Source: Terriglobia bacterium (GTDB lineage: Bacteria > Acidobacteriota > Terriglobia > Bryobacterales > Bryobacteraceae). Taken from it: DNA of 63,643 nucleotides. Shown here one piece after another: positions 1 through 63,643 of the stretch. The translations under genes and the position numbers were made by a program. The notes below the pieces were generated by a model. The model made no database searches. It saw only the letters and a program-made list of their open reading frames with translations, and had not been told where the DNA came from. The stretch lies in the NCBI GenBank assembly GCA_021324615.1, contig JAJPIT010000100.1, positions 1 through 63,643 of the forward strand, given 5' to 3'. Numbering within the stretch: the first letter of the stretch is position 1; each line of letters opens with the position of its first letter.

Positions 1-1646
<1,646 letters not shown>

Positions 1647-1778
1647 GTGTCTCTCATTTGTCGTGGGATCCGCGCCGTGCTGGTTGCCCAGTGGCGCGAT
1701 CAATTATTGTCGCCGTTCGAAACGCAATTCCGCACGGCCGCAAGCGCGGCCCGCTGGAGGACGATGGTTGCGTTCCCG

Positions 1779-1809
1779 ATCATATCGAGGGTTAGATTTA
1801 TCCTATCAA
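1779..1809 (-). promoter_or_regulatory. Possible aspS promoter
   Basis: On the minus strand TTGATA (1804-1809) and TATGAT (1779-1784) are separated by 19 bp in an AT-rich patch of the 194-bp gap upstream of aspS. The spacing is slightly long and the leader would be about 125 nt. Weak call. Confidence 0.3.
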
Positions 1810-1840
1810 AACGGATCGGACGGCGGGGTTTCCGCGGAGC

Positions 1841-3574
1841 CTATTGCCGTGTGACGACCACGCTTCGCCAGGCCGATTGTCCGGCCGCGTTGTGCGCCTC
1901 GACGATCACCGTGTTGGAGCCGGCCAGCAGCGGAATCGTCGCGCTCCACCGCGTGGTTCCGCTGGCGGAGCCGGAGTGTCCCGTGTTGGTCGACCAGGTG
2001 ACCGAGGTCACGCCCGCGCTGGCGATCCCGGCGAAGACCATCGAGGAGGCCGCCGTCGAAATCGAGGTGGCCGACGGCGTGGTGATGGCCAGCGAAGGCG
2101 GCGCCGTTCTCCCCGGCGCACTCGGCGGAGCGGGCGCCGGGGCCGCCTGCCGCGTGATGCTCACGGTTTGAGACACCCGGCTTACGCCGTCGGTCGCGCT
2201 GACCACAATCGAATTCGGGCCGGCCGCCAGCGGGATCCCCGGGATGGTCCACGCCGCCGAGCCCTGCGCCGTCCCCGAGCCCAGGCCGCTCGACCAGGTC
2301 ACCGTCGCCGGTGCTTTGCCCCCCGCCGTGGTTCCCGTAAGACTCACCGCGCCCGCCGCGGTGGTCGCAGGCGGCGGGGCCACGTATAGCGTCAACGGCG
2401 CCGCTGGCGGGGGTGGTGTGGGTGTGGGCGCAGGCGTGGGTGTGGGCGCAGGCGCCGTTCGCGCCGCATAGAGCGTTTGCACCGCCGCCACGTCCAGCGG
2501 CGACAATCCGCTGTGGATGGAGTAATAGGGATACATCACCGCGGTGGGATCGTCGGAGTGTCCCAGCCCCAGGGCGTGGCCCAGCTCATGCAGCGCGACG
2601 CTGAACACGTCCACGTTGGCTCCCACGCGGAAGGTGTTGGCGTTGTTGAAGTGCATATCGCCGGCGATCGGCTCCGGATTCGGCGGCGACGGATAGAAGG
2701 TATGCGCCAGCACGCCGCCCGCCGGGCCGAACGGGTAGCCGTCGCCATGGTCGCCGGTGGTGAACAAAATATTGACCGTCTGCGCCGCCTCGGCGCTGGT
2801 TCCCTGCTGCCAGTTGACTTGAACCACCGCGGCCCACTGCGCCATGGCGCGCTCGATCTCGGACTCCTGCTGGCTGGCGCTCAGCTCGCCGGCCAACTGG
2901 CTGAACACATAGCCGATCGTCGCCGCGCCGCCCGGATTCCAGCTTCCGTAGGTTGGAATCGACTGTGCCGTCGCGCCGAGCGAAGTGACCGCGCCCAGAC
3001 AAGGCTGCGTCGGACGCCCGCTAAGCAGCGCGGGCGAGGCCGGAAAGATATAGGCGGTCTCATCGCGCCTCGCCAGCTCCGCAATTTGCGGCGGCGACGC
3101 ATCCACCAGCAGATGCTGCGGATTGAGATCCGGATTTTCCTCAAGCGTCGCGCCGGTTTGCAGCACGATCCCGCGCGCCGCGTTCCTGTCGACGTCCGGA
3201 TGAAATTCCACCAACACCCGGCCCGCGTGCTTGACCAGCGGGCTGATCTTATCCGCCGGATCGATGGGGAACATCGCACGCACGCCCAGTCCCGCGACCT
3301 GCACGGGCCGATCCACAAAGACGAGCAATGCGTTTTCCGGCACATGCTGCAACACCACGGCGCCGCGTTTCCGCAACTGGGCGATGGTCTCCGCCGCCGG
3401 GGGGGCTTCGAACTGCAGGATCAGATGCTGCGGCCGGCCGTGGAGCGGGGCGGCGATGCTCACCGGGCCTTGCGCCGGGCGGAGCGTTCGCGTTTTGAAA
3501 TGGACGGCCGGCTGCGCGAAGACCAGACCGGCCCAGAAAGTTGCCGCGGCCAGGCGGCGCACAACGGAGTTCAC
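1841..3574 (-). CDS. Secreted matrixin-type zinc metalloprotease with C-terminal Ig-like repeats
   Basis: Predicted secreted zinc endopeptidase of 577 aa. A Sec signal peptide (residues 1-20, hydrophobic core ATFWAGLVFA) is followed by a pro-like region and a matrixin/M10 catalytic domain around 195-370. That domain has the structural segment GDHGDGYPFGPAGG, the zinc site HELGHALGLGH (329-339, ligands H329, H333, H339; catalytic E330) and a Met-turn at M347. A Pro-Thr linker (about 374-392) leads to two similar Ig-like modules (about 395-475 and 490-577), likely spacers or surface/carbohydrate-binding units. The start is GTG with no clear ribosome-binding site, so the exact N-terminus is uncertain. 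The gene is divergent from the NHL-repeat gene. Substrate unknown; the fold assignment is strong. Confidence 0.87.
   Translation of the reverse strand: MNSVVRRLAAATFWAGLVFAQPAVHFKTRTLRPAQGPVSIAAPLHGRPQHLILQFEAPPAAETIAQLRKRGAVVLQHVPENALLVFVDRPVQVAGLGVRAMFPIDPADKISPLVKHAGRVLVEFHPDVDRNAARGIVLQTGATLEENPDLNPQHLLVDASPPQIAELARRDETAYIFPASPALLSGRPTQPCLGAVTSLGATAQSIPTYGSWNPGGAATIGYVFSQLAGELSASQQESEIERAMAQWAAVVQVNWQQGTSAEAAQTVNILFTTGDHGDGYPFGPAGGVLAHTFYPSPPNPEPIAGDMHFNNANTFRVGANVDVFSVALHELGHALGLGHSDDPTAVMYPYYSIHSGLSPLDVAAVQTLYAARTAPAPTPTPAPTPTPPPPAAPLTLYVAPPPATTAAGAVSLTGTTAGGKAPATVTWSSGLGSGTAQGSAAWTIPGIPLAAGPNSIVVSATDGVSRVSQTVSITRQAAPAPAPPSAPGRTAPPSLAITTPSATSISTAASSMVFAGIASAGVTSVTWSTNTGHSGSASGTTRWSATIPLLAGSNTVIVEAHNAAGQSAWRSVVVTRQ
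2418..2453. repeat. Two perfect 18-bp tandem copies encoding a Pro-Thr linker
   Basis: The unit GTGGGTGTGGGCGCAGGC occurs twice without mismatch inside the metalloprotease gene. On the coding strand it encodes the Ala-Pro-Thr-Pro-Thr-Pro linker between the catalytic and Ig-like domains. Such repeats can vary in copy number by slippage. Confidence 0.85.
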
Positions 3575-3651
3575 ACTGCGCTTATCGCGGAAAAATGAGA
3601 AAAATTCGGTGGAATTCGCACTGAATTACGTAAGGTCTTGCGCTTAACCCC

Positions 3652-6078
3652 ATGCGCATCTTGTTCGCCTTCAGCCTTCTTGCGGAGTTCGCGGCGGCGG
3701 GTGTTTTCTATCAGATCGCCACCGCCGCCGGAAGCAGTTGGGACGGCGACGGCGGCCCCGCCACCCTGGCGATTCTCTATCAGGCGGAAGGAATCGCCTC
3801 CGACGCCAAAGGCAATCTCTACATCTCCGACGCCGCCGGCCATCGCGTGCGAAAGGTAACGCCGGCGGGCGTGATCAGCACGGTGGCCGGAACCGGGGTG
3901 GCGGGATTCTCCGGGGATGGGGGACCCGCCGCGGCCGCGCAACTCAACTCGCCTTATGGGCTCGCCGTGGATGGCATCGGCCGGCTCTACATCGCCGATC
4001 TCGGCAACGCGCGCGTGCGCTGCGTCGATCTCGACGGCCATATCTCCACGGTGGCCGGCGGCGGATCGCTTCCCGCTGGCGGAGCGAACGAGGGAAGCCC
4101 GGCGGTGCTGCTGGCTCTTTCGGCGCCGCGGAATTTAGCCTGGGATGGAAACGGCAATCTGTACATCGCCGACTTCACCGGCCAGCGCGTCTACCGCCTG
4201 GATCCGAGCGGCGCGCTCACCACCGCGGCCGGCGACGGAGTGGCGGGTTTTTCCGGCGATGGATGGGCGGCGATCAACGCCAGGCTCGCCTACCCGGCCG
4301 CGATCGCCGTTGACCGCGCCGGCACGCTGTGGATCGGCGACACGCAGAATCATGTGGTCCGCAAGGTGACCAACGGCACGATCTCCTCGGTGGTCAACGT
4401 GGATCTGCCGACGGGCATGGCGGTCGACGCCATCGGCACGGTTTACGTCGCCGATCCGGGCGGCGGGCAAATTGTCGTCATTCCGCCGTCCGGCAAAATC
4501 TCGGCGTATCCGATCACGGCACACGATATCTGCTTCCGCGCCGACGGCTATCTTTACTCCGCCAATGTCACCACCGCGCAGCGCATCTCGTTCACCAGCG
4601 GGACCAAAGTGGTGGCAGGCGGGGGAGACACCGCCTCGGGCGACGGCGGACCGGCGGTGTCGGCGCTGCTACAACACCCCGCCGGCGTGGCGGCCGGCAC
4701 GCGGGGGGATCTCTACATCGCCGACCGCGACAACAACCGCATCCGCCGCGTGGCGCCCGATGGCACCATCACGACGGTTGCCGGAACCGGAGCCGCCGGC
4801 GATTCTCCCGATGATCAGCTCGCCGTCCACGCGCAGCTCAATGCGCCCTCTTCCGTCACGCTCGACGCCAACGGCAACCTTTACATCGCCGATACCGGCA
4901 ATCATCGGATTCGCGTCGTCTCCCCGGCCGGTGAAATTCTTCCGTTCACCAGCGTCGGCCTCATCTCGCCCGTCTACGCCATCCCCGACGGCAAAGGCAA
5001 CGTTTACGTCGCCGACGACAGCGGCGCGATTTACCAGGCGCTGCCCAGCGGCGCGGTCAAGCCGATTCTCACCAACCTCAAGCATCCGCGCGGCCTCTTT
5101 CTGGACACCGCGGGGAACCTCTACTTCACCGAAGCCGGCGGACCGCACGTGAAGCGGCTCGGCGTCGCCGGCGACATTACTCTCATCGCGGAAGGCTCCT
5201 GGAACACGCCGCGGGGAATCGCCGCCGATTCTTCCGGCAACATCTTCGTCGCCGACACCGGCTTGCAGCAAATCGTTGAAGTGAGCCCGGCCGGCGCGGT
5301 GAACGTCATCGCCGGCAACGGCACCGCGGGATTTTTGGGCGACGGGTCCGCCGCGCTCGCCGCCGAGCTGAATTACCCCTGGGATGTTGCTCTCGGCCCC
5401 GGCGGATCTGTTTACATCGCCGATCTTCTGAACAACCGAATCCGCCAGCTTACGCCGGCCGCGGCGCCCACCATCGCTCCGGTCCTGATCGTTACCGCGG
5501 TGAACGCCGCCAGCCTTCAGCCCGGGCCGATTGCGCCCGGCATGCTGGTGGCTCTAAACGGCTCCGGCCTCACCTCCACCAGCGGCGTTCAGGTGAGCTT
5601 CGGCGGCATCGCCTCTCCCTTCCTCGCACTCAGCGGATCGAGCCTGCTCGCCGAAGTTCCGCCCGAGATCGAAGGAATGCAGAGCGTCCAAATCCAGCTT
5701 TTCAGCCAGGGCAGCCTGCTGGCGCAGATTCCCGAAACCGTGGTTGAGGCCGCCCCGGCGCTGTACACCGATTCCACGGGCCGTCTGATCGCGATGAATC
5801 AGGACGGCAGCCTCAACTCGCCCTCCAACCCGGCGCCCCGCGGTTCGATCGTGGTGATGTTCGGAACCGGTCAAGGCGTCAGCGCTCAGCCGGTCGGGGT
5901 CACTATCGGCGGCTATCCGGCCGGCGTCCTTTACGCCGGGCCGGTCACTGGCTACCCCGGCCTGCTGCAAATCAACGCGACCGTTCCCGCCGGCTACATC
6001 GGCACAGGGAAGATGCCGGTGGTGGTGACCGTGGGCGGCGCCTCAACGCAGCCGGGCCTGAGCATCTGGATCGACTAA
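3652..6078 (+). CDS. NHL-repeat beta-propeller protein with Solibacter-type C-terminal module
   Basis: An 808-aa predicted exported protein of unknown function. After a short hydrophobic N-terminus (MRILFAFSLLAEFAAAG) most of the chain (about 20-600) is NHL/YncE-like repeats with recurring blocks such as VAGTGVAGFSGDGGPA and NLYIADTGNHRIR, which form one or two beta-propellers. The last ~200 residues begin VNAASLQPGPIAPGM and match the acidobacterial module known as TIGR03437, a likely Ig-like/cell-surface domain. Stop TAA. A 77-bp intergenic region separates it from the divergent metalloprotease gene. These proteins are abundant in Solibacter-like genomes and this one supports the taxonomic guess; ligand unknown. 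Confidence 0.85.
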   Translation: MRILFAFSLLAEFAAAGVFYQIATAAGSSWDGDGGPATLAILYQAEGIASDAKGNLYISDAAGHRVRKVTPAGVISTVAGTGVAGFSGDGGPAAAAQLNSPYGLAVDGIGRLYIADLGNARVRCVDLDGHISTVAGGGSLPAGGANEGSPAVLLALSAPRNLAWDGNGNLYIADFTGQRVYRLDPSGALTTAAGDGVAGFSGDGWAAINARLAYPAAIAVDRAGTLWIGDTQNHVVRKVTNGTISSVVNVDLPTGMAVDAIGTVYVADPGGGQIVVIPPSGKISAYPITAHDICFRADGYLYSANVTTAQRISFTSGTKVVAGGGDTASGDGGPAVSALLQHPAGVAAGTRGDLYIADRDNNRIRRVAPDGTITTVAGTGAAGDSPDDQLAVHAQLNAPSSVTLDANGNLYIADTGNHRIRVVSPAGEILPFTSVGLISPVYAIPDGKGNVYVADDSGAIYQALPSGAVKPILTNLKHPRGLFLDTAGNLYFTEAGGPHVKRLGVAGDITLIAEGSWNTPRGIAADSSGNIFVADTGLQQIVEVSPAGAVNVIAGNGTAGFLGDGSAALAAELNYPWDVALGPGGSVYIADLLNNRIRQLTPAAAPTIAPVLIVTAVNAASLQPGPIAPGMLVALNGSGLTSTSGVQVSFGGIASPFLALSGSSLLAEVPPEIEGMQSVQIQLFSQGSLLAQIPETVVEAAPALYTDSTGRLIAMNQDGSLNSPSNPAPRGSIVVMFGTGQGVSAQPVGVTIGGYPAGVLYAGPVTGYPGLLQINATVPAGYIGTGKMPVVVTVGGASTQPGLSIWID

Positions 6079-6095
6079 AACGCCGGCGGCTTTGA

Positions 6096-6101
6096 TAGAT
6101 T
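6096..6101 (+). promoter_or_regulatory. Minus-10 box for a leaderless start (secreted unknown protein)
   Basis: TAGATT ends 8 nt before the ATG at 6110, so transcription would begin at or next to the start codon. No ribosome-binding site intervenes. This supports ATG 6110 over the upstream in-frame codon. Confidence 0.45.
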
Positions 6102-6109
6102 GTCACGGT

Positions 6110-7207
6110 ATGCGCGCCGTTGTATTTTTCCTCACTCTCGCCAGCCTCTCCGCCGCGGACTCCCCCTACTACCGCATGAAGCTTGTCAAGGTCATCGACC
6201 AGCACGGCTTTGAGCGGCCCCTCACCGCGATGACCATGCTTATCCCGACCGACTGGACGTTCCAATCCGACGTCGTGTACAAAATGGGCGGATGCAGCGG
6301 CGAGATTCTTCAAGCCACGTTCAAAGCCGCCAGTCCCGACGGCGGCGCCGCCATCGAGATGTTTCCGGTGGTCAACTGGCAATGGAACGATGCGCCCGCG
6401 ATGCAGCAGGCGCAGGCCATGGTGAACCGCCAGCAGATGGCCTTCGGCCGCCCGCCCTGCCAGATCGCCGCGCCGATGTCGGCGGCGGACTTCCTGCGCC
6501 GCTGGGAGATCCCGAAAATCCGGCCGGGCGCCCGCATCGCCGCCATCGAGCCGGTCCCCGATGTCGCCGAGGCGCTGCAAAAAGCGATCCCGCGCTTTGA
6601 AGCCGCTTACCGCCAGGTGGGCGTTCTGCTGGCCATCAAAGCGGACGTGGCGCGCGCCCGCCTGGCCGAACCCGGCGCCGAAGAGTGGATCACGGCCATT
6701 ACTCTGGCCCGCTCCACTCCGAACATCGGCGGAATGGGCCGGAATTACAGCAACCAGGCGCTCAAAATCTTCGCCCTCAAAATGCCCGCCGGCAAGCTGG
6801 CCGAGTCCGAGCGCTTCTTTCGCCTGGTCCTTTCCACCATTACGGTCGATCCCCAGTGGCAGGCCCGCGTGACGCAAGCCATCCTCAACATTCAAGCCAC
6901 CGAACTTAAGGGCGCGCGGGACCGTTCCCGCATCATCGCCGAGGCCGGCCAGGAAACCAACCGCATCATCACCCAGGGCTACAATGAGCGCCAGCGCATC
7001 CAGGATCAGACCGCGCGGCAGTTTGATCAATATATCCGCGGCGTGCAAACCTACCGCAATCCCGACACCGGCGAACAGGTCGAACTCAGCTATCAATACA
7101 ATCACGCCTGGGGCAAGGGAAACGAATACATCCTGACCGATAATCCCAACTTTAATCCCAACATCGCCCTCGGCGGCGGCTGGACCCAACTGCAACCCGT
7201 AAAATAA
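6110..7207 (+). CDS. Conserved-looking secreted protein of unknown function
   Basis: I do not recognise the family. The product is 365 aa with a Sec signal peptide (MRAVVFFLTLASLSAAD) and no lipobox Cys. A mostly alpha/beta middle is followed, from about residue 265, by a charged helical stretch rich in Arg and Gln (for example TARQFDQYIRGVQTY) and a Tyr/Asn/Gly-rich tail. An internal DWTFQSDVVYKMGGCSG segment contains one of only a few cysteines. An alternative start 18 nt upstream would bury the signal peptide. The minus-10 box at 6096 favours the start given here. It lies 3 bp upstream of selB, so the two are probably cotranscribed; no functional link is implied. Confidence 0.7.
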   Translation: MRAVVFFLTLASLSAADSPYYRMKLVKVIDQHGFERPLTAMTMLIPTDWTFQSDVVYKMGGCSGEILQATFKAASPDGGAAIEMFPVVNWQWNDAPAMQQAQAMVNRQQMAFGRPPCQIAAPMSAADFLRRWEIPKIRPGARIAAIEPVPDVAEALQKAIPRFEAAYRQVGVLLAIKADVARARLAEPGAEEWITAITLARSTPNIGGMGRNYSNQALKIFALKMPAGKLAESERFFRLVLSTITVDPQWQARVTQAILNIQATELKGARDRSRIIAEAGQETNRIITQGYNERQRIQDQTARQFDQYIRGVQTYRNPDTGEQVELSYQYNHAWGKGNEYILTDNPNFNPNIALGGGWTQLQPVK

Positions 7208-7210
7208 GTT

Positions 7211-9016
7211 TTGACGACGCATCCGATCATTGTCGGCACCGCCGGCCACATCGATCACGGCAAGACCTCCCTCATTCGAGCCCTGACGGGCATCGACACC
7301 GACCGCCTGGCGGAAGAAAAACGCCGCGGCATCTCCATCGATCTCGGCTTCGCTCATCTGGGCCGGTTCGGCTTCGTCGACGTCCCCGGCCATGAAAGGT
7401 TTATCAAGAACATGCTCGCCGGCGCGGCCGGAATCGACCTGGTGCTTTTCGTAGTCGCCGCCGATGAGTCGATCAAGCCGCAGACCCGCGAGCATTTTGA
7501 CATTTGCCGCCTGCTCGGCGTCCAGCACGGCGTGGTGGCGCTGACCAAGTCCGATCTTGTCGATCCCGATCTCATCGATCTGGTCCGCCTGGAGGTGGAG
7601 GAGTTTGCCGCGGGGTCATTTCTCGAGTCCGCGCCGATCATCCCGGTCAGCGCAGCCACCGGCGCCGGGCTCGACCAACTGCGGGCCGCGCTTGAACAGG
7701 CCGCCGAAAAGATTCCGGGGAAAAGAACGGCGGCCTGGCCGCGCCTGCCCATCGACCGCAGCTTTTCGATCAAGGGCCACGGCACGGTGGTCACCGGCAC
7801 CCTCATCTCCGGCCTCCTCAAGCTGCACGATGAAGTCGAGCTCTATCCGGCCGGCAAGCGCACCAGAATCCGCGGCCTGGAAGTTCACAATCGCAGCGTC
7901 GGTCAGGCCCGCGCCGGCGAGCGCACCGCCGCTAATCTCAGCGGAATTGAACCGGCCGCCGCGCGGCGCGGCATGGTTCTGGCGCCGCCCGGCATCTTCG
8001 AACCCACGCGCCAGATCGACGCGCGTTTCGACCTTTTGCCCGCGGCGCATCCGCTCAAGCACCGCGCGCCGGTTCATTTCCACGCCGGAACCGCGGAAAC
8101 CGAAGCCCGCCTGCACCTGCTTTCCTCGCTCGAGCCGCTCCAGCCCGGCGCCTCCGCGCACGTCCGCTTTTCCCTGCGCGATCCGCTGCTGGTTCTGCCC
8201 GGCGACCGTTTCATCGTCCGGATGTTTTCGCCGGCGGCCACCATCGGCGGCGGAGTGGTTCTGGATATCAACGCTCCGCGGCGGATGAAGCGTGCCGAGC
8301 TCGACCGCCGCCTGGCGCAGATCGAAGCAGGCGATCACGTCCCGCTCCTCATCGCCGAATCGAAATTCGGCATCAGCCGGTCCGCCCTGATCGCGCGTAC
8401 GGGTCTGTTACCCGAGCAGATCGGCGAAGACGACTGGTTCGTCTCCGATGCCGCAGTCGAGCAGCTCCTGGCCGAGACACGCCGCGCCGTCGCCGAGTTT
8501 CACCGGAAGAATCCGCTACAGCCGGGAATTCCCAAGGAAGCCCTCAAGCCGCGCGGCGCGCCGGCATTTCTTCTCGATCGGCTTCTGGCCCGCGCGCCGG
8601 ATCTGGTCAGCGAAGGCGAACTCGTCCGCCTGGCTTCGCATCGCGTCGCCTTGCAGGAGGACGAATCGCAGGCGCTCGAAAAGATCGAATCCGCGTTCCG
8701 CGCCGCCGGTCTGGCGGTCCCCTCCACCGGCGAGGTTCTCGGCAAGTCGGGAGTCGATCCGCGGCGCGCGCGGACGCTGCTGCAAATTTTGCTGAAAGAC
8801 GGCAGACTGATCCGGGTCGGCGAAGATCTGATCTATCACCGCTCGGCCATCGATGAACTGAGAAAACTGCTGGCCTCCCGCAGAGGCTCAAAGTTCACCG
8901 TCCCCGAGTTCAAGGACTGGACCGGAGTCTCCCGCAAGTACGCCATCCCGCTGCTGGAGTTTCTCGACCGGGAGAAGATGACGCGCCGCGAGGGCGAGAG
9001 CCGCGTGATTCTCTGA
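7211..9016 (+). CDS. selB: Selenocysteine-specific elongation factor SelB
   Basis: GTPase that delivers selenocysteyl-tRNA to UGA codons followed by a SECIS hairpin. At 601 aa it is of usual bacterial SelB size. EF-Tu-like G domain: G1 GHIDHGKT (12-19), switch segment [10 protein letters not shown]3 DVPGHE, G4 TKSD. Domains II/III follow ([15 protein letters not shown]), and a C-terminal half of winged-helix repeats ends [21 protein letters not shown], typical of SelB SECIS-binding domains. The start is TTG, only 3 bp after the previous stop. No selA, selD or tRNA-Sec gene was found in the window, so the rest of the Sec machinery must lie elsewhere. Identification is strong; it implies that the organism makes selenoproteins. 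Confidence 0.93.
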
Positions 9017-9021
9017 TCGCG

Positions 9022-9059
9022 CCGCGTCTTTCAAACACCACTCCCCGGTGGTGACGCGG
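9022..9059 (+). other. Bulged stem-loop after selB
   Basis: CCGCGTC (9022-9028) can pair with GACGCGG (9053-9059), enclosing an 8-nt bulge and the hairpin ACCAC/GTGGT with loop TCCCCG. No T-run follows, so it is not a standard intrinsic terminator. It may stabilise the selB 3' end. Confidence 0.4.
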
Positions 9060-9066
9060 GTCGAAG

Positions 9067-9101
9067 TAAAATGAGAACGACGCGCATTTCGTGTCGTTTT
9101 T
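9067..9101 (+). promoter_or_regulatory. Minus-10-like box plus hairpin and T-run abutting the E1 start codon
   Basis: TAAAAT (9067-9072) is followed by a 9-bp hairpin (AACGACGCG, 9076-9084, with CGTGTCGTT, 9090-9098; loop CATTT) and three T residues, ending directly at the ATG at 9102. No Shine-Dalgarno sequence is present. The element has the shape of a terminator or of a 5' hairpin occluding the start. Confidence 0.45.
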
Positions 9102-11144
9102 ATGAATCCTTCATCCACCCTCGCCCCGCCGGCGAGCGATCTTGACCCCGCATTTAACTGGCGCCACATCGCGCGCCTGTTCCTCACTTCGCGCTTTCTG
9201 GACGATCTTGAAGAGTCGCGCCTGATGCCGGAAAAGAAGATCCTGTATCAGTTTTCCGCGCGCGGGCACGAACTGGGCCAGATTCTGCTTGGCACGCTTT
9301 TAAATGATGCGCACGACGCCGCGGCCGGTTATTACCGCTCGCGGCCGCTGCTTCTGACGCTTGGTTTGAGCGCGGCCGACGCGCTGGCCGGCGGCATGGC
9401 CAAAAGCGGCGGCGTCAGCGACGGGCGCGATATCGGCGCGGTCTACAATCTGCCGAATCCCTCCGGGCCGGTTGTGCTGCCGATGGCCGGCGGGGTGGGC
9501 ACGCAGTACACGACCACGGCGGGATGGGCGCGCGCCATCGTTTATCACCGCGACACCTTGCGCGATCCGTCGTGGCGCTCCTCGATCGCGGTGGCGCTCG
9601 GCGGCGACGGATCGGTGGCCACCAACGGCTTCTGGTCCGCGCTGAATATCGCGGCCACGCAGCGCCTGCCGATGCTGTTCTACATCGAAGACAACGGCTT
9701 CGGATTATCAGTACCCTCTACGGTGCAGACGCCGGGAGGCGACATTGCCGCCAATCTCGCCTCGTTTGGCGGCCTCTACGTCAGCGAAGGCGACGGGTCC
9801 GATCCGGTGGACGCGGCGCGGCGCCTGCGCGACGCCGTCGCCCGGGTGCGCGGCGGCGGCGGTCCCGCGCTGGTCCGCCTCACCGTGCCGCGCTTGTGCG
9901 GGCATTCCGGGCAGGACACGCAAGCCTACAAGAGCGCCGAACTGGTGGCGCGCGAGCGAGCGCGCGATCCGCTGATCGCCTTCAAGGCGCATCTGATCCC
10001 GGCGGTCTTTTCCGAGCGCGAATGGTCGGAGCTGGAGCATTCGGTTCTCGCGGAGATCGACGCCGCTCTGGAGAACGCCCTGGCGCGGCCGGAGCCGGAC
10101 GCCTCCGCGGTTCGCCGCTATGTCTTCGCCGAGGATCGCTTTGAAGCGGCGCCCGCCGCGGCCGCCGAGCCGGCGCGATTGAACATGCTGACCGCCATCC
10201 GCCGCACGCTGGAGCACGAGCTCAGGATCAACCCCAAGGTGGTCGTGTTCGGCGAAGACGTCGGGCCCAAGGGCGGCGTTCACGGGGCGACCATGGGATT
10301 GCAGGAAACCTTTGGCGCCGACCGCGTCTTCGATACCAGTCTTTCCGAGGAAGGCATCATCGGCAACGCGGTGGGCATGGCCCTGGCCGGGCTCCGTCCG
10401 GTCGCCGAGATTCAGTTCCGCAAGTACGCCGATCCGGGAACGGAACAACTGAACGACTGTGGAACCATCCGCTGGCGCACGGCGAACCGCTTCGCGGCGC
10501 CGGTGGTGGTGCGCATTCCCGGCGGCTTTGCCCGCTGCGGCGATCCCTGGCACAGCGTTTCCAACGAAGCCGCCTTCGCCCACGCCATCGGCTGGCAGGT
10601 GATGATGCCGTCCAACGCCGAGGACGCCGTGGGCCTGTTGCGCGCCGCCCTGCGCAGCGCCAATCCGACAATTTTCTTTGAGCATCGCGCGATGCTCGAT
10701 GCCTCCTGGGCCCGGCGGCCGTATCCGGGTGACGACTTCCTGATTCGTCCCGGCGTTGCCCGGCGCGTGCTGGAGGGAACCGCGCTGACCATCGTGACCT
10801 GGGGAGCGATGGTGGAGCGCTCGGTTCGCGCGGCGGAAAAAACCGGCGCCGCGGCCGACGTGCTCGACTTGCGGACGATCATTCCCTGGGACCGGGAAGC
10901 CGTGTTGGCCTCGGTGCGAAAAACGCGCCGCTGCCTGATTGTTCACGAGGATACGCTGACGGCGGGTTTCGGCGCGGAGGTGGCCGCGGTCGTCGCCGAG
11001 CAGGCGTTCTTAAGTCTGGACGCGCCGGTGACCAGGCTCGCGGTTCCGGACGTTCCGCTGCCCTACAATATCGGCCTGATGAACGCGGTGCTGCCGGGCG
11101 TGGATCAGATCGCCGCCAAGATCGAGGAACTGCTGGCGTTCTGA
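9102..11144 (+). CDS. Fused alpha-beta E1 component of a 2-oxoacid dehydrogenase
   Basis: Thiamine-diphosphate-dependent E1 of a pyruvate or branched-chain 2-oxoacid dehydrogenase complex, which decarboxylates the 2-oxoacid and reductively acylates lipoyl-E2. A single 680-aa chain carries both subunits normally encoded separately. The alpha half (about 1-340) has the ThDP motif GDGS (168-171) closing at EDN (196-198). The beta half starts near 359 (RLNMLTAIRRTLEHELR) with VVFGEDVGPKGGV, SLSEEGIIGNAVGMALAG and the C-terminal transketolase domain (LIVHEDTLTAGFGAEVAAV). No E2 or E3 gene is adjacent. The closest relatives are probably the fused E1 proteins of Acidobacteriota/Bacteroidetes. Substrate choice cannot be read from sequence. 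Confidence 0.88.
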   Translation: MNPSSTLAPPASDLDPAFNWRHIARLFLTSRFLDDLEESRLMPEKKILYQFSARGHELGQILLGTLLNDAHDAAAGYYRSRPLLLTLGLSAADALAGGMAKSGGVSDGRDIGAVYNLPNPSGPVVLPMAGGVGTQYTTTAGWARAIVYHRDTLRDPSWRSSIAVALGGDGSVATNGFWSALNIAATQRLPMLFYIEDNGFGLSVPSTVQTPGGDIAANLASFGGLYVSEGDGSDPVDAARRLRDAVARVRGGGGPALVRLTVPRLCGHSGQDTQAYKSAELVARERARDPLIAFKAHLIPAVFSEREWSELEHSVLAEIDAALENALARPEPDASAVRRYVFAEDRFEAAPAAAAEPARLNMLTAIRRTLEHELRINPKVVVFGEDVGPKGGVHGATMGLQETFGADRVFDTSLSEEGIIGNAVGMALAGLRPVAEIQFRKYADPGTEQLNDCGTIRWRTANRFAAPVVVRIPGGFARCGDPWHSVSNEAAFAHAIGWQVMMPSNAEDAVGLLRAALRSANPTIFFEHRAMLDASWARRPYPGDDFLIRPGVARRVLEGTALTIVTWGAMVERSVRAAEKTGAAADVLDLRTIIPWDREAVLASVRKTRRCLIVHEDTLTAGFGAEVAAVVAEQAFLSLDAPVTRLAVPDVPLPYNIGLMNAVLPGVDQIAAKIEELLAF

Positions 11145-11154
11145 CGCGGCGCCG

Positions 11155-13272
11155 CTACTTCGCCTTGCGTCTCCGCAGCGCTGGACGAACCACCGGCGGC
11201 GGCGCAAGGAACCTGGCCTGGCTGTCGACCGCCGGCTGCTCCGATTTGTCCCAACGGAAGGTCCCGTCCGGCTGCATGCGCCGCGCGTTGCGGTTGTCGG
11301 CCAGATAGGTGGCCAGAATATCCTCGCGCAGCCGCTTCTGGAGCTTCTTGTTTTCGACCGGAAACAGCAGCTCCACGCGGTGGTTCAGATTGCGCCCCAT
11401 CAGATCCGCGCTGCCCAGATAAACCTCCTCCCGGCCGCCGTTGGCGAACCAGTAAATCCGGCTGTGTTCGAGGAATCTTCCCACGATGCTGGTCACGCGG
11501 ATGTTTTCGCTGACCCCCTCCAGGCCCGGACGAAGGCAGCAGATGCCCCGCACCAGCAGATCGCAGCGCACCCCCGCCTGCGACGCCTGATAAAGCAGCC
11601 GGATCATCTCCGGATCCTCGAGCGCGTTCATCTTGAAGATCAGCCGCGCGTCGCGGCCGCGCCGGGCGTGCTCGATCTCGCGGCGGATCAGCGCTTCCAT
11701 CTTGCGCCGCAGATTGATGGGCGCCACCAGCAGCTTATGAAAATCGGTTTTGGCCGAATAACCGGTTACGTAGTTGAACAGATCCGTCACGTCCGCGCCG
11801 ATCTGCTCGTCGGCCGTGAAAAAACTCAGGTCGGTGTAGAGCCGGGCGGTCGCCGGGTTGTAATTTCCGGTGCCCATGTGGACGTAGCGGCGAATCGATT
11901 CGCCTTCCTTGCGCACCACCATCGCGACCTTGCAATGGACCTTCAATCCCACCAGGCCGTAGACCACGTGAACGCCCGCCGCTTCCAGCGCCTTGGCCCA
12001 CTCGATGTTGCTCTCTTCGTCAAAGCGCGCCTTCAACTCCAACAGCACCGCCACCTGCTTGCCGTTTTCGATCGCGCTCAGCAGGCTTTCCACCACCGGA
12101 GAGTTGCGGCCCACGCGATAGAGCGTAATCTTGATGGCCAGCACCTCGGGATCCTCCGCCGCCCGCCGCAAAAACTCCACCACCGGCTGAAACGAGTCGA
12201 ACGGATGATGCAGCAGCACGTCGCCGCGCCGCAGCACGGCGAAAATATCCTCCTCGCTTTTGGGGTTCAGCTCCGGCGGCGTGTAGGGTAAAAACGGCGC
12301 GTCCTTGAGATCCGGCCGCTCGAGGGAAAGCAACTGCCGGAGCCGTCCCAGATCCAGGGGACCATCCACGGGATAAACCTCGCGCGGATCCAGTTCCAGA
12401 TTCGCCACCAGCGTTTCCAGAATATGCTCGGGGAGATTGGAGCCGACCTGCAAGCGCACCACCGCCCGGAACCGGCGCTGCCACACCGCCTCCTCGATGG
12501 TTTCCAGCAGATCGTCGCTTTCCAGCTCCTGAATCTCCACCTCGGCGTCGCGCGTGACCCGGAACGGATAGGCCTCGATTACTTCCAGCCCCGGGAACAG
12601 CATCTGAAGGTTTTCCTGGATCAGTTCCTCCAGCCAGACAAACGCCGCGCGGGCGGCGCCGCCGCCCTCCACCGGCACCAACTGCGGCAAGGTATCGGGA
12701 ACCTTGACCCGCGCAAAACGCTCCACGCCGTCCTTATCGCGAACCGCGACCGCAAGATTCAGGCTCAAGTTGGAGATATGCGGAAACGGCCGGCCCGGAT
12801 CGAAAGCCAGCGGCGTCAGCACCGGAAATACGACGTCGCGAAAATACGCCTCCATCGCCGCGCGCTCGCGCGTGGTGAGCTGGGCGTAGCCGCGAATCTC
12901 GATGCCCGCCGCGGCCAGTTCCCGGTCGAGTTCGCGCCAGGTTTCGTACGCCTCGGCCACCAGGTCGCGGACCTCGGCGCGGATGCGCGCAAGCTGCTCG
13001 GCCAAAACGCCGTCGCCGGTATTGCTTGCGGCCTTCCGCCGCAGCACCGCCACGCGCACCATGAAAAATTCATCCAGATTGGAGGAAAGGATCGCGAGAA
13101 ACTTCACTCGCTCCAGCAGCGGGTTCTCCGGATCGCGCGCTTCTTCGAGCACCCGCCGTTGAAACGCCAGCAGGCTCAACTCGCGGTCGAGATAAAGCCG
13201 AGGTTCATTCAGGGTTATCGGGGAGATGGGCGAAGGTTCGGGCGCCGGAGTCGGAAGACTGGTGCTCGACAT
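11155..13272 (-). CDS. ppk1: Polyphosphate kinase 1
   Basis: Reversibly polymerises ATP gamma-phosphate into inorganic polyphosphate, usually at the membrane. The 705-aa length and domain order (N, head, C1, C2) match PPK1. The predicted catalytic histidines are H446 in [10 protein letters not shown] (equivalent to the autophosphorylated His of the E. coli enzyme), H465 in [19 protein letters not shown], and H603 in LEHSRIYWF. The N-terminus [18 protein letters not shown] is the standard PPK1 opening after a Pro/Ser-rich ~25-residue extension. It is convergent with the E1 gene (10 bp apart) and divergent from the cox operon, sharing with it a 237-bp AT-rich control region. Secure. Confidence 0.96.
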
Positions 13273-13343
13273 GCCATCTCTTATTTTACCGCATCGCGGG
13301 CCGCTAAATATAAATTTTTGATAAATTTAGGGATCATCATCCG

Positions 13344-13364
13344 GAGCCGGCCCGGTTCCGGCTC
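13344..13364 (+). other. Perfect 7-bp hairpin in the ppk1/coxS control region
   Basis: GAGCCGG (13344-13350) pairs with CCGGCTC (13358-13364) around a 7-nt loop. It lies between an AT-rich patch (about 13310-13335) and the terminator at 13447. It may be an upstream part of a structured leader, or an operator. Confidence 0.4.
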
Positions 13365-13446
13365 AAAAGCGGCCGCGCCTGGGAAGGATCTCTTACCGGA
13401 GAAGCGAGGACGCCTGCTGCGGAGCACCGGCGGGTCCAGATCAGGC

Positions 13447-13467
13447 AGCGCGCCGCGGCGCTTTTTT
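13447..13467 (+). terminator. Intrinsic-terminator-like hairpin upstream of coxS
   Basis: AGCGC (13447-13451) pairs with GCGCT (13458-13462) around a GC-rich loop, followed directly by a T-run. No plus-strand gene ends upstream. It therefore either insulates the cox operon or acts as an attenuator in a leader that starts nearer ppk1. Confidence 0.6.
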
Positions 13468-13481
13468 GTGCCGCCGATTTC

Positions 13482-13490
13482 TGATATCTT
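13482..13490 (+). promoter_or_regulatory. Extended minus-10 candidate for the cox operon
   Basis: TGATATCTT reads as an extended minus-10 (TGn plus TATCTT) 19 nt before the coxS ATG, just downstream of the terminator hairpin. No good minus-35 was seen. The leader would include the GAGGACGAG ribosome-binding site. Confidence 0.35.
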
Positions 13491-13509
13491 CAAAAACGCC
13501 GAGGACGAG

Positions 13510-13974
13510 ATGAAGATCACTGTCAACATCAACGGGAAACGTTATTCGAACGATGTCGAGCCGCGACTGCTCCTCATCCACTACCTGCGGGAGGTGGTCG
13601 GACTCACCGGACCGCACATCGGCTGCGAAACCTCTTTGTGCGGCGCCTGCACCATCGAACTGAACGGCAAGGCGGTCAAGAGCTGCACCATGTTCGCCGT
13701 TCAGGCCGACGGCGCAAACATCACCACCATCGAGGGGCTGGCCGCCAACGGCAAACTCCATCCGGTGCAGGAAGCGTTCTGGAATGAACACGGCCTGCAA
13801 TGCGGCTTCTGCACGCCCGGCATGATCATGGCTTCCAAACAGATTCTCGACCGCAACCCGAACCCGACCGAGGAGGAGATCCGCCACGGCCTGGAAGGCA
13901 ACCTGTGCCGCTGCACCGGCTATCAGCACATCGTCAACGCGGTGAAGGCGGCCGCCAAGGCTGTAGGAGCATAA
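13510..13974 (+). CDS. coxS: CO dehydrogenase-type [2Fe-2S] small subunit
   Basis: Electron-transfer subunit of a molybdenum hydroxylase. The 154-aa product carries both [2Fe-2S] sites of the family: the plant-ferredoxin-type cluster ligands C39, C44, C47, C59 (CETSLCGAC...C) and the second cluster C98, C101, C133, C135 (CGFC...CRC). The reading frame is open far upstream, but the ATG at 13510 follows GAGGACGAG at good spacing and gives the normal family N-terminus [12 protein letters not shown]. It is the first gene of a tight S-L-M-G operon (2 bp to coxL). It passes electrons from the Mo site in CoxL to FAD in CoxM. Confidence 0.93.
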
Positions 13975-13976
13975 CC

Positions 13977-16304
13977 ATGGCCACCACCATCACCAAAACG
14001 AAGACCCTGATCGGCAAAGCCATCCGCCGGCGCGAGGATCCGCGGCTGATCACCGGCACGGCGACCTACGTCGAAGATATCAAGATGCCCGGCATGCACT
14101 ACGCCGTGGTGGTGCGCAGCCCGCACGCCGCCGCCAGGATCCGTTCGATCGACACCAGCAAGGCCGCGTCGCGTCCGGGAGTGGTGGCGGTCTTCACCGG
14201 CCGGGATGTATCGAACGTCGGCCCGGTGCCCTGCGGGGCGTCGCTGCCCGGCCTGCGCGTGCCGCATCACACCATTCTGGCCACCGATCGCGTTTATTAC
14301 GCCGGCCATCCGGTTGCAGTGGTGGTGGCCACCGACCGCTACATCGCCGCCGACGCCGCCGACGATGTGGAGATCGATTGGGAGGTTTTGAAGGCCGTCG
14401 CCGATCCGGTGAAGGCGCTCGAACCCGGCGCGCCGGCGGTGCATCCGGAGTGGCCCGACAACAAGGCTTTCGATTTTCACCAGGAGCACGGCGACGTCGA
14501 AAAAGCCTTCGCCGAGGCGGACGTGATCGTGAAGCAGCGGATCCTGAGCCAGCGCCTCATCCCGACGCCCATGGAGACGCGCGGCGTGGTGGCCGAATGG
14601 CGGGCGGCCGACCGCGCGCTGAATCTTTACTCCTCGACGCAGATTCCGCACCTGCTGCGCAGCATGGTGGCGCAGATGCTGGGCCTCGAAGAGAACCGCC
14701 TGAGAGTGGTCGCGCCCGAGGTCGGCGGCGGCTTCGGATGCAAGCTCAACGTCTACGCCGAAGAAGCGCTGATGGGCTTCGTGGCGATGAAGATCAATAA
14801 ACCGGTGAAGTGGATCGAGACGCGGCGCGAAAATTATCTCGCCACCATTCACGGCCGCGGCCACGTCGACGACTACGAGCTTGCGGCCACCCGCGACGGC
14901 ATCATCACCGGAATTAAACTGCGGATCATTCAGGACCTCGGCGCATATCATCAGTTGCTCACGCCCGCCATCCCGACGCTCAGCGTGCTGATGATGCCGG
15001 GCCTTTATCGGACCCAGAACATCTGCGCCGATATCGTCGGCGTCTTCACCAACTGCGTTCCGACCGACGCCTACCGCGGCGCCGGCCGTCCGGAAGCGAC
15101 TCATGGAATCGAGCGCATGGTGGATATTCTCGCCGCCGAACTGAAAATGGATCCGGCCGAAATCCGCCTGAAAAATTTCGTGCAGCCCAGCGAATTTCCG
15201 TTCCCCACCGCCACCGGCCTGATCTACGACTCCGGCGATTACGCCGCTCCGCTCCGGAAAGCGCTGGACATCGTCGATTACCAGAATCTGCGCCGCGAAC
15301 AGGCCGAAGCCCGCAAGCAAGGCAGGCTGATGGGCATCGGCATGTCGACCTACGGCGAGATCTGCGCCTTCGGCCCCTCGCCGGCGACCCCGGCCGGCGG
15401 CTGGGAGAGCGCCACCGTGAAGATCGAGCCTTCCGGCAAGGTGACCGTGCTGACCGGCGCCTCGCCGCACGGCCAGGGCGAGGAGACGACCTTTGCGCAG
15501 ATCGCCGCCGACGAGCTCGGCGTCGACATCGACGACGTGCTGGTCGTGCATGGCGATACGGCGCTGGTGCAATACGGCATCGGCACCTTTGGCAGCCGCG
15601 CCACCGCGGTCGGCGGCACGGCCGTCTACTTCGCGCTGCAAGATCTCAAGGCGAAGATCAAAAAGTTCGGCGCCCTGCTGCTTAACTCCGACGACGTCAC
15701 GCTGGCCAACGGCCAATGCATCGACAATAAAACCGGCGCCTCCAAATCGGTGCAGGAGATCGCCGCCGCCTCCTACCGCGCCATGCAGCTCCCGCCTAAC
15801 ACCGAGCCGGGAATGGTTTCGACGCACTTCTGGGAGCCGCCGAACTTCACCTTTCCCTTCGGCGCGCACCTGGTGGTCACCGAGATCGACCGCGACACCG
15901 GCGCAGTGAAGGTGCTCCGCTATGTCGCCGTCGACGACTGCGGAAATATTTTGAATCCGCTGATCGTCACCGGGCAGGTGCACGGCGGCGTGGCGCAGGG
16001 CATCGGGCAGGCGCTCTACGAGCAGGCCGTCTACGACGAAAACGGCCAGTTGATCACCGGCGAATTGATGGACTACGCCGTGCCCAAAGCGCACATGATG
16101 CCCTGGATCGAATCGGATCATACCGTCACGCCGACGCCGGTCAATCCGCTGGGCGTGAAGGGAGTGGGCGAGGCCGGCACCATCGGATGCTCGCCGGCGG
16201 TGGTCAATTCGGTGGTCGATGCTCTTTCGCCGCTCGGCGTGCGGCACATCGATATGCCGATGACGCCGGAAAAAATCTGGAAACTAATCAGGAGCGCGCA
16301 ATGA
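13977..16304 (+). CDS. coxL: Form II CO dehydrogenase-type molybdopterin large subunit
   Basis: Catalytic Mo-molybdopterin subunit, 775 aa, xanthine oxidase family. The active-site loop reads AYRGAGR (365-371), the signature of form II CoxL, not AYXCSFR of bona fide CO-oxidising form I. CO as physiological substrate is therefore doubtful; an aldehyde or other carbonyl/aromatic substrate is as likely. Other features: molybdopterin-contact GGGFG (250-254) and catalytic Glu732 in GVKGVGEAG. ATG 13977 lies 2 nt after the coxS stop; longer in-frame extension overlaps coxS and is rejected. The stop overlaps the coxM start as ATGA. Family assignment strong, substrate open. Confidence 0.92.
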   Translation: MATTITKTKTLIGKAIRRREDPRLITGTATYVEDIKMPGMHYAVVVRSPHAAARIRSIDTSKAASRPGVVAVFTGRDVSNVGPVPCGASLPGLRVPHHTILATDRVYYAGHPVAVVVATDRYIAADAADDVEIDWEVLKAVADPVKALEPGAPAVHPEWPDNKAFDFHQEHGDVEKAFAEADVIVKQRILSQRLIPTPMETRGVVAEWRAADRALNLYSSTQIPHLLRSMVAQMLGLEENRLRVVAPEVGGGFGCKLNVYAEEALMGFVAMKINKPVKWIETRRENYLATIHGRGHVDDYELAATRDGIITGIKLRIIQDLGAYHQLLTPAIPTLSVLMMPGLYRTQNICADIVGVFTNCVPTDAYRGAGRPEATHGIERMVDILAAELKMDPAEIRLKNFVQPSEFPFPTATGLIYDSGDYAAPLRKALDIVDYQNLRREQAEARKQGRLMGIGMSTYGEICAFGPSPATPAGGWESATVKIEPSGKVTVLTGASPHGQGEETTFAQIAADELGVDIDDVLVVHGDTALVQYGIGTFGSRATAVGGTAVYFALQDLKAKIKKFGALLLNSDDVTLANGQCIDNKTGASKSVQEIAAASYRAMQLPPNTEPGMVSTHFWEPPNFTFPFGAHLVVTEIDRDTGAVKVLRYVAVDDCGNILNPLIVTGQVHGGVAQGIGQALYEQAVYDENGQLITGELMDYAVPKAHMMPWIESDHTVTPTPVNPLGVKGVGEAGTIGCSPAVVNSVVDALSPLGVRHIDMPMTPEKIWKLIRSAQ

Positions 16305-17155
16305 TTCCACAAACATTCGACTACACCGCGCCGTCCACGCTCGATCAGGCCCTGGGGCTGATCGCGCAGGGCGCCAAACCGCTGGCCGGCGGCATGAGCC
16401 TGATCCCGATGATGAAGCTGCGGCTCGCTTCGCCGGAGCATCTGGTGGATATCGGCCGGCTCCCGGAGCTGCGCTATATCCGCGACGACGCCGGCGTGCT
16501 CCGCCTGGGCGCCGGCTGCACCCACTACGAAGTCGAAACCTCGCCGCTGTTGCGGGGAAAATGCCCGCTGCTTTCCGAGACCGCCGCGCGCATCGGCGAC
16601 GTGCAGGTGCGCAACATGGGAACCATCGGCGGCAGCGTCGCGCACGCCGATCCGGCGGCCGATTATCCGGCGGCCCTGCTGGCGCTCGAAGCCCAGATCG
16701 TGCTGCGCGGCGCAAAATCGCAGAGAACGGTGGCGGCGTCCGGCTTTTTCCTGGACACCTTCGCCACCGCGCTTGAGCCGGGCGAGATCGTGAGCGAAAT
16801 CATCGTTCCCGTCGAGGACGCGGGCGCCGGCACAAGCTATCAGAAGATGGCGCAGCCGGCCAGCGGATTCGCTCTGGTCGGCGTCGCCGCGCGCCTGCGC
16901 CGGTCCGGCGGAACGATCGTGCTGGCGCGGCTCGGCGTCACCGGTCTTGCCCCCCACGCCTACCGCGCCGCCTCCGCGGAAAAGGCGCTGGAAGGAACCC
17001 CGGGCACGGCCGCCGACATTCAAATGGCAGCGTCAAGGATCGCCGAAGGCGTGGAGGCAAACGCCGATCTGCATGCCTCCGCCGACTACCGCCGTCACCT
17101 GGCGGCCGTCTCTGCGGCGCGCGCCATCACCGCCGCTCTGGCGAGGACGGCTTGA
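16301..17155 (+). CDS. coxM: CO dehydrogenase-type FAD-binding medium subunit
   Basis: Flavoprotein subunit, 284 aa, that takes electrons from CoxS and passes them to the respiratory chain. The FAD-binding motifs are AGGMS (29-33) and TIGGS (108-112) followed by HADPAAD. The ATG overlaps the coxL stop by 4 bp (ATGA), indicating translational coupling; a longer in-frame opening within coxL is not used. Length and motif order match CoxM/CutM proteins. Confidence 0.92.
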   Translation: MIPQTFDYTAPSTLDQALGLIAQGAKPLAGGMSLIPMMKLRLASPEHLVDIGRLPELRYIRDDAGVLRLGAGCTHYEVETSPLLRGKCPLLSETAARIGDVQVRNMGTIGGSVAHADPAADYPAALLALEAQIVLRGAKSQRTVAASGFFLDTFATALEPGEIVSEIIVPVEDAGAGTSYQKMAQPASGFALVGVAARLRRSGGTIVLARLGVTGLAPHAYRAASAEKALEGTPGTAADIQMAASRIAEGVEANADLHASADYRRHLAAVSAARAITAALARTA

Positions 17156-17580
17156 AGATTTCCGGATCGCAAAGGCTGCCGTTTCCGCCCGAACAGAGCT
17201 ACGCGTTGATGCAGGATCCGGCGGTGCTGGCGCGCGCCATCCCCGGCTGCCAATCGCTGGAGCGGACCGGCGAAAACGAGTACCGTATGAAAATGAAAAT
17301 GGCGCTGGCCGCTTTTTCCGGCGCCTTCGAAGGCCAGGTGCGGATCAGCGAGCAGCAGCCGCCCTCCAGCTTTCGCCTGGAGGTGGAAGGCTCCGGAAAA
17401 ATCGGTTTCGTCAAAGGCGGCGGCGTCTTAAAACTGGAGCCGTCGGAGGCGGAAACCATGGTCCACTACGACGGCGACGTGCAGGTCGGCGGCACCATCG
17501 CCGCCGTGGGCCAGAGGCTGATCGAAGGCGCCGCGAAGTCGATGATCCAGCGGTTTTTCGAGAAACTCGCCGCAAGCTAG
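17152..17580 (+). CDS. coxG: CoxG-like SRPBCC protein
   Basis: A 142-aa polyketide-cyclase/SRPBCC-fold protein of the carbon-monoxide dehydrogenase subunit G family, often next to molybdenum hydroxylase genes and proposed to help membrane attachment or maturation. It opens FPPEQSYALMQDPAVLARAIPGC..., the usual CoxG pattern, and continues with VHYDGDVQVGGTIAAVGQRLI. The TTG start overlaps the coxM TGA, with GAGGACGG just upstream as ribosome-binding site. It is the last gene of the operon; no coxD, coxE or coxF follows. Role within the complex is inferred from context. Confidence 0.85.
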   Translation: MKISGSQRLPFPPEQSYALMQDPAVLARAIPGCQSLERTGENEYRMKMKMALAAFSGAFEGQVRISEQQPPSSFRLEVEGSGKIGFVKGGGVLKLEPSEAETMVHYDGDVQVGGTIAAVGQRLIEGAAKSMIQRFFEKLAAS

Positions 17581-17584
17581 CCGG

Positions 17585-18028
17585 TTATCCGGAAAGCAAG
17601 GCCGGATTCAACCACAATTTCTGAAGCAACCGCCCCAGATCGATCAGGCCGGCCAGATCACTGGGCTTGGGAACATAGCAGTTGGCTTGCAGTTCATAGG
17701 CGCGGCACACGTCCTCGCGGCTGGTGGAAGCGCTCAGCACCACCACCGGAATGCGGCGCAGGGACTGCTCGGCTTTGATCTCAGCCAGCACTTCCCGCCC
17801 GCTCTTGCGCGGTAAATTCAGGTCCAGAAGAATCAACGACGGCCGCGGGCTGCCGGAATACGGTCCTTCCCGCCGCAGAAACGCCAGCGCCTGTTCCCCA
17901 TCGCGGGTGACATGAAATTTTGAAGCGATGCCGCCCTCCCTGAAGGCCTCCTTTATCAGCCGGACATCGCACGCGTTGTCGTCAACAATTAATATTTCCG
18001 CCGGAGCGGATGAAGGGTAATCACACAT
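17585..18028 (-). CDS. CheY-like response regulator (Rcp1 type)
   Basis: Single-domain receiver protein of about 147 aa. Numbering from the upstream in-frame GTG at 18031, which adds one residue, it has acidic D17-D18 (VDDN), phosphoacceptor D70 in LILLDLNLP, S100 in VVVLSAS and K122 in VPKP. The extra loop after D70 (LPRKSGREVLAEIK) resembles Rcp1-type regulators paired with phytochrome-like kinases. No output domain, so it probably acts by protein contact or as a phosphorelay carrier. It lies 71 bp downstream of the histidine kinase on the same strand, the obvious partner. ATG 18028 is preferred over the adjacent upstream GTG. Confidence 0.88.
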   Translation of the reverse strand: MCDYPSSAPAEILIVDDNACDVRLIKEAFREGGIASKFHVTRDGEQALAFLRREGPYSGSPRPSLILLDLNLPRKSGREVLAEIKAEQSLRRIPVVVLSASTSREDVCRAYELQANCYVPKPSDLAGLIDLGRLLQKLWLNPALLSG

Positions 18029-18099
18029 CACTTCTACTATCGTCGCAACAGACTCGCGGGAAAAGCCGCGCCGAGTTCAGAATTATCTGACCAAAGTCC

Positions 18100-19668
18100 T
18101 CAATCCTCCGGAATCGTGAAGTGGAAAACAGAGCCCTGGCCGGGAGCCGAATCGACCCAGATGCGCCCGCCGTGCCGTTCAATAATCTTCTGGCAAATCG
18201 CCAGGCCCACGCCCGAGCCGGGAAACTCCTCGGAGGCGTCCAGACGCTCAAAAATTCGAAAGACCCGCTCGCGATGGGCGGGATCGATTCCAATGCCGTT
18301 GTCGCGCACCGAAAACAGCCACTCGCCCGCGCGCCGCTCCGCGGAGATGTGCACACGCGGCGTTTCGTTCCGCGTGAATTTGATCGCGTTGGCGATCAAA
18401 TTCTGAAAAACCTGCGCCAAAAGCCCGGGATCGGCGACGATTTGCGGCAGATCGGAGGCGGTGATCACGGCGCGGCGCTCGGAAATGGCCGTGTTCAAAT
18501 TGGCGAGCGCGGAACCCAGCACCTCCTGCGCCGCGATGCGCCGCTTGCTGAGCGGGCGCGTTCCGGCGCGCGAAAGGCTGAGCACGTCGCGAATCAGATT
18601 CTTCATCCGCTGCGAACCTTCCACCGCGTAGCGGATGAACTCCCGCGCGTCCGGGTCCAACTGATCGGCGTAACGTCGCTGGAGCAGATCCAGATAGCCG
18701 GTGATCATGCGCAGCGGTTCCTGCATGTCGTGGGAGGCCAAAGAGGCGAACTGCTCCAGTTCGGCGTTGGCGCGCCGCAGCGTGGCCTCGCTTGCCCGCA
18801 GCTCGGCATGAGCCCTGCTGAGCTGGTCCTCGTGCCTTTTCCGCTCCGTGATGTCGTTGACCACACCCAGCGCGATCACGCCGTTCTCGCCCGGCGTATA
18901 ACTCAAGCCGACCTCGACCGGAAACTCCGTTCCGTCCTTTCGCCGCGCCGCCAGATCCATGCCGGGACCCATGTCCCGGATTCGCGGTTCCTGGAAAAAT
19001 TCCCGGCGGTGAAGCACGTGCGAGCCGCGGTAGCGCTCCGGCAGGAGAATTTCCACATCCTGGCCGATCAGCTCCTCGCGCCTGTAGCCGAACATCTCCT
19101 CGATGCGCCGGTTGACCAGCAGAATGCGGCCGTCGGCGCCAATGGCAAGGAACCCCTGCGCGGCCGCCTCGAGAAAGGATCGCATCCGCGCCTCGCTCGA
19201 CAGGCGCGCCGCTTCGGCCGCCTTCCGCAGCTTCTCCTCCGCTTCCGCGCGAGCGCGCATTTCCCCCAGCAGATGCTCGTTGGCGCGTTCGAGTTCCTCC
19301 GGAGAGGGGATGCGCAGCGCCACCGGCGCGAGCTTGACCGTCATGATCGCGGTCGCGATCGAAAGCACCGCGGTGACCGCCTTAACCAATCCCTCCAAGC
19401 CGTAGGTCCCATGCCAGACGTTCCACACCGAAATCAGCCGGCTGGTCCCACAAGACAGAATAAACGCCGCAAACATTCCCATCAGCCCGCGAAGGCGCAG
19501 AGAGGGACGCCGGTGAAGAATATAAAGCAGGGTGAACGGGATGGAGTAGTATGCCAGCGCGACAAGAGCGTCCGAGATTGCATTCAGCCAGACAATATCG
19601 GTCCGCCACATATAACAGCTCGCCTGCGGCGGGTAATCCGAAGAGAAGAACTGGCGAAAGAAGTCCAC
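18100..19668 (-). CDS. Membrane histidine kinase with ethylene-receptor-like sensor domain and PAS domain
   Basis: A 522-aa sensor kinase. N-terminus (1-130): CYMW (18-21) and three membrane helices that align with the ethylene-binding domain of plant ETR1 and cyanobacterial homologues. Conserved residues are D33, Y40, I43-P44 and C73, with the D-to-C spacing of 40 the same as ETR1 D25-C65. The position of the copper-ligand His (ETR1 H69) is R77 (CGTSRL). Then a coiled linker, a PAS domain (about 155-270, ending VNDITERK), a HisKA H-box SLASHDMQEPLR, and HATPase_c with DNGIGID and GSGVGLAI. GTG start. Likely pairs with the downstream receiver. Kinase call secure; ligand unknown. Confidence 0.9.
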   Translation of the reverse strand: MDFFRQFFSSDYPPQASCYMWRTDIVWLNAISDALVALAYYSIPFTLLYILHRRPSLRLRGLMGMFAAFILSCGTSRLISVWNVWHGTYGLEGLVKAVTAVLSIATAIMTVKLAPVALRIPSPEELERANEHLLGEMRARAEAEEKLRKAAEAARLSSEARMRSFLEAAAQGFLAIGADGRILLVNRRIEEMFGYRREELIGQDVEILLPERYRGSHVLHRREFFQEPRIRDMGPGMDLAARRKDGTEFPVEVGLSYTPGENGVIALGVVNDITERKRHEDQLSRAHAELRASEATLRRANAELEQFASLASHDMQEPLRMITGYLDLLQRRYADQLDPDAREFIRYAVEGSQRMKNLIRDVLSLSRAGTRPLSKRRIAAQEVLGSALANLNTAISERRAVITASDLPQIVADPGLLAQVFQNLIANAIKFTRNETPRVHISAERRAGEWLFSVRDNGIGIDPAHRERVFRIFERLDASEEFPGSGVGLAICQKIIERHGGRIWVDSAPGQGSVFHFTIPED

Positions 19669-19699
19669 GCGACTCCACTAATTGAGTAGCCCGCTGGAC

Positions 19700-19722
19700 A
19701 AAAAACTCTCCGCTAAAGCGGA
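19700..19722 (-). terminator. Intrinsic terminator of pccB overlapping its stop codon
   Basis: On the minus strand TCCGC and GCGGA form a stem around loop TTTA, then GAG and a run of six T. The pccB stop TAG (19713-19715) falls inside the loop/stem, so a terminating ribosome would cover the hairpin. Confidence 0.65.
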
Positions 19723-21266
19723 ATATTTCCGTGTTTTTTCTTGGGAACGGTGTCCACTTTCGTTTCCAGCAGGCGCAAGGCGCGGATGACGCGCCCGCGC
19801 GTCAGGCGAGGTTCGATCACATCGTCCACGAATCCGTGCTCGGCGGCGACGAAGGGATTGGCGAAGCGCTCCTGAAACTCTTCGATCTTCGCTTTGCGGA
19901 CGATCTGCTGGGCCTCCGGCGACTTGGCCGCGGCAAGTTCGCGGCGGTACACGATATTGACCGCTCCGTCGGCGCCCATCACCGCGATCTCGGCGGTGGG
20001 CCAGGCGAAGTTGAAGTCGGTGCGCAGGTGCTTGGATCCCATCACGCAATACGCTCCGCCGTAAGCTTTGCGCGTGATGATCGTGATTTTCGGAACGGTC
20101 GCTTCGGCGAAGGCGTACAGCAGCTTGGCGCCGTGGCGGATGATCCCGCCGAACTCCTGCGCGGTTCCGGGCAGGAACCCGGGCACGTCCTCGAAGGTCA
20201 GGATGGGAATATTAAACGCGTCGCAGAAGCGGACAAAACGCGCCCCCTTTGTGGAGGAGTCGATATCGAGGCATCCGGCCAGAAAGGCGGGCTGATTGGC
20301 GACGATCCCGATGGGGCGCCCGTCCATGCGCGCAAAGCCGATGACGATGTTGCGCGCCCAGTGTTCTTGCACCTCGAAGAAGTTGCCGTCGTCGATCACC
20401 CGGCGGATCACATCCTTGATGTCGTAGGGCTGATTGGAGGCGGCGGGCACGATCGAGTCCAACGCGGCGTCTTCGCGGTCCGCCGGATCGGACGTCGGCC
20501 GGCGCGGCGGATCTTCGCGGTTGTTCTGCGGAAGATACGTCATCAATTCGCGGATCATACGCAGGCAATCGGCGTCTTCGCGGGCCAAAAAGTGCGCCAC
20601 GCCGCTGGTGGAGTTGTGCGTGGCGGCGCCGCCCAGCGCTTCCTTGGTGACGTCCTCGTGGGTGACCGTCTTGATGACGTCCGGCCCGGTGACGAACATA
20701 TAGCTGGTTTTGTCGACCATGAAGATGAAGTCCGTCATGGCGGGCGAATAGACGGCTCCTCCGGCGCAGGGTCCCATGATCGCCGAAATCTGCGGCACCA
20801 CGCCGCTGGCCAGCGTGTTGCGCAGAAAGATATCGGCGTAGCCGGCGAGCGAAACGACGCCTTCCTGAATGCGCGCCCCGCCGGAATCGTTCAGGCCGAT
20901 CACCGGCGTTCCGGTCTTGAGCGCCAGATCCATCAGCTTGACGATCTTCTTGGCGTTCATCTCCGAAAGCGAGCCGCCGAACACGGTGAAGTCCTGTGCG
21001 AAGACGTACGCCGGCCGGCCGTGGATGAGGCCGTGGCCGGTCACGAAGCCGTCGCCGTCGATCACCTGGTCCTGCATGTCGAAGTCGCGGCAGCGGTGGC
21101 GCACCAGTTTGTCGATCTCCTCAAAGGTGCCTTCATCCAGCAGCAGGTCGATGCGTTCGCGCGCGTTGAGTTTCCCTTCCTGGTGCTGGCGCGCCCGGCG
21201 CTCTTCGCCTCCGCCGGCTTCGGCGACGGCGTGGCGCCGCCGCAGTTCTTCGATGCGATCAGACAT
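19713..21266 (-). CDS. pccB: Acyl-CoA carboxylase carboxyltransferase (propionyl/methylmalonyl-CoA type)
   Basis: Biotin-dependent carboxyltransferase beta subunit, 517 aa, the usual PccB/MmdA length. It transfers carboxyl from biotin to an acyl-CoA, most likely propionyl-CoA giving methylmalonyl-CoA. The N-terminal half has [18 protein letters not shown] and the oxyanion-hole segment [10 protein letters not shown]. The C-terminal half has [14 protein letters not shown] and the second oxyanion-hole segment [11 protein letters not shown]. No biotin carboxylase (pccA) or biotin carrier gene is adjacent. It lies 40 bp downstream of lysC on the same strand, so cotranscription is possible, but it also has its own minus-10 candidate. 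Strong family call. Confidence 0.92.
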
Positions 21267-21274
21267 AAATATGT

Positions 21275-21280
21275 AGGGTA
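21275..21280 (-). promoter_or_regulatory. Possible leaderless minus-10 box of pccB
   Basis: TACCCT on the minus strand ends 8 nt before the pccB ATG, with no ribosome-binding site between. Cotranscription with lysC is an alternative. Confidence 0.3.
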
Positions 21281-21306
21281 GCAGCGGCGCGCGGGCCGCG
21301 GGCTGC

Positions 21307-22719
21307 TCAGTGTCCTGCGCCGCCCAGCCCGCACTCCTGGTGAATCGCCCTGACCGCTGCGTTCAGCCCGTCCTGGTGCACCACGATGGCGATGGTCAAC
21401 TCGCTCGACCCCTGCGCGATGGCGATGATATTGATGTTCTGGCGCGAGATCGCGGTGAAGATCCTGCCGGCCAGGCCCGGCGTGCCGCGCATTCCCTCGC
21501 CGACCACGGCGATCAGCCCCACGCTGCGGTTCACCTCCACCGGCTTCAAATATCCGTGCGCGAACTCCAGCGACAGGCTCTCTTCCAGAGATTCGGTGAC
21601 GCGCTCCAGCTCGGATTGCCGGACCAGGAAACAGAAGTTCTGGCGGTAGCTGGAGCTGGTGATGGCCAGCACCTCGACGTTGGCGCGGGCCAGCGCGCCG
21701 AGCGCCCGCGCCATGATCTTGGTCCCGCTCAAAACGGAGTTGGCCGGCTCGATCGACAGCAGCGCCACGTCGCTCATGGAGGTAACCGCGTGCGGGCCGC
21801 GCGCGCCTTCGATCTTCGCAACGATGCGCGTCCCCGGTTTTTCCGGAGCGAAGCTGTTCTTGCTCCACACCGGGATCTGGCGTTCGATCAGCGGCGCCAG
21901 CGTGCGCGGGTGCAGAACCTTGGCGCCGTTATAGGCCAGCTCGGCCGCTTCGCTGTAGGTGACCTCCTCCAGCACGCGCGCATCGGGAACCAGCCGCGGA
22001 TCGCCGGTCATGATGCCGTCCACGTCGGTCCAGATCCAAAGTTCCGTCGCATCGAGCGCGGCCGCCAGAATGGAGGCGGAAAAATCGGAGCCGCCGCGCC
22101 CCAGCGTGGTGGGCCGGCCGTCCAGCGTCGATCCGTTAAAACCGGTGACGATCGGCAAAACGCCCTCGGCCAGCAGCGGGCGGATCACGCGCGTGGCGCG
22201 CTCCCGGGTCTGCTCCATTAACGGCGTCGCGTTGCCGAACACGGCGTCGGTGGCGATCACCTCGCTGCCGCTGATGGCGCGGGCGCGGACTCCCTGTGAT
22301 TCCAGGTATTCGCGCATCAAAAACGCCGAGAGCCGCTCGCCGATGGCGACGGCTTCATCGATCGAGCGCGGCGGGCGCTCGCCCAGCATCATCACCCCCT
22401 TGGCGATCCGCGAAAATTCCCCGATCAGCGCGTGCACCCCGGCCAGCGCCGCTTCCTGGCGATTGGCGGGAAGCAGCTCGCGGCAGCACTCGAAATGGCG
22501 GGTGTTGAGAAGTTTCAGATTGGAGTCGAGATCCGCCTGGTCGCCCGCTTCGGCCTTGCGCAGCGAGTCCAGCAAAAGATCGGTGACCTTGGACATCGCC
22601 GATACCACCACCGCCACCGGACGCCTGGCGTGCTGTTCCAGCGACAGGCGCGCGGCGATTTTGATACGCTCGGCCGAACCCATGCTGGTCCCGCCGAATT
22701 TCATCACCAGAAGACTCAT
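21307..22719 (-). CDS. lysC: Aspartate kinase (LysC type, monofunctional)
   Basis: Phosphorylates aspartate, the first step of lysine, threonine and methionine synthesis. The 470-aa protein opens with the kinase motif [15 protein letters not shown], contains GRGGSDFSA and the [11 protein letters not shown] segment, and ends with tandem ACT domains ([37 protein letters not shown]) that normally bind Lys or Thr for feedback inhibition. Length and sequence resemble aspartokinase III more than the short alpha-beta aspartokinase II. It lies 28 bp downstream of cmk. No homoserine dehydrogenase domain is fused. Confidence 0.94.
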
Positions 22720-22747
22720 AAAGACCGGTACCGGAAACTGGGATTTC

Positions 22748-23386
22748 TCAATTCGATATCCTGGCGCGGATAATTTTCAGAATGGCTTCCTCCACCTGCT
22801 CCGGCGACAGGTGGGTGGAATCGATATACTCGGCGTCGGGGGCCTGCGTCAGCGGAGCTTCGCGCCGGGAGCGGTCGCGATGATCGCGCCGGGCCAGCTC
22901 CGCGGCGATCGCGGCGGTGGAGGCGCCGGTCTCCGCGGCGCGCCGGCGGGCCCGCTCCCCGGCCTCGGCGTCGAGATAGATCTTCACCTGCGCCTCCGGG
23001 AAAACCACCGTGCCGATGTCGCGGCCCTCCATCACCACCGAGTTTTCCAGGCCGATACGGCGCTGCTCCTCGCGCATCGCCTGGCGGACGCCCGGTGAGG
23101 CCGAAACCTTGGACGCGGCCTCGGTCACTTCAGGCCTGCGGATTTCGGCGCTGACGTCCTCGCCGTTCAACAGCACCGCGCCGCCGCGGAATTCGATGCG
23201 CGCGGCGCGCGCGAGCGGCCCCAGACGGTGCGCGTCGTCCGGATCGATTCCCGCGCGCAAGGCCCACAACGCGACCGCGCGGTACATCGCTCCCGTATCA
23301 ATGTAAGTGAAGCCGAGCTTGCGGGCCAACGATCGCGCGATGGTGCTTTTGCCCGCGCCGGCGGGTCCGTCAATGGCAATGATGAT
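22748..23386 (-). CDS. cmk: Cytidylate kinase (start codon non-standard or misplaced)
   Basis: Phosphorylates CMP/dCMP with ATP. The P-loop AIDGPAGAGKSTIAR at the very N-terminus, then YIDTGAMYRAVAL and VMEGRDIGTVVFPEA, identify Cmk. The frame upstream of the P-loop reaches a stop (23420-23422) with no ATG, GTG or TTG. The best placed initiators are ATC ATC ATT at 23386-23378, preceded by AAGGAA at normal ribosome-binding distance, so an infC-like AUC/AUU start is possible. The first standard start (TTG 23329) would delete the P-loop and is rejected. A 17-codon out-of-frame ORF (23423-23370) ends inside the cmk start region and could couple translation. A sequence error is the alternative. 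Confidence 0.88.
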   Translation of the reverse strand: MIIAIDGPAGAGKSTIARSLARKLGFTYIDTGAMYRAVALWALRAGIDPDDAHRLGPLARAARIEFRGGAVLLNGEDVSAEIRRPEVTEAASKVSASPGVRQAMREEQRRIGLENSVVMEGRDIGTVVFPEAQVKIYLDAEAGERARRRAAETGASTAAIAAELARRDHRDRSRREAPLTQAPDAEYIDSTHLSPEQVEEAILKIIRARISN

Positions 23387-23600
23387 GGGTTTCCTTGTCG
23401 CGATAGACCCGCCCTTCCTTCATCACAAAATGGCCGCGTTCGGAATCAGCCCGCCCGGGCGCACCTCGGCCAGGTTGCCGCCGTAGATGGCGGTGGCGGC
23501 CGGCGGCGCCGCCGCGGCCGGGACTAAAGCCAAAATGAGGCGCAACAGGAATGCTCCGCGGCGAATCGGGAAACTTTCAGTATAATCCGGTTCCCCCGCC

Positions 23601-24599
23601 CTATTTCGCCGCGTAGTAGCCGTTTCGCGCCTGCACCACGTAGGATTTGCCGTTCACCTTGACGTTGATCGCCCGGAATCCCGGACCTAGATTCGGCGGC
23701 GTGTAGCCCAGGCTGTATTCGCTGCGCAGCTCATCCTCGATCTGGCGGTAAATTTCATCGAGCGGCTTGTCCTTCACCTCAAAGAAGCCGCCGCCGGTCT
23801 CCCGGGCCAGCCGCTCCATCGCCTTTTTGCCGTCGTTTCGATCCGCCATCGGATAGCGGCCGCGCCGGCCCATTCCGCGCCCGCCGAATCCGCCCCGGCC
23901 GAAATCGCCCGGCGAGTAAAGGACGGTGTAGACGAGCGTATCGGCCCGCTGCGCCGCCGCGATCGCCTCCGCCAGGCTGGTCCGGCTGCCGGTGTCTTCG
24001 CCGTCGGAAAATACGATCAGCGCCTTGCGCCCCTGCTGCTTCTTCATCAGTTCGTCGGAGGCCAGCAGAACCGCGTCGAAAAGCAGCGTCCCGCCATGCA
24101 TCCTCGGCCGGCCCGGATCGCCCGCCTCCCGCCGCTGCAAGCGCGGCGGCGGCGCCGGAGCCAGCTCCTCCAGCGCCTGATGCAGCAGCTTTTTCGAGGA
24201 CGTTAAATCGCGCAGCAGCTCCACTTCATAATCGAAATGGATCAGGAACGCCTGATCTTTATCTTCGCGCAGCACCTGATCGAAAAACTTGTGGCTCGCC
24301 AGCCGCTCCTGATCGATGTAGCGGCTCATGCTGCCGCTGGTATCCACCAGCAGCCCGAGCGTTAACGGCAAATCCGTTTCGCGCGAAAAATACTTCACCT
24401 CGACCGGGCGCCCGTCCTCCTCCACCGTGAAGTCCTCTTTGTTCAGGCCGCGGATCAACTCGCCCTTCTTGTCGCGCACCGTCACCAGGACGTTGACGAC
24501 GTTCACATCGGCGGTGATTTTGGGAGGAGCCGGTTCCTGCGCCCGCGCCCTTGCCGCCAACACGATGCCCGCCAGCCACTCGCGGCGCGAAATCATCAC
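23601..24599 (-). CDS. Secreted VWFA-domain protein, acidobacterial TIGR03436 type
   Basis: A 332-aa exported protein. The N-terminus ISRREWLAGIVLAARARAQ has a twin-arginine-like motif followed by a hydrophobic stretch and AxA, so Tat export is likely. An N-terminal beta-domain (VNVLVTVRDKKGELIRGL) precedes a von Willebrand A domain with an intact MIDAS motif DTSGS (86-90) and VFSDGEDTGS. The C-terminus LGYTPPNLGPGFRAINVKV is the hallmark of the TIGR03436 family so common in Acidobacteria. Start GTG 24599 sits 9 nt after GGAGG; ATG 24596 is also possible. Function unknown; probably metal-dependent protein-protein adhesion. Confidence 0.87.
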   Translation of the reverse strand: MMISRREWLAGIVLAARARAQEPAPPKITADVNVVNVLVTVRDKKGELIRGLNKEDFTVEEDGRPVEVKYFSRETDLPLTLGLLVDTSGSMSRYIDQERLASHKFFDQVLREDKDQAFLIHFDYEVELLRDLTSSKKLLHQALEELAPAPPPRLQRREAGDPGRPRMHGGTLLFDAVLLASDELMKKQQGRKALIVFSDGEDTGSRTSLAEAIAAAQRADTLVYTVLYSPGDFGRGGFGGRGMGRRGRYPMADRNDGKKAMERLARETGGGFFEVKDKPLDEIYRQIEDELRSEYSLGYTPPNLGPGFRAINVKVNGKSYVVQARNGYYAAK

Positions 24600-24609
24600 A
24601 GCAGGACGC

Positions 24610-24658
24610 CTCCGGCTCTTAGACGGTTCCGGCGGCCCCGCCGTTTACAGAGCCGGAG
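24610..24658 (-). promoter_or_regulatory. Hairpin sequestering the ribosome-binding site of the VWFA gene
   Basis: A perfect 10-bp inverted repeat (24610-24619 and 24649-24658) encloses a second GC-rich hairpin. In the minus-strand RNA the GGAGG ribosome-binding site of the VWFA gene begins inside the 3' arm, so folding would hide it. No T-run follows, arguing against a terminator. Confidence 0.5.
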
Positions 24659-24684
24659 CGCGGAGGACAAAATCGATGGCCCGC

Positions 24685-25209
24685 CTACTTCTTGAGGGTT
24701 CCCTTCTCCCGCGCCACCTTCAGCAGCGTCGGATAGAACTGCACAAACGTATTCTCCACGGCCCCATGCTGCGAATGACACGCAAAACATCCCGCCGTCC
24801 TCGGCAGCGGCTGCGCCGGCTCGCCTGAGGCGGGAAACGCAAAGTACTCCCACTTGTCTTTAAACCGCGAGGAGTCCTTCACTTCCGCCGACAGCCGGAA
24901 ATCCTCCGACTGATAATGCCCGGCCAGATTAATCGAACCCTTCGAAGCCGCCTGGCGCACCTCCAGCACGAACATCGTTTTGTCCGGCCACGAGCCGGTC
25001 TTCAAAAACTCCTTGTACGCCGCACGATTCACAAAAACGTTATCGAAGCGCGGCTCGGCCGGCCCCTCCGACCCGTACGTCATGCCCAGGCCGGAGCTCA
25101 CAAAAATCCACTCGCGATAATCCGCCGGAGGCATCAACTTTCCGTCTTTGGTGAACTCGGGCCCCTGAGCCCAGGCTACGGAACACAGCAACACCAGCGC
25201 GATCTTCAT
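24685..25209 (-). CDS. Cytochrome P460-family periplasmic haem protein
   Basis: A 174-aa exported c-type cytochrome. Signal peptide MKIALVLLCSVAWAQ; haem-binding CFACH (141-145) near the C-terminus followed by SQHGAVENTFVQFYPTL, the arrangement of cytochrome P460 proteins, which oxidise hydroxylamine or handle NO-related substrates in ammonia oxidisers but are widespread elsewhere with unknown roles. The upstream half contains GMTYGSEGPAEPRFDNVFVN and several lysines that could form the P460 Lys-haem crosslink; the exact residue cannot be assigned by eye. Divergent from mrp, with abutting minus-10 boxes. It lies upstream of the VWFA gene on the same strand. Confidence 0.82.
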   Translation of the reverse strand: MKIALVLLCSVAWAQGPEFTKDGKLMPPADYREWIFVSSGLGMTYGSEGPAEPRFDNVFVNRAAYKEFLKTGSWPDKTMFVLEVRQAASKGSINLAGHYQSEDFRLSAEVKDSSRFKDKWEYFAFPASGEPAQPLPRTAGCFACHSQHGAVENTFVQFYPTLLKVAREKGTLKK

Positions 25210-25215
25210 TCCTCA

Positions 25216-25221
25216 AGTCTA
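25216..25221 (-). promoter_or_regulatory. Leaderless minus-10 box of the P460 gene
   Basis: TAGACT on the minus strand ends 6 nt before the ATG at 25209. The intervening TGAGGA could double as a very short ribosome-binding site. It is divergent from the mrp box 7 bp away. Confidence 0.45.
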
Positions 25222-25228
25222 CATTCGC

Positions 25229-25234
25229 TATTCT
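25229..25234 (+). promoter_or_regulatory. Leaderless minus-10 box of mrp
   Basis: TATTCT ends 6 nt before the GTG at 25241; the hexamer between is TGAAGC, identical to that before msrA. It supports the GTG start. Confidence 0.5.
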
Positions 25235-25240
25235 TGAAGC

Positions 25241-26062
25241 GTGCACCCTCAAGCCCCGCCGAAACTGCCGATCGAAGGCGTCCGCAACATCATCGCCGTG
25301 GGATCGGGCAAGGGAGGAGTCGGAAAAACCACCGTCAGCGTCAATCTCGCGCTCGCCCTGCGCGCGGCCGGACGCAAAGTCGGCCTGCTCGACGCCGACG
25401 TCTACGGCCCCAACATTCCCCTGATGATGGGGATCAATCGCCCGCCGCGCGCCAGCCAGGACCGCATCGAGCCGCTGGAAAACTACGGCGTGAAGCTCAT
25501 GTCCATGGGCTTCATCAATCCCGGCGACAAGCCGCTGGTCTGGCGCGGACCCATGCTGCACAGCGCCATCCAGCAGTTCCTGCGCAACGTGGATTGGGGC
25601 GATCTCGACTATCTGGTCATCGATCTTCCTCCCGGCACCGGCGACGTCGCGCTCTCGCTGGCCCAGACCGTGCCGATCACCGGGGCCATCGTGGTCACCA
25701 CGCCCAGCGACGTTTCGCTCGAGGACGCGCGAAAAGCCGTGAATATGTTTTATCAGGTGCGCATCCCGCTTCTCGGCATCGTCGAAAACATGAGCTACCT
25801 GATCGCCCCCCAATCGGGCGAGCGCATCGATGTTTTCGGCCAGGGTGGCGGAAAGCGCACCGCCGAAAAAATGAACGTCGCCTTTCTGGGCGAGCTGGCG
25901 CTGGACCCCCAGGTCCGCATCGGCGGCGACAGCGGCAAGCCCGTTGCGACCCTCCCCGCCTCCGACCCGCACTCGGCGCCATTCCACGCCCTCGCCGGGC
26001 GCGTGGAAGCCCGAGTCCACGAATCGCAGTCCGCCGCTCCCACCATCACCATCGAAGACTGA
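25241..26062 (+). CDS. apbC: Mrp/ApbC-family P-loop ATPase lacking the CxxC motif
   Basis: Mrp/NBP35-type ATPase of 273 aa, a family that carries and transfers [4Fe-4S] clusters to apoproteins. The deviant Walker A GKGGVGKT is at residues 23-30, then DADVYGPNIPLMMG, IDLPPGTGD and VTTPSDVSLEDARKA. The usual cluster-binding CxxC after ENMS is replaced by APQS (189-192) in NMSYLIAPQSGERID, so cluster binding in the normal way is unlikely. It also lacks the N-terminal MIP18/DUF59 domain of many bacterial Mrp proteins. GTG start backed by the leaderless promoter. It may be a specialised or degenerate paralogue; a canonical copy could exist elsewhere. Confidence 0.9.
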   Translation: MHPQAPPKLPIEGVRNIIAVGSGKGGVGKTTVSVNLALALRAAGRKVGLLDADVYGPNIPLMMGINRPPRASQDRIEPLENYGVKLMSMGFINPGDKPLVWRGPMLHSAIQQFLRNVDWGDLDYLVIDLPPGTGDVALSLAQTVPITGAIVVTTPSDVSLEDARKAVNMFYQVRIPLLGIVENMSYLIAPQSGERIDVFGQGGGKRTAEKMNVAFLGELALDPQVRIGGDSGKPVATLPASDPHSAPFHALAGRVEARVHESQSAAPTITIED

Positions 26063-26068
26063 AGGGAT

Positions 26069-28057
26069 TTATTCCGGGCCCTGGAGGCCGGCGCGTTGGA
26101 GCAGCGCGCCGGGGTCGGGATCGCGGCCCATGAATTCGCGGTAGAGCACCGCCGGATCTTCCGAATCGCCGCGCGCCAGAATTTTTTCCCGGTACTCGCG
26201 GCCGGTCCTTTCGTTGAACACGCCTTCCTTGCGGAAACGCGTGAACGCGTCGGCGTCCAGCACTTCGGCCCATTTATACGAGTAATAGCCGGCTCCATAA
26301 CCCACCGGGCTGCCGAACAGATGAGTGAATCCGGCGACCATCGCGTAATCTTCCGGCAGCGGCGCGGGAGCGAATTCCTGCAAGATGCGCCGCGAATATT
26401 CCAGGACATCGGTCTGGCCGTCCCATTCCCGATGCAGCGCCAGATCGAGGAAGCCGAAGCCCAACTGGCGCATCTGCGCGTTGGCGGCGCGGAACGTTCT
26501 GGCGCGCCTCATCTTCTGGAACAGCTCCTCCGGAATCGGCTCGCCGGTCTGGTAGTGGCGCGCCAGCAGGTCCAGCGATTCGCGCTCCCAGCACCAGTTC
26601 TCCATGATTTGCGACGGCAACTCGACGAAGTCCCAGGCCACGTTGGTTCCTGAAAGGCTGCGCACTTCCACCCGGCTCAACAGGTGATGCAATAAATGCC
26701 CGAACTCGTGAAAGATCGTCTCCACCTCGCGGTGCGTGAGCAGCGCCGGCTGATCGCCGACCGGCGGCGTCAGGTTGCCGCAGATCAGCCCGAGATGCGG
26801 CTCCGATTTGGCCGGATTGCCGGTGATCAGCGAATCCATCCACGCGCCGCCGCGTTTGTTTTCCCGCGGGAACCAGTCGGCGTAAAAGGAGCCCAAATGC
26901 TGGCCGCTTCCGCTGTCGTGAACCGAGTAGCAGCGCACCTCAGGATGCCAGACCGGGACGCCCGGTTCGGGCGTGACGCGGATGCCCAGCAGGCGCCCGA
27001 AGATTTCGAACATGCCGGAGACCACGCGCTCCAGCGGGAAGTACGGGCGCAGCGCTTCCTCGTCGAAGGCGTACAGCGCGGCCCTCTGTTTTTCGGCCCA
27101 ATATCCGATGTCCCACGGCTGGAGCTCGCAATTGGCGAAGGCGGCCAGCTCCTGGTTTTCCTCGCGGAAACGTTTTTCGGTTTTCCGGCGCAGATCCTCG
27201 ATGAAGTTTTGCGCGCGCTCGCCGCTGTGCGCCATGCGGTCTTCCAGCACCAGATCGGCGAAATCCTTGAATCCCAGAAGCTGCGCCTTCTCCTTGCGCA
27301 GCGCCAGAATCTTGCGGATCAACCCGCGATTATCATATTGCCCGGAAGCGGCGCGCGTATTATAGGCGCGCCAGGCGGCCTCGCGGATCTCCCCGTCGTC
27401 GAGATAGGTCATCAGCGCCAGATAGCTGGGCGCTTGCAGGGTGAAGCGCCAACCCTCGCGGCCTTTCGCGGCCGCCGAAGCGCGCGCGGCGGCGATGGCC
27501 GAGGGCGGCAGGCCCGCCAGTTTCGCCTCGTCGGTAACGGTTAAATCCCAGGCGTTGGTCGAATCCAGAACATTTTCGGAAAACTTCGTGGTGGCCTCGG
27601 CGAGCGCCACGTCGATCTCCTTCAGCCTGGCCTTCCCCGCCGGATCGAGCTCGGCGCCGTGCCGCTTGAAGGCGTCGATGGTCTTGGTGAGATAGCGCCG
27701 CAGCGTTCCGGTGAGCGATCTGGCCTCCTCGCCCGCCGCGTAGCGCCGGATCGCCTTCCACAGTTCTTCGTTGAGCGGCAGGCTGGCATAAAACGCGCTG
27801 ACCTTGGGCTGCACCGCGTTGAAGGCCGCCCGCAGCTCGGGCGTGGTGGCCACCGCCTCGAGGTGGCGCACCACGCTCATGGCGTAATCGAGCTTCTCGG
27901 TCAGGGTGTCGAGGCGGTGCAGCGGGCGGTCGCTGAGAATGGTGTCCTGAAGCCGCTGCTGCGCCTCCGCCAGCAGATGGTCGATGGCGGGCTCGACGTC
28001 GGAGGGCTGGATCTTGTCAAAAGGAACGCGGAACTGAACTTCAAGCAGGGGATTCAT
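26069..28057 (-). CDS. M3-family zinc oligopeptidase
   Basis: Cytoplasmic zinc metallopeptidase of 662 aa related to oligopeptidase A / thimet oligopeptidase, degrading short peptides. The all-helical N-terminal half ends in a catalytic region with the HExxH motif in [14 protein letters not shown] and the downstream [15 protein letters not shown] segment that supplies the third ligand region. [20 protein letters not shown] near the C-terminus is the conserved M3 tyrosine/glycine loop. No signal peptide. ATG start with AGGAAG just before it. Convergent with mrp (6 bp apart) and divergent from the aspartoacylase-like gene. Confidence 0.92.
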
Positions 28058-28113
28058 CTTCCTTATTTAGCCTAGTAAAAGATGGATCGGGACTGGGCAA
28101 CCGCCCAGGCTGC

Positions 28114-28119
28114 TACGAT
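28114..28119 (+). promoter_or_regulatory. Leaderless extended minus-10 box of the aspartoacylase-like gene
   Basis: TGC precedes TACGAT (extended minus-10), which ends 7 nt before ATG 28127. The box overlaps an earlier in-frame ATG (28118), which argues for the later start. Confidence 0.45.
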
Positions 28120-28126
28120 GTTGCCG

Positions 28127-29104
28127 ATGAACTCTGCTTTCGAAGTGGGTCCCCTCACCGCCGCGCCGGGCAAAATGGCTTCAGGATCGATCGATCTCGG
28201 CGACACGACGATACCGGTGACGGTTTTCAACGGAATCAAGGATGGGCCGGTGCTGGCGCTGATCGCCGGCAATCACGGCTACGAATACCCGCCGATTCTC
28301 GCCTTGCAGATGCTGCGGGCGAAAATCAATCCGAAGAAGCTGGCCGGCGCGCTCATCCTGGTTCACGTGGCCAACATGCCGTCGTTTTTGGGGCGCACGG
28401 TTTACTTCAGCCCCATCGATCAAAAAAACCTGAATCGCGTCTATCCCGGCAAGGCCGGCGGCAGCGTGTCCGAGCGCATCGCCTTCGCCATCACCGGGCA
28501 GGTGATCGAGCGCTGCGACTATCTGCTCGACCTGCACGGCGGCGACGGAAACGAATCCCTGCGGCCCTATGTCTATCAGATCGAAACGGGCGATCCCGCA
28601 CTCGACGACCGCATCGGCGGCCTGGCGGCGTACTGCGGATTCGACCATATTGTGATCGATCGCGGCCGGCCGCGCGATCCGGCGGCTTCGGTCTACTGCG
28701 CCAATACCGCGATCACGCGCGGCAAACCCGCGGTCACCGTGGAGGCGGGATTTCTGGGCGTGCCGGATGAAAAATCGGCCCGGCTGATTCTGAACTGCGC
28801 GGAAAACGTCCTGCGCTTTCTGGGGATGATGGAGGGCGCGGCCAGGCGCGTAAGAAATCCGATATACCTGGATCCCGCGCCGGTGATCACCAGCCCGGAG
28901 ACGGGGATTCTTTATCCCAAGGTGAAGCGGGACGAGATGGTGAACCGCGGCGCGGTGCTGGCCGAAATCACCGACTTCTTCGGCCGGCGCATCGCGCAGG
29001 TGAAATCTCCGGTGAAGGGCAAGGTTTTATACATCGTCGCCACGCCGCCGATCACCAAAGGCCAGCCGGTCGGCTGCGTGGGAGTGGTCAACCGGCGCGC
29101 CTGA
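28127..29104 (+). CDS. Succinylglutamate desuccinylase/aspartoacylase-family deacylase
   Basis: Zinc-dependent amidohydrolase of the AstE/AspA family (M14-like), 325 aa, cleaving an N-acyl group from an amino-acid-like substrate. Predicted zinc ligands: His and Glu of AGNHGYEYPP and His of LLDLHGGD. A catalytic-base Glu is expected in AVTVEAGFLG. A C-terminal beta-domain (GILYPKVKRDEMVNRGAVLAEITD) with VKSPVKGKVLYIV is typical of the family. Two earlier in-frame ATG codons exist; the minus-10 box chooses ATG 28127. Its 3' end overlaps truA by 17 bp in convergent orientation. Substrate not predictable. Confidence 0.85.
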   Translation: MNSAFEVGPLTAAPGKMASGSIDLGDTTIPVTVFNGIKDGPVLALIAGNHGYEYPPILALQMLRAKINPKKLAGALILVHVANMPSFLGRTVYFSPIDQKNLNRVYPGKAGGSVSERIAFAITGQVIERCDYLLDLHGGDGNESLRPYVYQIETGDPALDDRIGGLAAYCGFDHIVIDRGRPRDPAASVYCANTAITRGKPAVTVEAGFLGVPDEKSARLILNCAENVLRFLGMMEGAARRVRNPIYLDPAPVITSPETGILYPKVKRDEMVNRGAVLAEITDFFGRRIAQVKSPVKGKVLYIVATPPITKGQPVGCVGVVNRRA

Positions 29105-29867
29105 CCGGGTCCCGCGGCGGCTCCCCATACTCGACGCCCACCAGGAACAGTCCCCGCGCGGGGGCCGACGGGCCCGGGGCGAACCGGGCGCCCGGCTGCA
29201 AACGCGCGGCGAGATCGGCGGCGGTCAGATTCCCTTTGCCCGCCTCCAGCAGGACCCCGACCATATTGCGCACCATGTGCTTCAAAAATCCGCTCCCGCG
29301 GACGCGAAAGATGAGGCGATCCTCGCATTTTTCAAGACGCGAGGAAAAGACGCGCCGCACTTTCGAGAGATTTAACGCATCGCGGTCATCGGAGGCGGCG
29401 AAGCAGGAAAAGTCGTGTTCCCCTTCATAGACCGGCGCAAGATCGATCATGGACCGCTCATCGAGCGGATAGGGATGATGGTACACGTAGCGGCGCGCGA
29501 AGGGAGAACAAATCTCGGCGCGGAGGATGCGATATTCGTAGGTCTTGGCGGAGGCCTGATAGCGGGGGTGAAAATCGGCCGGAGCCTCCGCCGCCTCGAG
29601 CACGCGAATGTCGCGCGGCAGCAGACGGTTCACGGCCTTCACCAGATTCTCCACCGGAATCGGGTTTTCAAGCGAGAAGGCGGCCACCTGGGCCAGGGCG
29701 TGCACGCCCGCGTCGGTCCGTCCGGAGGCCGCCACCCGCACCGGGGATCCTTCGATCCTCGACACCGCTTCCTCGACGGCGGCCTGAATGGTCCGGAGGC
29801 CGGGCTGCGCCTGCCAGCCGTGATACTCGGTTCCGTCGTAGCTCAGAGTGACGCGGATGCGCCTCAT
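29088..29867 (-). CDS. truA: tRNA pseudouridine(38-40) synthase TruA
   Basis: Isomerises uridines 38-40 in the anticodon stem of many tRNAs. The 259-aa length is typical. Catalytic Asp52 lies in ASGRTDAGVHA, and the C-terminal GSGFLKHMVRNMVG motif is intact. ATG 29867 follows GGAAG at suitable spacing and gives the normal start MRRIRVTLSYDGTEYHGWQ; a longer in-frame opening of 22 codons is not family-like. It lies 14 bp downstream of pyrE, forming an operon, and overlaps the convergent aspartoacylase-like gene by 17 bp. Confidence 0.96.
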   Translation of the reverse strand: MRRIRVTLSYDGTEYHGWQAQPGLRTIQAAVEEAVSRIEGSPVRVAASGRTDAGVHALAQVAAFSLENPIPVENLVKAVNRLLPRDIRVLEAAEAPADFHPRYQASAKTYEYRILRAEICSPFARRYVYHHPYPLDERSMIDLAPVYEGEHDFSCFAASDDRDALNLSKVRRVFSSRLEKCEDRLIFRVRGSGFLKHMVRNMVGVLLEAGKGNLTAADLAARLQPGARFAPGPSAPARGLFLVGVEYGEPPRDPVRRAG

Positions 29868-29881
29868 CGCTTCCAATCCGG

Positions 29882-30463
29882 TCAGCGGATCTGCCGGGAG
29901 CCGGGTTTTTCGACCGCCAGCCCTTTCTGGCACAGCGGGCAGTCCTCGGGCGGGTAGGCGACGACGTCCAGGATGGCCAGCGCCGCCCGCGGCACGCCTA
30001 AATCCACCTTGCCGCCGCCGCGGTCGATGATCGAGCCGGCGGCAATCACGCGCGCGCCCGCCTGTCCGAGCAGGTCGATCACCTCGCGCGTGGTTCCTCC
30101 GGTGGTCACCACGTCCTCGATCACCACCGCCCGCTCCCCCGGCGCCACGCCAAAGCCGCGGCGGAGCGCCATCTTCCCGGAACCGTCGCGTTCGGCGAAG
30201 ATAAAGCGGGCGCCCATGGCGCGCGCGACTTCATGGCCGATGATCAGCCCGCCCAGCGCCGGCGACACCACCAGGGACGCCCGCGGCAGCGCTCCGGCCA
30301 GCTCGCGCCCCAACTCTTCCGCCATCGCCGGGTACTGCAAAACCAGCGCAGATTGCAGATATTCGCCCGAATGAAGCCCGCTGGTCAGCCGGAAATGCCC
30401 GGTCAGATAGGCGCCCGTGCGGCGGAAACGGTCAAGCGTGGCGGCGTGGGTCGGCGTATCCAT
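29882..30463 (-). CDS. pyrE: Orotate phosphoribosyltransferase
   Basis: Converts orotate and PRPP to OMP in pyrimidine synthesis. The 193-aa protein has the PRPP-binding motif VVIEDVVTTGGTT (113-125), the substrate loop around GSGKMALRRGFGV, and SPALGGLIIGHEVARAMG. ATG 30463 is preceded by a minus-10 box 7 nt away; an upstream in-frame extension of 29 codons is rejected. The C-terminus carries PPEDCPLCQKG, a CxxC not needed for activity. First gene of pyrE-truA. Confidence 0.94.
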   Translation of the reverse strand: MDTPTHAATLDRFRRTGAYLTGHFRLTSGLHSGEYLQSALVLQYPAMAEELGRELAGALPRASLVVSPALGGLIIGHEVARAMGARFIFAERDGSGKMALRRGFGVAPGERAVVIEDVVTTGGTTREVIDLLGQAGARVIAAGSIIDRGGGKVDLGVPRAALAILDVVAYPPEDCPLCQKGLAVEKPGSRQIR

Positions 30464-30470
30464 CGAATCA

Positions 30471-30476
30471 ATGTTA
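30471..30476 (-). promoter_or_regulatory. Leaderless minus-10 box of pyrE
   Basis: CGCTAACAT on the minus strand: TAACAT ends 7 nt before the pyrE ATG, no ribosome-binding site. The same CGCTAACAT string precedes the BtuF-like gene. Confidence 0.5.
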
Positions 30477-30607
30477 GCGAATCGCGGCGGAAGCAGGGTC
30501 GCCCTGGCCGGTAACTCTTTCCGCAATGGGAATCCGGATTGGAACGTCACGCGGCAACGCCCCCCGATGCGCCGTGCGATTTCTTAGACTTAGCCGATCG
30601 GCAAGGC

Positions 30608-30623
30608 TGGCACGCGGATTGCT
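30608..30623 (+). promoter_or_regulatory. Sigma-54 (RpoN) promoter
   Basis: TGGCACGCGGATTGCT matches the minus-24/minus-12 consensus TGGCACG-N4-TTGCW at every specified base, with GG at 30609-30610 and GC at 30621-30622. The start of transcription should be near 30634. The palindrome at 30593-30602 lies just upstream. No RpoN activator gene is in the window. Confidence 0.75.
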
Positions 30624-30637
30624 CAAATACCGGCGGT

Positions 30638-30721
30638 ATGAAAAAGGTGAGAGCTCAAGGAACCTCGGTTGCCCTTCTCAGCAGTCTCCCCGAGCAGTAT
30701 CCCAAACCCCTGTCCCTCTAA
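30638..30721 (+). CDS. Possible 27-aa peptide encoded in the sigma-54 transcript
   Basis: ATG to TAA, starting MKKVRAQGTSVALL and ending PEQYPKPLSL. The ATG would be only about 4 nt from the predicted transcription start, so it would be essentially leaderless, as seems common in this genome. The peptide is basic at its N-terminus and has no membrane helix. Sense coding overlaps the long-range stem, so folding and translation would compete. No family recognised; chance ORF is quite possible. Confidence 0.3.
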   Translation: MKKVRAQGTSVALLSSLPEQYPKPLSL

Positions 30722-30761
30722 GAAAAATCCTCGAATCCCTACCCAACCAGGTTCCTTGAGC
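30653..30761. repeat. 13-bp perfect inverted repeat with 83-nt spacing
   Basis: Arms at 30653-30665 and 30749-30761. The right arm shares its last three bases with the terminator stem, and the left arm overlaps a competing local hairpin CTCGG (30664-30668)/CCGAG (30690-30694). Confidence 0.85.
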
Positions 30762-30777
30762 CCTCGCGGGGGCTTTT
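30758..30777 (+). terminator. Intrinsic terminator of the sigma-54 transcript
   Basis: AGCCC (30759-30763) pairs with GGGCT (30770-30774) around TCGCGG, followed by TTTT counted from 30774. The stem overlaps the right arm of the 13-bp inverted repeat by three bases, so full long-range pairing would weaken termination. Confidence 0.65.
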
Positions 30778-30870
30778 GCGCCGGATCGGCCGCAACGGTG
30801 CTTTACGAGCAGCCGCCGGTGGCTGAAATCGCGCAAAAACCCGATCTTTTGCCGTATTTTTCAGCGTTTG

Positions 30871-31665
30871 TCAGCCATTTTCGTGCAGAACGGCGACAAA
30901 TTCGGCGATGATGCGGTAGCGGTCCTGGTCGGGATCGAGATCCCAGCTCGGAAATTCCGGATTGAGCGATTCCAGCCGGATACGATCGTGCGACCAGCTT
31001 CCATCGCGATTCGGGCGCTTTTCGCTGCGATAGCGTTTGACGGTATAGCGGTCGTTTGCGCCTCCGCCGGCCTGCTCCACCAGCACCAGCCGCCCCTGCC
31101 GCGATCCGGCGACGCCGAAGCGAAACACGCAAAGGCTGCCATCGGGAATTTTGGGTTCCATCGAGCGGCCGGCGATCCGGGCGACGAACATCTCCGGGGC
31201 CAGCTTCAGGCCGGCGGGGGCTTCCTCCCAACCCTCCGCGGTCACTTCCCTGTTTTCCAGAAACTTGCCCGCGGCGACCGCCAGAGAGTAGCGCGGCAGA
31301 TGGGTTTCATACGGGCGGACGCTGGCATGGACGTGCTCGCGGTAAAGCCGCGCCAGGGCCCGTTCGAAGTCGCCGACGGCGGTTTCGCGCGGCTCGGAGA
31401 TGCGCAGCACGTTGGAAAGCGTTTGCTCGAAGTACTCGATCAGGCGCCGCGCTCCGGCGGCGGCCTTCTGCTCCAGATCCGCCGCCAGAGCGCCGAAGAC
31501 CTCGGCTTCCTCTCCCGCGATCTGGTCCCAGTCGCGGCGCAGGCGGATCCACAGGCGGTCCTGTTCCGGATCCTCCAGGATCACGCCGGCGGCCACCACG
31601 CCGGTTGAGGGCAAATCGGCTTCCAGGATCCAGTACCGCGCGGCTGTGGTGGCAAGGAGGGTCAA
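30871..31665 (-). CDS. S24/LexA-fold protease-like protein without a DNA-binding domain
   Basis: A 264-aa protein whose C-terminal third is an S24 peptidase fold (LexA/UmuD family). Nucleophile Ser168 is in RIAGRSMEPKIPDGS and the general-base Lys is probably K210 in DRYTVKRY. The N-terminal ~150 residues are not a helix-turn-helix; they look like a separate alpha/beta domain (RYWILEADLPSTGVVAAGVIL) with a helical part containing FGALAADLEQKAAAGARRLIE. I do not recognise that domain. No LexA-type Ala-Gly cleavage site is obvious. TTG start overlaps the TGA of the upstream VWFA gene (TTGA), implying translational coupling. It may be a self-processing regulator or a signal-peptidase-like enzyme; function unknown. 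Confidence 0.75.
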   Translation of the reverse strand: MTLLATTAARYWILEADLPSTGVVAAGVILEDPEQDRLWIRLRRDWDQIAGEEAEVFGALAADLEQKAAAGARRLIEYFEQTLSNVLRISEPRETAVGDFERALARLYREHVHASVRPYETHLPRYSLAVAAGKFLENREVTAEGWEEAPAGLKLAPEMFVARIAGRSMEPKIPDGSLCVFRFGVAGSRQGRLVLVEQAGGGANDRYTVKRYRSEKRPNRDGSWSHDRIRLESLNPEFPSWDLDPDQDRYRIIAEFVAVLHENG

Positions 31666-32723
31666 TTTACGCCGAAGGGATAGTAGCCGCGGCGCGCGCG
31701 AACCTTCACCGCGGGCAGGTTCACTTTTACCACGATGTTCCGGAACTGCTTGGCCGAATCCTCCGGCGGCACGTCCGGAATGTAGCGCAGGATGTACTGC
31801 GTGGTCACTTCGCCGACCACCGCGGCCACGGCTCCGAAGATCGCCGAAGAGACCGCCGCGGCATATCCTCCGGTGCCGGGTTGGATGGCGTAGTTGCCTT
31901 CATCGCGCGGCTGCGACAGATAGCCGCTGATATCCTTATAGGGATTGGCCAGCGGGTACTCGACGCGCCCGCCGGTTTCCTGGGCCAGCCGCTCCAGGGC
32001 GTCGGAGCCCTCGTTGGTGAAGCCGGAGTACAGGGTCGACAGGCCGTAGATGGTGACCAGATTGCGCTGGGCGATCTCAATGACCTGGTCCAGCGTCTTG
32101 CTGGAGTGATTGTCGTTGCCGTCGCCGATGACGATGATCACGCGGCGCGGCTCGACCGGCTCGCCCTGAATCAGCTTGCGGTCCGTGCAGGCTTCATAGA
32201 TGGCGTCGTACAGCGCCGATCCGCCGCCCGGCTTCAGCTTGCGCAGCCGCTCCAGAATCGGCTGCGGATCGCTGGTGGTATCCACCAGCAGGTGCGCTTC
32301 GTCGGAGAATCCGATCAGGTAACCGCCGAATTTCTTCTTCTCAATGGCGCTTTCCTGATCGGGCAGCATTTGCAGCACCAGCTCCTCGGCCGCCTGCTCC
32401 CAGTTCTTCCAGTTGGTGCGGCTGCCGTTGCTCAGGTCCAGCAAAAAGCCGACCACCACGGGCTGGTTGCGCTCCCGGGTGAAATACTCGATCGCCTGCT
32501 CGCGTCCTTCGTCGAAGATGTGAAAATCCTTCTGTTCCAGGTTGGAGACGAAGCGGCCCTTTTCGTCGGTGACGGTGACCGGCACCACCACTTCGTTGAC
32601 CGATACCTTGATGGCGCCCTGTCCGGCCGAGGCCGGCGTCTGCTGCGCATTCGGCGGCTGCTGGGCGTAGCCCGCCGCGAAAATCAACAGACAGCAGGCC
32701 AGCGAAATGACCCGTAACGGCAT
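31662..32723 (-). CDS. Secreted VWFA-domain protein with degenerate MIDAS
   Basis: Second TIGR03436-type protein, 353 aa. A Sec signal peptide (MPLRVISLACCLLIFAAGYAQ) and Gln/Pro-rich linker precede the N-terminal beta-domain (VNEVVVPVTVTDEKGRFV) and a VWA domain. The MIDAS reads DLSNGS (96-101), so the third position of DxSxS is Gly100, which may weaken metal binding. VIGDGNDNHSSKTL and the C-terminal YILRYIPDVPPEDSAKQF are family features. It has its own TATAAT box and an AAGGGAAG ribosome-binding site. The stop overlaps the start of the S24-like gene, so the two proteins may act together. Confidence 0.85.
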   Translation of the reverse strand: MPLRVISLACCLLIFAAGYAQQPPNAQQTPASAGQGAIKVSVNEVVVPVTVTDEKGRFVSNLEQKDFHIFDEGREQAIEYFTRERNQPVVVGFLLDLSNGSRTNWKNWEQAAEELVLQMLPDQESAIEKKKFGGYLIGFSDEAHLLVDTTSDPQPILERLRKLKPGGGSALYDAIYEACTDRKLIQGEPVEPRRVIIVIGDGNDNHSSKTLDQVIEIAQRNLVTIYGLSTLYSGFTNEGSDALERLAQETGGRVEYPLANPYKDISGYLSQPRDEGNYAIQPGTGGYAAAVSSAIFGAVAAVVGEVTTQYILRYIPDVPPEDSAKQFRNIVVKVNLPAVKVRARRGYYPFGVN

Positions 32724-32740
32724 ACAGCTTCCCTTGTCGA

Positions 32741-32746
32741 ATTATA
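32741..32746 (-). promoter_or_regulatory. Minus-10 box of the second VWFA gene
   Basis: A perfect TATAAT on the minus strand, 17 nt before the ATG at 32723, leaves room for the AAGGGAAG ribosome-binding site. No clear minus-35. This promoter is of the leadered kind. Confidence 0.45.
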
Positions 32747-32791
32747 CAGGACTCGCGGCCGGGCGGCGCCGGAGCCCGCGCCGCGCCCCCG

Positions 32792-33724
32792 TCAGCGGAA
32801 CGCCGCGACGCTGCGCTGCCGGGCCCATCCCACTCCCTCGTGCCGCGCCTCGAACGCTTCCGGGAACAGCATCTCGGCCAGCATCCGCAGCGACTCGACC
32901 ACCCGCGGCCCCGGCCGGTTGAAATACTGATTGCCGTCCGCCACAAAAACGCGGCCTTCCCGGACCGCGCGCAGCCCGTCCCAGCCGGGCCGGCCGCTGA
33001 GCCAGTGCATCTCGCGCCGCGCGCGCTCCAGATCGTAGCCGCAGGGCATGGAGATGATCGCGTCCGGATCGGCGGCGATCAGATCTTCCCAGTTCATCCA
33101 CGGGGAGTGCGCGCCCGGCTCGCCAAACAGATTTTCCGCGCCGAGCAGCGCGATCAGCTCGGGAACCCAGTTGCCGGCGGCCATCAGCGGCTCCGGCCAT
33201 TCGACCGCCGCGACCCGGGGATGGCGGCCGGTGGATTTCGCACGCGCCGCGATGGCCGACATCCGCTCCTTCATCGAATCGACCAGAGCGTTTCCGCGCT
33301 CCTCGACCCCGCAGGCGCGGGCCAGGCGCAGGATGTCCTGGAAGATGCCGGAAAGGGCGTGGGGTTCGAGCGCGATCACCACCGGGCGGGTGGAAAATTT
33401 TTGCGAAAGCGCGCTCTCGACGTCCTTCAGGCTCACCGCGCAGACTTCGCACTGCGTCTGCGTGACGATGTGGGTGGGCCGGAGGCGCTCCAGCTCATCC
33501 TCGAAAACGTCGTAGACGCTGAAGGCGCTTTTTAGCGTCTCCCGGACGCGGCGGTCGATCTCGCGGCTGTCGCCGGAGACGTCGAATTTCGGTTTGGTGC
33601 AGACCGGCAGCGCGGCGGCCGAGGCCGGGTAGTCGCATTCATGCGAGCGGCCCACCTGAAACTCGCCCAGCCCCAGCGCGTGCACCATCTCGGTCGCGCT
33701 GGCGATCAGGCTGACGATCCTCAT
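32792..33724 (-). CDS. BtuF/FecB-like cobalamin or siderophore-binding protein without signal peptide
   Basis: A 310-aa protein of the TroA/BtuF superfamily (periplasmic binding protein for vitamin B12 or iron chelates). It opens MRIVSLIASATEMVHALGLGE, as many cobalamin-binding proteins do after processing, and keeps the two-lobe pattern (RPTHIVTQTQCEVCAVSL; AADPDAIISMPCGYDLERA). There is no N-terminal signal peptide, so it is either cytoplasmic or exported by an unrecognised route. No permease or ATPase gene is adjacent, so it is not in a standard ABC cassette. Family fairly certain, ligand not. Confidence 0.8.
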   Translation of the reverse strand: MRIVSLIASATEMVHALGLGEFQVGRSHECDYPASAAALPVCTKPKFDVSGDSREIDRRVRETLKSAFSVYDVFEDELERLRPTHIVTQTQCEVCAVSLKDVESALSQKFSTRPVVIALEPHALSGIFQDILRLARACGVEERGNALVDSMKERMSAIAARAKSTGRHPRVAAVEWPEPLMAAGNWVPELIALLGAENLFGEPGAHSPWMNWEDLIAADPDAIISMPCGYDLERARREMHWLSGRPGWDGLRAVREGRVFVADGNQYFNRPGPRVVESLRMLAEMLFPEAFEARHEGVGWARQRSVAAFR

Positions 33725-33730
33725 GCTTCG

Positions 33731-33736
33731 ATGTTA
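33731..33736 (-). promoter_or_regulatory. Leaderless minus-10 box of the BtuF-like gene
   Basis: CGCTAACAT with TAACAT ending 6 nt before the ATG (spacer CGAAGC). Same string as upstream of pyrE. Confidence 0.5.
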
Positions 33737-33784
33737 GCGGAGCCGCGGGAGCTCCGGCGGGAGCCGTTCCACCTTTCTGGAACG

Positions 33785-33922
33785 TTATCGGGAGGCAGCG
33801 CCGAGCAGTTCTTCCAGCGACCGGGTCTGCCGGGACGGCGGCTGGCCCGGATGGGCGATTCGCAGCAGGCTCAGCAGGAATTGCAGGTTCTGGGGGGCGG
33901 CGAGTTCCGCGCGGGTTTCCAT
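33785..33922 (-). CDS. Possible 45-aa small protein
   Basis: ATG to TAA, 45 codons, starting METRAELAAPQNLQFLLSLL and ending SLEELLGAASR; amphipathic helical character, no membrane segment. AGGAGG stands just before the ATG but only 1 nt away, which is too close for normal initiation. It lies between the TolC-like operon and the BtuF-like gene. No family recognised. Confidence 0.35.
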   Translation of the reverse strand: METRAELAAPQNLQFLLSLLRIAHPGQPPSRQTRSLEELLGAASR

Positions 33923-33977
33923 GCCTCCTCTATCGGCTCCGCCGGCGGTTTCCTGTAGGGCCGCCCAGCCCGCCTCT

Positions 33978-35795
33978 TCAGGGCCGGGCCAGCACCTGAT
34001 CCAGGTTCAGGTGATTGGCCTCAAACGTCGTGCCCATGGCCTGATCGAGCGTCACCCGGGCCTTGGCGTAGGCGTCCTGCGCCTGCACCAGAGCGAGCCT
34101 CGCCGTAAACACGTCGCGCTGCCGGAGCACCACGTTATAAGCATTGGATACGCCGGCCGCCAGCCGCTTCTGCTCGGCGTCGAGCTGGGCCTCGGCCAGC
34201 CGCAGCGCCTCGCGGGCTGCGATCACCTGCTGGCGCGCCTGCCGCGACGCCGTCAGCCAGTTCTGCACATCGAGTTCGATCTGGTTCCGGGTGTGCAGCA
34301 GAGTATCCTCGGACTGGCGGAGCTCGAGCTGGGAGCGGATATTATCCGCCTGCGCCTGGCGGTTGCGGAAGGGGAACGAAATATTGATCCCGAAGGCGTA
34401 CAGCGGATATTTGAACTGGACCGCCTCCACCCAGGCCGTGCCGAACACGTTGCTCAGCGCGTCGGTGGTCATCATGGCGAAAAGATTCATGCTCGGCAGC
34501 AGGGAGTTGCGCACAAACGGCTGCACGTCGCGCTGGCTTTTGATGTTGCCTTCGGCGATGGACACCTCCGGGCGGTTTTTCCGCGCGATCTCGACCGCTT
34601 CCTCCAGCTTCGGCAGGGGGCGCTCGTCGAGCTCGGGGAAGGCGTCCACGGTCTGGATTGAGGCCGAGGCCAGCGGCTCGTCCAGATTCTTGCTGAGCAG
34701 GGTTTTGAGCTGGAGCTCGGCGTTCTGCTCGTTGGTGCGGGCCACAATCAGGTCGCGCCGGCTGCTGGCCGCCTGCGATTCAGCGGTGGCGATGTCCAGC
34801 CGCGACATGACACCCGCCTCGAACTCCTTGCGGTTGTTCTCCACCAGTTGTTCGGCCGCCTTGACCTCCTCCTCCGCCGCCAGCACCGCTTCCTTGGCCG
34901 CGATCAGGTCCCAGTAGGCGTTCTGCGCGGCGGCGATCGCGGCGACCGCGGTGGCGCGGAAGGACTCCCGTTCGATGTTCAGCTCGTTTTCGGCGACGTG
35001 AATCAACGCCAGGTTCACCGCCCTGCCGAAGCCGTTCAGCAACTGCTGCGCGACGCTGACGTTAAAGCCCGGCGTGTAATACGGATTGTAGAGCAGGTGG
35101 AGCTGCGTCGACTTCTGCCGGTTCACGCCATAGGAGGCGCTGATGCTCAGCCCGGTGGAAAACGCCTGCGTGTAGCCGAAGGAAAACGCCCGCGTGGAGG
35201 TGGTCACCGCGGGAATGCCGGAAACCACGACGCTGTTCAGCGGGCTGGCGGTGTGGTCGACGCTGAAGTTGACGGTGACGGTGGGATCGAACAGGCCCGC
35301 CGGCCGCACCACCACGGCGCTGGCGTTGCCGGTGATGCCGCCGGCGCTGAACGAGGTTCCGCCCACGTTGCCGCCGCCGCCGAGAATGCTGCCGCCGACC
35401 GCGCCGGCGAACACAATGCCGGGCACCACCGCCTGATCGACGCCGCGCGGCGAACTTCCGGATCTGGCGCGCAGCAGATCCACCCGCGCCATCGACGGAT
35501 AAAGCCGCGCAGCGGCCACATTCAAATTATTGGCCAGCACCAGATCGACCACTTGCTCGATGGACAGCTCCAGTTTCCCGTCGCGCACCTGGAGCGGCTC
35601 GGCGTTGCTCAGCCGCGCCTCGGGGATGGAGCGCCTCAGGTATGGTTTCCAGATCCAGGGCCAGGCCCGAGCGGCGCGGCTGTAATCAGGCCGCGCGAGA
35701 TTGGTTTCCGGCGCTTGCGCGCGAGCCGCCGCGCAAAGCAGGCTGAGCAGGAGCAGACAGCGCCATCCGCTCCCGGGATGCCGACCAACCCTCAT
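33978..35795 (-). CDS. TolC-family outer-membrane efflux protein (downstream copy)
   Basis: A 605-aa TolC/OEP-type protein forming a trimeric outer-membrane/periplasmic channel for efflux or type I secretion. Signal peptide around residues 1-27 (WRCLLLLSLLCAAARA). Two OEP repeats of long coiled-coil helices (VLAAEEEVKAAEQLVENNRKEFEAG; ALRLAEAQLDAEQKRLAAG) with the typical VSNAYNVVLRQRDVF and the family ending ARVTLDQAMGTTFE. A Gly/Ala-rich beta-strand insert (SPLNSVVVSGIPAVTTST) is shared with the upstream paralogue. Start overlaps the upstream stop as ATGA. No membrane-fusion or pump genes follow. Confidence 0.86.
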   Translation of the reverse strand: MRVGRHPGSGWRCLLLLSLLCAAARAQAPETNLARPDYSRAARAWPWIWKPYLRRSIPEARLSNAEPLQVRDGKLELSIEQVVDLVLANNLNVAAARLYPSMARVDLLRARSGSSPRGVDQAVVPGIVFAGAVGGSILGGGGNVGGTSFSAGGITGNASAVVVRPAGLFDPTVTVNFSVDHTASPLNSVVVSGIPAVTTSTRAFSFGYTQAFSTGLSISASYGVNRQKSTQLHLLYNPYYTPGFNVSVAQQLLNGFGRAVNLALIHVAENELNIERESFRATAVAAIAAAQNAYWDLIAAKEAVLAAEEEVKAAEQLVENNRKEFEAGVMSRLDIATAESQAASSRRDLIVARTNEQNAELQLKTLLSKNLDEPLASASIQTVDAFPELDERPLPKLEEAVEIARKNRPEVSIAEGNIKSQRDVQPFVRNSLLPSMNLFAMMTTDALSNVFGTAWVEAVQFKYPLYAFGINISFPFRNRQAQADNIRSQLELRQSEDTLLHTRNQIELDVQNWLTASRQARQQVIAAREALRLAEAQLDAEQKRLAAGVSNAYNVVLRQRDVFTARLALVQAQDAYAKARVTLDQAMGTTFEANHLNLDQVLARP

Positions 35796-37705
35796 CGCAC
35801 CTGCCCCGGCGTCCGCGCCGGAAAATGGTAGGGCGGCGCCGGCCGCTCCACCACGTTTCCGGTCAGGGCCTCGTCAAGCTGAATCCGATTCTGTTCGAGC
35901 GTCGTGCCCAGCGCCTGATCCAGCGCCACCAGCGCCTTGGCATAGGCGTCGAGCGTCTGCACCTCGGCGTACTGCGCCGTGGCCAGGTCGCGTTCGCGCA
36001 GCACGACATTGTAGGCGGTGGACAGCCCGTTGCGCAGCCGGACGCGCTCTGCGTCGAGGGTGACCTGCGCCAGCCGCGTGGCCTCATGCGCCGCCGCCAC
36101 CTGCTCCTTGCCCTGGATCAGCGCCACGCGAGCCTGTTGCACCTGAAGCTGGATCTGGTTCCGGGTGTTCTGAACGGCGATCTCCTGCTGGTTGCGCTCC
36201 AGTTGCGCGCGGATCGCGTCGGCCTGCGCCGCGCGGTTGCGAATCGCGGCGCTGAAACTCAGGCCGTAGGCATACTGCGGATAGGACCCGTTCAGCGCCT
36301 GGGACAGCGAGCCGGCCGCGCCCCCCCTGCTCTTGGGCGTGTTGCCTTCCAAGCCCGATCCGGCGTACAGGCCAAAGACGGCCAGATTCGGACGCAGATT
36401 GCTGTTGGCGTACTTGATGGCCACTTCCTGGTTGGCCAGATTGTTGGAGTCCTCGCGCAGCTCCGGCCGGTTGGCCAGCGCGGTGCGGAAGGCCGCCGCC
36501 GCATCGGGCACGTCGTTTTCCCCCGGCGAGGGCATCGGATCGGTGAGCACGATCGCCGCCTGGTCCAGTTGCGGATTGCCCTGCTTGCTGATCAACTGCT
36601 TCAGCACCGCCTCCTGCTGCTGCTCGTTGGTTTCGGCGACGATCAGATCCCGCTGGCTCGCGGCCACCTGCGACTGCGCCGTCACCACGTCGAGATTCGA
36701 CAAAATCCCGATATCCTTCTCCTTCTCGGTTTCCGCCAGCAGATCCTTGGCCGCGTCCAGCTCCTTCCGCGCCACCTGCACGTTCTGCTGGAATTGCAGC
36801 AGATCGTAGTAGGCGTTTTCGACTTGAACGATGCTGGCGATCACCTGCTGCCGGAACACTTCACGGGCGGTCGACTGGTTGTTGCGCGCGACGATGATGA
36901 ACCGCTCGTTGGCCATCTTGCCGAAGCCGGCAAGCAGCGGCTGGTTGACGCCGATCGACAGCCGCGAGGTCACGTCCGGATTGAACAGCGTGTTCTGCTG
37001 CGTCGTGCTCTGCCGCAGAGTGCTCAGCGAAACCGAGTAGCTGGTGCCTTCGGTGAACATCTGCGCGTAGGAAAACGAATTGGCGGTGCCGTGGCTGGTA
37101 GTGGTGGGAATGCCCGAGACCACGATCGAATTCAGGGGGCTGGTGACCTGTTCCCAACTGAAGTTATAGTTGAACGTGGGATCGAAGGCTCCGGCCGGGC
37201 CGACGCTGACCGCGCCGCCGCCGCCGGTAATGCCGCCCGCGTTGCCGGTTCCTCCGGTCCCGCCGGCGCTGCTGACGCCCGCTCCGATGGCGCCCGAGTT
37301 CAGCTCGCCGGGATTTTGCGCGCCCGTGAATCCGCGCGAAGCCTGCCCGGATTTGGTGCGCAGAATATCGGTCGCCGCGATCGGCACCACGTAGCGTTGA
37401 ACCACGATATCCAGATTGTTTTCCAGCGCCAGGCTCAACGCGTCGGACAGAGAAAGCTCCAGTTTGCCGTCATGGATGAGGCTTTGCAGCCGGGGCGAAT
37501 TTTCCAGCATCGGCAGCGGGACCCGCCGCTGCGTATAGGGACGCCAGAAATCCGGAACCGCCCTGGTGCCCCGGCTGATGCTGTTCAGAAAACTTTGCGA
37601 GAAGCCGTTCATGACATTGCCGTTTCCGGCTTCGCCCTGCTGCGGAGCGCCCGCCGCGAAGGAAAGGGGCAGAAACAGCAGCAAGACCCGGTTTATAAAG
37701 GACAT
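35792..37705 (-). CDS. TolC-family outer-membrane efflux protein (upstream copy)
   Basis: A 637-aa TolC-like protein paralogous to the next gene. Signal peptide MSFINRVLLLFLPLSFAAGA. The N-terminal segment (DGKLELSLSDALSLALENNLDIVVQRY) and the coiled-coil repeats (ELDAAKDLLAETEKEKDIG; GLSTAYNVVLRERDLATAQY) identify the family. A long Gly-rich insert (about 145-185, GGTGGTGNAGGITGGGG) and SPLNSIVVSGIPTTTSHG are shared in shorter form with its partner. ATG 37705 with AGAGGT upstream; a 15-codon upstream extension is not signal-peptide-like. First gene of a two-gene operon from the promoter at 37721-37750. Confidence 0.86.
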   Translation of the reverse strand: MSFINRVLLLFLPLSFAAGAPQQGEAGNGNVMNGFSQSFLNSISRGTRAVPDFWRPYTQRRVPLPMLENSPRLQSLIHDGKLELSLSDALSLALENNLDIVVQRYVVPIAATDILRTKSGQASRGFTGAQNPGELNSGAIGAGVSSAGGTGGTGNAGGITGGGGAVSVGPAGAFDPTFNYNFSWEQVTSPLNSIVVSGIPTTTSHGTANSFSYAQMFTEGTSYSVSLSTLRQSTTQQNTLFNPDVTSRLSIGVNQPLLAGFGKMANERFIIVARNNQSTAREVFRQQVIASIVQVENAYYDLLQFQQNVQVARKELDAAKDLLAETEKEKDIGILSNLDVVTAQSQVAASQRDLIVAETNEQQQEAVLKQLISKQGNPQLDQAAIVLTDPMPSPGENDVPDAAAAFRTALANRPELREDSNNLANQEVAIKYANSNLRPNLAVFGLYAGSGLEGNTPKSRGGAAGSLSQALNGSYPQYAYGLSFSAAIRNRAAQADAIRAQLERNQQEIAVQNTRNQIQLQVQQARVALIQGKEQVAAAHEATRLAQVTLDAERVRLRNGLSTAYNVVLRERDLATAQYAEVQTLDAYAKALVALDQALGTTLEQNRIQLDEALTGNVVERPAPPYHFPARTPGQVR

Positions 37706-37720
37706 GCACACCTCTAGAGA

Positions 37721-37750
37721 ATTGTCTTTTGGCGCGGGAAGCAGTGTCAA
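37721..37750 (-). promoter_or_regulatory. Sigma-70-type promoter of the TolC pair
   Basis: Minus strand TTGACA (37745-37750) and GACAAT (37721-37726) with an 18-bp spacer, about 15 nt before the ATG. The minus-35 is a perfect consensus. Confidence 0.55.
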
Positions 37751-37833
37751 ATCCCGGAGCGCGAAAAGCCGCTAAATTGGCTTGACGACGCGCGCGCTCC
37801 AGGAGTTACCCGCCCGCGCGAAAACCATCCCGG

Positions 37834-39033
37834 CTAGGCGCGGGCGTTCTTGAAGATTTTCTTCAGCAGGGAAACCGCGCGGTCGACGTCCTTCTCCGTC
37901 AGGATATAGGGCGGCAGCATTCGCAGCACGGTCTCGTGGGTGCAGTTGAGCAGCACTCCCTTTTCCATCGCCTCGAGCACGATCGGCTTGCCGGCGATGT
38001 CCAGTTCCACGCCGATCATCAGCCCGCAGCCGCGAACCTCTTTGATGAAGGAGTGGTGCTTTGCCAGCTCATTCAGCCGCATCCGGAAATATGCGCCGAT
38101 ATGGGCGATGTGCGGCAGCAGCGGATCGAGAATGTCGAAAAATTCCAGCGCGACGCGGCAGGCCAGCGGCCCGCCTCCGAACGTCGAGCCGTGCATTCCG
38201 GCTCCGATCGCCGCAGCGGCCTTCTCGTTGGCCACCGCCACCCCCAGCGGGATGCCGCAGGCCAGGGGTTTCGCCGCCACCATCACGTCCGGCGTCACCA
38301 CCGGATCGAGCCTCTGATAGGAAAAATACGTGCCCGGCCGCCCCACGCCGCACTGGATCTCGTCGAAAATCAGCAGCGCGTTGTAGCGGTCCGCCAGCTC
38401 GCGGGCCTTGCGCGCGTACTCGCCCGTCACCGGATAGATTCCGCCTTCGCCCTGCACCAGCTCGCACACGATCGCCGCGGTTTTTCCCCCGGCGGCCTGC
38501 TCCAGCGCGGCAATATCGTTGCGCGGAACGAAGCGCGCGCCGGGAACCAGCGGCTCAAAGTCCCGGCGGTATTTTTCCTGCCCGGTGATGGAAAGCGCGC
38601 CAAAGGTGCGGCCGTGAAAGGAATTCTCCAGGGCGATCACCTCGATCTTTTCCGGCGAAATTTTCCGGCCGTGCGAGCGCGCCATTTTGAGCGCGGCCTC
38701 CATGGCTTCCGCTCCCGAATTGCAGAAGAACACCCGGTTCAGGCCGCTCGCCTTGGCCAGCCGTTCGGCCAGCGGGCCCTGATATTCGTGGTAATAAAGA
38801 TTCGACGTGTGGAGCAGAAGCGCCGCCTGCTCCCGGATCACCCGCGTCAGCCGCGGATGGGCGTAGCCCAGCGCGTTCACCCCGATGCCCGCGATCAGGT
38901 CGAGATAGCGCTTGCCCGCGGTGTCGTATACATAGCAGCCCTTGCCGCGGCGCAGAGTCAGAGGATACCGCGCGTAGTTCTGCAAAAGGAACCGCTGTTC
39001 CAGATCGGCCACCGAAGAAGCGACGCCCGCCAT
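37834..39033 (-). CDS. argD: Acetylornithine aminotransferase-type class III transaminase
   Basis: PLP-dependent transaminase, 399 aa, closest to ArgD (N-acetylornithine to N-acetylglutamate semialdehyde in arginine synthesis, often also succinyldiaminopimelate in lysine synthesis). Motifs: FFCNSGAEAMEAALKMAR, FHGRTFGALSITGQ, LIFDEIQCGVGR (PLP Asp in DEIQ, 224-227) and PLP-lysine K255 in MVAAKPLACGIPLG. The C-terminal NCTHETVLRMLPPYILTEKDVD is the ArgD ending. No other arg genes nearby. An ornithine or 4-aminobutyrate aminotransferase is a less likely alternative. Confidence 0.9.
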   Translation of the reverse strand: MAGVASSVADLEQRFLLQNYARYPLTLRRGKGCYVYDTAGKRYLDLIAGIGVNALGYAHPRLTRVIREQAALLLHTSNLYYHEYQGPLAERLAKASGLNRVFFCNSGAEAMEAALKMARSHGRKISPEKIEVIALENSFHGRTFGALSITGQEKYRRDFEPLVPGARFVPRNDIAALEQAAGGKTAAIVCELVQGEGGIYPVTGEYARKARELADRYNALLIFDEIQCGVGRPGTYFSYQRLDPVVTPDVMVAAKPLACGIPLGVAVANEKAAAAIGAGMHGSTFGGGPLACRVALEFFDILDPLLPHIAHIGAYFRMRLNELAKHHSFIKEVRGCGLMIGVELDIAGKPIVLEAMEKGVLLNCTHETVLRMLPPYILTEKDVDRAVSLLKKIFKNARA

Positions 39034-39039
39034 CTCTTC

Positions 39040-39045
39040 ATCTTA
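39040..39045 (-). promoter_or_regulatory. Leaderless minus-10 box of argD
   Basis: TAAGAT on the minus strand ends 6 nt before the ATG (spacer GAAGAG). Identical hexamer and spacing to ppiB. Confidence 0.5.
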
Positions 39046-39135
39046 AGCCGCTCAAGCCGCGGGCCGCCGGGATGGCGGCCGCGCCGCGGCGGGCATTGCT
39101 TTCCGCAGTTCGGCAGGCCAAGGTTCCCCAAGAAG

Positions 39136-40119
39136 CTAACGCCAGGACCAGGCCAGATACAGCGCGACGATCACCAGCGTCACCGCCGCGCAGCTCAGAG
39201 CCATCAGCCCCGTTTCGCTGCGCAGCCAGCCGGGAAGGCGCTCCAACAGGCGGGGAAGCGGTTCGGGTTCCCCGGGCAGCCGCGGCGGCGGCGCCGGGGA
39301 TGAGCCGCGGGCGGCCAGAATCCGCTCGATCTCATCCGCCACCAGCCCCAGGCTCGCCGGGCGCTGCGCCGGTTGTTTATCGAGCATCCGCGCGATCAGA
39401 TCCACCAGCGCCGGCGGAACCCTGGCGGCCTGCAGCGGGGTCAGATCGACGGGTTGATAAAGAATGTTTTCAAAAATTTTATCGACGCTGCTGCCGCCCA
39501 CAATCTTTTCGCCGGTCAAGAGCTCAAACAGCAGCGCGCCGAAAGCATAGACGTCGGCCTGCGGCCCGAGCTGGCGGCCGAGAACCTGTTCCGGAGCCAT
39601 ATAACACGGCGTGCCGAGCGTGAATCCGGCCTTGGTGAGCTGCATTCCGGCGGCCTTGGCGATGCCGAAATCCATCAGCTTGATCTTTCCCGCGGCGTCG
39701 ATGTTGATGTTTTCCGGCTTGATGTCGCGATGAATGACTTTCTGGGAATGAATAAAATCGACCGCGCGCGCCACTTGCAGGGCGATGTTCATGCGGCGCC
39801 GGAAATCGCCCAAATGATGATTGCGAATCGCCGCGCGCAGGCTCTCGCCCTCCAGATATTCCATCACGATGAAGGGCCGGCCGCGCTCTTCTCCAAAATC
39901 GTAAACGGCGATGATGTTGTCATGCCGCACGTTGGAGGCCACGCGCGCCTCCATCAGAAAACGGGCTTTGGATTCCTCGTCGGCGGCGCCTTCCTCGGTG
40001 AGAATTTTGAGCGCGACGCGGCGGCCAAGCACCGTGTCGGTGGCGCGATAGACATGGGACATCCCTCCACCCAGGAACTGGTCGATCTGATACTTGCCCA
40101 CGCGCGCGGGATGATCCAT
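39136..40119 (-). CDS. Membrane-anchored Ser/Thr protein kinase (PknB-like)
   Basis: A 327-aa Hanks-type kinase. Gly-rich loop GGGMSHVYRA, ATP-binding K38 in VALKIL, catalytic HRDIKPEN (130-137), DFG (150-152) and APEQ activation-segment anchor are all intact, so it should be active. A Pro-rich juxtamembrane linker (about 275-290) precedes a single C-terminal membrane helix (about 303-324, LMALSCAAVTLVIVALYLAW) with almost nothing outside; there are no PASTA or other sensor repeats. It probably reads intracellular or membrane cues. Divergent from the DUF3300 gene. Confidence 0.92.
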   Translation of the reverse strand: MDHPARVGKYQIDQFLGGGMSHVYRATDTVLGRRVALKILTEEGAADEESKARFLMEARVASNVRHDNIIAVYDFGEERGRPFIVMEYLEGESLRAAIRNHHLGDFRRRMNIALQVARAVDFIHSQKVIHRDIKPENINIDAAGKIKLMDFGIAKAAGMQLTKAGFTLGTPCYMAPEQVLGRQLGPQADVYAFGALLFELLTGEKIVGGSSVDKIFENILYQPVDLTPLQAARVPPALVDLIARMLDKQPAQRPASLGLVADEIERILAARGSSPAPPPRLPGEPEPLPRLLERLPGWLRSETGLMALSCAAVTLVIVALYLAWSWR

Positions 40120-40288
40120 TTCGCATATTTAGTTTATCCGATGCGCCCGGACGGGCCGAACCAACCCGCCGGCGCGAATCATCGTTTCCGGATTCGCACC
40201 GAACTGCAAGTCCGGCCGCGCCTTTTGCGCCGCTTTGAAACGCCGGGCTCGAAAAGGCCGTCTTCCTAGCAGAGGGAGGAGACGCAAG

Positions 40289-41071
40289 ATGAAGAAATTA
40301 TTAATATTTACTGGACTGGTCGCAAGGCTGGCGCTGCCTCAGCCTCCCCCTCCGCCCTATCCGCCGCAGGAGTTGGACAATCTGGTCTCGCGGATCGCGC
40401 TGTATCCCGATCCCCTGCTGTCGCAGGTGCTGGCCGCGGCGGGTTATCCGAATGAGATTCCCGACGCGGCGGCGTGGTCGAACCAGCACAGCTATCTGCA
40501 CGGCGACGCGCTGGCCGCGGCGATTCGGGAAGATCGCTTGCCGTGGGACCCGGCGGTGCAGGCGCTGCTGCCGTTTCCCTCCGTGCTGAACATGATGGTG
40601 GGCGATATGGGATGGACCACCGCGATCGGAAACGCCTTCCTGGCCGATCCGAACGGCGTCATGGACGCCGTGCAGCGCCGCCGGCAGGAGGCCATGAGCT
40701 ACGGATATCTGCAATCAAACGGACAGATCGTGGTGACCAGCAGCGGAGGGTATGTGACCATCCTGCCGGTGAATCCGGCGTTTATTCCCGTGCCGGTCTA
40801 CAACCCCTCGGTCGTGTTTGTGCGGCCGCGTCCGGGGTTCTTCGTCGGCGGGGCGATTACCTTCGGCGGCGTGACGCTCGGCGCGGCCTTCGCTCCCTGG
40901 GGCTGGGGCCATAACTACTTCGACTGGGGCGCGCGGCGGGTCATCATCAACAATCATCCCTGGGAGCGGCGGTGGGACAACCGCGCCGTCTACGTGCATC
41001 CCTACGAGCACGTCGAAAGGCATCCGGGCGAGCGCCGCATCGAGCGGCACGAACGCCACGAGCGGCGCTGA
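40289..41071 (+). CDS. DUF3300 exported protein
   Basis: A 260-aa protein of the DUF3300 family, function unknown. After a hydrophobic N-terminus (KKLLIFTGLVARLALPQ) and a Pro-rich stretch come the family blocks LDNLVSRIALYPDPLLSQVLAAAGYP and WDPAVQALLPFPSVLNMM. Then ILPVNPAFIPVPVYNPSVVF and a Gly-rich strand (FFVGGAITFGGVTLGAAFAPWGWG), ending in a His/Arg/Glu-rich tail (ERRIERHERHERR). ATG 40289 follows GGGAGGAG at normal spacing; an 18-codon upstream extension is rejected. Likely periplasmic or surface-located. Confidence 0.82.
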   Translation: MKKLLIFTGLVARLALPQPPPPPYPPQELDNLVSRIALYPDPLLSQVLAAAGYPNEIPDAAAWSNQHSYLHGDALAAAIREDRLPWDPAVQALLPFPSVLNMMVGDMGWTTAIGNAFLADPNGVMDAVQRRRQEAMSYGYLQSNGQIVVTSSGGYVTILPVNPAFIPVPVYNPSVVFVRPRPGFFVGGAITFGGVTLGAAFAPWGWGHNYFDWGARRVIINNHPWERRWDNRAVYVHPYEHVERHPGERRIERHERHERR

Positions 41072-41073
41072 AA

Positions 41074-42288
41074 TTACCGCGGGGCCGAGGGGTGCTGCGG
41101 AGGCGGATCGGGCCGGTCCACCGGGATCTTGTAGTTGAAAAATCCGATCATCATCTCCTGGAACGTCTGGTCCCCCCAGTGCACGGTCTGCGACGGATCG
41201 GGATTGAATTTATTGTTCGGCGAGTTGTCGTACCACGCCGTCGCTTCGATCTTCGAGCCGGCGGGGATCTGGCGCGGCTCGGCCAGAATGTAGCTCAACT
41301 GCCAGTTGAAGTCGTAATGCGGAACGCGGAGCAGCTCTTCGCTGCGGCCGTCGGGATAGGTCAGGACGTACTTGAACGCCTTCCCGCGCAGATGCATGTG
41401 CGGCGTCAGATCGAGCAGCGTCACATCTTCTTTAAAAACGTGCGTGGCTTGCGCCATGTAGTTGGGGTCGTTGGGCGGGATGTTCAGCCGGAACTGCGTG
41501 GCCGATCCGGACAGCGCGCGGAACTTGGGCTTGTCCTTGCGGATTTTGAGGCCCAGCACGCTGCGGTCGGTGGCTTCCTTGCCGTTCACCGTGTAGTGGA
41601 CCTGGAACAGCAGCGTCGATCCGGCCTTGACCAGATAGGCCGTGTCGGGATCCCAGGTGATGCTGGGAACGCCGGGCGCGTAGCCGATCAGCATGTTGCT
41701 GAACTGCTCGCCGCCGCGCATGGCCGGCTGATTGCCCTGCTGCACCAGCACCAGGATATGATGCACCTGCGAGCGTTGCTGCGGGCGCACCTCGGCGGCC
41801 TGCACCCAGGTGTCTTCCTTGAAGCCGGGATCGACCTTGAAATACTGATAGGGCACCACACCCTCGGCGGGAATCTTAAAATCCTTGCCCGTATCGAAGA
41901 CCAGGTCGGGCTGGCCGATCACCCATCCGTCGGTGAAATGCGGCATCGCCGGCAGATCGGCGGGATCGCCTTCCGGCGCGCCGCTGTCGGCCCACTGGAC
42001 GATGGTCGCCACCTGAGCGTCGGTCAGGCGGCGGTTATTGGAGAATTTGCCGACGGAGGGATCGGCGTCCCAGGGCGGCATGGCGCGCGTCGCCACCTGC
42101 TGTTTGATCGCTTTGGCCCAGGGCCGGACCTCCTGATAGTTGCGGAAGGACATCGGCGCGGCCTCGCCCGGCCGGTGGCATTCCAGGCAGCGCTGATACA
42201 AGATGGGCGCGACGTCCTTGCTGAAAGTCGGCGTGGCGGCCGAGAGCGCTCCGGCACAGGCGCCGGCAAACAAGAGTTTCAATTTCAT
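41074..42288 (-). CDS. Exported cytochrome c / copper type II monooxygenase-like protein
   Basis: A 404-aa exported protein joining a haem-c module and a peptidylglycine-monooxygenase-like fold. Signal peptide 1-18; CLECH (34-38) in the first domain, with PPWDADPSVGKFSNNRRLTD. The second domain has candidate copper ligands H176-H177 (QVHHILVLV), H231 (FQVHYT) and H297/H299 (TPHMHLRG), the arrangement of Cu2-type ascorbate-dependent monooxygenases. ATG 42288 is set by CGGAG upstream and the signal peptide; the longer in-frame opening is basic and unlikely. Common in Acidobacteria; no substrate known. Convergent with DUF3300, 2 bp apart. Confidence 0.8.
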   Translation of the reverse strand: MKLKLLFAGACAGALSAATPTFSKDVAPILYQRCLECHRPGEAAPMSFRNYQEVRPWAKAIKQQVATRAMPPWDADPSVGKFSNNRRLTDAQVATIVQWADSGAPEGDPADLPAMPHFTDGWVIGQPDLVFDTGKDFKIPAEGVVPYQYFKVDPGFKEDTWVQAAEVRPQQRSQVHHILVLVQQGNQPAMRGGEQFSNMLIGYAPGVPSITWDPDTAYLVKAGSTLLFQVHYTVNGKEATDRSVLGLKIRKDKPKFRALSGSATQFRLNIPPNDPNYMAQATHVFKEDVTLLDLTPHMHLRGKAFKYVLTYPDGRSEELLRVPHYDFNWQLSYILAEPRQIPAGSKIEATAWYDNSPNNKFNPDPSQTVHWGDQTFQEMMIGFFNYKIPVDRPDPPPQHPSAPR

Positions 42289-42421
42289 GGTCGTCTCCGA
42301 GGGCGGCGAAATGGCGGCAATCGACAAAATCCTATCAAAAAAATCGGCGGGAAACTTTAAAAAATTATAAAGAGGCGCGCGGCGCCGGGATTGCCTCGTC
42401 CTTCGCCGCGGGCGGGCCCCC

Positions 42422-42454
42422 AAAAAAAGCGGCCGCCCGGTCGCCCGGGCGGCC
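42422..42454 (-). terminator. Strong intrinsic terminator of groES-groEL
   Basis: A perfect 10-bp GC stem (42431-42440 with 42445-42454, 4-nt loop) followed on the minus strand by GC and seven T. It lies 30 bp after the groEL stop. Confidence 0.92.
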
Positions 42455-42483
42455 ATGTTCAAATCGTGGGTTGGATCCGGGGA

Positions 42484-44121
<1,638 letters not shown>

Positions 44122-44132
44122 TCAAATCCTCC

Positions 44133-44450
44133 CTAGGCGGTCTTCTTCGCCAGCTTTTCCGTGCTCTCCAGAATCCCCAGCACCTCGTCCTCGCGCATGA
44201 TCAGGTACTCTTCGCCGTCCAGCTTGATGTCCGAGCCGGAATACTTTCCAAACAGAATGCGGTCGCCCGCCTTGACATCCAGCGGGATCAGCTTCCCATC
44301 CTCGTTGCGCTTGCCCTGTCCGACGGCGATCACCTCGCCTTCCTGCGGTTTTTCCTTAGCCGAATCGGGGATAAACAATCCGCCGACTTTCGTCTCTTTT
44401 TCTTCGATTCGCTTGACCACGATGCGGTCGTAGAGCGGCCGAATGTGCAT
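44133..44450 (-). CDS. groS: Co-chaperonin GroES
   Basis: 10-kDa lid of the GroEL cavity. 105 aa, starting [19 protein letters not shown], with the mobile loop [16 protein letters not shown] and the roof segment [16 protein letters not shown]; ending [16 protein letters not shown]. Slightly longer than the usual 95-97 aa owing to an extra C-terminal ~10 residues ([10 protein letters not shown]). First gene of the groESL operon under a CIRCE-like operator. Confidence 0.97.
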
Positions 44451-44522
44451 AAATCATCCTCCCTAAAAAATGTATTTAGGCTGATTGCGGGGTCGCGGCC
44501 CGAGCGCTGCGATCCACGCCAT

Positions 44523-44553
44523 ATTATTAGCACACTCCGCCGAAGAGTGACAA
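44523..44553 (-). promoter_or_regulatory. groESL promoter overlapping the operator
   Basis: Minus strand TTGTCA (44548-44553) and AATAAT (44523-44528), each one mismatch from consensus, with a 19-bp spacer that contains the CIRCE-like dyad. Leader of about 65 nt. Confidence 0.5.
44527..44553. promoter_or_regulatory. Degenerate CIRCE (HrcA) operator
   Basis: TTAGCACAC-N9-GAGTGACAA compared with CIRCE TTAGCACTC-N9-GAGTGCTAA: 8/9 and 7/9 matches with the exact 9-bp spacing, in the groES promoter. HrcA control of groESL is a reasonable inference; hrcA is not in the window. Confidence 0.72.
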
Positions 44554-44589
44554 TAGTTTTTTGTAAGTGACTGCAATTTCAATGCTTTT

Positions 44590-45027
44590 TTATTCGCTAT
44601 CCGGACCCTCACTCCGGAAGCTGAGCTCAATTTCGCGCGCCTCCCGGGGCGCCGCGCGCAACCGGATTTCCACCCGCCGGCGGGGCAGCAGTTGCGGAAA
44701 GCGCTCGCCCCACTCAATCAGCACCACCGCGTCGCGGTCGAAAATCTCCTCCAGGCCGAGCGCCGCAACCTGCCCGGCGGTATCCAGCCGGTACAGGTCA
44801 ATATGATAAACGCGGGGCGAATATTCGTGAATCAGCGTAAAGGTGGGGCTGGTGACATCTTCGGGCGAGGCCGCGCCCAATCCCGCAACGATGCCCTTGG
44901 CCAGCGTGGTCTTGCCCGCGCCCAGATTGCCGATCAGAAGCACGACGGCGCGCGCCGGCAGCCGGGCGGCGATGCGCCGCCCCAACTCGATGGTCTCCTC
45001 CGCCGACCGGGTTTTAAAGACACTCAC
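44590..45027 (-). CDS. tsaE: tRNA threonylcarbamoyladenosine biosynthesis ATPase TsaE
   Basis: ATPase partner of TsaB/TsaD in making t6A37 on ANN-decoding tRNAs. 145 aa with Walker A GNLGAGKTTLAKG (from residue 33), then SPTFTLIHEY, the DLYRLD segment and VVLIEWGERF, all diagnostic. GTG start inside the 3' end of nnr (14-bp overlap). Last gene of a long minus-strand run. Essential in most bacteria. Confidence 0.95.
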   Translation of the reverse strand: MSVFKTRSAEETIELGRRIAARLPARAVVLLIGNLGAGKTTLAKGIVAGLGAASPEDVTSPTFTLIHEYSPRVYHIDLYRLDTAGQVAALGLEEIFDRDAVVLIEWGERFPQLLPRRRVEIRLRAAPREAREIELSFRSEGPDSE

Positions 45028-46360
45028 GAAAGGCCCCCGGCAGATAGTCCAGCAAATCCGTGGCGAGGACGCACTTGTCGGTGAGCGCCTGTGCGGCGAG
45101 TTCGCCGCACCGGCCGTGCAGGAAGACGGCGCCGCGCACCGCCAGCGCGAGATCGCCGGGGAACTGCGCGGCCATGCCCGCGATCATTCCCGTCAGGATG
45201 TCGCCGCTGCCGCCCTTGGCCATGGCGGGCGAGCCGCTGGTGTTGATCCAAACCCGCCCATCCGGCAAAGCGATCAGCGTGCGATGCCCTTTGAGCACGA
45301 CGCAGCAGTTGCGGCTTCTGGCGAAATCTCGCGCGGTGGATAATCGATCGGTGAATTTCGCGCCGATCAGCCGCGCCATCTCGCCGGGATGCGGCGTGAG
45401 AATCGTCTCCACGCCTCGCCCCCGAAAATCGGAACCGGCGATGGAGTTGAGCCCGTCGGCGTCGATCACCATCGGCGTCTTCGCCTCGCCAAGCAGCCGC
45501 TGCATCAGCGGGCGATTGGGGCCGAGCCCCGGTCCGACGGCGATCACGGTGATTTTTTCCAGCGAAAAATTCTCAAGCGGAGCCGACATCAGCTCCGGCG
45601 CCAGGCGCGAGGGATCGGAACAGGCGACGGTGGTCAGGCCCGCGCCGATGCGCGCCGCCGCCAGTCCCGCCATGGCCGCGGCGCCGGACTTCCCCGGCGC
45701 ACCGCCGACCACCAGCACGTGCCCGAAGTTTCCCTTGTGCGAAGCGGGCTTGCGCGGCGCCGCCAGCGGCGCGAAATGCCGCGCTTCGGAGGTTTCCAGA
45801 TCGCAGGCCACCGCGGCGGTGTCGACGCCGATATCGCCCAGCAGAAGTTCTCCCACGGCTTCCTCGGCGCCCGGGGCGAAAAAATGCTCCACTTTGTAGG
45901 CGGCGAACGTCACGGTGAGGTCGGCGCGAACGAATTCCCCTCCCCCGCCGAGCCCGCTCGGGACATCGACGGCGACCACCTGGGCCGGCGGGCGCAGCGA
46001 GTTAATCTTGCGGATCCAATCGAGCGCGGCTCCGCGCGCCGGACCGGACAGCCCGGTGCCGAGGATGGCGTCCACGATCACGGTTGGCGGAAAGGCGGTC
46101 TGCGGAGGCTGATCGATGCTGATTTCCTGCAACTGGGCGGCGCGGTCCCGCAGCAGCCTCGCCGCGACGCGCCCGTCGCCGCCGTTGTTGCCCTTTCCGC
46201 AGACCACCAGAATGCGCTGCGCGTGCAGCGGGGAGAAGCGCCGCTCGATCGCCTCGGCCACACAGCGTCCGGCGTTTTCCATCAGCACTTCGCCGGGCGT
46301 GCCGCGCGCGATGGTGATCCGGTCCGCTTCGCGCATCTGCTGAGCCGTGAAAACCTTCAC
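45014..46360 (-). CDS. nnr: Bifunctional NAD(P)H-hydrate epimerase / ADP-dependent dehydratase
   Basis: Repairs damaged NAD(P)H hydrates. The N-terminal YjeF-type epimerase domain (about 1-195) has MREADRITIARGTPGEVLMENAG, VVCGKGNNGGDGRVAARLL and VDAILGTGLSG. The C-terminal ribokinase-like dehydratase domain (about 210-448) has GNFGHVLVVGGAPGKSGAA, PLMQRLLGEAKTPMVIDADGL, LTPHPGEMARLIG and NTSGSPAMAKGGSGDILTG. At 448 aa it is a little shorter than E. coli Nnr, mainly in the epimerase domain. Lies between tmk (36 bp) and tsaE, a pairing with tsaE common in bacteria. Confidence 0.95.
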   Translation of the reverse strand: MKVFTAQQMREADRITIARGTPGEVLMENAGRCVAEAIERRFSPLHAQRILVVCGKGNNGGDGRVAARLLRDRAAQLQEISIDQPPQTAFPPTVIVDAILGTGLSGPARGAALDWIRKINSLRPPAQVVAVDVPSGLGGGGEFVRADLTVTFAAYKVEHFFAPGAEEAVGELLLGDIGVDTAAVACDLETSEARHFAPLAAPRKPASHKGNFGHVLVVGGAPGKSGAAAMAGLAAARIGAGLTTVACSDPSRLAPELMSAPLENFSLEKITVIAVGPGLGPNRPLMQRLLGEAKTPMVIDADGLNSIAGSDFRGRGVETILTPHPGEMARLIGAKFTDRLSTARDFARSRNCCVVLKGHRTLIALPDGRVWINTSGSPAMAKGGSGDILTGMIAGMAAQFPGDLALAVRGAVFLHGRCGELAAQALTDKCVLATDLLDYLPGAFRECL

Positions 46361-46396
46361 CCCGCATCCTCCAGAATTGCGGCCGCTGCTAACAGC

Positions 46397-47029
46397 CTAT
46401 AGGATTCCGGCCACGGCCGACCAGACGTCCTGCGCCACGGCGGCCTCGGCGCGGCCGCCGTCGATCCATCGCAGGCGGCGCGGCTCCTCGCCGGCGAGCT
46501 GGTGATACGCCTCGCGAACCTTTCGATGAAACTCGACGGCCTGCTCGTCGATCCGCGTCTCCACGCCTTGCATCCGCTGGTTGCGGGCGCGCGCCCGGCG
46601 CAGTCCGGTTTCGGTGTCGATATCGATGACCAGGGTCAGATCCGGGACCAGGCCGCGGCAGGCGATGCGGTCCACTTCGTAAACCAGCTCCGTTCCCAAT
46701 CCGCGGGCGATGCCCTGATAGACGACGCTGGAGTCGGTGAAACGGTCCGACAAAACGATCTGCCCGTCGGCCAGCGCCGGCAGAATCCACTGCTCCACGT
46801 TCTGCGCGCGGCAGGCGAACATCAGCAACAGTTCCGTCGTGGGACGCATCTCGGCGTTTTGCGCGTCGAGCAGCACGCGCCGGATCTGCACGCCGATCGG
46901 CGTACCGCCGGGCTCGGCCGTTTCCAACACGCGATGTCCGGCCTGGCGCAGGCGCCGGGCCAGGAGGCGAAGCTGCGTCGATTTGCCGCTTCCCTCGGGA
47001 CCTTCGAAGGTGATAAATTTCCCGCGCAC
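46397..47029 (-). CDS. tmk: Thymidylate kinase
   Basis: Phosphorylates dTMP to dTDP. 210 aa; P-loop FEGPEGSGKSTQ, the LID/DR motif DRFTDSSVVYQG and TLVIDIDTETGLRRARAR. GTG start with GGAG upstream. It follows udg by 36 bp in the nucleotide/repair part of the run. Confidence 0.95.
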   Translation of the reverse strand: MRGKFITFEGPEGSGKSTQLRLLARRLRQAGHRVLETAEPGGTPIGVQIRRVLLDAQNAEMRPTTELLLMFACRAQNVEQWILPALADGQIVLSDRFTDSSVVYQGIARGLGTELVYEVDRIACRGLVPDLTLVIDIDTETGLRRARARNQRMQGVETRIDEQAVEFHRKVREAYHQLAGEEPRRLRWIDGGRAEAAVAQDVWSAVAGIL

Positions 47030-47065
47030 TACACGCTCCGCCGCCGCGCCCCATCCGCCCGCCGC

Positions 47066-47785
47066 TCAGTCATAGACAAAGTGCAGGACCTTCTTCAGGT
47101 CTTCCCAGGCTTCGCGCTTGGCGTTCTGATTGTACGGCCGCAAAAGATACGACGGATGATAGGTCACCATCACCGGAAGGTCGCGCCATTTGTGCCAGCG
47201 CCCGCGCAGCCGTGTGACGCCGTCCTTGGTGTTCAGCAGCGCCTTGGCCGCCGTGGACCCCAGCGCGCAAATCGCCTTCGGGCCGATGGCCATCAACTGG
47301 CGAAACAGAAACTCGCCGCAGATTTCCATCTCGTCCGGCAGCGGCGTCCGATTCTCCGGAGGGCGGCACTTCACCACGTTGCAGATGTACACGTCGGCGC
47401 GGCGGATCGGGATGCCTTCCTTCGCCGCGGTGTTGTCGATCATCTGGGTGAGCAGTTGCCCGGCGCGGCCGACAAACGGCAGTCCCTGTTCGTCTTCCTC
47501 GGCCCCCGGCCCTTCGCCGACGAACACCAGCCGCGCCTTCTCATTGCCCGATCCGAAGACGATCTTCGAGCGCCGCTCCGATAAACGGCAGCGCCGGCAA
47601 TCGCCGATGTCTTCGATAATTTTGAGCAGCGTGTCGCCCGCGGGAGCGATCGGCGGGATGGGGATCGCGGCGGCTTCCTCCGGCCGCACCGCGTTTTCCC
47701 CGATGGCTGCACCCCGGCGGAAAATCTCCTTCACCCCCAGATCGCGGTAAAAGGCGAGCCGGCTCCGCAATTGTTCCCGATTCAT
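47066..47785 (-). CDS. udg: Family 4 uracil-DNA glycosylase with [4Fe-4S] cluster
   Basis: Removes uracil from DNA. 239 aa. An N-terminal ~50-residue region is followed by the type 4 UDG core: [20 protein letters not shown] (catalytic/uracil pocket motif 1) and [12 protein letters not shown] (motif 2). Predicted cluster ligands C63, C66, C140 and C156 give the C-x2-C...C-x15-C pattern. The start overlaps the coaBC stop as ATGA, so it is translationally coupled. Confidence 0.93.
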
Positions 47786-48990
47786 GGCGAGGAGTGCAGC
47801 GCCAGCCGCAGCTTCGCCACCTGATCGAGAATGCGGCGCGCGATCACGCGCTTGGCCGCGCGCTTTACCGGAATCGCCTCGCCGGTGCGCAAAACCAGCA
47901 CCACCTCGTTCTCATCCGATTCGAACCCGGCGCCCTCCATGGAAACCAGATTGGCCACCACCATGTCGCAATTTTTGCTTTCCAGCTTCCGCCGCGCCTC
48001 TTCCACCAGACGGTCCGTCTCCGCCGCGAACCCCACCAGCAGCCGGCCGCCTTTCTGGTTTCCCACCTCGGCCAGAATGTCGGGCGTCGGATCCAGTTCA
48101 AGCGAAAGCCGCGCGGCGGTCTTTTTTTCCTTGGTGCGTGGAGCATCGGCGCGGTGGTAATCGGCGACGGCCGCCGCCTTGATGATGATTGTTGATTCCT
48201 CCAGGTGCTCCAGGACGGCCGCGCGCATCTCGCCCGCGGTCCGCACCCGGATGGTCCGCGCGCCGCGCGGCTCGGCCAGATGCACCGGACCGGAAACCAG
48301 CGTCACGCGCGCCCCCCGCGCAGCGGCTTCCTCGGCCAGCGCGTAGCCCATCTTCCCGCTGGACCGGTTGGAGATGTAGCGCACCGCGTCGATCGGTTCC
48401 TGGGTGGGGCCGGCGGTGATCAGCACCACTTCGCCTTCCAGATCGCGCGGCGCGGGCGCGGCGCCGGAAGCCACCAGCTCGGCGATGCGCGCCGGATCAG
48501 CCAGCCGTCCGGGCCCGCTCTCGCCGCAGGCCAGGATTCCCTCCTCCGGCTCGATCAGCTCATGGCCGCGCTCCCGCAGCAGCCGCACATTTTCGCGCGT
48601 CGCCGGATGATTCCACATTTGGGCGTTCATCGCCGGCGCCAGCACCACCCGCCCGGTGAAGGCCAGATACATCGTGGTCAGAAAATCATCGGCGAGTCCG
48701 TGCGCGAATTTCGCCAGGATATCGGCGGTGGCGGGCGCGACCACCAGAACGTCGCTTTCCCGTGCGACCCGAATATGCTCGATCGCGCCCGCCAGGTTGT
48801 CTTCGGCGGCGAAAAGCCCGGTGATGGCCTTCCGTCCGGTGAGCGCGGCGAAGGTCAGCGGCCGCACGAACTCCGCCGCCGGCGCCGTCAGGATAACTTG
48901 CACGGAAAAGCCGCGCTCCATCAGCGCGCGCGCCAGCTCCGCGGATTTGTACGCGGCGATGCCGCCGCACACCCCCAGAGCCACGTTCAT
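47782..48990 (-). CDS. coaBC: Bifunctional phosphopantothenoylcysteine decarboxylase / phosphopantothenate--cysteine ligase
   Basis: Two consecutive steps of coenzyme A synthesis. The N-terminal flavoprotein CoaC half has GVCGGIAAYKSAELAR, catalytic His72 (IEHIRVA), PAMNAQMW and the active-site Cys155 in GILACGESGPGRLADP. The C-terminal CoaB half starts near 180 (EVVLITAGPTQEPIDAVRYI) with NRSSGKMGYALAEEAAARGA and VGFAAETDRLVEEARRKL. 402 aa, normal length. Sits directly after rpoZ, a conserved neighbourhood (gmk-rpoZ-coaBC). Confidence 0.96.
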   Translation of the reverse strand: MNVALGVCGGIAAYKSAELARALMERGFSVQVILTAPAAEFVRPLTFAALTGRKAITGLFAAEDNLAGAIEHIRVARESDVLVVAPATADILAKFAHGLADDFLTTMYLAFTGRVVLAPAMNAQMWNHPATRENVRLLRERGHELIEPEEGILACGESGPGRLADPARIAELVASGAAPAPRDLEGEVVLITAGPTQEPIDAVRYISNRSSGKMGYALAEEAAARGARVTLVSGPVHLAEPRGARTIRVRTAGEMRAAVLEHLEESTIIIKAAAVADYHRADAPRTKEKKTAARLSLELDPTPDILAEVGNQKGGRLLVGFAAETDRLVEEARRKLESKNCDMVVANLVSMEGAGFESDENEVVLVLRTGEAIPVKRAAKRVIARRILDQVAKLRLALHSSP

Positions 48991-49057
48991 GGCTTGGTCC
49001 TGGAGCGCGGAGGGCGGCCCGCCCCTGCCCCGCGCCCGGCCGGCCGCGGCATGGCTG

Positions 49058-49303
49058 TCATTCTCCCGGCGGCGCCGGCTGCGGGCGCTTCAGCGCCGGA
49101 TCCTCGTACTGCACCAGCCCGCGGCGCACCTCCTCCATGGCGGCGACCGTCGGCTTTTTCGAGGTGGTCGGCAGATAGCTGCGGGCTCCGTTCTGGAGCT
49201 GGCGCGCGCGCTTGGCGGCGACGATGATGAAACGGTACACGCTCGCTTCCGGATCGTCCGGAATCACGCTCGCCGCGGTCTGTCGGAAATTGGACTCAGC
49301 CAT
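49058..49303 (-). CDS. rpoZ: RNA polymerase omega subunit
   Basis: Small RNA polymerase subunit, 81 aa, that aids assembly and ppGpp binding. SVYRFIIVAAKRARQLQNGA matches the omega helix region, and KKPTVAAMEEVRRGLV its continuation. The place between gmk and coaBC is the classic rpoZ locus, which makes the call firm despite low intrinsic conservation. Confidence 0.9.
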   Translation of the reverse strand: MAESNFRQTAASVIPDDPEASVYRFIIVAAKRARQLQNGARSYLPTTSKKPTVAAMEEVRRGLVQYEDPALKRPQPAPPGE

Positions 49304-49365
49304 GTTGATTCGTTTGCTCCATTCAAAGCTCGATCCTCGCCCGCCGGGCGATTGTTTTTAAGAGC

Positions 49366-49971
49366 CTACAAAAACGTCTCCAAGATGGGCCGGATTTCGT
49401 TCTCCATCCGGTCGCGCCGGCTCCGCGTCGCGCGGACGATGGCCACCAGCGTTTCCACCGAGGAAGCCACCTCGCGGTTCACCAGCACATAATCGTACAA
49501 AGAATAATTGCGAATTTCTTCCGCCGCGTCGCGCAGGCGCCGGGCGATCACTTCGTCGGAATCCTGCGACCGCGCCCGCAGCCGTTCTTCCAGAACCCGC
49601 CGGCTGGGAGCCAAAATAAAGACCGACACCGCGCCGGGGATCTTCTGCTTCAATTGTCGCGCACCCTGGACGTCGATGTCGAGCACCAGATCGGCGCCCG
49701 CCTCCGCCGCCCGCTCCAGCTCGCTCGTGTGAGTCCCATAGTAGTGGCCGAACACCTCGGCGTGCTCCAGGAACTCCCCCCGGGCCAGCCGGTCCTCAAA
49801 CTCCGCCCGCGAAATGAAAAAATAGTCCTGCCCGTCTTGCTCCTGCCCGCGGGGAGGCCGGGTGGTATAGGAAACCGAGAAGCGCAGGCCGGGCACGCGC
49901 CGCAGCAGTTCGCGCGTGAGCGTCGATTTGCCAGATCCGGAGGGCGCCGAAATGATAAAAACGGTGGTCAT
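49366..49971 (-). CDS. gmk: Guanylate kinase
   Basis: Phosphorylates GMP/dGMP. 201 aa; P-loop ISAPSGSGKSTLTREL, GMP-binding SVSYTTRPPRGQEQDGQDYFFI, LDIDVQGARQLKQK and the LID region RLRARSQDSDEVIARRL. 16 bp downstream of yicC, 62 bp upstream of rpoZ. Confidence 0.96.
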   Translation of the reverse strand: MTTVFIISAPSGSGKSTLTRELLRRVPGLRFSVSYTTRPPRGQEQDGQDYFFISRAEFEDRLARGEFLEHAEVFGHYYGTHTSELERAAEAGADLVLDIDVQGARQLKQKIPGAVSVFILAPSRRVLEERLRARSQDSDEVIARRLRDAAEEIRNYSLYDYVLVNREVASSVETLVAIVRATRSRRDRMENEIRPILETFL

Positions 49972-49987
49972 GGTCGCGCGCCGGCGG

Positions 49988-50887
49988 CTACTCCAGATTC
50001 AACGACTGCTCCCGGATCTTCTCGATCGCCGATTTGGCCTCCAGCGCCAGCTCCGTAATCTTCAGCCCCGCGTCTCCCATCCCGTTGGTTTTCGAGAGAA
50101 TCGTGTTGGTCTCGCGGTTCATCTCCTGCAACAGGAAATCGAGCTTTTTGCCCGCCTCGCCGCCGCCGTCCAGCAGCGCGGCGAGCTGCGCCGAGTGAAT
50201 TTTCAACCTCGCCAGCTCCTCGCCGATGTCGCTGCGGTCGGCCAGAATGGCCGCCTCCTGCGCCAGCCTCTGCGGGTCCAGCGGCGCGCCCTTCAGCAGC
50301 TCCTGCAGGCGCTCCGCCAGCCGGCTCTGAAACGCGGCGGCCGCGCGGTCCCGGATTTTTTCGATCTGCTCCGCCGCTTCCGCCACCCGCGCGTTGTGGG
50401 ACCGCAGCTCCCGCGCGATCTCCGCGCCCTCGCGCGCCCGGAAGCAGTTCAGCTCGTCGAGGGCTTGCGACAGCGCCTCGCGCAGCGCCGGCTCGGCCTC
50501 CGGCGGCGGCTCGGCTTCGCCGGTTTCGGCGAACATGCCCGGCAGCCGCAGCGCCGCGTTCAAATCCGGCTTGGCATCGATCCCATGCCGCCGGGCCGCT
50601 TCGTCAAACGCCCTCAGATATTCCTCCAGCAGCGCGTGATTCAGCGCCGGGGCCCGGCCGTTGGCCGGCGCCGGCGGCAGCGAAACCCGGACCTCCACGT
50701 GCCCGCGCAGCACCCGCTCCTTGACCATCGCGCGGATGATATTCTCGAACGGATCGGCGGCGGCCGGCGCGTGGATCTGGATATCCAGCCCGCGGTGATT
50801 CAGGCTCTTCACGCTGACCACCAGCTCGCCTTCGCCCAGCGGATGGCGCACGCGCGCGAATCCGGTCATCGATCGCAGCGGCTTCAT
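49988..50887 (-). CDS. yicC: YicC-family endoribonuclease-like protein
   Basis: 299-aa YicC/YloC family protein, a widespread family with RNA-endonuclease activity reported in enterobacteria. It begins with the invariant RSMTGFARV and VVSVKSLNHRGLDIQI, and ends with the conserved GKKLDFLLQEMNRETNTILSK and ITELALEAKSAIEKIREQ. The stretch between (about 150-240) is a charged coiled helical region. ATGA overlap with the upstream msbA-like gene. Its place before gmk is conserved in many bacteria. Confidence 0.92.
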   Translation of the reverse strand: MKPLRSMTGFARVRHPLGEGELVVSVKSLNHRGLDIQIHAPAAADPFENIIRAMVKERVLRGHVEVRVSLPPAPANGRAPALNHALLEEYLRAFDEAARRHGIDAKPDLNAALRLPGMFAETGEAEPPPEAEPALREALSQALDELNCFRAREGAEIARELRSHNARVAEAAEQIEKIRDRAAAAFQSRLAERLQELLKGAPLDPQRLAQEAAILADRSDIGEELARLKIHSAQLAALLDGGGEAGKKLDFLLQEMNRETNTILSKTNGMGDAGLKITELALEAKSAIEKIREQSLNLE

Positions 50888-52692
50888 GAAACCAGAAATT
50901 GTAACTCGTGCAGGCGCTGGTAGACGCCGCCCGACTTGATCAACTGCTGGTGCGTTCCGGTCTCCACGATCCGCCCGCGGTCGAGCACCGCGATCTTGTC
51001 GGCGCGCCGCACCGTCGCCAGCCGGTGCGCGATCACGATCACCGTGCGCCGCTCCATCAGGATTTGCAGCGCGCGCTGCACCAGCATCTCCGATTCGCTG
51101 TCCAGATGCGAAGTGGCCTCGTCCAGGATCAGAATCGGCGCGTTTTTCAGCAGCGCCCGCGCGATCGCCAGCCGCTGCCGCTGCCCGCCGCTCAGCTTGT
51201 GGCCGCGCTCGCCGATCCGCGTTTCGTAGCCTTCCGGCATCCGCAGAATGAACTCCTCGGCGAGCGCCGTGCGGGCCGCCTGGCGGATCTGCTCGCGCGT
51301 CGCCCCGGCCCGCCCGTAGCCGATATTGCTGGCCACCGTGTCGTTGAACAAAAACGTGTCCTGCGCGACGATGGAAATCTTTTCGCGCAGCGACGCCAGG
51401 CGCAGCTCGCGCACATCGCGTCCGTCGATCTTCAACGCGCCTTTTTCCACATCGTAAAATCGCGGGACCAGATTGGCCAGCGTCGTCTTCCCCGCCCCGC
51501 TGGGGCCGACCAGCGCCACGATCTCGCCGGCCTTCACCTCCAGCGAAACCGAATCGAGCACGAAGCCGTCCGGAGCGCCGGGATAGCGGAACGTCACATT
51601 TTCAAAGGCGATGGACTTCTCAAAGCGCGCCAGCTTGAACGCGCCGTCCTTGATGGTCTGGTCCCGGTCCAGGTACTCGAACACCTTCTGCGAGGCACCC
51701 AGCGCCTGCTGGAAGATGTTGTGAATGCCGGCCAGCCGCTTCATGGGTTCGTACAGCATCAGCAGCGCGATGACGAAGCTGGTGAAGTCGCCGGCCGTCA
51801 TCACGCCCGCCTTGATCTGCCCGCGCGCGTAGCTCAGCAGGCCGACGATGGTGATCGCGCCGAAAAGCTCGATCAGCGGCGAGGCGATGGCCTGCTGCGC
51901 GACGTAGCGCAGATTGCTGCGCCGCAGCTTTCCGGCGCGGTCGCGAAAGCGGTTGGATTCGATCTCCTCGGCGCCGAAGGACTTCACCACCTGGTTGCCG
52001 CTGAGGGTTTCCTGCAAGAGCTGATTGAGCTCGGCCGCGTCGTCCTGCGCGCGCCGCGTGGTGCGCCGGATGCGGCGGCCCAGCCGCACCGTCGGAATCA
52101 CCACGAACGGCAGGACGGTTAAACTCGCCAGCGCCAGCTTCCCGTCGGTCCCGATCACCACCGCAAGCAGGAACGCCGCCGAAAAGCTCTGCCGCAGAAA
52201 ATCGGCCAGAATATGCGAGGTCGCCACCTGAATTTTTTCGAGATCATTCATGATCGACGACATCACCCGGGCGGTCGAATTCTTTTCAAAAAAGTGCGCG
52301 TCCTGGTGCAGCACCCGGTCGAAGACCGCCTGCCGCAGATCGGTCACCGCCGAAAAGCCGACATAGTTGATCAGGTAATTGCCCAGGTAATCGCACAGGC
52401 CCTTGAGGAAAAACACCATCAGGATGGCCGCCGCCACCAGCGACCAGACATTGTGCAGCGGAAGCGGAACCACGCCGGCCAGAGCCACCGGCCGGTGCAG
52501 CAGCGGCGGGTTCTTCCACAACACCACCGGCACGTCGGCCGAGGCGGGATTGAGCACGCGGTCGAAAACCGGCCCGATTAACAGCGCGGTCAGCCCCTGC
52601 GCCGCCCCGACCAGAATCATCAGGATCACCGACGCCAGCAGATGCGGCGCATAGGGCCGCGAATAGCGCAGCAGCCGGACCAGCTCCTTCAT
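50884..52692 (-). CDS. MsbA-like lipid/multidrug ABC exporter (fused permease-ATPase)
   Basis: A 602-aa half-transporter working as a homodimer. A six-helix membrane domain (about 15-320) starts LASVILMILVGAAQGLTALL. The nucleotide-binding domain has Walker A VGPSGAGKTTLANL, signature LSGGQRQRLAIARALL, Walker B ILILDEATSHLD and the H-loop IAHRLATV. Position next to a heptosyltransferase-like gene favours export of lipid A-core (MsbA), though broader substrates are possible. ATG 52692 overlaps the glycosyltransferase stop (ATGA); a long in-frame upstream opening is low-complexity Arg/Gly and rejected. Confidence 0.9.
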   Translation of the reverse strand: MKELVRLLRYSRPYAPHLLASVILMILVGAAQGLTALLIGPVFDRVLNPASADVPVVLWKNPPLLHRPVALAGVVPLPLHNVWSLVAAAILMVFFLKGLCDYLGNYLINYVGFSAVTDLRQAVFDRVLHQDAHFFEKNSTARVMSSIMNDLEKIQVATSHILADFLRQSFSAAFLLAVVIGTDGKLALASLTVLPFVVIPTVRLGRRIRRTTRRAQDDAAELNQLLQETLSGNQVVKSFGAEEIESNRFRDRAGKLRRSNLRYVAQQAIASPLIELFGAITIVGLLSYARGQIKAGVMTAGDFTSFVIALLMLYEPMKRLAGIHNIFQQALGASQKVFEYLDRDQTIKDGAFKLARFEKSIAFENVTFRYPGAPDGFVLDSVSLEVKAGEIVALVGPSGAGKTTLANLVPRFYDVEKGALKIDGRDVRELRLASLREKISIVAQDTFLFNDTVASNIGYGRAGATREQIRQAARTALAEEFILRMPEGYETRIGERGHKLSGGQRQRLAIARALLKNAPILILDEATSHLDSESEMLVQRALQILMERRTVIVIAHRLATVRRADKIAVLDRGRIVETGTHQQLIKSGGVYQRLHELQFLVS

Positions 52693-53585
52693 GCCCGCAC
52701 CTTCAATGCCTCGATCGCGGCCGCCACGTCCTCCACCGAGATGCCGCGGATGCCTTCGGGCGAGGCCAGCACCTGCGCTTCGGTCCGCCACGGGCCCCAG
52801 ATCGCCGGATCGGAGGAGCCGAACAGCGCCACGACGGGAACTCCGAAGGCCGCCGCGATGTGCGCCGGCCCGCTGTCGTTGCCCAGGAACAACTGCGCGC
52901 CCGAAATCAGGCTCTTCACCCGCGCCAGCGGCGCGTTCTTCCACACCTCAAAGCCGGCGAACGGCCGGACGTCGTCTCCCGGGCCCGCCAGAAAAACGCA
53001 GCGCGCGCGCCGGGCGATCTCAAGGAACCGCTCGGCCGGCCACGTCTTCTCCGGAATCGAGGCGAAGGGATGAATGACGAAATAAGCGCCGCTGAGCTCG
53101 CAAGGCGGCGCAAACAGCCGGGCCCGCGGGATCTCCGCGCGCGGCACCCCCAGCCAGAACATCGCCGAGGCCAAATGTTCCGCCGTATGCACCGTCCGCT
53201 CGACGCCCAGAATCTCCTGCGCCCGCGGAATTTTGTGCGAATAAAGAAAACTGTAGCGGTGATGGCGGAAGCCGCAGCGGATCCTGGCGCGCGTCGCCGC
53301 GGTCAGCAGCATGGCGCGGGGGCCGCCGTGAAAATTGATCGCCAGATCCGCCGCGCACGCCGATTCGCGGATCTCGTCGACGTCCGGATTCCCCTCGAAC
53401 ACGGCGCGGAAGCGCGGTTCCACCAGCACGCTGATCTTCAAATCCGGCCGGTGGGCCTTCAACAGCGCCAGCGCCGGGGTGGTCAGAACGCAGTCCCCCA
53501 GCGACCGCAGCCGGATCACCGCGACCCGCGCGCCGGAGGGCAAACGCTCCAGTAGATTCGTCACGCTCCTCTCAAACGCGCGCAC
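52689..53585 (-). CDS. Family 9 glycosyltransferase (LPS heptosyltransferase-like)
   Basis: 298 aa, GT9 fold. Opens with VAVIRLRSLGDCVLTTPALALLK, the donor-independent GT-B signature of ADP-heptose transferases, and has the C-terminal LFLGNDSGPAHIAAAFGVPVV donor-site motif followed by ALFGSSDPAIWGPW. Likely adds a heptose or related sugar to the LPS core. GTG start. Coupled to the msbA-like exporter, which supports an outer-membrane lipid role. Exact sugar not predictable. Confidence 0.88.
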   Translation of the reverse strand: MRAFERSVTNLLERLPSGARVAVIRLRSLGDCVLTTPALALLKAHRPDLKISVLVEPRFRAVFEGNPDVDEIRESACAADLAINFHGGPRAMLLTAATRARIRCGFRHHRYSFLYSHKIPRAQEILGVERTVHTAEHLASAMFWLGVPRAEIPRARLFAPPCELSGAYFVIHPFASIPEKTWPAERFLEIARRARCVFLAGPGDDVRPFAGFEVWKNAPLARVKSLISGAQLFLGNDSGPAHIAAAFGVPVVALFGSSDPAIWGPWRTEAQVLASPEGIRGISVEDVAAAIEALKVRA

Positions 53586-53606
53586 CGGCGAAAGTCGACT
53601 TCACGG

Positions 53607-53777
53607 CTACTCTTCGATCCGCGCTTCATCGACCAGCATCACCGGGATGTCGTCGCGAATCGGATAGACGCGTTTGCACTGTACGCATTTCAGGCCGTTT
53701 TCGTCCTGCTTTAATTCCACCGGCGCCTTGCACAGCGGGCAGACGAGAATTTCCAGCAGATCCTTGCTGATGGCCAT
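53607..53777 (-). CDS. Trm112-like zinc-binding protein
   Basis: A 56-aa protein of the Trm112/UPF0434 (YcaR) family. Four cysteines C13, C16, C31, C34 (CPLC...CVQC) form a zinc ribbon, and the conserved CKRVYPIRDDIPVML tail ends the domain. Trm112 partners methyltransferases in eukaryotes; bacterial members are often beside lpxK/kdsB or LPS genes, which suits its place 21 bp upstream of the heptosyltransferase-like gene. ATG start supported by its minus-10 box. Confidence 0.88.
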   Translation of the reverse strand: MAISKDLLEILVCPLCKAPVELKQDENGLKCVQCKRVYPIRDDIPVMLVDEARIEE

Positions 53778-54103
53778 AAATCGAAGTGTATCACCTCGGT
53801 CGCCGGCGGGTTCACCGCCCCAATGGCTGAAGTTTCAGCGACATGGCCTCTCCAAAGCGTGGGAATTTTTCGCACGTCGAATACGTTGGATGCAGATGGC
53901 TGGCGCCTCAGGCAGCTCCCAGTCAACCGCGCGGCGGAAGCACCCGGGCAACCCCGCTCGCAACGTACGATGCCCTGGCTTAAGCTGTGTTGGCTTAAAT
54001 CAGCCCCTTGCTGTCCTGTGGAGATCGGGCAGAGCGGCCGCAACCCTGAAATCTTCGTAGGACCCGCGACCAGCCGTCAGGCTCGTGCCGCTGAAGTGTA
54101 TTC
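53778..54103. other. 326-bp interval without a recognisable gene
   Basis: Apart from the Trm112 promoter no gene, known RNA or clear mobile element was recognised. The composition is less GC-biased than the flanks. It has a short hairpin GCTGAAGTTTCAGC (53826-53839), and the 9-mer GAAGTGTAT occurs at both edges (53783-53791 and 54093-54101). The left copy is explained by the promoter; the right copy, just before the MFS stop, is not. Confidence 0.5.
53785..53790 (-). promoter_or_regulatory. Leaderless minus-10 box of the Trm112-like gene and downstream run
   Basis: TGATACACT reads as extended minus-10 (TGn plus TACACT) ending 7 nt before the ATG at 53777; no ribosome-binding site. It may head the long minus-strand run to tsaE. 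Confidence 0.5.
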
Positions 54104-55450
54104 CTACTCCGGCAGCGGCTGCCCCTTGGTCTCCGGCGCAAACGGCAGCGCCGCCAGGCCGATGAGGAACACCAGGCACATCGTCACGCCGGCGTAGCGC
54201 AGCGCGTCCGGACCCGAATAAACGCGGCTCGTCAACAATCCCAGCCCCAGCGGACCCACTGCCGCCACCGCCCGCCCTACGTTATAACAGAACGACGTTC
54301 CGGTGCTCCGCAGCCGCGTCGGAAACAGCCCCGGAAAATAAATCGCGTATCCCGCGAATAAGGCGAGCTGGAAGAATCCCATCAGCGGCGGCATCCAGAA
54401 TACGTCGCTGAACCGGTTCAATCTCCAGAATAAAAACGCCGTCGTGAGCATGGCCAGGATCAGCGAAACCGCGAAGGCGCGCCGCCGCGAGGTCCACTGG
54501 GTGAAATAGGTGAACGCGTAAACACCCAAAAAAGCGCCGGAATTCTGCATTAATGACGTAATTCCGGTCCAGATTGTCTTCTTTCCGGCGATCACGCTTT
54601 CAGAGAGCCCTTGCGCGCGGAAGGTTTTATCGATCACCGAACTCAGCAGATCGTAGCTGAAATATCCGATGCCCCAGATCGCCACCACGCCCGAAAACGC
54701 CAGCGCCAGCCCGACCAGCGCGTTTCGCCTCCACCGCGCGTCGGAAAACAGCTCCGCCATGGAGCCGAGCCGCACTTTGTGCGCGGCTCCCTCCGCTTTG
54801 GCCTTGCGCCAGGCCTCCGGCTCTTCCAGCCGCCGCATGACCACGATCACCAGCAGCGCCGGCAGCGCGCCGATCACAAACATGGCCCGCCAGGAGCTTT
54901 CAATGATGTGCGCCTCCTGCAAATTTCCGAGCCCGATGCCGATCAGCGCCGCGATCACGTTGCCCGCTCCCGAACACGATTGCAGCGCGCCCAGGGCAAA
55001 CGGGCGCGCCGGGGCCGGAATCACTTCGGCCACCAGCGCGACGCCGACCGCGAACTCGCCGCCGACTCCCAAACCGGTCAAAAACCGGTACAGCGAAAAG
55101 TCCCAAACGGACGTGGAAAACACGCTCAAACCGGTGAACAGAGAGTAAAAAACGATGCTCCACATCATCGTTTTGACGCGTCCTAAGCGGTCGCCCATGA
55201 TGCCGAACAGCACGCCTCCGGCGGCCCATCCGATCATGAAAATCATGGTCGCGTAGCCGGCGTATTCGGTGACCGTGCCCGCCATCGCCGCATCGCCCGG
55301 CCGCACGCGCAGCAGGTCGAGCATGGCCGGCCGCCGCGCCAGCCCGAAAAACTGCTGATCCATGCAGTCCAGCAGCCACCCGCCGGAGGCGACCAGCAGC
55401 ACCAGCCAGTGATAACGATTCATCTGCCGATACCAGGGCGATTTCCGCAT
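54104..55450 (-). CDS. MFS transporter (sugar-acid/sialate:H+ symporter-like)
   Basis: A 448-aa, 12-helix major facilitator permease. The loop 2-3 motif GIMGDRLGRVKTM and the helix 4-5 signature FLTGLGVGGEFAVGVALVAEV place it near the metabolite:H+ and sialate:H+ symporter group; the C-terminal half has YFPGLFPTRLRSTGTSFCYNVGR. The first loop is long and polar (FFGLARRPAMLDLLRVRPG). Substrate unknown, probably an organic or sugar acid. No enzyme cluster adjoins it. Divergent from scpA. Confidence 0.86.
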   Translation of the reverse strand: MRKSPWYRQMNRYHWLVLLVASGGWLLDCMDQQFFGLARRPAMLDLLRVRPGDAAMAGTVTEYAGYATMIFMIGWAAGGVLFGIMGDRLGRVKTMMWSIVFYSLFTGLSVFSTSVWDFSLYRFLTGLGVGGEFAVGVALVAEVIPAPARPFALGALQSCSGAGNVIAALIGIGLGNLQEAHIIESSWRAMFVIGALPALLVIVVMRRLEEPEAWRKAKAEGAAHKVRLGSMAELFSDARWRRNALVGLALAFSGVVAIWGIGYFSYDLLSSVIDKTFRAQGLSESVIAGKKTIWTGITSLMQNSGAFLGVYAFTYFTQWTSRRRAFAVSLILAMLTTAFLFWRLNRFSDVFWMPPLMGFFQLALFAGYAIYFPGLFPTRLRSTGTSFCYNVGRAVAAVGPLGLGLLTSRVYSGPDALRYAGVTMCLVFLIGLAALPFAPETKGQPLPE

Positions 55451-55472
55451 GAGGACTCATTCTCTCATGTCG

Positions 55473-55478
55473 TATCCT
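55473..55478 (+). promoter_or_regulatory. Leaderless minus-10 box of scpA
   Basis: TATCCT ends 8 nt before GTG 55487 with no ribosome-binding site; supports the GTG start. Confidence 0.45.
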
Positions 55479-55486
55479 GAATTGAA

Positions 55487-56260
55487 GTGTCCTCGCCCCT
55501 GAATTTTCACCTGGAGCACTACGACGGCCCGCTCGACCTGCTGCTGGACCTGATCCGCAAGCAGGAAATCAATATTTACGACATCCCCATCGCCCAGATC
55601 ACCGCGCAGTACATCGAATACATGCAGCGCGCGGCCGAGCTCAGCATCGAGCTGAGCGCCGAATTCGTCTACATGGCCGCGACTCTGATCCACATCAAAT
55701 CGAAAATGCTGCTGCCGCGCGATCCCGAGCTCGAAAAGCTGCTGCCGGAAGAAGATCCGCGCAAGGAACTGGTGGACCGGCTGCTGGAGCACGAGCGCTT
55801 CAAGGCCGCCGCCGAAATGCTGCATCAGAAGCGCGTGATCGAGGAAGCGGTGTGGTCCAATCCGCAGATCGCCCAGTTCGCCGACGCCGAGGATCCCGGC
55901 CTGGCGGTGACGCTGCACGATCTGGTGAAGACGTTTCAGGCCGTTCTGGAGCGCGCCCGGCAACGCCCCGTTTATGAAATCGCCGGCGAGGACGTCTCGG
56001 TTCCCGGCATGATCGGCTACCTGCGCCAGGTCCTCGAACAGGAACCCAGCATCTCGGCGCGCGAGCTGTTTGAGCGCCAGCGCACGCGCCGCGCGATGAT
56101 CTGCCTGTTTCTGGCGGTTTTGGAGCTGGTGAAGCTGCAAGCGGTGGGCCTGGCGCAGAAGGATTTGTTCGGCGAGATCGTCCTGAAGCGCCTGCCCGGC
56201 TTCGAATCGGCGTTCGCCTCCGAGCAGGTGATGGCGGCCATCCACCAAGGGTATAACTGA
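55487..56260 (+). CDS. scpA: Segregation and condensation protein A
   Basis: Kleisin subunit bridging the two SMC heads in chromosome condensation. 257 aa; starts FHLEHYDGPLDLLLDLIRKQEINIYDIPIAQITAQY, the diagnostic ScpA opening, and ends in a winged-helix (ARELFERQRTRRAMICLFLAVLELVKLQAV). GTG start backed by the minus-10 box. scpB follows after 36 bp. Confidence 0.96.
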   Translation: MSSPLNFHLEHYDGPLDLLLDLIRKQEINIYDIPIAQITAQYIEYMQRAAELSIELSAEFVYMAATLIHIKSKMLLPRDPELEKLLPEEDPRKELVDRLLEHERFKAAAEMLHQKRVIEEAVWSNPQIAQFADAEDPGLAVTLHDLVKTFQAVLERARQRPVYEIAGEDVSVPGMIGYLRQVLEQEPSISARELFERQRTRRAMICLFLAVLELVKLQAVGLAQKDLFGEIVLKRLPGFESAFASEQVMAAIHQGYN

Positions 56261-56296
56261 TAGAAGACCGCGCCGCTCCGGTTCCGCGAAAGATCC

Positions 56297-56965
56297 ATGG
56301 AAGAATTCGACCTCAGTCAACTCACCGAAGAGCGCCCCGCTTCCGGCGACGATGCGCGGCTCAAGGCGATTCTCGAAGCGATTGTCTACATCACCGACGA
56401 GCCGCTGTCGCTCCAGCAGATCGCCTCGGCGCTGTCCCAGCCGATCGATAAAGTAAAACGCCTGCTCGATGAAATCGTGGCCGAGTTCGCCAAGCCGGAG
56501 CACGGCCTTTCGATCCGCGAAGTCGCCGGCGGCTACAAGATGGCGACCAAGCCCGAGCACCACGAGGCGGTCCGCGCCTTTGTCAAGAAGCTGACGCCGC
56601 CGCTGAAGCTTTCGCTGGCCGCGCTGGAGACGCTGGCGGTGATCGCCTACAAGCAGCCGGTGACCGCTCCGGAGATCATGGAGATTCGCGGCGTGCAGGG
56701 CGCCAGCGTTCTAAAAACGCTGCTCGATCGCAAACTGATCGCCGAAGCGGGCCGCAAGCAGGTGGTCGGCAAACCGATTCTCTACAAAACCACCAAGGAG
56801 TTTCTTGTGCAGTTCGGGCTGAAGGATTTGAGCGAGCTGCCGACGCTCAAGGAATTCGAGGAGCTCGCCAGAATGGAAGTCGCCGAACCCGAACCTGCCC
56901 CGGCGCAGGCGGAGCCGCGGCCCGAAGCGGAATCTTCAACCGAAAATGACGAATCGCCGGACTGA
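56297..56965 (+). CDS. scpB: Segregation and condensation protein B
   Basis: SMC-complex partner of ScpA, 222 aa. Tandem winged helices: ILEAIVYITDEPLSLQQIASAL and LAALETLAVIAYKQPVTAPEIMEIRGVQGASVLKTLLDRKLI, ending GKPILYKTTKEFLVQFGLKDLSELP. An acidic Pro/Glu-rich tail (about 195-222) is the only oddity. Confidence 0.96.
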   Translation: MEEFDLSQLTEERPASGDDARLKAILEAIVYITDEPLSLQQIASALSQPIDKVKRLLDEIVAEFAKPEHGLSIREVAGGYKMATKPEHHEAVRAFVKKLTPPLKLSLAALETLAVIAYKQPVTAPEIMEIRGVQGASVLKTLLDRKLIAEAGRKQVVGKPILYKTTKEFLVQFGLKDLSELPTLKEFEELARMEVAEPEPAPAQAEPRPEAESSTENDESPD

Positions 56966-56994
56966 GGCGGCGGGGACACACACCCGGAAACGCG

Positions 56995-57735
56995 ATGGCT
57001 GAGGAGCGCCTCCAAAAAATCCTGTCGCAGGCCGGCATCGCCAGCCGGCGGAAAGCCGAGCAGATGATCGCCGAAGGCCGCGTCACCGTCAACGGCCGGA
57101 CGGTCACGCAACTCGGCTCCAAGGCGGACCTCGATCGCGACCATATCAAAGTCGACGGCCGTCTTCTTAAAAAACCGAAGCGCCACGTTTACATCGCCCT
57201 GCACAAACCCAAGGGCGTGGTGACCACGGTCAGCGATCCGGAGGGCCGCCAGACCGTCATGCACCTGCTGCGCGGCGTCAAGGAGCGGGTTTATCCGGTC
57301 GGGCGGCTGGATTATCACAGCGAAGGCCTGCTGCTGCTGACCAACGACGGCGAATTCGCACACCGCATCACCGCGCCCGCAAGCCACGTCATCAAAACCT
57401 ACCTGGTGAAAACCAACGGCCATCTGAGCGAGGAGCAGGAGAGAGAGTTTCGCGAGGGCATCCCCCTGCACGGCCGCAAGACCTCGCCCGCCGAACTGAA
57501 GCGGATCAAGCCCGGCGCCAATCCCTGGTATGAAGTGAAGATCGCCGAGGGCCGCCAGAACCAGATCCGCGAAATGTTCAAGCACTTCGGCCTGCTGGTG
57601 GAGAAGCTGCGGCGCGTGAAGATCGGCTTTTTCGCTCTGGACCTGCCGCCGGGCCGCTACCGCCATCTCACGCCCAAGGAGATTGAAAAATTCCGCCGGA
57701 TACTGAAACTGAATGACCATAGCGGAGATACTTAA
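56995..57735 (+). CDS. rluB: RluB-type 23S rRNA pseudouridine synthase
   Basis: RsuA/RluB family enzyme that makes a pseudouridine in 23S rRNA (position 2605 in E. coli). 246 aa: N-terminal S4 domain (RLQKILSQAGIASRRKAEQMI), then the catalytic PVGRLDYHSEGLLLLTNDGE with the active-site Asp of GRLD, and GRNQ-like EGRQNQIREMFKHFGL. A place after scpB is the typical RluB locus. Its 3' end overlaps the next gene by 23 bp. Confidence 0.94.
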   Translation: MAEERLQKILSQAGIASRRKAEQMIAEGRVTVNGRTVTQLGSKADLDRDHIKVDGRLLKKPKRHVYIALHKPKGVVTTVSDPEGRQTVMHLLRGVKERVYPVGRLDYHSEGLLLLTNDGEFAHRITAPASHVIKTYLVKTNGHLSEEQEREFREGIPLHGRKTSPAELKRIKPGANPWYEVKIAEGRQNQIREMFKHFGLLVEKLRRVKIGFFALDLPPGRYRHLTPKEIEKFRRILKLNDHSGDT

Positions 57736-58108
57736 AACCACCCGCACCATCGCGGTGGTCGGACTGTCGTCGAAGCCGATGCGCCCCAGCAACGGGGTCA
57801 GCGCCTACATGCAGCGCGCCGGCTACCGCATCATTCCGGTGAATCCGAACGAGCAACAAGTGCTGGGCGAAAAATCCTACGCGCGGCTGGAGGACGTTCC
57901 GGAAAAAATCGACTGCGTCAACGTGTTTCGCCGGCCGCAGTTCGTTCCGGCTATCGTCGAATCGGCGATTCGCATCGGCGCCAAATCACTCTGGCTACAG
58001 GAGGGCGTGATCCATGCGGACGCCGCGGAGCGGGCGCGCCAGGCCGGGCTGTCGGTGGTCATGGATAAGTGCATCCTGAAAGAACACCGCAAGCTGCTGC
58101 GGGCGTAG
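57713..58108 (+). CDS. CoA-binding protein (YccU type)
   Basis: 131-aa Rossmann-fold protein like E. coli YccU and the CoA-binding domain of acyl-CoA synthetases. RTIAVVGLSSKPMRPSNGVSAYMQ, YRIIPVNPNEQQVLGEKSY and SLWLQEGVIHADAAERARQAGL are the family blocks. Starts within the 3' end of rluB. Physiological role not known. Confidence 0.87.
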   Translation: MTIAEILKTTRTIAVVGLSSKPMRPSNGVSAYMQRAGYRIIPVNPNEQQVLGEKSYARLEDVPEKIDCVNVFRRPQFVPAIVESAIRIGAKSLWLQEGVIHADAAERARQAGLSVVMDKCILKEHRKLLRA

Positions 58109-58114
58109 GCGCGC

Positions 58115-58470
58115 TCAACTCTGGTAGTTTTCGAAACTCAGCACGTCCCCTACCTCCGTGCCGGTCGACTCCGCGGTTCCGGCCGGAAGCTCCAGCACCG
58201 AATGCGCGCGAAAGCTTAAGGCGATTTTCCAGGCGGGCATCCGATGCCGCACCTTCAGGACCTTTTTCTGTTTGCTCAGGAACAGGACGTCGATGGGAAT
58301 TTCATGAAAAAGGTGTGCACGCCTTCGCACGGCGAGATCCACAGCCCCTCGCCGGCTTCGAGGCGGGCGCGCTTGAGCAGCCCGGTCCGGCGCTTGGCGC
58401 TGGTGTCGGCGATGTCGGCCCGGTCGGCCAGCACCGCGCCCCGCGAATTGGTCACCCGCAGCCTGGACAA
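58115..58470 (-). pseudogene. DUF192 family gene with a -1 frameshift
   Basis: Two minus-strand frames each encode half of one DUF192 protein, usually a ~110-150 aa small beta-barrel domain. Upstream frame (from about 58470): RVTNSRGAVLADRADIADT through GLWISPCEGVHTFFMKFP. Downstream frame: IDVLFLSKQKKVLKVRHRMPAW through ALSFRAHSVLELPAGTAEST...EVGDVLSF. They join as MKF-P-IDVLFL if one base is added in the GGG/CCC run at 58295-58297. In the sequence as given the first half stops at 58276-58278. A real pseudogene, programmed slippage or a base-calling error in the run are all possible. The start (TTG 58470 or GTG 58455) is uncertain. Confidence 0.78.
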
Positions 58471-58472
58471 AC

Positions 58473-58478
58473 TACAAT
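58473..58478 (+). promoter_or_regulatory. Leaderless minus-10 box of msrA
   Basis: TACAAT (one mismatch from TATAAT) ends 6 nt before ATG 58485; spacer TGAAGC, the same as at mrp. Confidence 0.55.
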
Positions 58479-58484
58479 TGAAGC

Positions 58485-58949
58485 ATGGAGAAGGCCACAT
58501 TTGCCGCGGGCTGTTTTTGGGGCGTGGAAGCCACTTTTCGCCGCCTCCCCGGAGTGACGGACACACAGGTGGGCTACACCGGCGGCCACCTGCCGAATCC
58601 CACCTACGAAGAAGTCTGCACGGACCGGACCGGGCACGCCGAAGCCGTCGAGATCACTTTCGATCCGCAAGTGATCCGCTACCACGATCTGCTGCGGGTT
58701 TTTTGGGACAGCCATGATCCGACCACCAAGGACCGCCAGGGCCCGGACATCGGCACGCAATACCGCAGCGCGATCTTTTTCCATTCTCCGGAACAGGAAA
58801 AAGAAGCGCGGGCGTCGCTTGCGGAGGCGCAAAAGCGCTTCCCCCGCCCGATCGTGACGCAGATCGTTCCCGCATCCGAGTTTTACCGGGCCGAGGAGTA
58901 CCATCAGCAATACCTGGAAAAACGCGGGCTGGCCCATTGCCATCTCTAA
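58485..58949 (+). CDS. msrA: Peptide methionine-S-sulfoxide reductase MsrA
   Basis: Repairs oxidised methionine (S isomer) using thioredoxin. 154 aa with the catalytic motif [10 protein letters not shown] (nucleophile C10), [27 protein letters not shown] and YHQQYLEK. The C-terminus HCHL has one Cys that may serve as resolving residue; the usual second pair is absent. Short, cytoplasmic. Confidence 0.95.
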
Positions 58950-58986
58950 GGGCGGCGGGCGCGCCTGTTATCCTGAAATTTCCCCC

Positions 58987-60348
58987 TTGAAAATCGGTTT
59001 TGTCAGTCTCGGATGCCCCAAAAACCTCGTCGATAGCGAGGTGATGATGGGCCAGCTTGTTCAGAGCGGCCACCAGCTCACGCCCGATCCCGGCGAGGCC
59101 GACGTCATCGTGGTGAATACGTGCAGCTTCATTGATCCCGCCAAGCAGGAATCGGTCGACGCCATTCTGGAAATGGCCGAATACAAGAAGACCGGACGGG
59201 CGCGCCGTCTGGTTGTCGCCGGATGCCTGGTGGAACGTTACCGCGCCGAGATCCGGGCCCAGATCCCGGAAGTCGACGCCGTGCTCGGCACCAACGAACT
59301 GGAGCAGATCACGCGCCTGTGCGAAGGGGTCGAGCCCGCGCCGAATCCGTTCGAGGCGTATCTCTACCACGAGGCCACGCCGCGCGTGCTGTCGACCCCG
59401 CGGCATTTCGCCTACATCAAGATCGCCGAAGGCTGCGACCATCCCTGCACGTTCTGCGTCATCCCGCAGTATCGCGGAAAATTCCGCAGCCGGCGCTTCG
59501 AATCGGTGGTCAAAGAAGCGGAGCGGCTGTTTGCGCAGGGCGTTCGCGAAATTAATTTGATCGGCCAGGACACCACCTGCTACGGCGAGGATCTTGGGAT
59601 GAAGGACGGTCTGGCGGCGCTGCTGGCCCGGCTGGCGCAAATCGAAACGCCGGAGGAAAAATGGGTGCGGTTCCTGTACGCCTACCCCAATAAAATCACG
59701 CAAAAACTTCTCGACACGATCGCCGGGCACGCCGCGCTGGTCCCCTACATCGACATGCCGCTCCAGCACGCCAGCGCGCCGGTGCTGAAGCGGATGAAGC
59801 GCGGCGGGCACGCCGACATTTTCCTGAAACTCCTCGAACGCATTCGCGCCACCATCCCCGGCGTCGCCATCCGCACCAGCATGATCGTCGGATTCCCCGG
59901 CGAATCGGAGGCCGATTTCGAAACGCTTTGCCAGTTCGCCGAGGCCGCGCAGTTCGACCGGCTCGGCGTGTTTTCCTACTCCGACGAGGACACCAGCGCG
60001 AGCTTTCATCTCGACCAGAAAGTGGACGCGCGAACGATCTATAACCGCAAGCGCCGCCTGATGGCGCTGCAACGGAAAATTTCGCGGCGGCGCAACCGCG
60101 AGCTGGTGGACCGGGAGTTTCCGGTGCTGGTGGAAGGCCCCACGGCCGATTCCGAGCTGGTGTGGCAGGCGCGCCTGGCCACGCAGGCTCCCGAGATCGA
60201 CGGCGTCTGCTACATCTCCGACCCCGGCGAGCATCCCCCGCGGGCCGGCGAGATCCGCAAGATGCGGATCACCCGGGCCCACGATTACGACCTCACCGGC
60301 GAGTTGATCGACGCGCCGCGGCCGAGCCTCATTCAGCTTGCGCTATGA
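58987..60348 (+). CDS. rimO: Ribosomal protein S12 methylthiotransferase RimO
   Basis: Radical-SAM enzyme that methylthiolates Asp89 of ribosomal protein S12. 453 aa. N-terminal MTTase domain with cluster ligands C10 ([15 protein letters not shown]), C46 and C80; radical SAM CxxxCxxC at C150, C154, C157 (CDHPCTFC); TRAM domain at the end. The S12-specific CPKN and the [16 protein letters not shown] segment favour RimO over MiaB. TTG start; TATCCT 12 nt upstream may be its minus-10. ATGA overlap with yacG. Confidence 0.94.
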
Positions 60349-60503
60349 AGTGTCCGATCTGCGGAAAACCCGTCGCCTTCACCGATCCCGAGATGCCGTT
60401 TTGCAGCGAGCGCTGCCGCCTGATCGATCTGGGCAACTGGGCCTCGGAGAAGTACGTTATTCCCGGGCAATCGGCCGCGATCGAAGAGGACGGCGAGGAT
60501 TGA
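60345..60503 (+). CDS. yacG: YacG-type zinc-ribbon protein (DNA gyrase inhibitor family)
   Basis: 52-aa zinc protein with C3, C6, C20, C24 (CPIC...CSERC), followed by [17 protein letters not shown], the full YacG signature. Members bind GyrB and inhibit gyrase in E. coli. Start overlaps rimO (ATGA) and stop overlaps pgpA, so the three genes are translationally coupled. Confidence 0.93.
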
Positions 60504-60952
60504 AGCAAACCGCGCGAGTCCTCTCGACGTGGTTTTACTGCGGATACGCCCCGAAAGCGCCGGGCACCGCCGGATCGCTCGCCGCCATCGCGATTGCGTG
60601 GTTTATCCCCGCGCCGCCGTGGGCGTTCGCGATCTTCGGACTGGCGCTGGCGATCCCTGGAATCTGGGCCGCCGGCGTGACCGCGCGCGAGCTCGGCCGC
60701 CCCGACCCGGGCATCGTCGTAGTGGATGAAGTAACCGGCCAATGGATCACGCTGGCCGGGGCGGCCCATCTGAACTGGCAATCCCTCCTGATCGCTTTTG
60801 TGTTATTTCGCTTGTTCGACATCTGGAAGCCGCCGCCGGTGCGCCAGCTTGAAAAGCTGCCGGGCGGTTTCGGAATCGTCGCCGATGACGCGATGGCCGG
60901 CGTCTACGGCGCGATCGTGCTTTATGGCTGCACGGTATTTTTTGGGTTGTGA
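60500..60952 (+). CDS. pgpA: Phosphatidylglycerophosphatase A
   Basis: Membrane lipid phosphatase making phosphatidylglycerol. 150 aa, about four membrane helices. [19 protein letters not shown], the VDEVTGQWI catalytic segment and [36 protein letters not shown] are the PgpA motifs. TTG start overlaps the yacG TGA (TTGA); the longer in-frame opening is rejected. Convergent with ppiB (4 bp). Confidence 0.92.
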
Positions 60953-60956
60953 GGCG

Positions 60957-61439
60957 CTACTCCTCCGAAATCGTGACGCTTTTGAGCGTATCGCCCTGTT
61001 TGATCGCGTTCACCACATCCTGGCCCTTGCGAACCTGGCCGAAGACGGTGTGTTTTCCGTCCAGCCAGTCGGTGACCACGTGGGTGATGAAAAACTGGCT
61101 GCCGTTGGTATTCGGACCCGCGTTGGCCATCGACAGCGTGCCGGCCTGGTGCTTGTTCGGGTTGCCCTTGGTTTCATCCTCGAATCGATAACCCGGACCT
61201 CCACGGCCGGTGCCGGTCGGGTCGCCGCCCTGAATCATGAAGTTCTCGATGACCCGATGAAACAGCGTGCCGTCATAGAATTTTTCCCGCGCGAGAAAGA
61301 CAAAATTGTTCACGGTCTTTGGCGCATCCTTGGCAAACAGATCGCAGACGATTTCCCCGCGGGTCGTATGAAACGTGGCGGAATATTTCTTGGCCGGATC
61401 GATGGACATCGCCGGAGCAGCCGGATATTGTTTTGGCAT
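60957..61439 (-). CDS. ppiB: Cyclophilin-type peptidyl-prolyl isomerase
   Basis: Prolyl isomerase, 160 aa, no signal peptide so cytoplasmic. The active-site region [19 protein letters not shown] and [18 protein letters not shown] with [12 protein letters not shown] are intact. A short N-terminal extension [18 protein letters not shown] precedes the fold. Confidence 0.94.
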
Positions 61440-61445
61440 CGATTC

Positions 61446-61451
61446 ATCTTA
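61446..61451 (-). promoter_or_regulatory. Leaderless minus-10 box of ppiB
   Basis: TAAGAT on the minus strand ends 6 nt before the ATG (spacer GAATCG). Same box and spacing as argD. Confidence 0.5.
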
Positions 61452-61475
61452 TCGCGCCGGGCGCCTGCAGCCGCA

Positions 61476-62399
61476 TTATGCCGCCACGATTGCGGCGAAC
61501 TTCGCCAGGTCGATATTGCCTCCGGAGACGATGGCGGCGGTCTTTTCCTTCATTTCCATGGCCGCCGCGACGGCGCACGCCGCGGCGCCTTCGCAGATCA
61601 CCCGGTTGCGCTCGGCGGCGAACCGCATGGCCGCGGCCGCCTGATCTAACGTGACCACCCGCGCGCCGTCCACACGCTCCCGCGCCAGATCCAGCATTCC
61701 CGGAAGGACGGTTTTGCTGGCGATGCCGTCCACGAACGACGGCCGGTAATCGACGGTCACCGCCCGTCCGGCGGCAAGGGAGGCCGAAAGCGGCGCGCCG
61801 GTTTCACACTCGACGGCGTAAACCCGGACCTGAGGCCGCAGCTCCCTTACGACCGCCGCGATCCCGCAGCATAATCCGCCGCCGCCCCACGGTACTACGA
61901 CCGCTTCCAGATCCGGAAGATCCTCGATCAGCTCCAGCCCGATGGTCCCGTTGCCGGCCATGACGTCCGGATCGTCAAAGGCGTGGATGAACGTCGCCTC
62001 CACTCCTGGGAAGGAACGTTCCTCGAAGGTTCGCCACCAGGTATCGAAAGGAACTTTAATGATCCGCCCGCCCAGCCGCTCGACCGCCCGCAGCTTGGTT
62101 TCCGGAGCCGTTTCCGGCGTGATCACCGTGGCCGGCACTCCCATTCGGCGGGCGCAATACGCCACTCCCTGCGCCATATTGCCGGCCGATGCGGTCAGCA
62201 CTCCGCGGGCGATCCGTTCCCGCCCGGCCCGGATCATCGCGTTGGCCGCTCCCCGGATCTTGAACGACCCGATCGGCTGAAGATTTTCGAGTTTCAGGTA
62301 CACCGGATGGTCGGAGTTGAGTTTGATCAGGGGCGTTCGGAGGGCGATTCCGGCGATGTTCCGGCGGGCTTGCTCGGCTGCCTTCAGATGAAGAGACAT
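61476..62399 (-). CDS. PLP-dependent threonine/serine dehydratase
   Basis: Fold type II PLP enzyme, 307 aa, deaminating Thr/Ser to 2-oxoacids (or a Ser/Asp racemase relative). PLP lysine K47 in IGSFKIRGAANAM, phosphate-binding GGGGLCCG, and SGGNID near the end. No C-terminal ACT regulatory domain, so it is like catabolic or short-form dehydratases and not IlvA with feedback control. Confidence 0.88.
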   Translation of the reverse strand: MSLHLKAAEQARRNIAGIALRTPLIKLNSDHPVYLKLENLQPIGSFKIRGAANAMIRAGRERIARGVLTASAGNMAQGVAYCARRMGVPATVITPETAPETKLRAVERLGGRIIKVPFDTWWRTFEERSFPGVEATFIHAFDDPDVMAGNGTIGLELIEDLPDLEAVVVPWGGGGLCCGIAAVVRELRPQVRVYAVECETGAPLSASLAAGRAVTVDYRPSFVDGIASKTVLPGMLDLARERVDGARVVTLDQAAAAMRFAAERNRVICEGAAACAVAAAMEMKEKTAAIVSGGNIDLAKFAAIVAA

Positions 62400-62407
62400 T
62401 CACAACA

Positions 62408-62413
62408 AATTTA
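62408..62413 (-). promoter_or_regulatory. Possible leaderless minus-10 box of the dehydratase gene
   Basis: TAAATT on the minus strand ends 8 nt before the ATG at 62399 with no ribosome-binding site. Confidence 0.4.
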
Positions 62414-62576
62414 CCGTGGAAGGTGCAACAGCCGCGCATCCGGAAGCATCTGTTGAAACGTAGTTCCACTGTGAGTCACAAGAAACTCGAGAAAGAGATG
62501 ACGCGAACCTGCCGATAAGCGGAACAGCCGATTTCCTCAGGGCAGTGGAATCGAGCGTGCAGAGTAGAAGGCAGGA

Positions 62577-62705
62577 ATGGAAGTGGGGTCGCCAATGATT
62601 ATCGGAGCCGCAATCGCCGGATTGTTGATCGTTTCCTTGTTTTTCGAGATGCTCGCCTCCTCGCCCAAGCCGCGCCAGGAGCGCCAGCGGACGCCGAAAA
62701 ACTAA
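62577..62705 (+). CDS. Possible 42-aa single-pass membrane protein
   Basis: ATG to TAA, 42 codons. A hydrophobic helix (IIGAAIAGLLIVSLFFEML) is followed by a basic Pro/Arg/Gln tail (KPRQERQRTPKN). AGGCAGGA lies just before the ATG; a second ATG six codons on is an alternative. A signal-anchor small protein is plausible; no family recognised. Confidence 0.45.
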   Translation: MEVGSPMIIGAAIAGLLIVSLFFEMLASSPKPRQERQRTPKN

Positions 62706-62762
62706 GCCGGCAGCGCCAAAAAAGTGACGCCCTGACACAACAGGCGTGTCAAAATGGCAGCT

Positions 62763-63643
62763 ATGCGAGCTGCCTTGCTGACACTTTGCGCGCTTGTTCC
62801 GGCCTGTTCCCAGCAACTGGACCTGATCGTCACCGGAGCCAGGATCGTCGACGGCTCCGGCGACCCCTGGTTTTTCTCCGATCTTGGCGTCCGGGGGGAT
62901 ACCATCGCCGTGCTCGGGAACCTGAGCACAGCATCGGCCGCCCGCCGGATCGACGGCCGCGGGCTGGTGGTCGCGCCCGGCTTCATCGACATCCATACCC
63001 ACTCCCGGCGCGGGATCTTTGAGCACCCGGCCGCTGAAAACTACATCCGGCAGGGCGTGACGACCATCTTTGAGGGTCCCGACGGCAGTTCGCCGCTGCC
63101 GATCAAGCCGTTTCTGGATCGCGTAGCCGCCGCGCATCCGGCTCCCAATTTTGGAACTTTCGCCGGACAGGGCAGCATCCGCCAGGCGGTGATGGGGCTG
63201 GTGAACCGTCCGGCGACCCCCCAGGAGCTCGAAAAAATGCGCCAAATTACCCGCCAGGCGATGCTCGACGGCGCGTTCGGCGTCACCACCGGATTGTTTT
63301 ACGTTCCGGGCAACTTCACGCCGACCGAAGAAGTGATCGAAATCGAAAAAGTCGCCGGGGAACTGGGCGGGATGCATCATTCGCACATGAGGGAAGAAGC
63401 TTCGCACGTGCTCGACAGCGTCCGCGAAACGATCCGCATCGGCGAGGAGGGCCATCTGCCGACCCAGATCACGCATCACAAGATCATCGGAAAGGAGAAT
63501 TGGGGCAAGAGCGCTGATACGCTGCGGCTGGTGGAGGAAGCGCGGGCGCGCGGCGTCGATGTGACCATCGATCAGTATCCTTACACCGCATCGAGCACCG
63601 GCACCGCCAGCCTGATCCCGCAGAATTTCCAGGAAGGCGGCCA
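62763..63643 (+). CDS. D-aminoacylase/N-acyl-D-amino-acid deacylase family protein (3' end outside the window)
   Basis: Metal-dependent amidohydrolase that removes acyl groups from N-acyl-D-amino acids. About 293 codons visible of the ~500 usual. Putative signal peptide (MRAALLTLCALVPACSQQ) indicates export. Then LDLIVTGARIVDGSGDPWF and the metal-binding FIDIHTHS (H78, H80), GVTTIFEGPDGSS, FGVTTGLFYVPG, HHSHMREE and QITHHKIIG match D-aminoacylase-type enzymes. Context gives no substrate; it could recycle cell-wall or environmental D-amino-acid derivatives. Confidence 0.88.
   Translation, partial: MRAALLTLCALVPACSQQLDLIVTGARIVDGSGDPWFFSDLGVRGDTIAVLGNLSTASAARRIDGRGLVVAPGFIDIHTHSRRGIFEHPAAENYIRQGVTTIFEGPDGSSPLPIKPFLDRVAAAHPAPNFGTFAGQGSIRQAVMGLVNRPATPQELEKMRQITRQAMLDGAFGVTTGLFYVPGNFTPTEEVIEIEKVAGELGGMHHSHMREEASHVLDSVRETIRIGEEGHLPTQITHHKIIGKENWGKSADTLRLVEEARARGVDVTIDQYPYTASSTGTASLIPQNFQEGG

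Follow-up and report, generated by a model that had tools for sequence, protein, structure and literature searches.

A sigma-54-controlled RNA family of soil Acidobacteria with a stem-closed, periodic C-rich loop, a possible decoy for Rho

CsrA and Hfq are titrated by RNAs; Rho is inhibited by proteins. CsrA decoys of the CsrB/RsmZ type carry repeated GGA in their loops. In Pseudomonas, CrcZ (with CrcY) is described as RpoN-dependent, and its six (A-R-N)n repeats sequester hexameric Hfq (PMC4063720). Psu inhibits Rho, and Rof is reported to block the Rho primary site (PMC11018607, PMC11018626). The small RNAs SraL and ChiX change the output of Rho by pairing with mRNAs, hiding or exposing rut sites, which are given as single-stranded, C-rich, low in G and about 60-80 nt long (PMC6582626). 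Rho sites have YC dimers 9-13 nt apart (PMC9160355). Six Rho protomers are described as binding 60 nt, 10 nt each, with (AACCC)6 as the consensus of PBS ligands (PMC11018607), and PBS-bound RNA is said to favour closure of the Rho ring (PMC11018626). Candidate structured RNAs of Acidobacteria include Solibacter-1, Acido-1, and Acido-Lenti-1 (PMC2864571). Among the matches listed in our searches of the open literature there was no RNA decoy for bacterial Rho, which is weak evidence of absence.

Here we describe a locus that almost certainly holds a sigma-54-controlled RNA gene. It lies in a window of 63,643 nt (the whole stretch of DNA analysed, contig JAJPIT010000100.1 of a Terriglobia bacterium), and comparison with related genomes shows that its promoter, a covarying stem, and a C-rich, G-poor loop form one compact, conserved unit. 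CrcZ appears to be the nearest known RNA in logic. Like CrcZ and CrcY, the new RNA would depend on RpoN and would sequester a global RNA-binding protein that forms hexamers. CrcZ and CrcY have A-rich repeats and act on Hfq, whereas the new RNA has C-clusters in one stem-closed loop, a proposed link to Rho, and no Rfam match. Judged by composition (23% A, 43% C), its loops do not have the A-rich repeats of a CrcZ-type Hfq decoy, and GG is depleted in them (17 against 41.8 expected), unlike the loops of CsrB/RsmZ-type decoys. The loop resembles rut sites such as lambda tR1, which are C-rich, G-poor single strands 60-80 nt long, in its spaced YC dimers and its match to six subunits, but as described those sites lie within longer transcripts and have free RNA after them, whereas a stem closes the new loop and a sigma-54 promoter of its own precedes it. 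Unlike Rof and Psu, which are proteins, the Rho inhibitor proposed here is an RNA; SraL and ChiX base-pair with mRNAs and do not mimic a rut site. Acido-1 and Acido-Lenti-1 are given Rfam accessions in PMC2864571, whereas the new RNA has no Rfam match; Solibacter-1 is listed there for Solibacter usitatus without an accession, and it enters our comparison from that listing and not from its sequence. Rfam 15 returned nothing at the gathering cut-off for the whole window or for the loci of 13 relatives, and nothing for the locus itself at E ≤10, in keeping with the first-pass annotation, for which no RNA of this architecture was known to have been described.

The RNA is encoded on the forward strand in an intergenic gap of 407 bp between the pyrE ATG (30463) and the end of an S24-like gene (30871). 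Its sigma-54 promoter, TGGCAC-N5-TTGCT (TGGCACGCGGATTGCT, 30608-30623), is the sole exact match to TGGCACN5TTGCW within the window, where 0.03 are expected. We infer from the promoter position a start near 30634, about 12 nt past the -12 element, and a 5' leader at 30634-30652. A perfect 13-bp stem follows, in which GCTCAAGGAACCT (30653-30665) pairs with AGGTTCCTTGAGC (30749-30761). The gap, the consensus match, and the long-range stem had all been claimed in the first-pass annotation, and all three are borne out, by the ends of the two flanking genes, by the pattern scan of the window, and by covariation of the stem in relatives. Among relatives the paired region resolves into helix 1 (30653-30663 with 30751-30761) and helix 2 (GGTTG at 30667-30671 with CAACC at 30744-30748).

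With a query of 211 bases, BLAST returned the element from 7 of 101 genomes, one of which was the window's own, and these seven sequences, promoter included, were used to build covariance model R1. R1 matches 15 of the 23 genomes of the genus and 101 of 200 sampled genomes of the family, nearly all of them with one place. Model R2 was built without the promoter from 21 rows picked by eye, and so rests on well-aligned rows; MAFFT alone put helix 2 one column off in part of the rows. Searches with R2 matched 57 of 399 genomes in the class, all 57 from the window's own family, and 1 of 396 in the phylum, which was the window's own, both under stricter filters that lose weak matches. The alignment of relatives used below holds 100 of 112 loci, the 12 lowest-scoring having been left out. 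The first-pass annotation had treated promoter, structure, and terminator as a compact unit, to be given up if related genomes held no homologous arrangement. Promoter and covarying stem are found so arranged in the 101 family genomes, and the unit stands. Eight genus genomes (G001, G002, G003, G006, G008, G011, G012, and G014) have no match at E ≤0.001; at E ≤5 three of them give chance-level matches only, and most have smaller genomes. The RNA appears to be dispensable, since these 8 of 23 genomes are without it although RpoN was matched in all 23 (above the cut-off in 22, among them the window's genome) and Rho is widespread.

A few genomes have two or three copies of the RNA: G049 (L138, L142, L237), G103 (L154), G151 (L116, L135), and G043 (L194, L107). 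Two copies in G103 are about 330 nt apart on the same contig. In L080, a stem-pattern match from an acidobacterial MAG (RBC012), the promoter distance is kept and the loop is rich in C, but GGTTG is missing behind the stem; it is perhaps a more distant variant of the RNA.

The exact promoter pattern is unremarkable alone at the scale of the genome (five matches, against four for a reversed-pattern control), and its credibility appears to come from conservation. In the 100 aligned relatives the GG bases at -24 are kept in 99 and 100 and the GC bases at -12 in 100 and 100, with a variable spacer, a count drawn with R1, which itself contains the promoter. In the same relatives TTGC and helix 1 are 30.0 ± 2.3 nt apart. 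Twelve places were found only by the promoter-free R2, and 11 of the 12 have a sigma-54 site at the right distance (9 or more of the 12 consensus positions matched, 23-32 nt ahead of where the model starts); these 11 are not independent, as three are from one genus and others are related. The single place without a promoter is a second place in genome G049.

Upstream of the promoter we found a palindromic, enhancer-like motif, TNCC-N6-GGAAC. It was learned from 98 upstream regions and scored in-sample, with at least one site in 92 of the 98, at least two in 67, and most sites 50-130 nt before the promoter. The real regions give a motif fit of 366, from 15 starts, and the four shuffled sets give 91-113, from 6 starts. 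The window has two such sites in tandem on the forward strand, CTTTCCGCAATGGGAA at 30517-30532 (13.8 bits) and AATCCGGATTGGAACG at 30531-30546 (15.3 bits), and we predict that an enhancer-binding protein probably acts there. No GAFTGA or GESGxGKE motif of a regulator gene occurs within 9 kb of the RNA (100 loci, flanks as far as fetched). A shared regulon was considered and rejected: the other four exact sigma-54 matches in the genome have no strong upstream motif (best 3.9-8.7 bits, against 15.3).

Covariation of the stem was measured on 98 RNAs aligned to R2, where 94.2% of cells are paired and both-side changes occur in 15 of the 16 pairs. There are 198 double-change cells, against 48.9 in shuffles and 11-45 in slid controls, and none of 500 shuffles is as high on any covariation measure. 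That alignment is fitted to the structure, and helix 1 was therefore recounted on a plain, structure-free MAFFT alignment of 42 rows, which gives 93.3% paired cells and 43 double-change cells against 9.8. Helix 1 has the loosest of the 16 pairs at its top, with 31 of 96 cells unpaired. A single-sequence fold gives no extra stability over shuffles (z -0.66, with 46 of 200 shuffles equally good); the support for the stem is comparative. At 30760-30777, overlapping the base of helix 1, is a weak intrinsic-terminator-like hairpin followed by TTTT (GCCCTCGCGGGGGCTTTT). The intrinsic terminator of the first-pass annotation holds in part: the minimal hairpin is present, and roughly one relative in five has a terminator-like hairpin no more than 90 nt from the stem (21 of 100, against 3.2 expected from shuffles), but in the window it is weak and was not called by the terminator scan.

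A family-wide pseudoknot between leader and loop was rejected, as the RNAs' own pairs are no better than swapped ones (49 RNAs, permutation p 0.87). In some sub-clades (L120, L110, and L121; L146, L149, and L233) the leader is complementary to a loop segment, with ACAGGGC opposite GCCCTGT and GTGACT opposite AGTCAC, and may form a pseudoknot peculiar to these clades.

In the window the inner loop (30672-30743) measures 72 nt, with 43% C and 11% G, which agrees with the C-rich interior poor in G noted in the first-pass annotation. In the 100 relatives the loop is 72.4 ± 3.4 nt long (range 65-83) with 43% C, 10% G, and 23% A, a composition that suggests an unstructured strand. The C residues gather in six peaks at about positions 3, 16, 30, 45, 57, and 67 of 72. 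In 49 non-redundant loops (less than 60% alike) the Fourier power of C is highest at a period of 13.5 nt (z 11.1); with the conserved loop ends trimmed, z is 11.8, or 8.4 against dinucleotide shuffles, and since the loops share ancestry these shuffle scores do not count as independent events. The window's own loop peaks at 13.5 nt as well (2.97). A control set of 304 C-rich, G-poor stretches from the same loci, after 88 of 392 were dropped for overlap with the RNA, has z -1.4 at this period.

Covariance models include the C positions and hence favour periodic loops. A loop-blind set was taken with a stem-only pattern over 84,980 species genomes, which gave 76 strand-wise stem matches, 11 of them with the promoter in place. 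All 11 loops have 39-47% C and 6-18% G, and their z at 13.5 nt is 4.3 (3.5 for the 8 non-redundant loops), four of the 11 being also among the R1 training rows. This set has an additional 10-nt period (z 5.8, or 3.2 non-redundant). The loops found only by R2 (9 non-redundant) have z 4.4 at 13.5 nt and z 5.3 at a period of 13 nt. Among pentamers, AACCC shows the strongest enrichment in the loops (36 against 13.9), a result obtained before the Rho consensus was known to the analysis. With trimmed ends it is second of 375 pentamers behind TTCCC, with an excess z of 3.3 against dinucleotide shuffles.

We propose that the RNA occupies the primary sites of Rho under sigma-54 control and acts as a decoy that lowers Rho-dependent termination, and we give this reading a probability of about 0.42. 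The sigma-54 RNA polymerase would transcribe the RNA, probably with an enhancer-binding protein on the tandem upstream palindromes. The 16-bp stem, in two helices, would keep the 72-nt loop open as a single strand, and each of the six C-clusters, spaced every 13-14 nt, would be bound by one Rho subunit of the hexamer at its primary RNA site. We favour a decoy because the stem comes directly after the last cluster: double strand at that point would leave no free RNA for the channel of the Rho ring, and the RNA would occupy Rho without bringing it to the polymerase. Rho-dependent termination would then fall when sigma-54 fires. Rho is the leading candidate because the loop matches it in symmetry, length, and composition. 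At 65-83 nt, 43% C, and 10% G the loops are rut-like, and we count their C period of 13-14 nt as agreeing with the 9-13 nt spacing of pyrimidine-C dimers. Since PBS ligands also promote ring closure, the effect on Rho could be activation; transcription, Rho binding, and inhibition instead of activation are what we infer from these features. To name both Rho as the partner and decoy as the mode is accordingly a tentative step, at somewhat less than even odds. A natural trans-acting rut-site mimic in its full form, with six clusters for each Rho hexamer, a stem that blocks threading, and a sigma-54 signal that turns down or tunes Rho genome-wide, is put forward a shade more hesitantly.

The window's genome encodes one full-length Rho (G000:C125) with intact GFGFLR, DVYVS, and GERYF, which we take to be primary-site motifs, and all three are kept in 6 of 6 translated Rho proteins. 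F62 is named as a Rho primary-site residue (PMC11018626). Rho is above the family cut-off in 37 of 41 relatives; of the other four, three have incomplete genomes and G023 has a fragment at a contig end. G005, an 82% complete genome, has the RNA and no Rho above the cut-off. Our main reservations are the spacing in the loop, 13.5 nt against 10 nt per protomer in the Rho complex described in PMC11018607, and the fact that Rho also occurs where the RNA is absent.

The gene neighbourhood bears on a reading in which the element acts in cis. Of 100 loci, 60 have a tolC-like gene upstream of the RNA on its own strand, 116-422 nt away in 47 of them and 1-5 kb away in 13. Divergent pyrE and truA genes stand upstream in 54 and 56 loci, and the downstream genes are btuF-like in 19, VWA-like in 16, and S24-like in 14, counts for which contig ends cut many flanks. 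With the tolC-like gene so often close by, the element might be a Rho-dependent terminator of that gene, which we consider improbable, because such a terminator has no need of a sigma-54 promoter with sites ahead of it, or of a covarying stem to close the loop. In the window (31662-35795) and in L162, the tolC-, btuF-, VWA-, and S24-like genes form a block whose orientation is opposite to that in the other loci, and the window RNA is therefore placed between pyrE and the S24-like gene. The tolC-like gene is there on the opposite side and strand and the RNA unit is intact, which argues against a terminator in cis and marks the RNA as an independent unit inherited at one site. Least probable of all is that the locus encodes a tiny peptide of 27 aa (30638-30721). 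The frame's 27 codons are kept in the window and nearest relatives, and of 83 RNAs with an early ATG or GTG, 49 share one frame relative to helix 1. This shared frame is the single finding that speaks for coding, and the constant distance between leader and stem accounts for it. Across the 83 RNAs the frame is 1-46 codons long, and it stops after 11 in L007. Among four close relatives the substitutions are even over codon positions (e.g. 4, 4, 5) and nonsynonymous codons outnumber synonymous ones in 6 of 6 comparisons, and on this substitution pattern the frame was rejected as a selected protein.

Two other readings share with the Rho proposal a loop that acts in trans. The first-pass annotation had seen the loop as suited to pairing with the G-rich Shine-Dalgarno regions of mRNAs, as in a trans-acting antisense RNA. 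A C-rich, G-poor loop would serve such pairing, and TCCTC is enriched (39 against 16) and often forms the first loop bases after helix 2 (54 of 100 loops). CCUCC is not enriched, however, being found in 17 of the 49 non-redundant loops against 21 expected (CTCCT 20 against 13), and the sequence between clusters diverges while the length and the 13.5-nt spacing stay, neither of which pairing requires. We hold antisense action to be unlikely; the first-pass annotation was right about the unit and most likely wrong about its mode of action. Periodic clusters in a loop of constrained length suggest a multivalent protein partner, and the sequence does not name Rho uniquely. The RNA might serve as decoy or scaffold to a different protein with affinity for C-rich single strands, such as ribosomal protein S1, which has six OB domains, a cold-shock protein, or an unknown protein. 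This is doubtful too, if slightly less so than antisense pairing, as the number of clusters, the preference for C over G, the length, and the spacing jointly fit published Rho sites.

If the RNA does act on Rho as a decoy, titration of Rho by a dedicated RNA would supply a layer of control that has been missing. It would explain a genome-wide relief of premature termination under a sigma-54 signal, and structural studies would gain a natural ligand that Rho binds with high affinity. Even if the partner is not Rho, this is a well-supported new RNA family, with promoter, enhancer, and structure defined, from a little-studied phylum, where it is found in one family of soil Acidobacteria.
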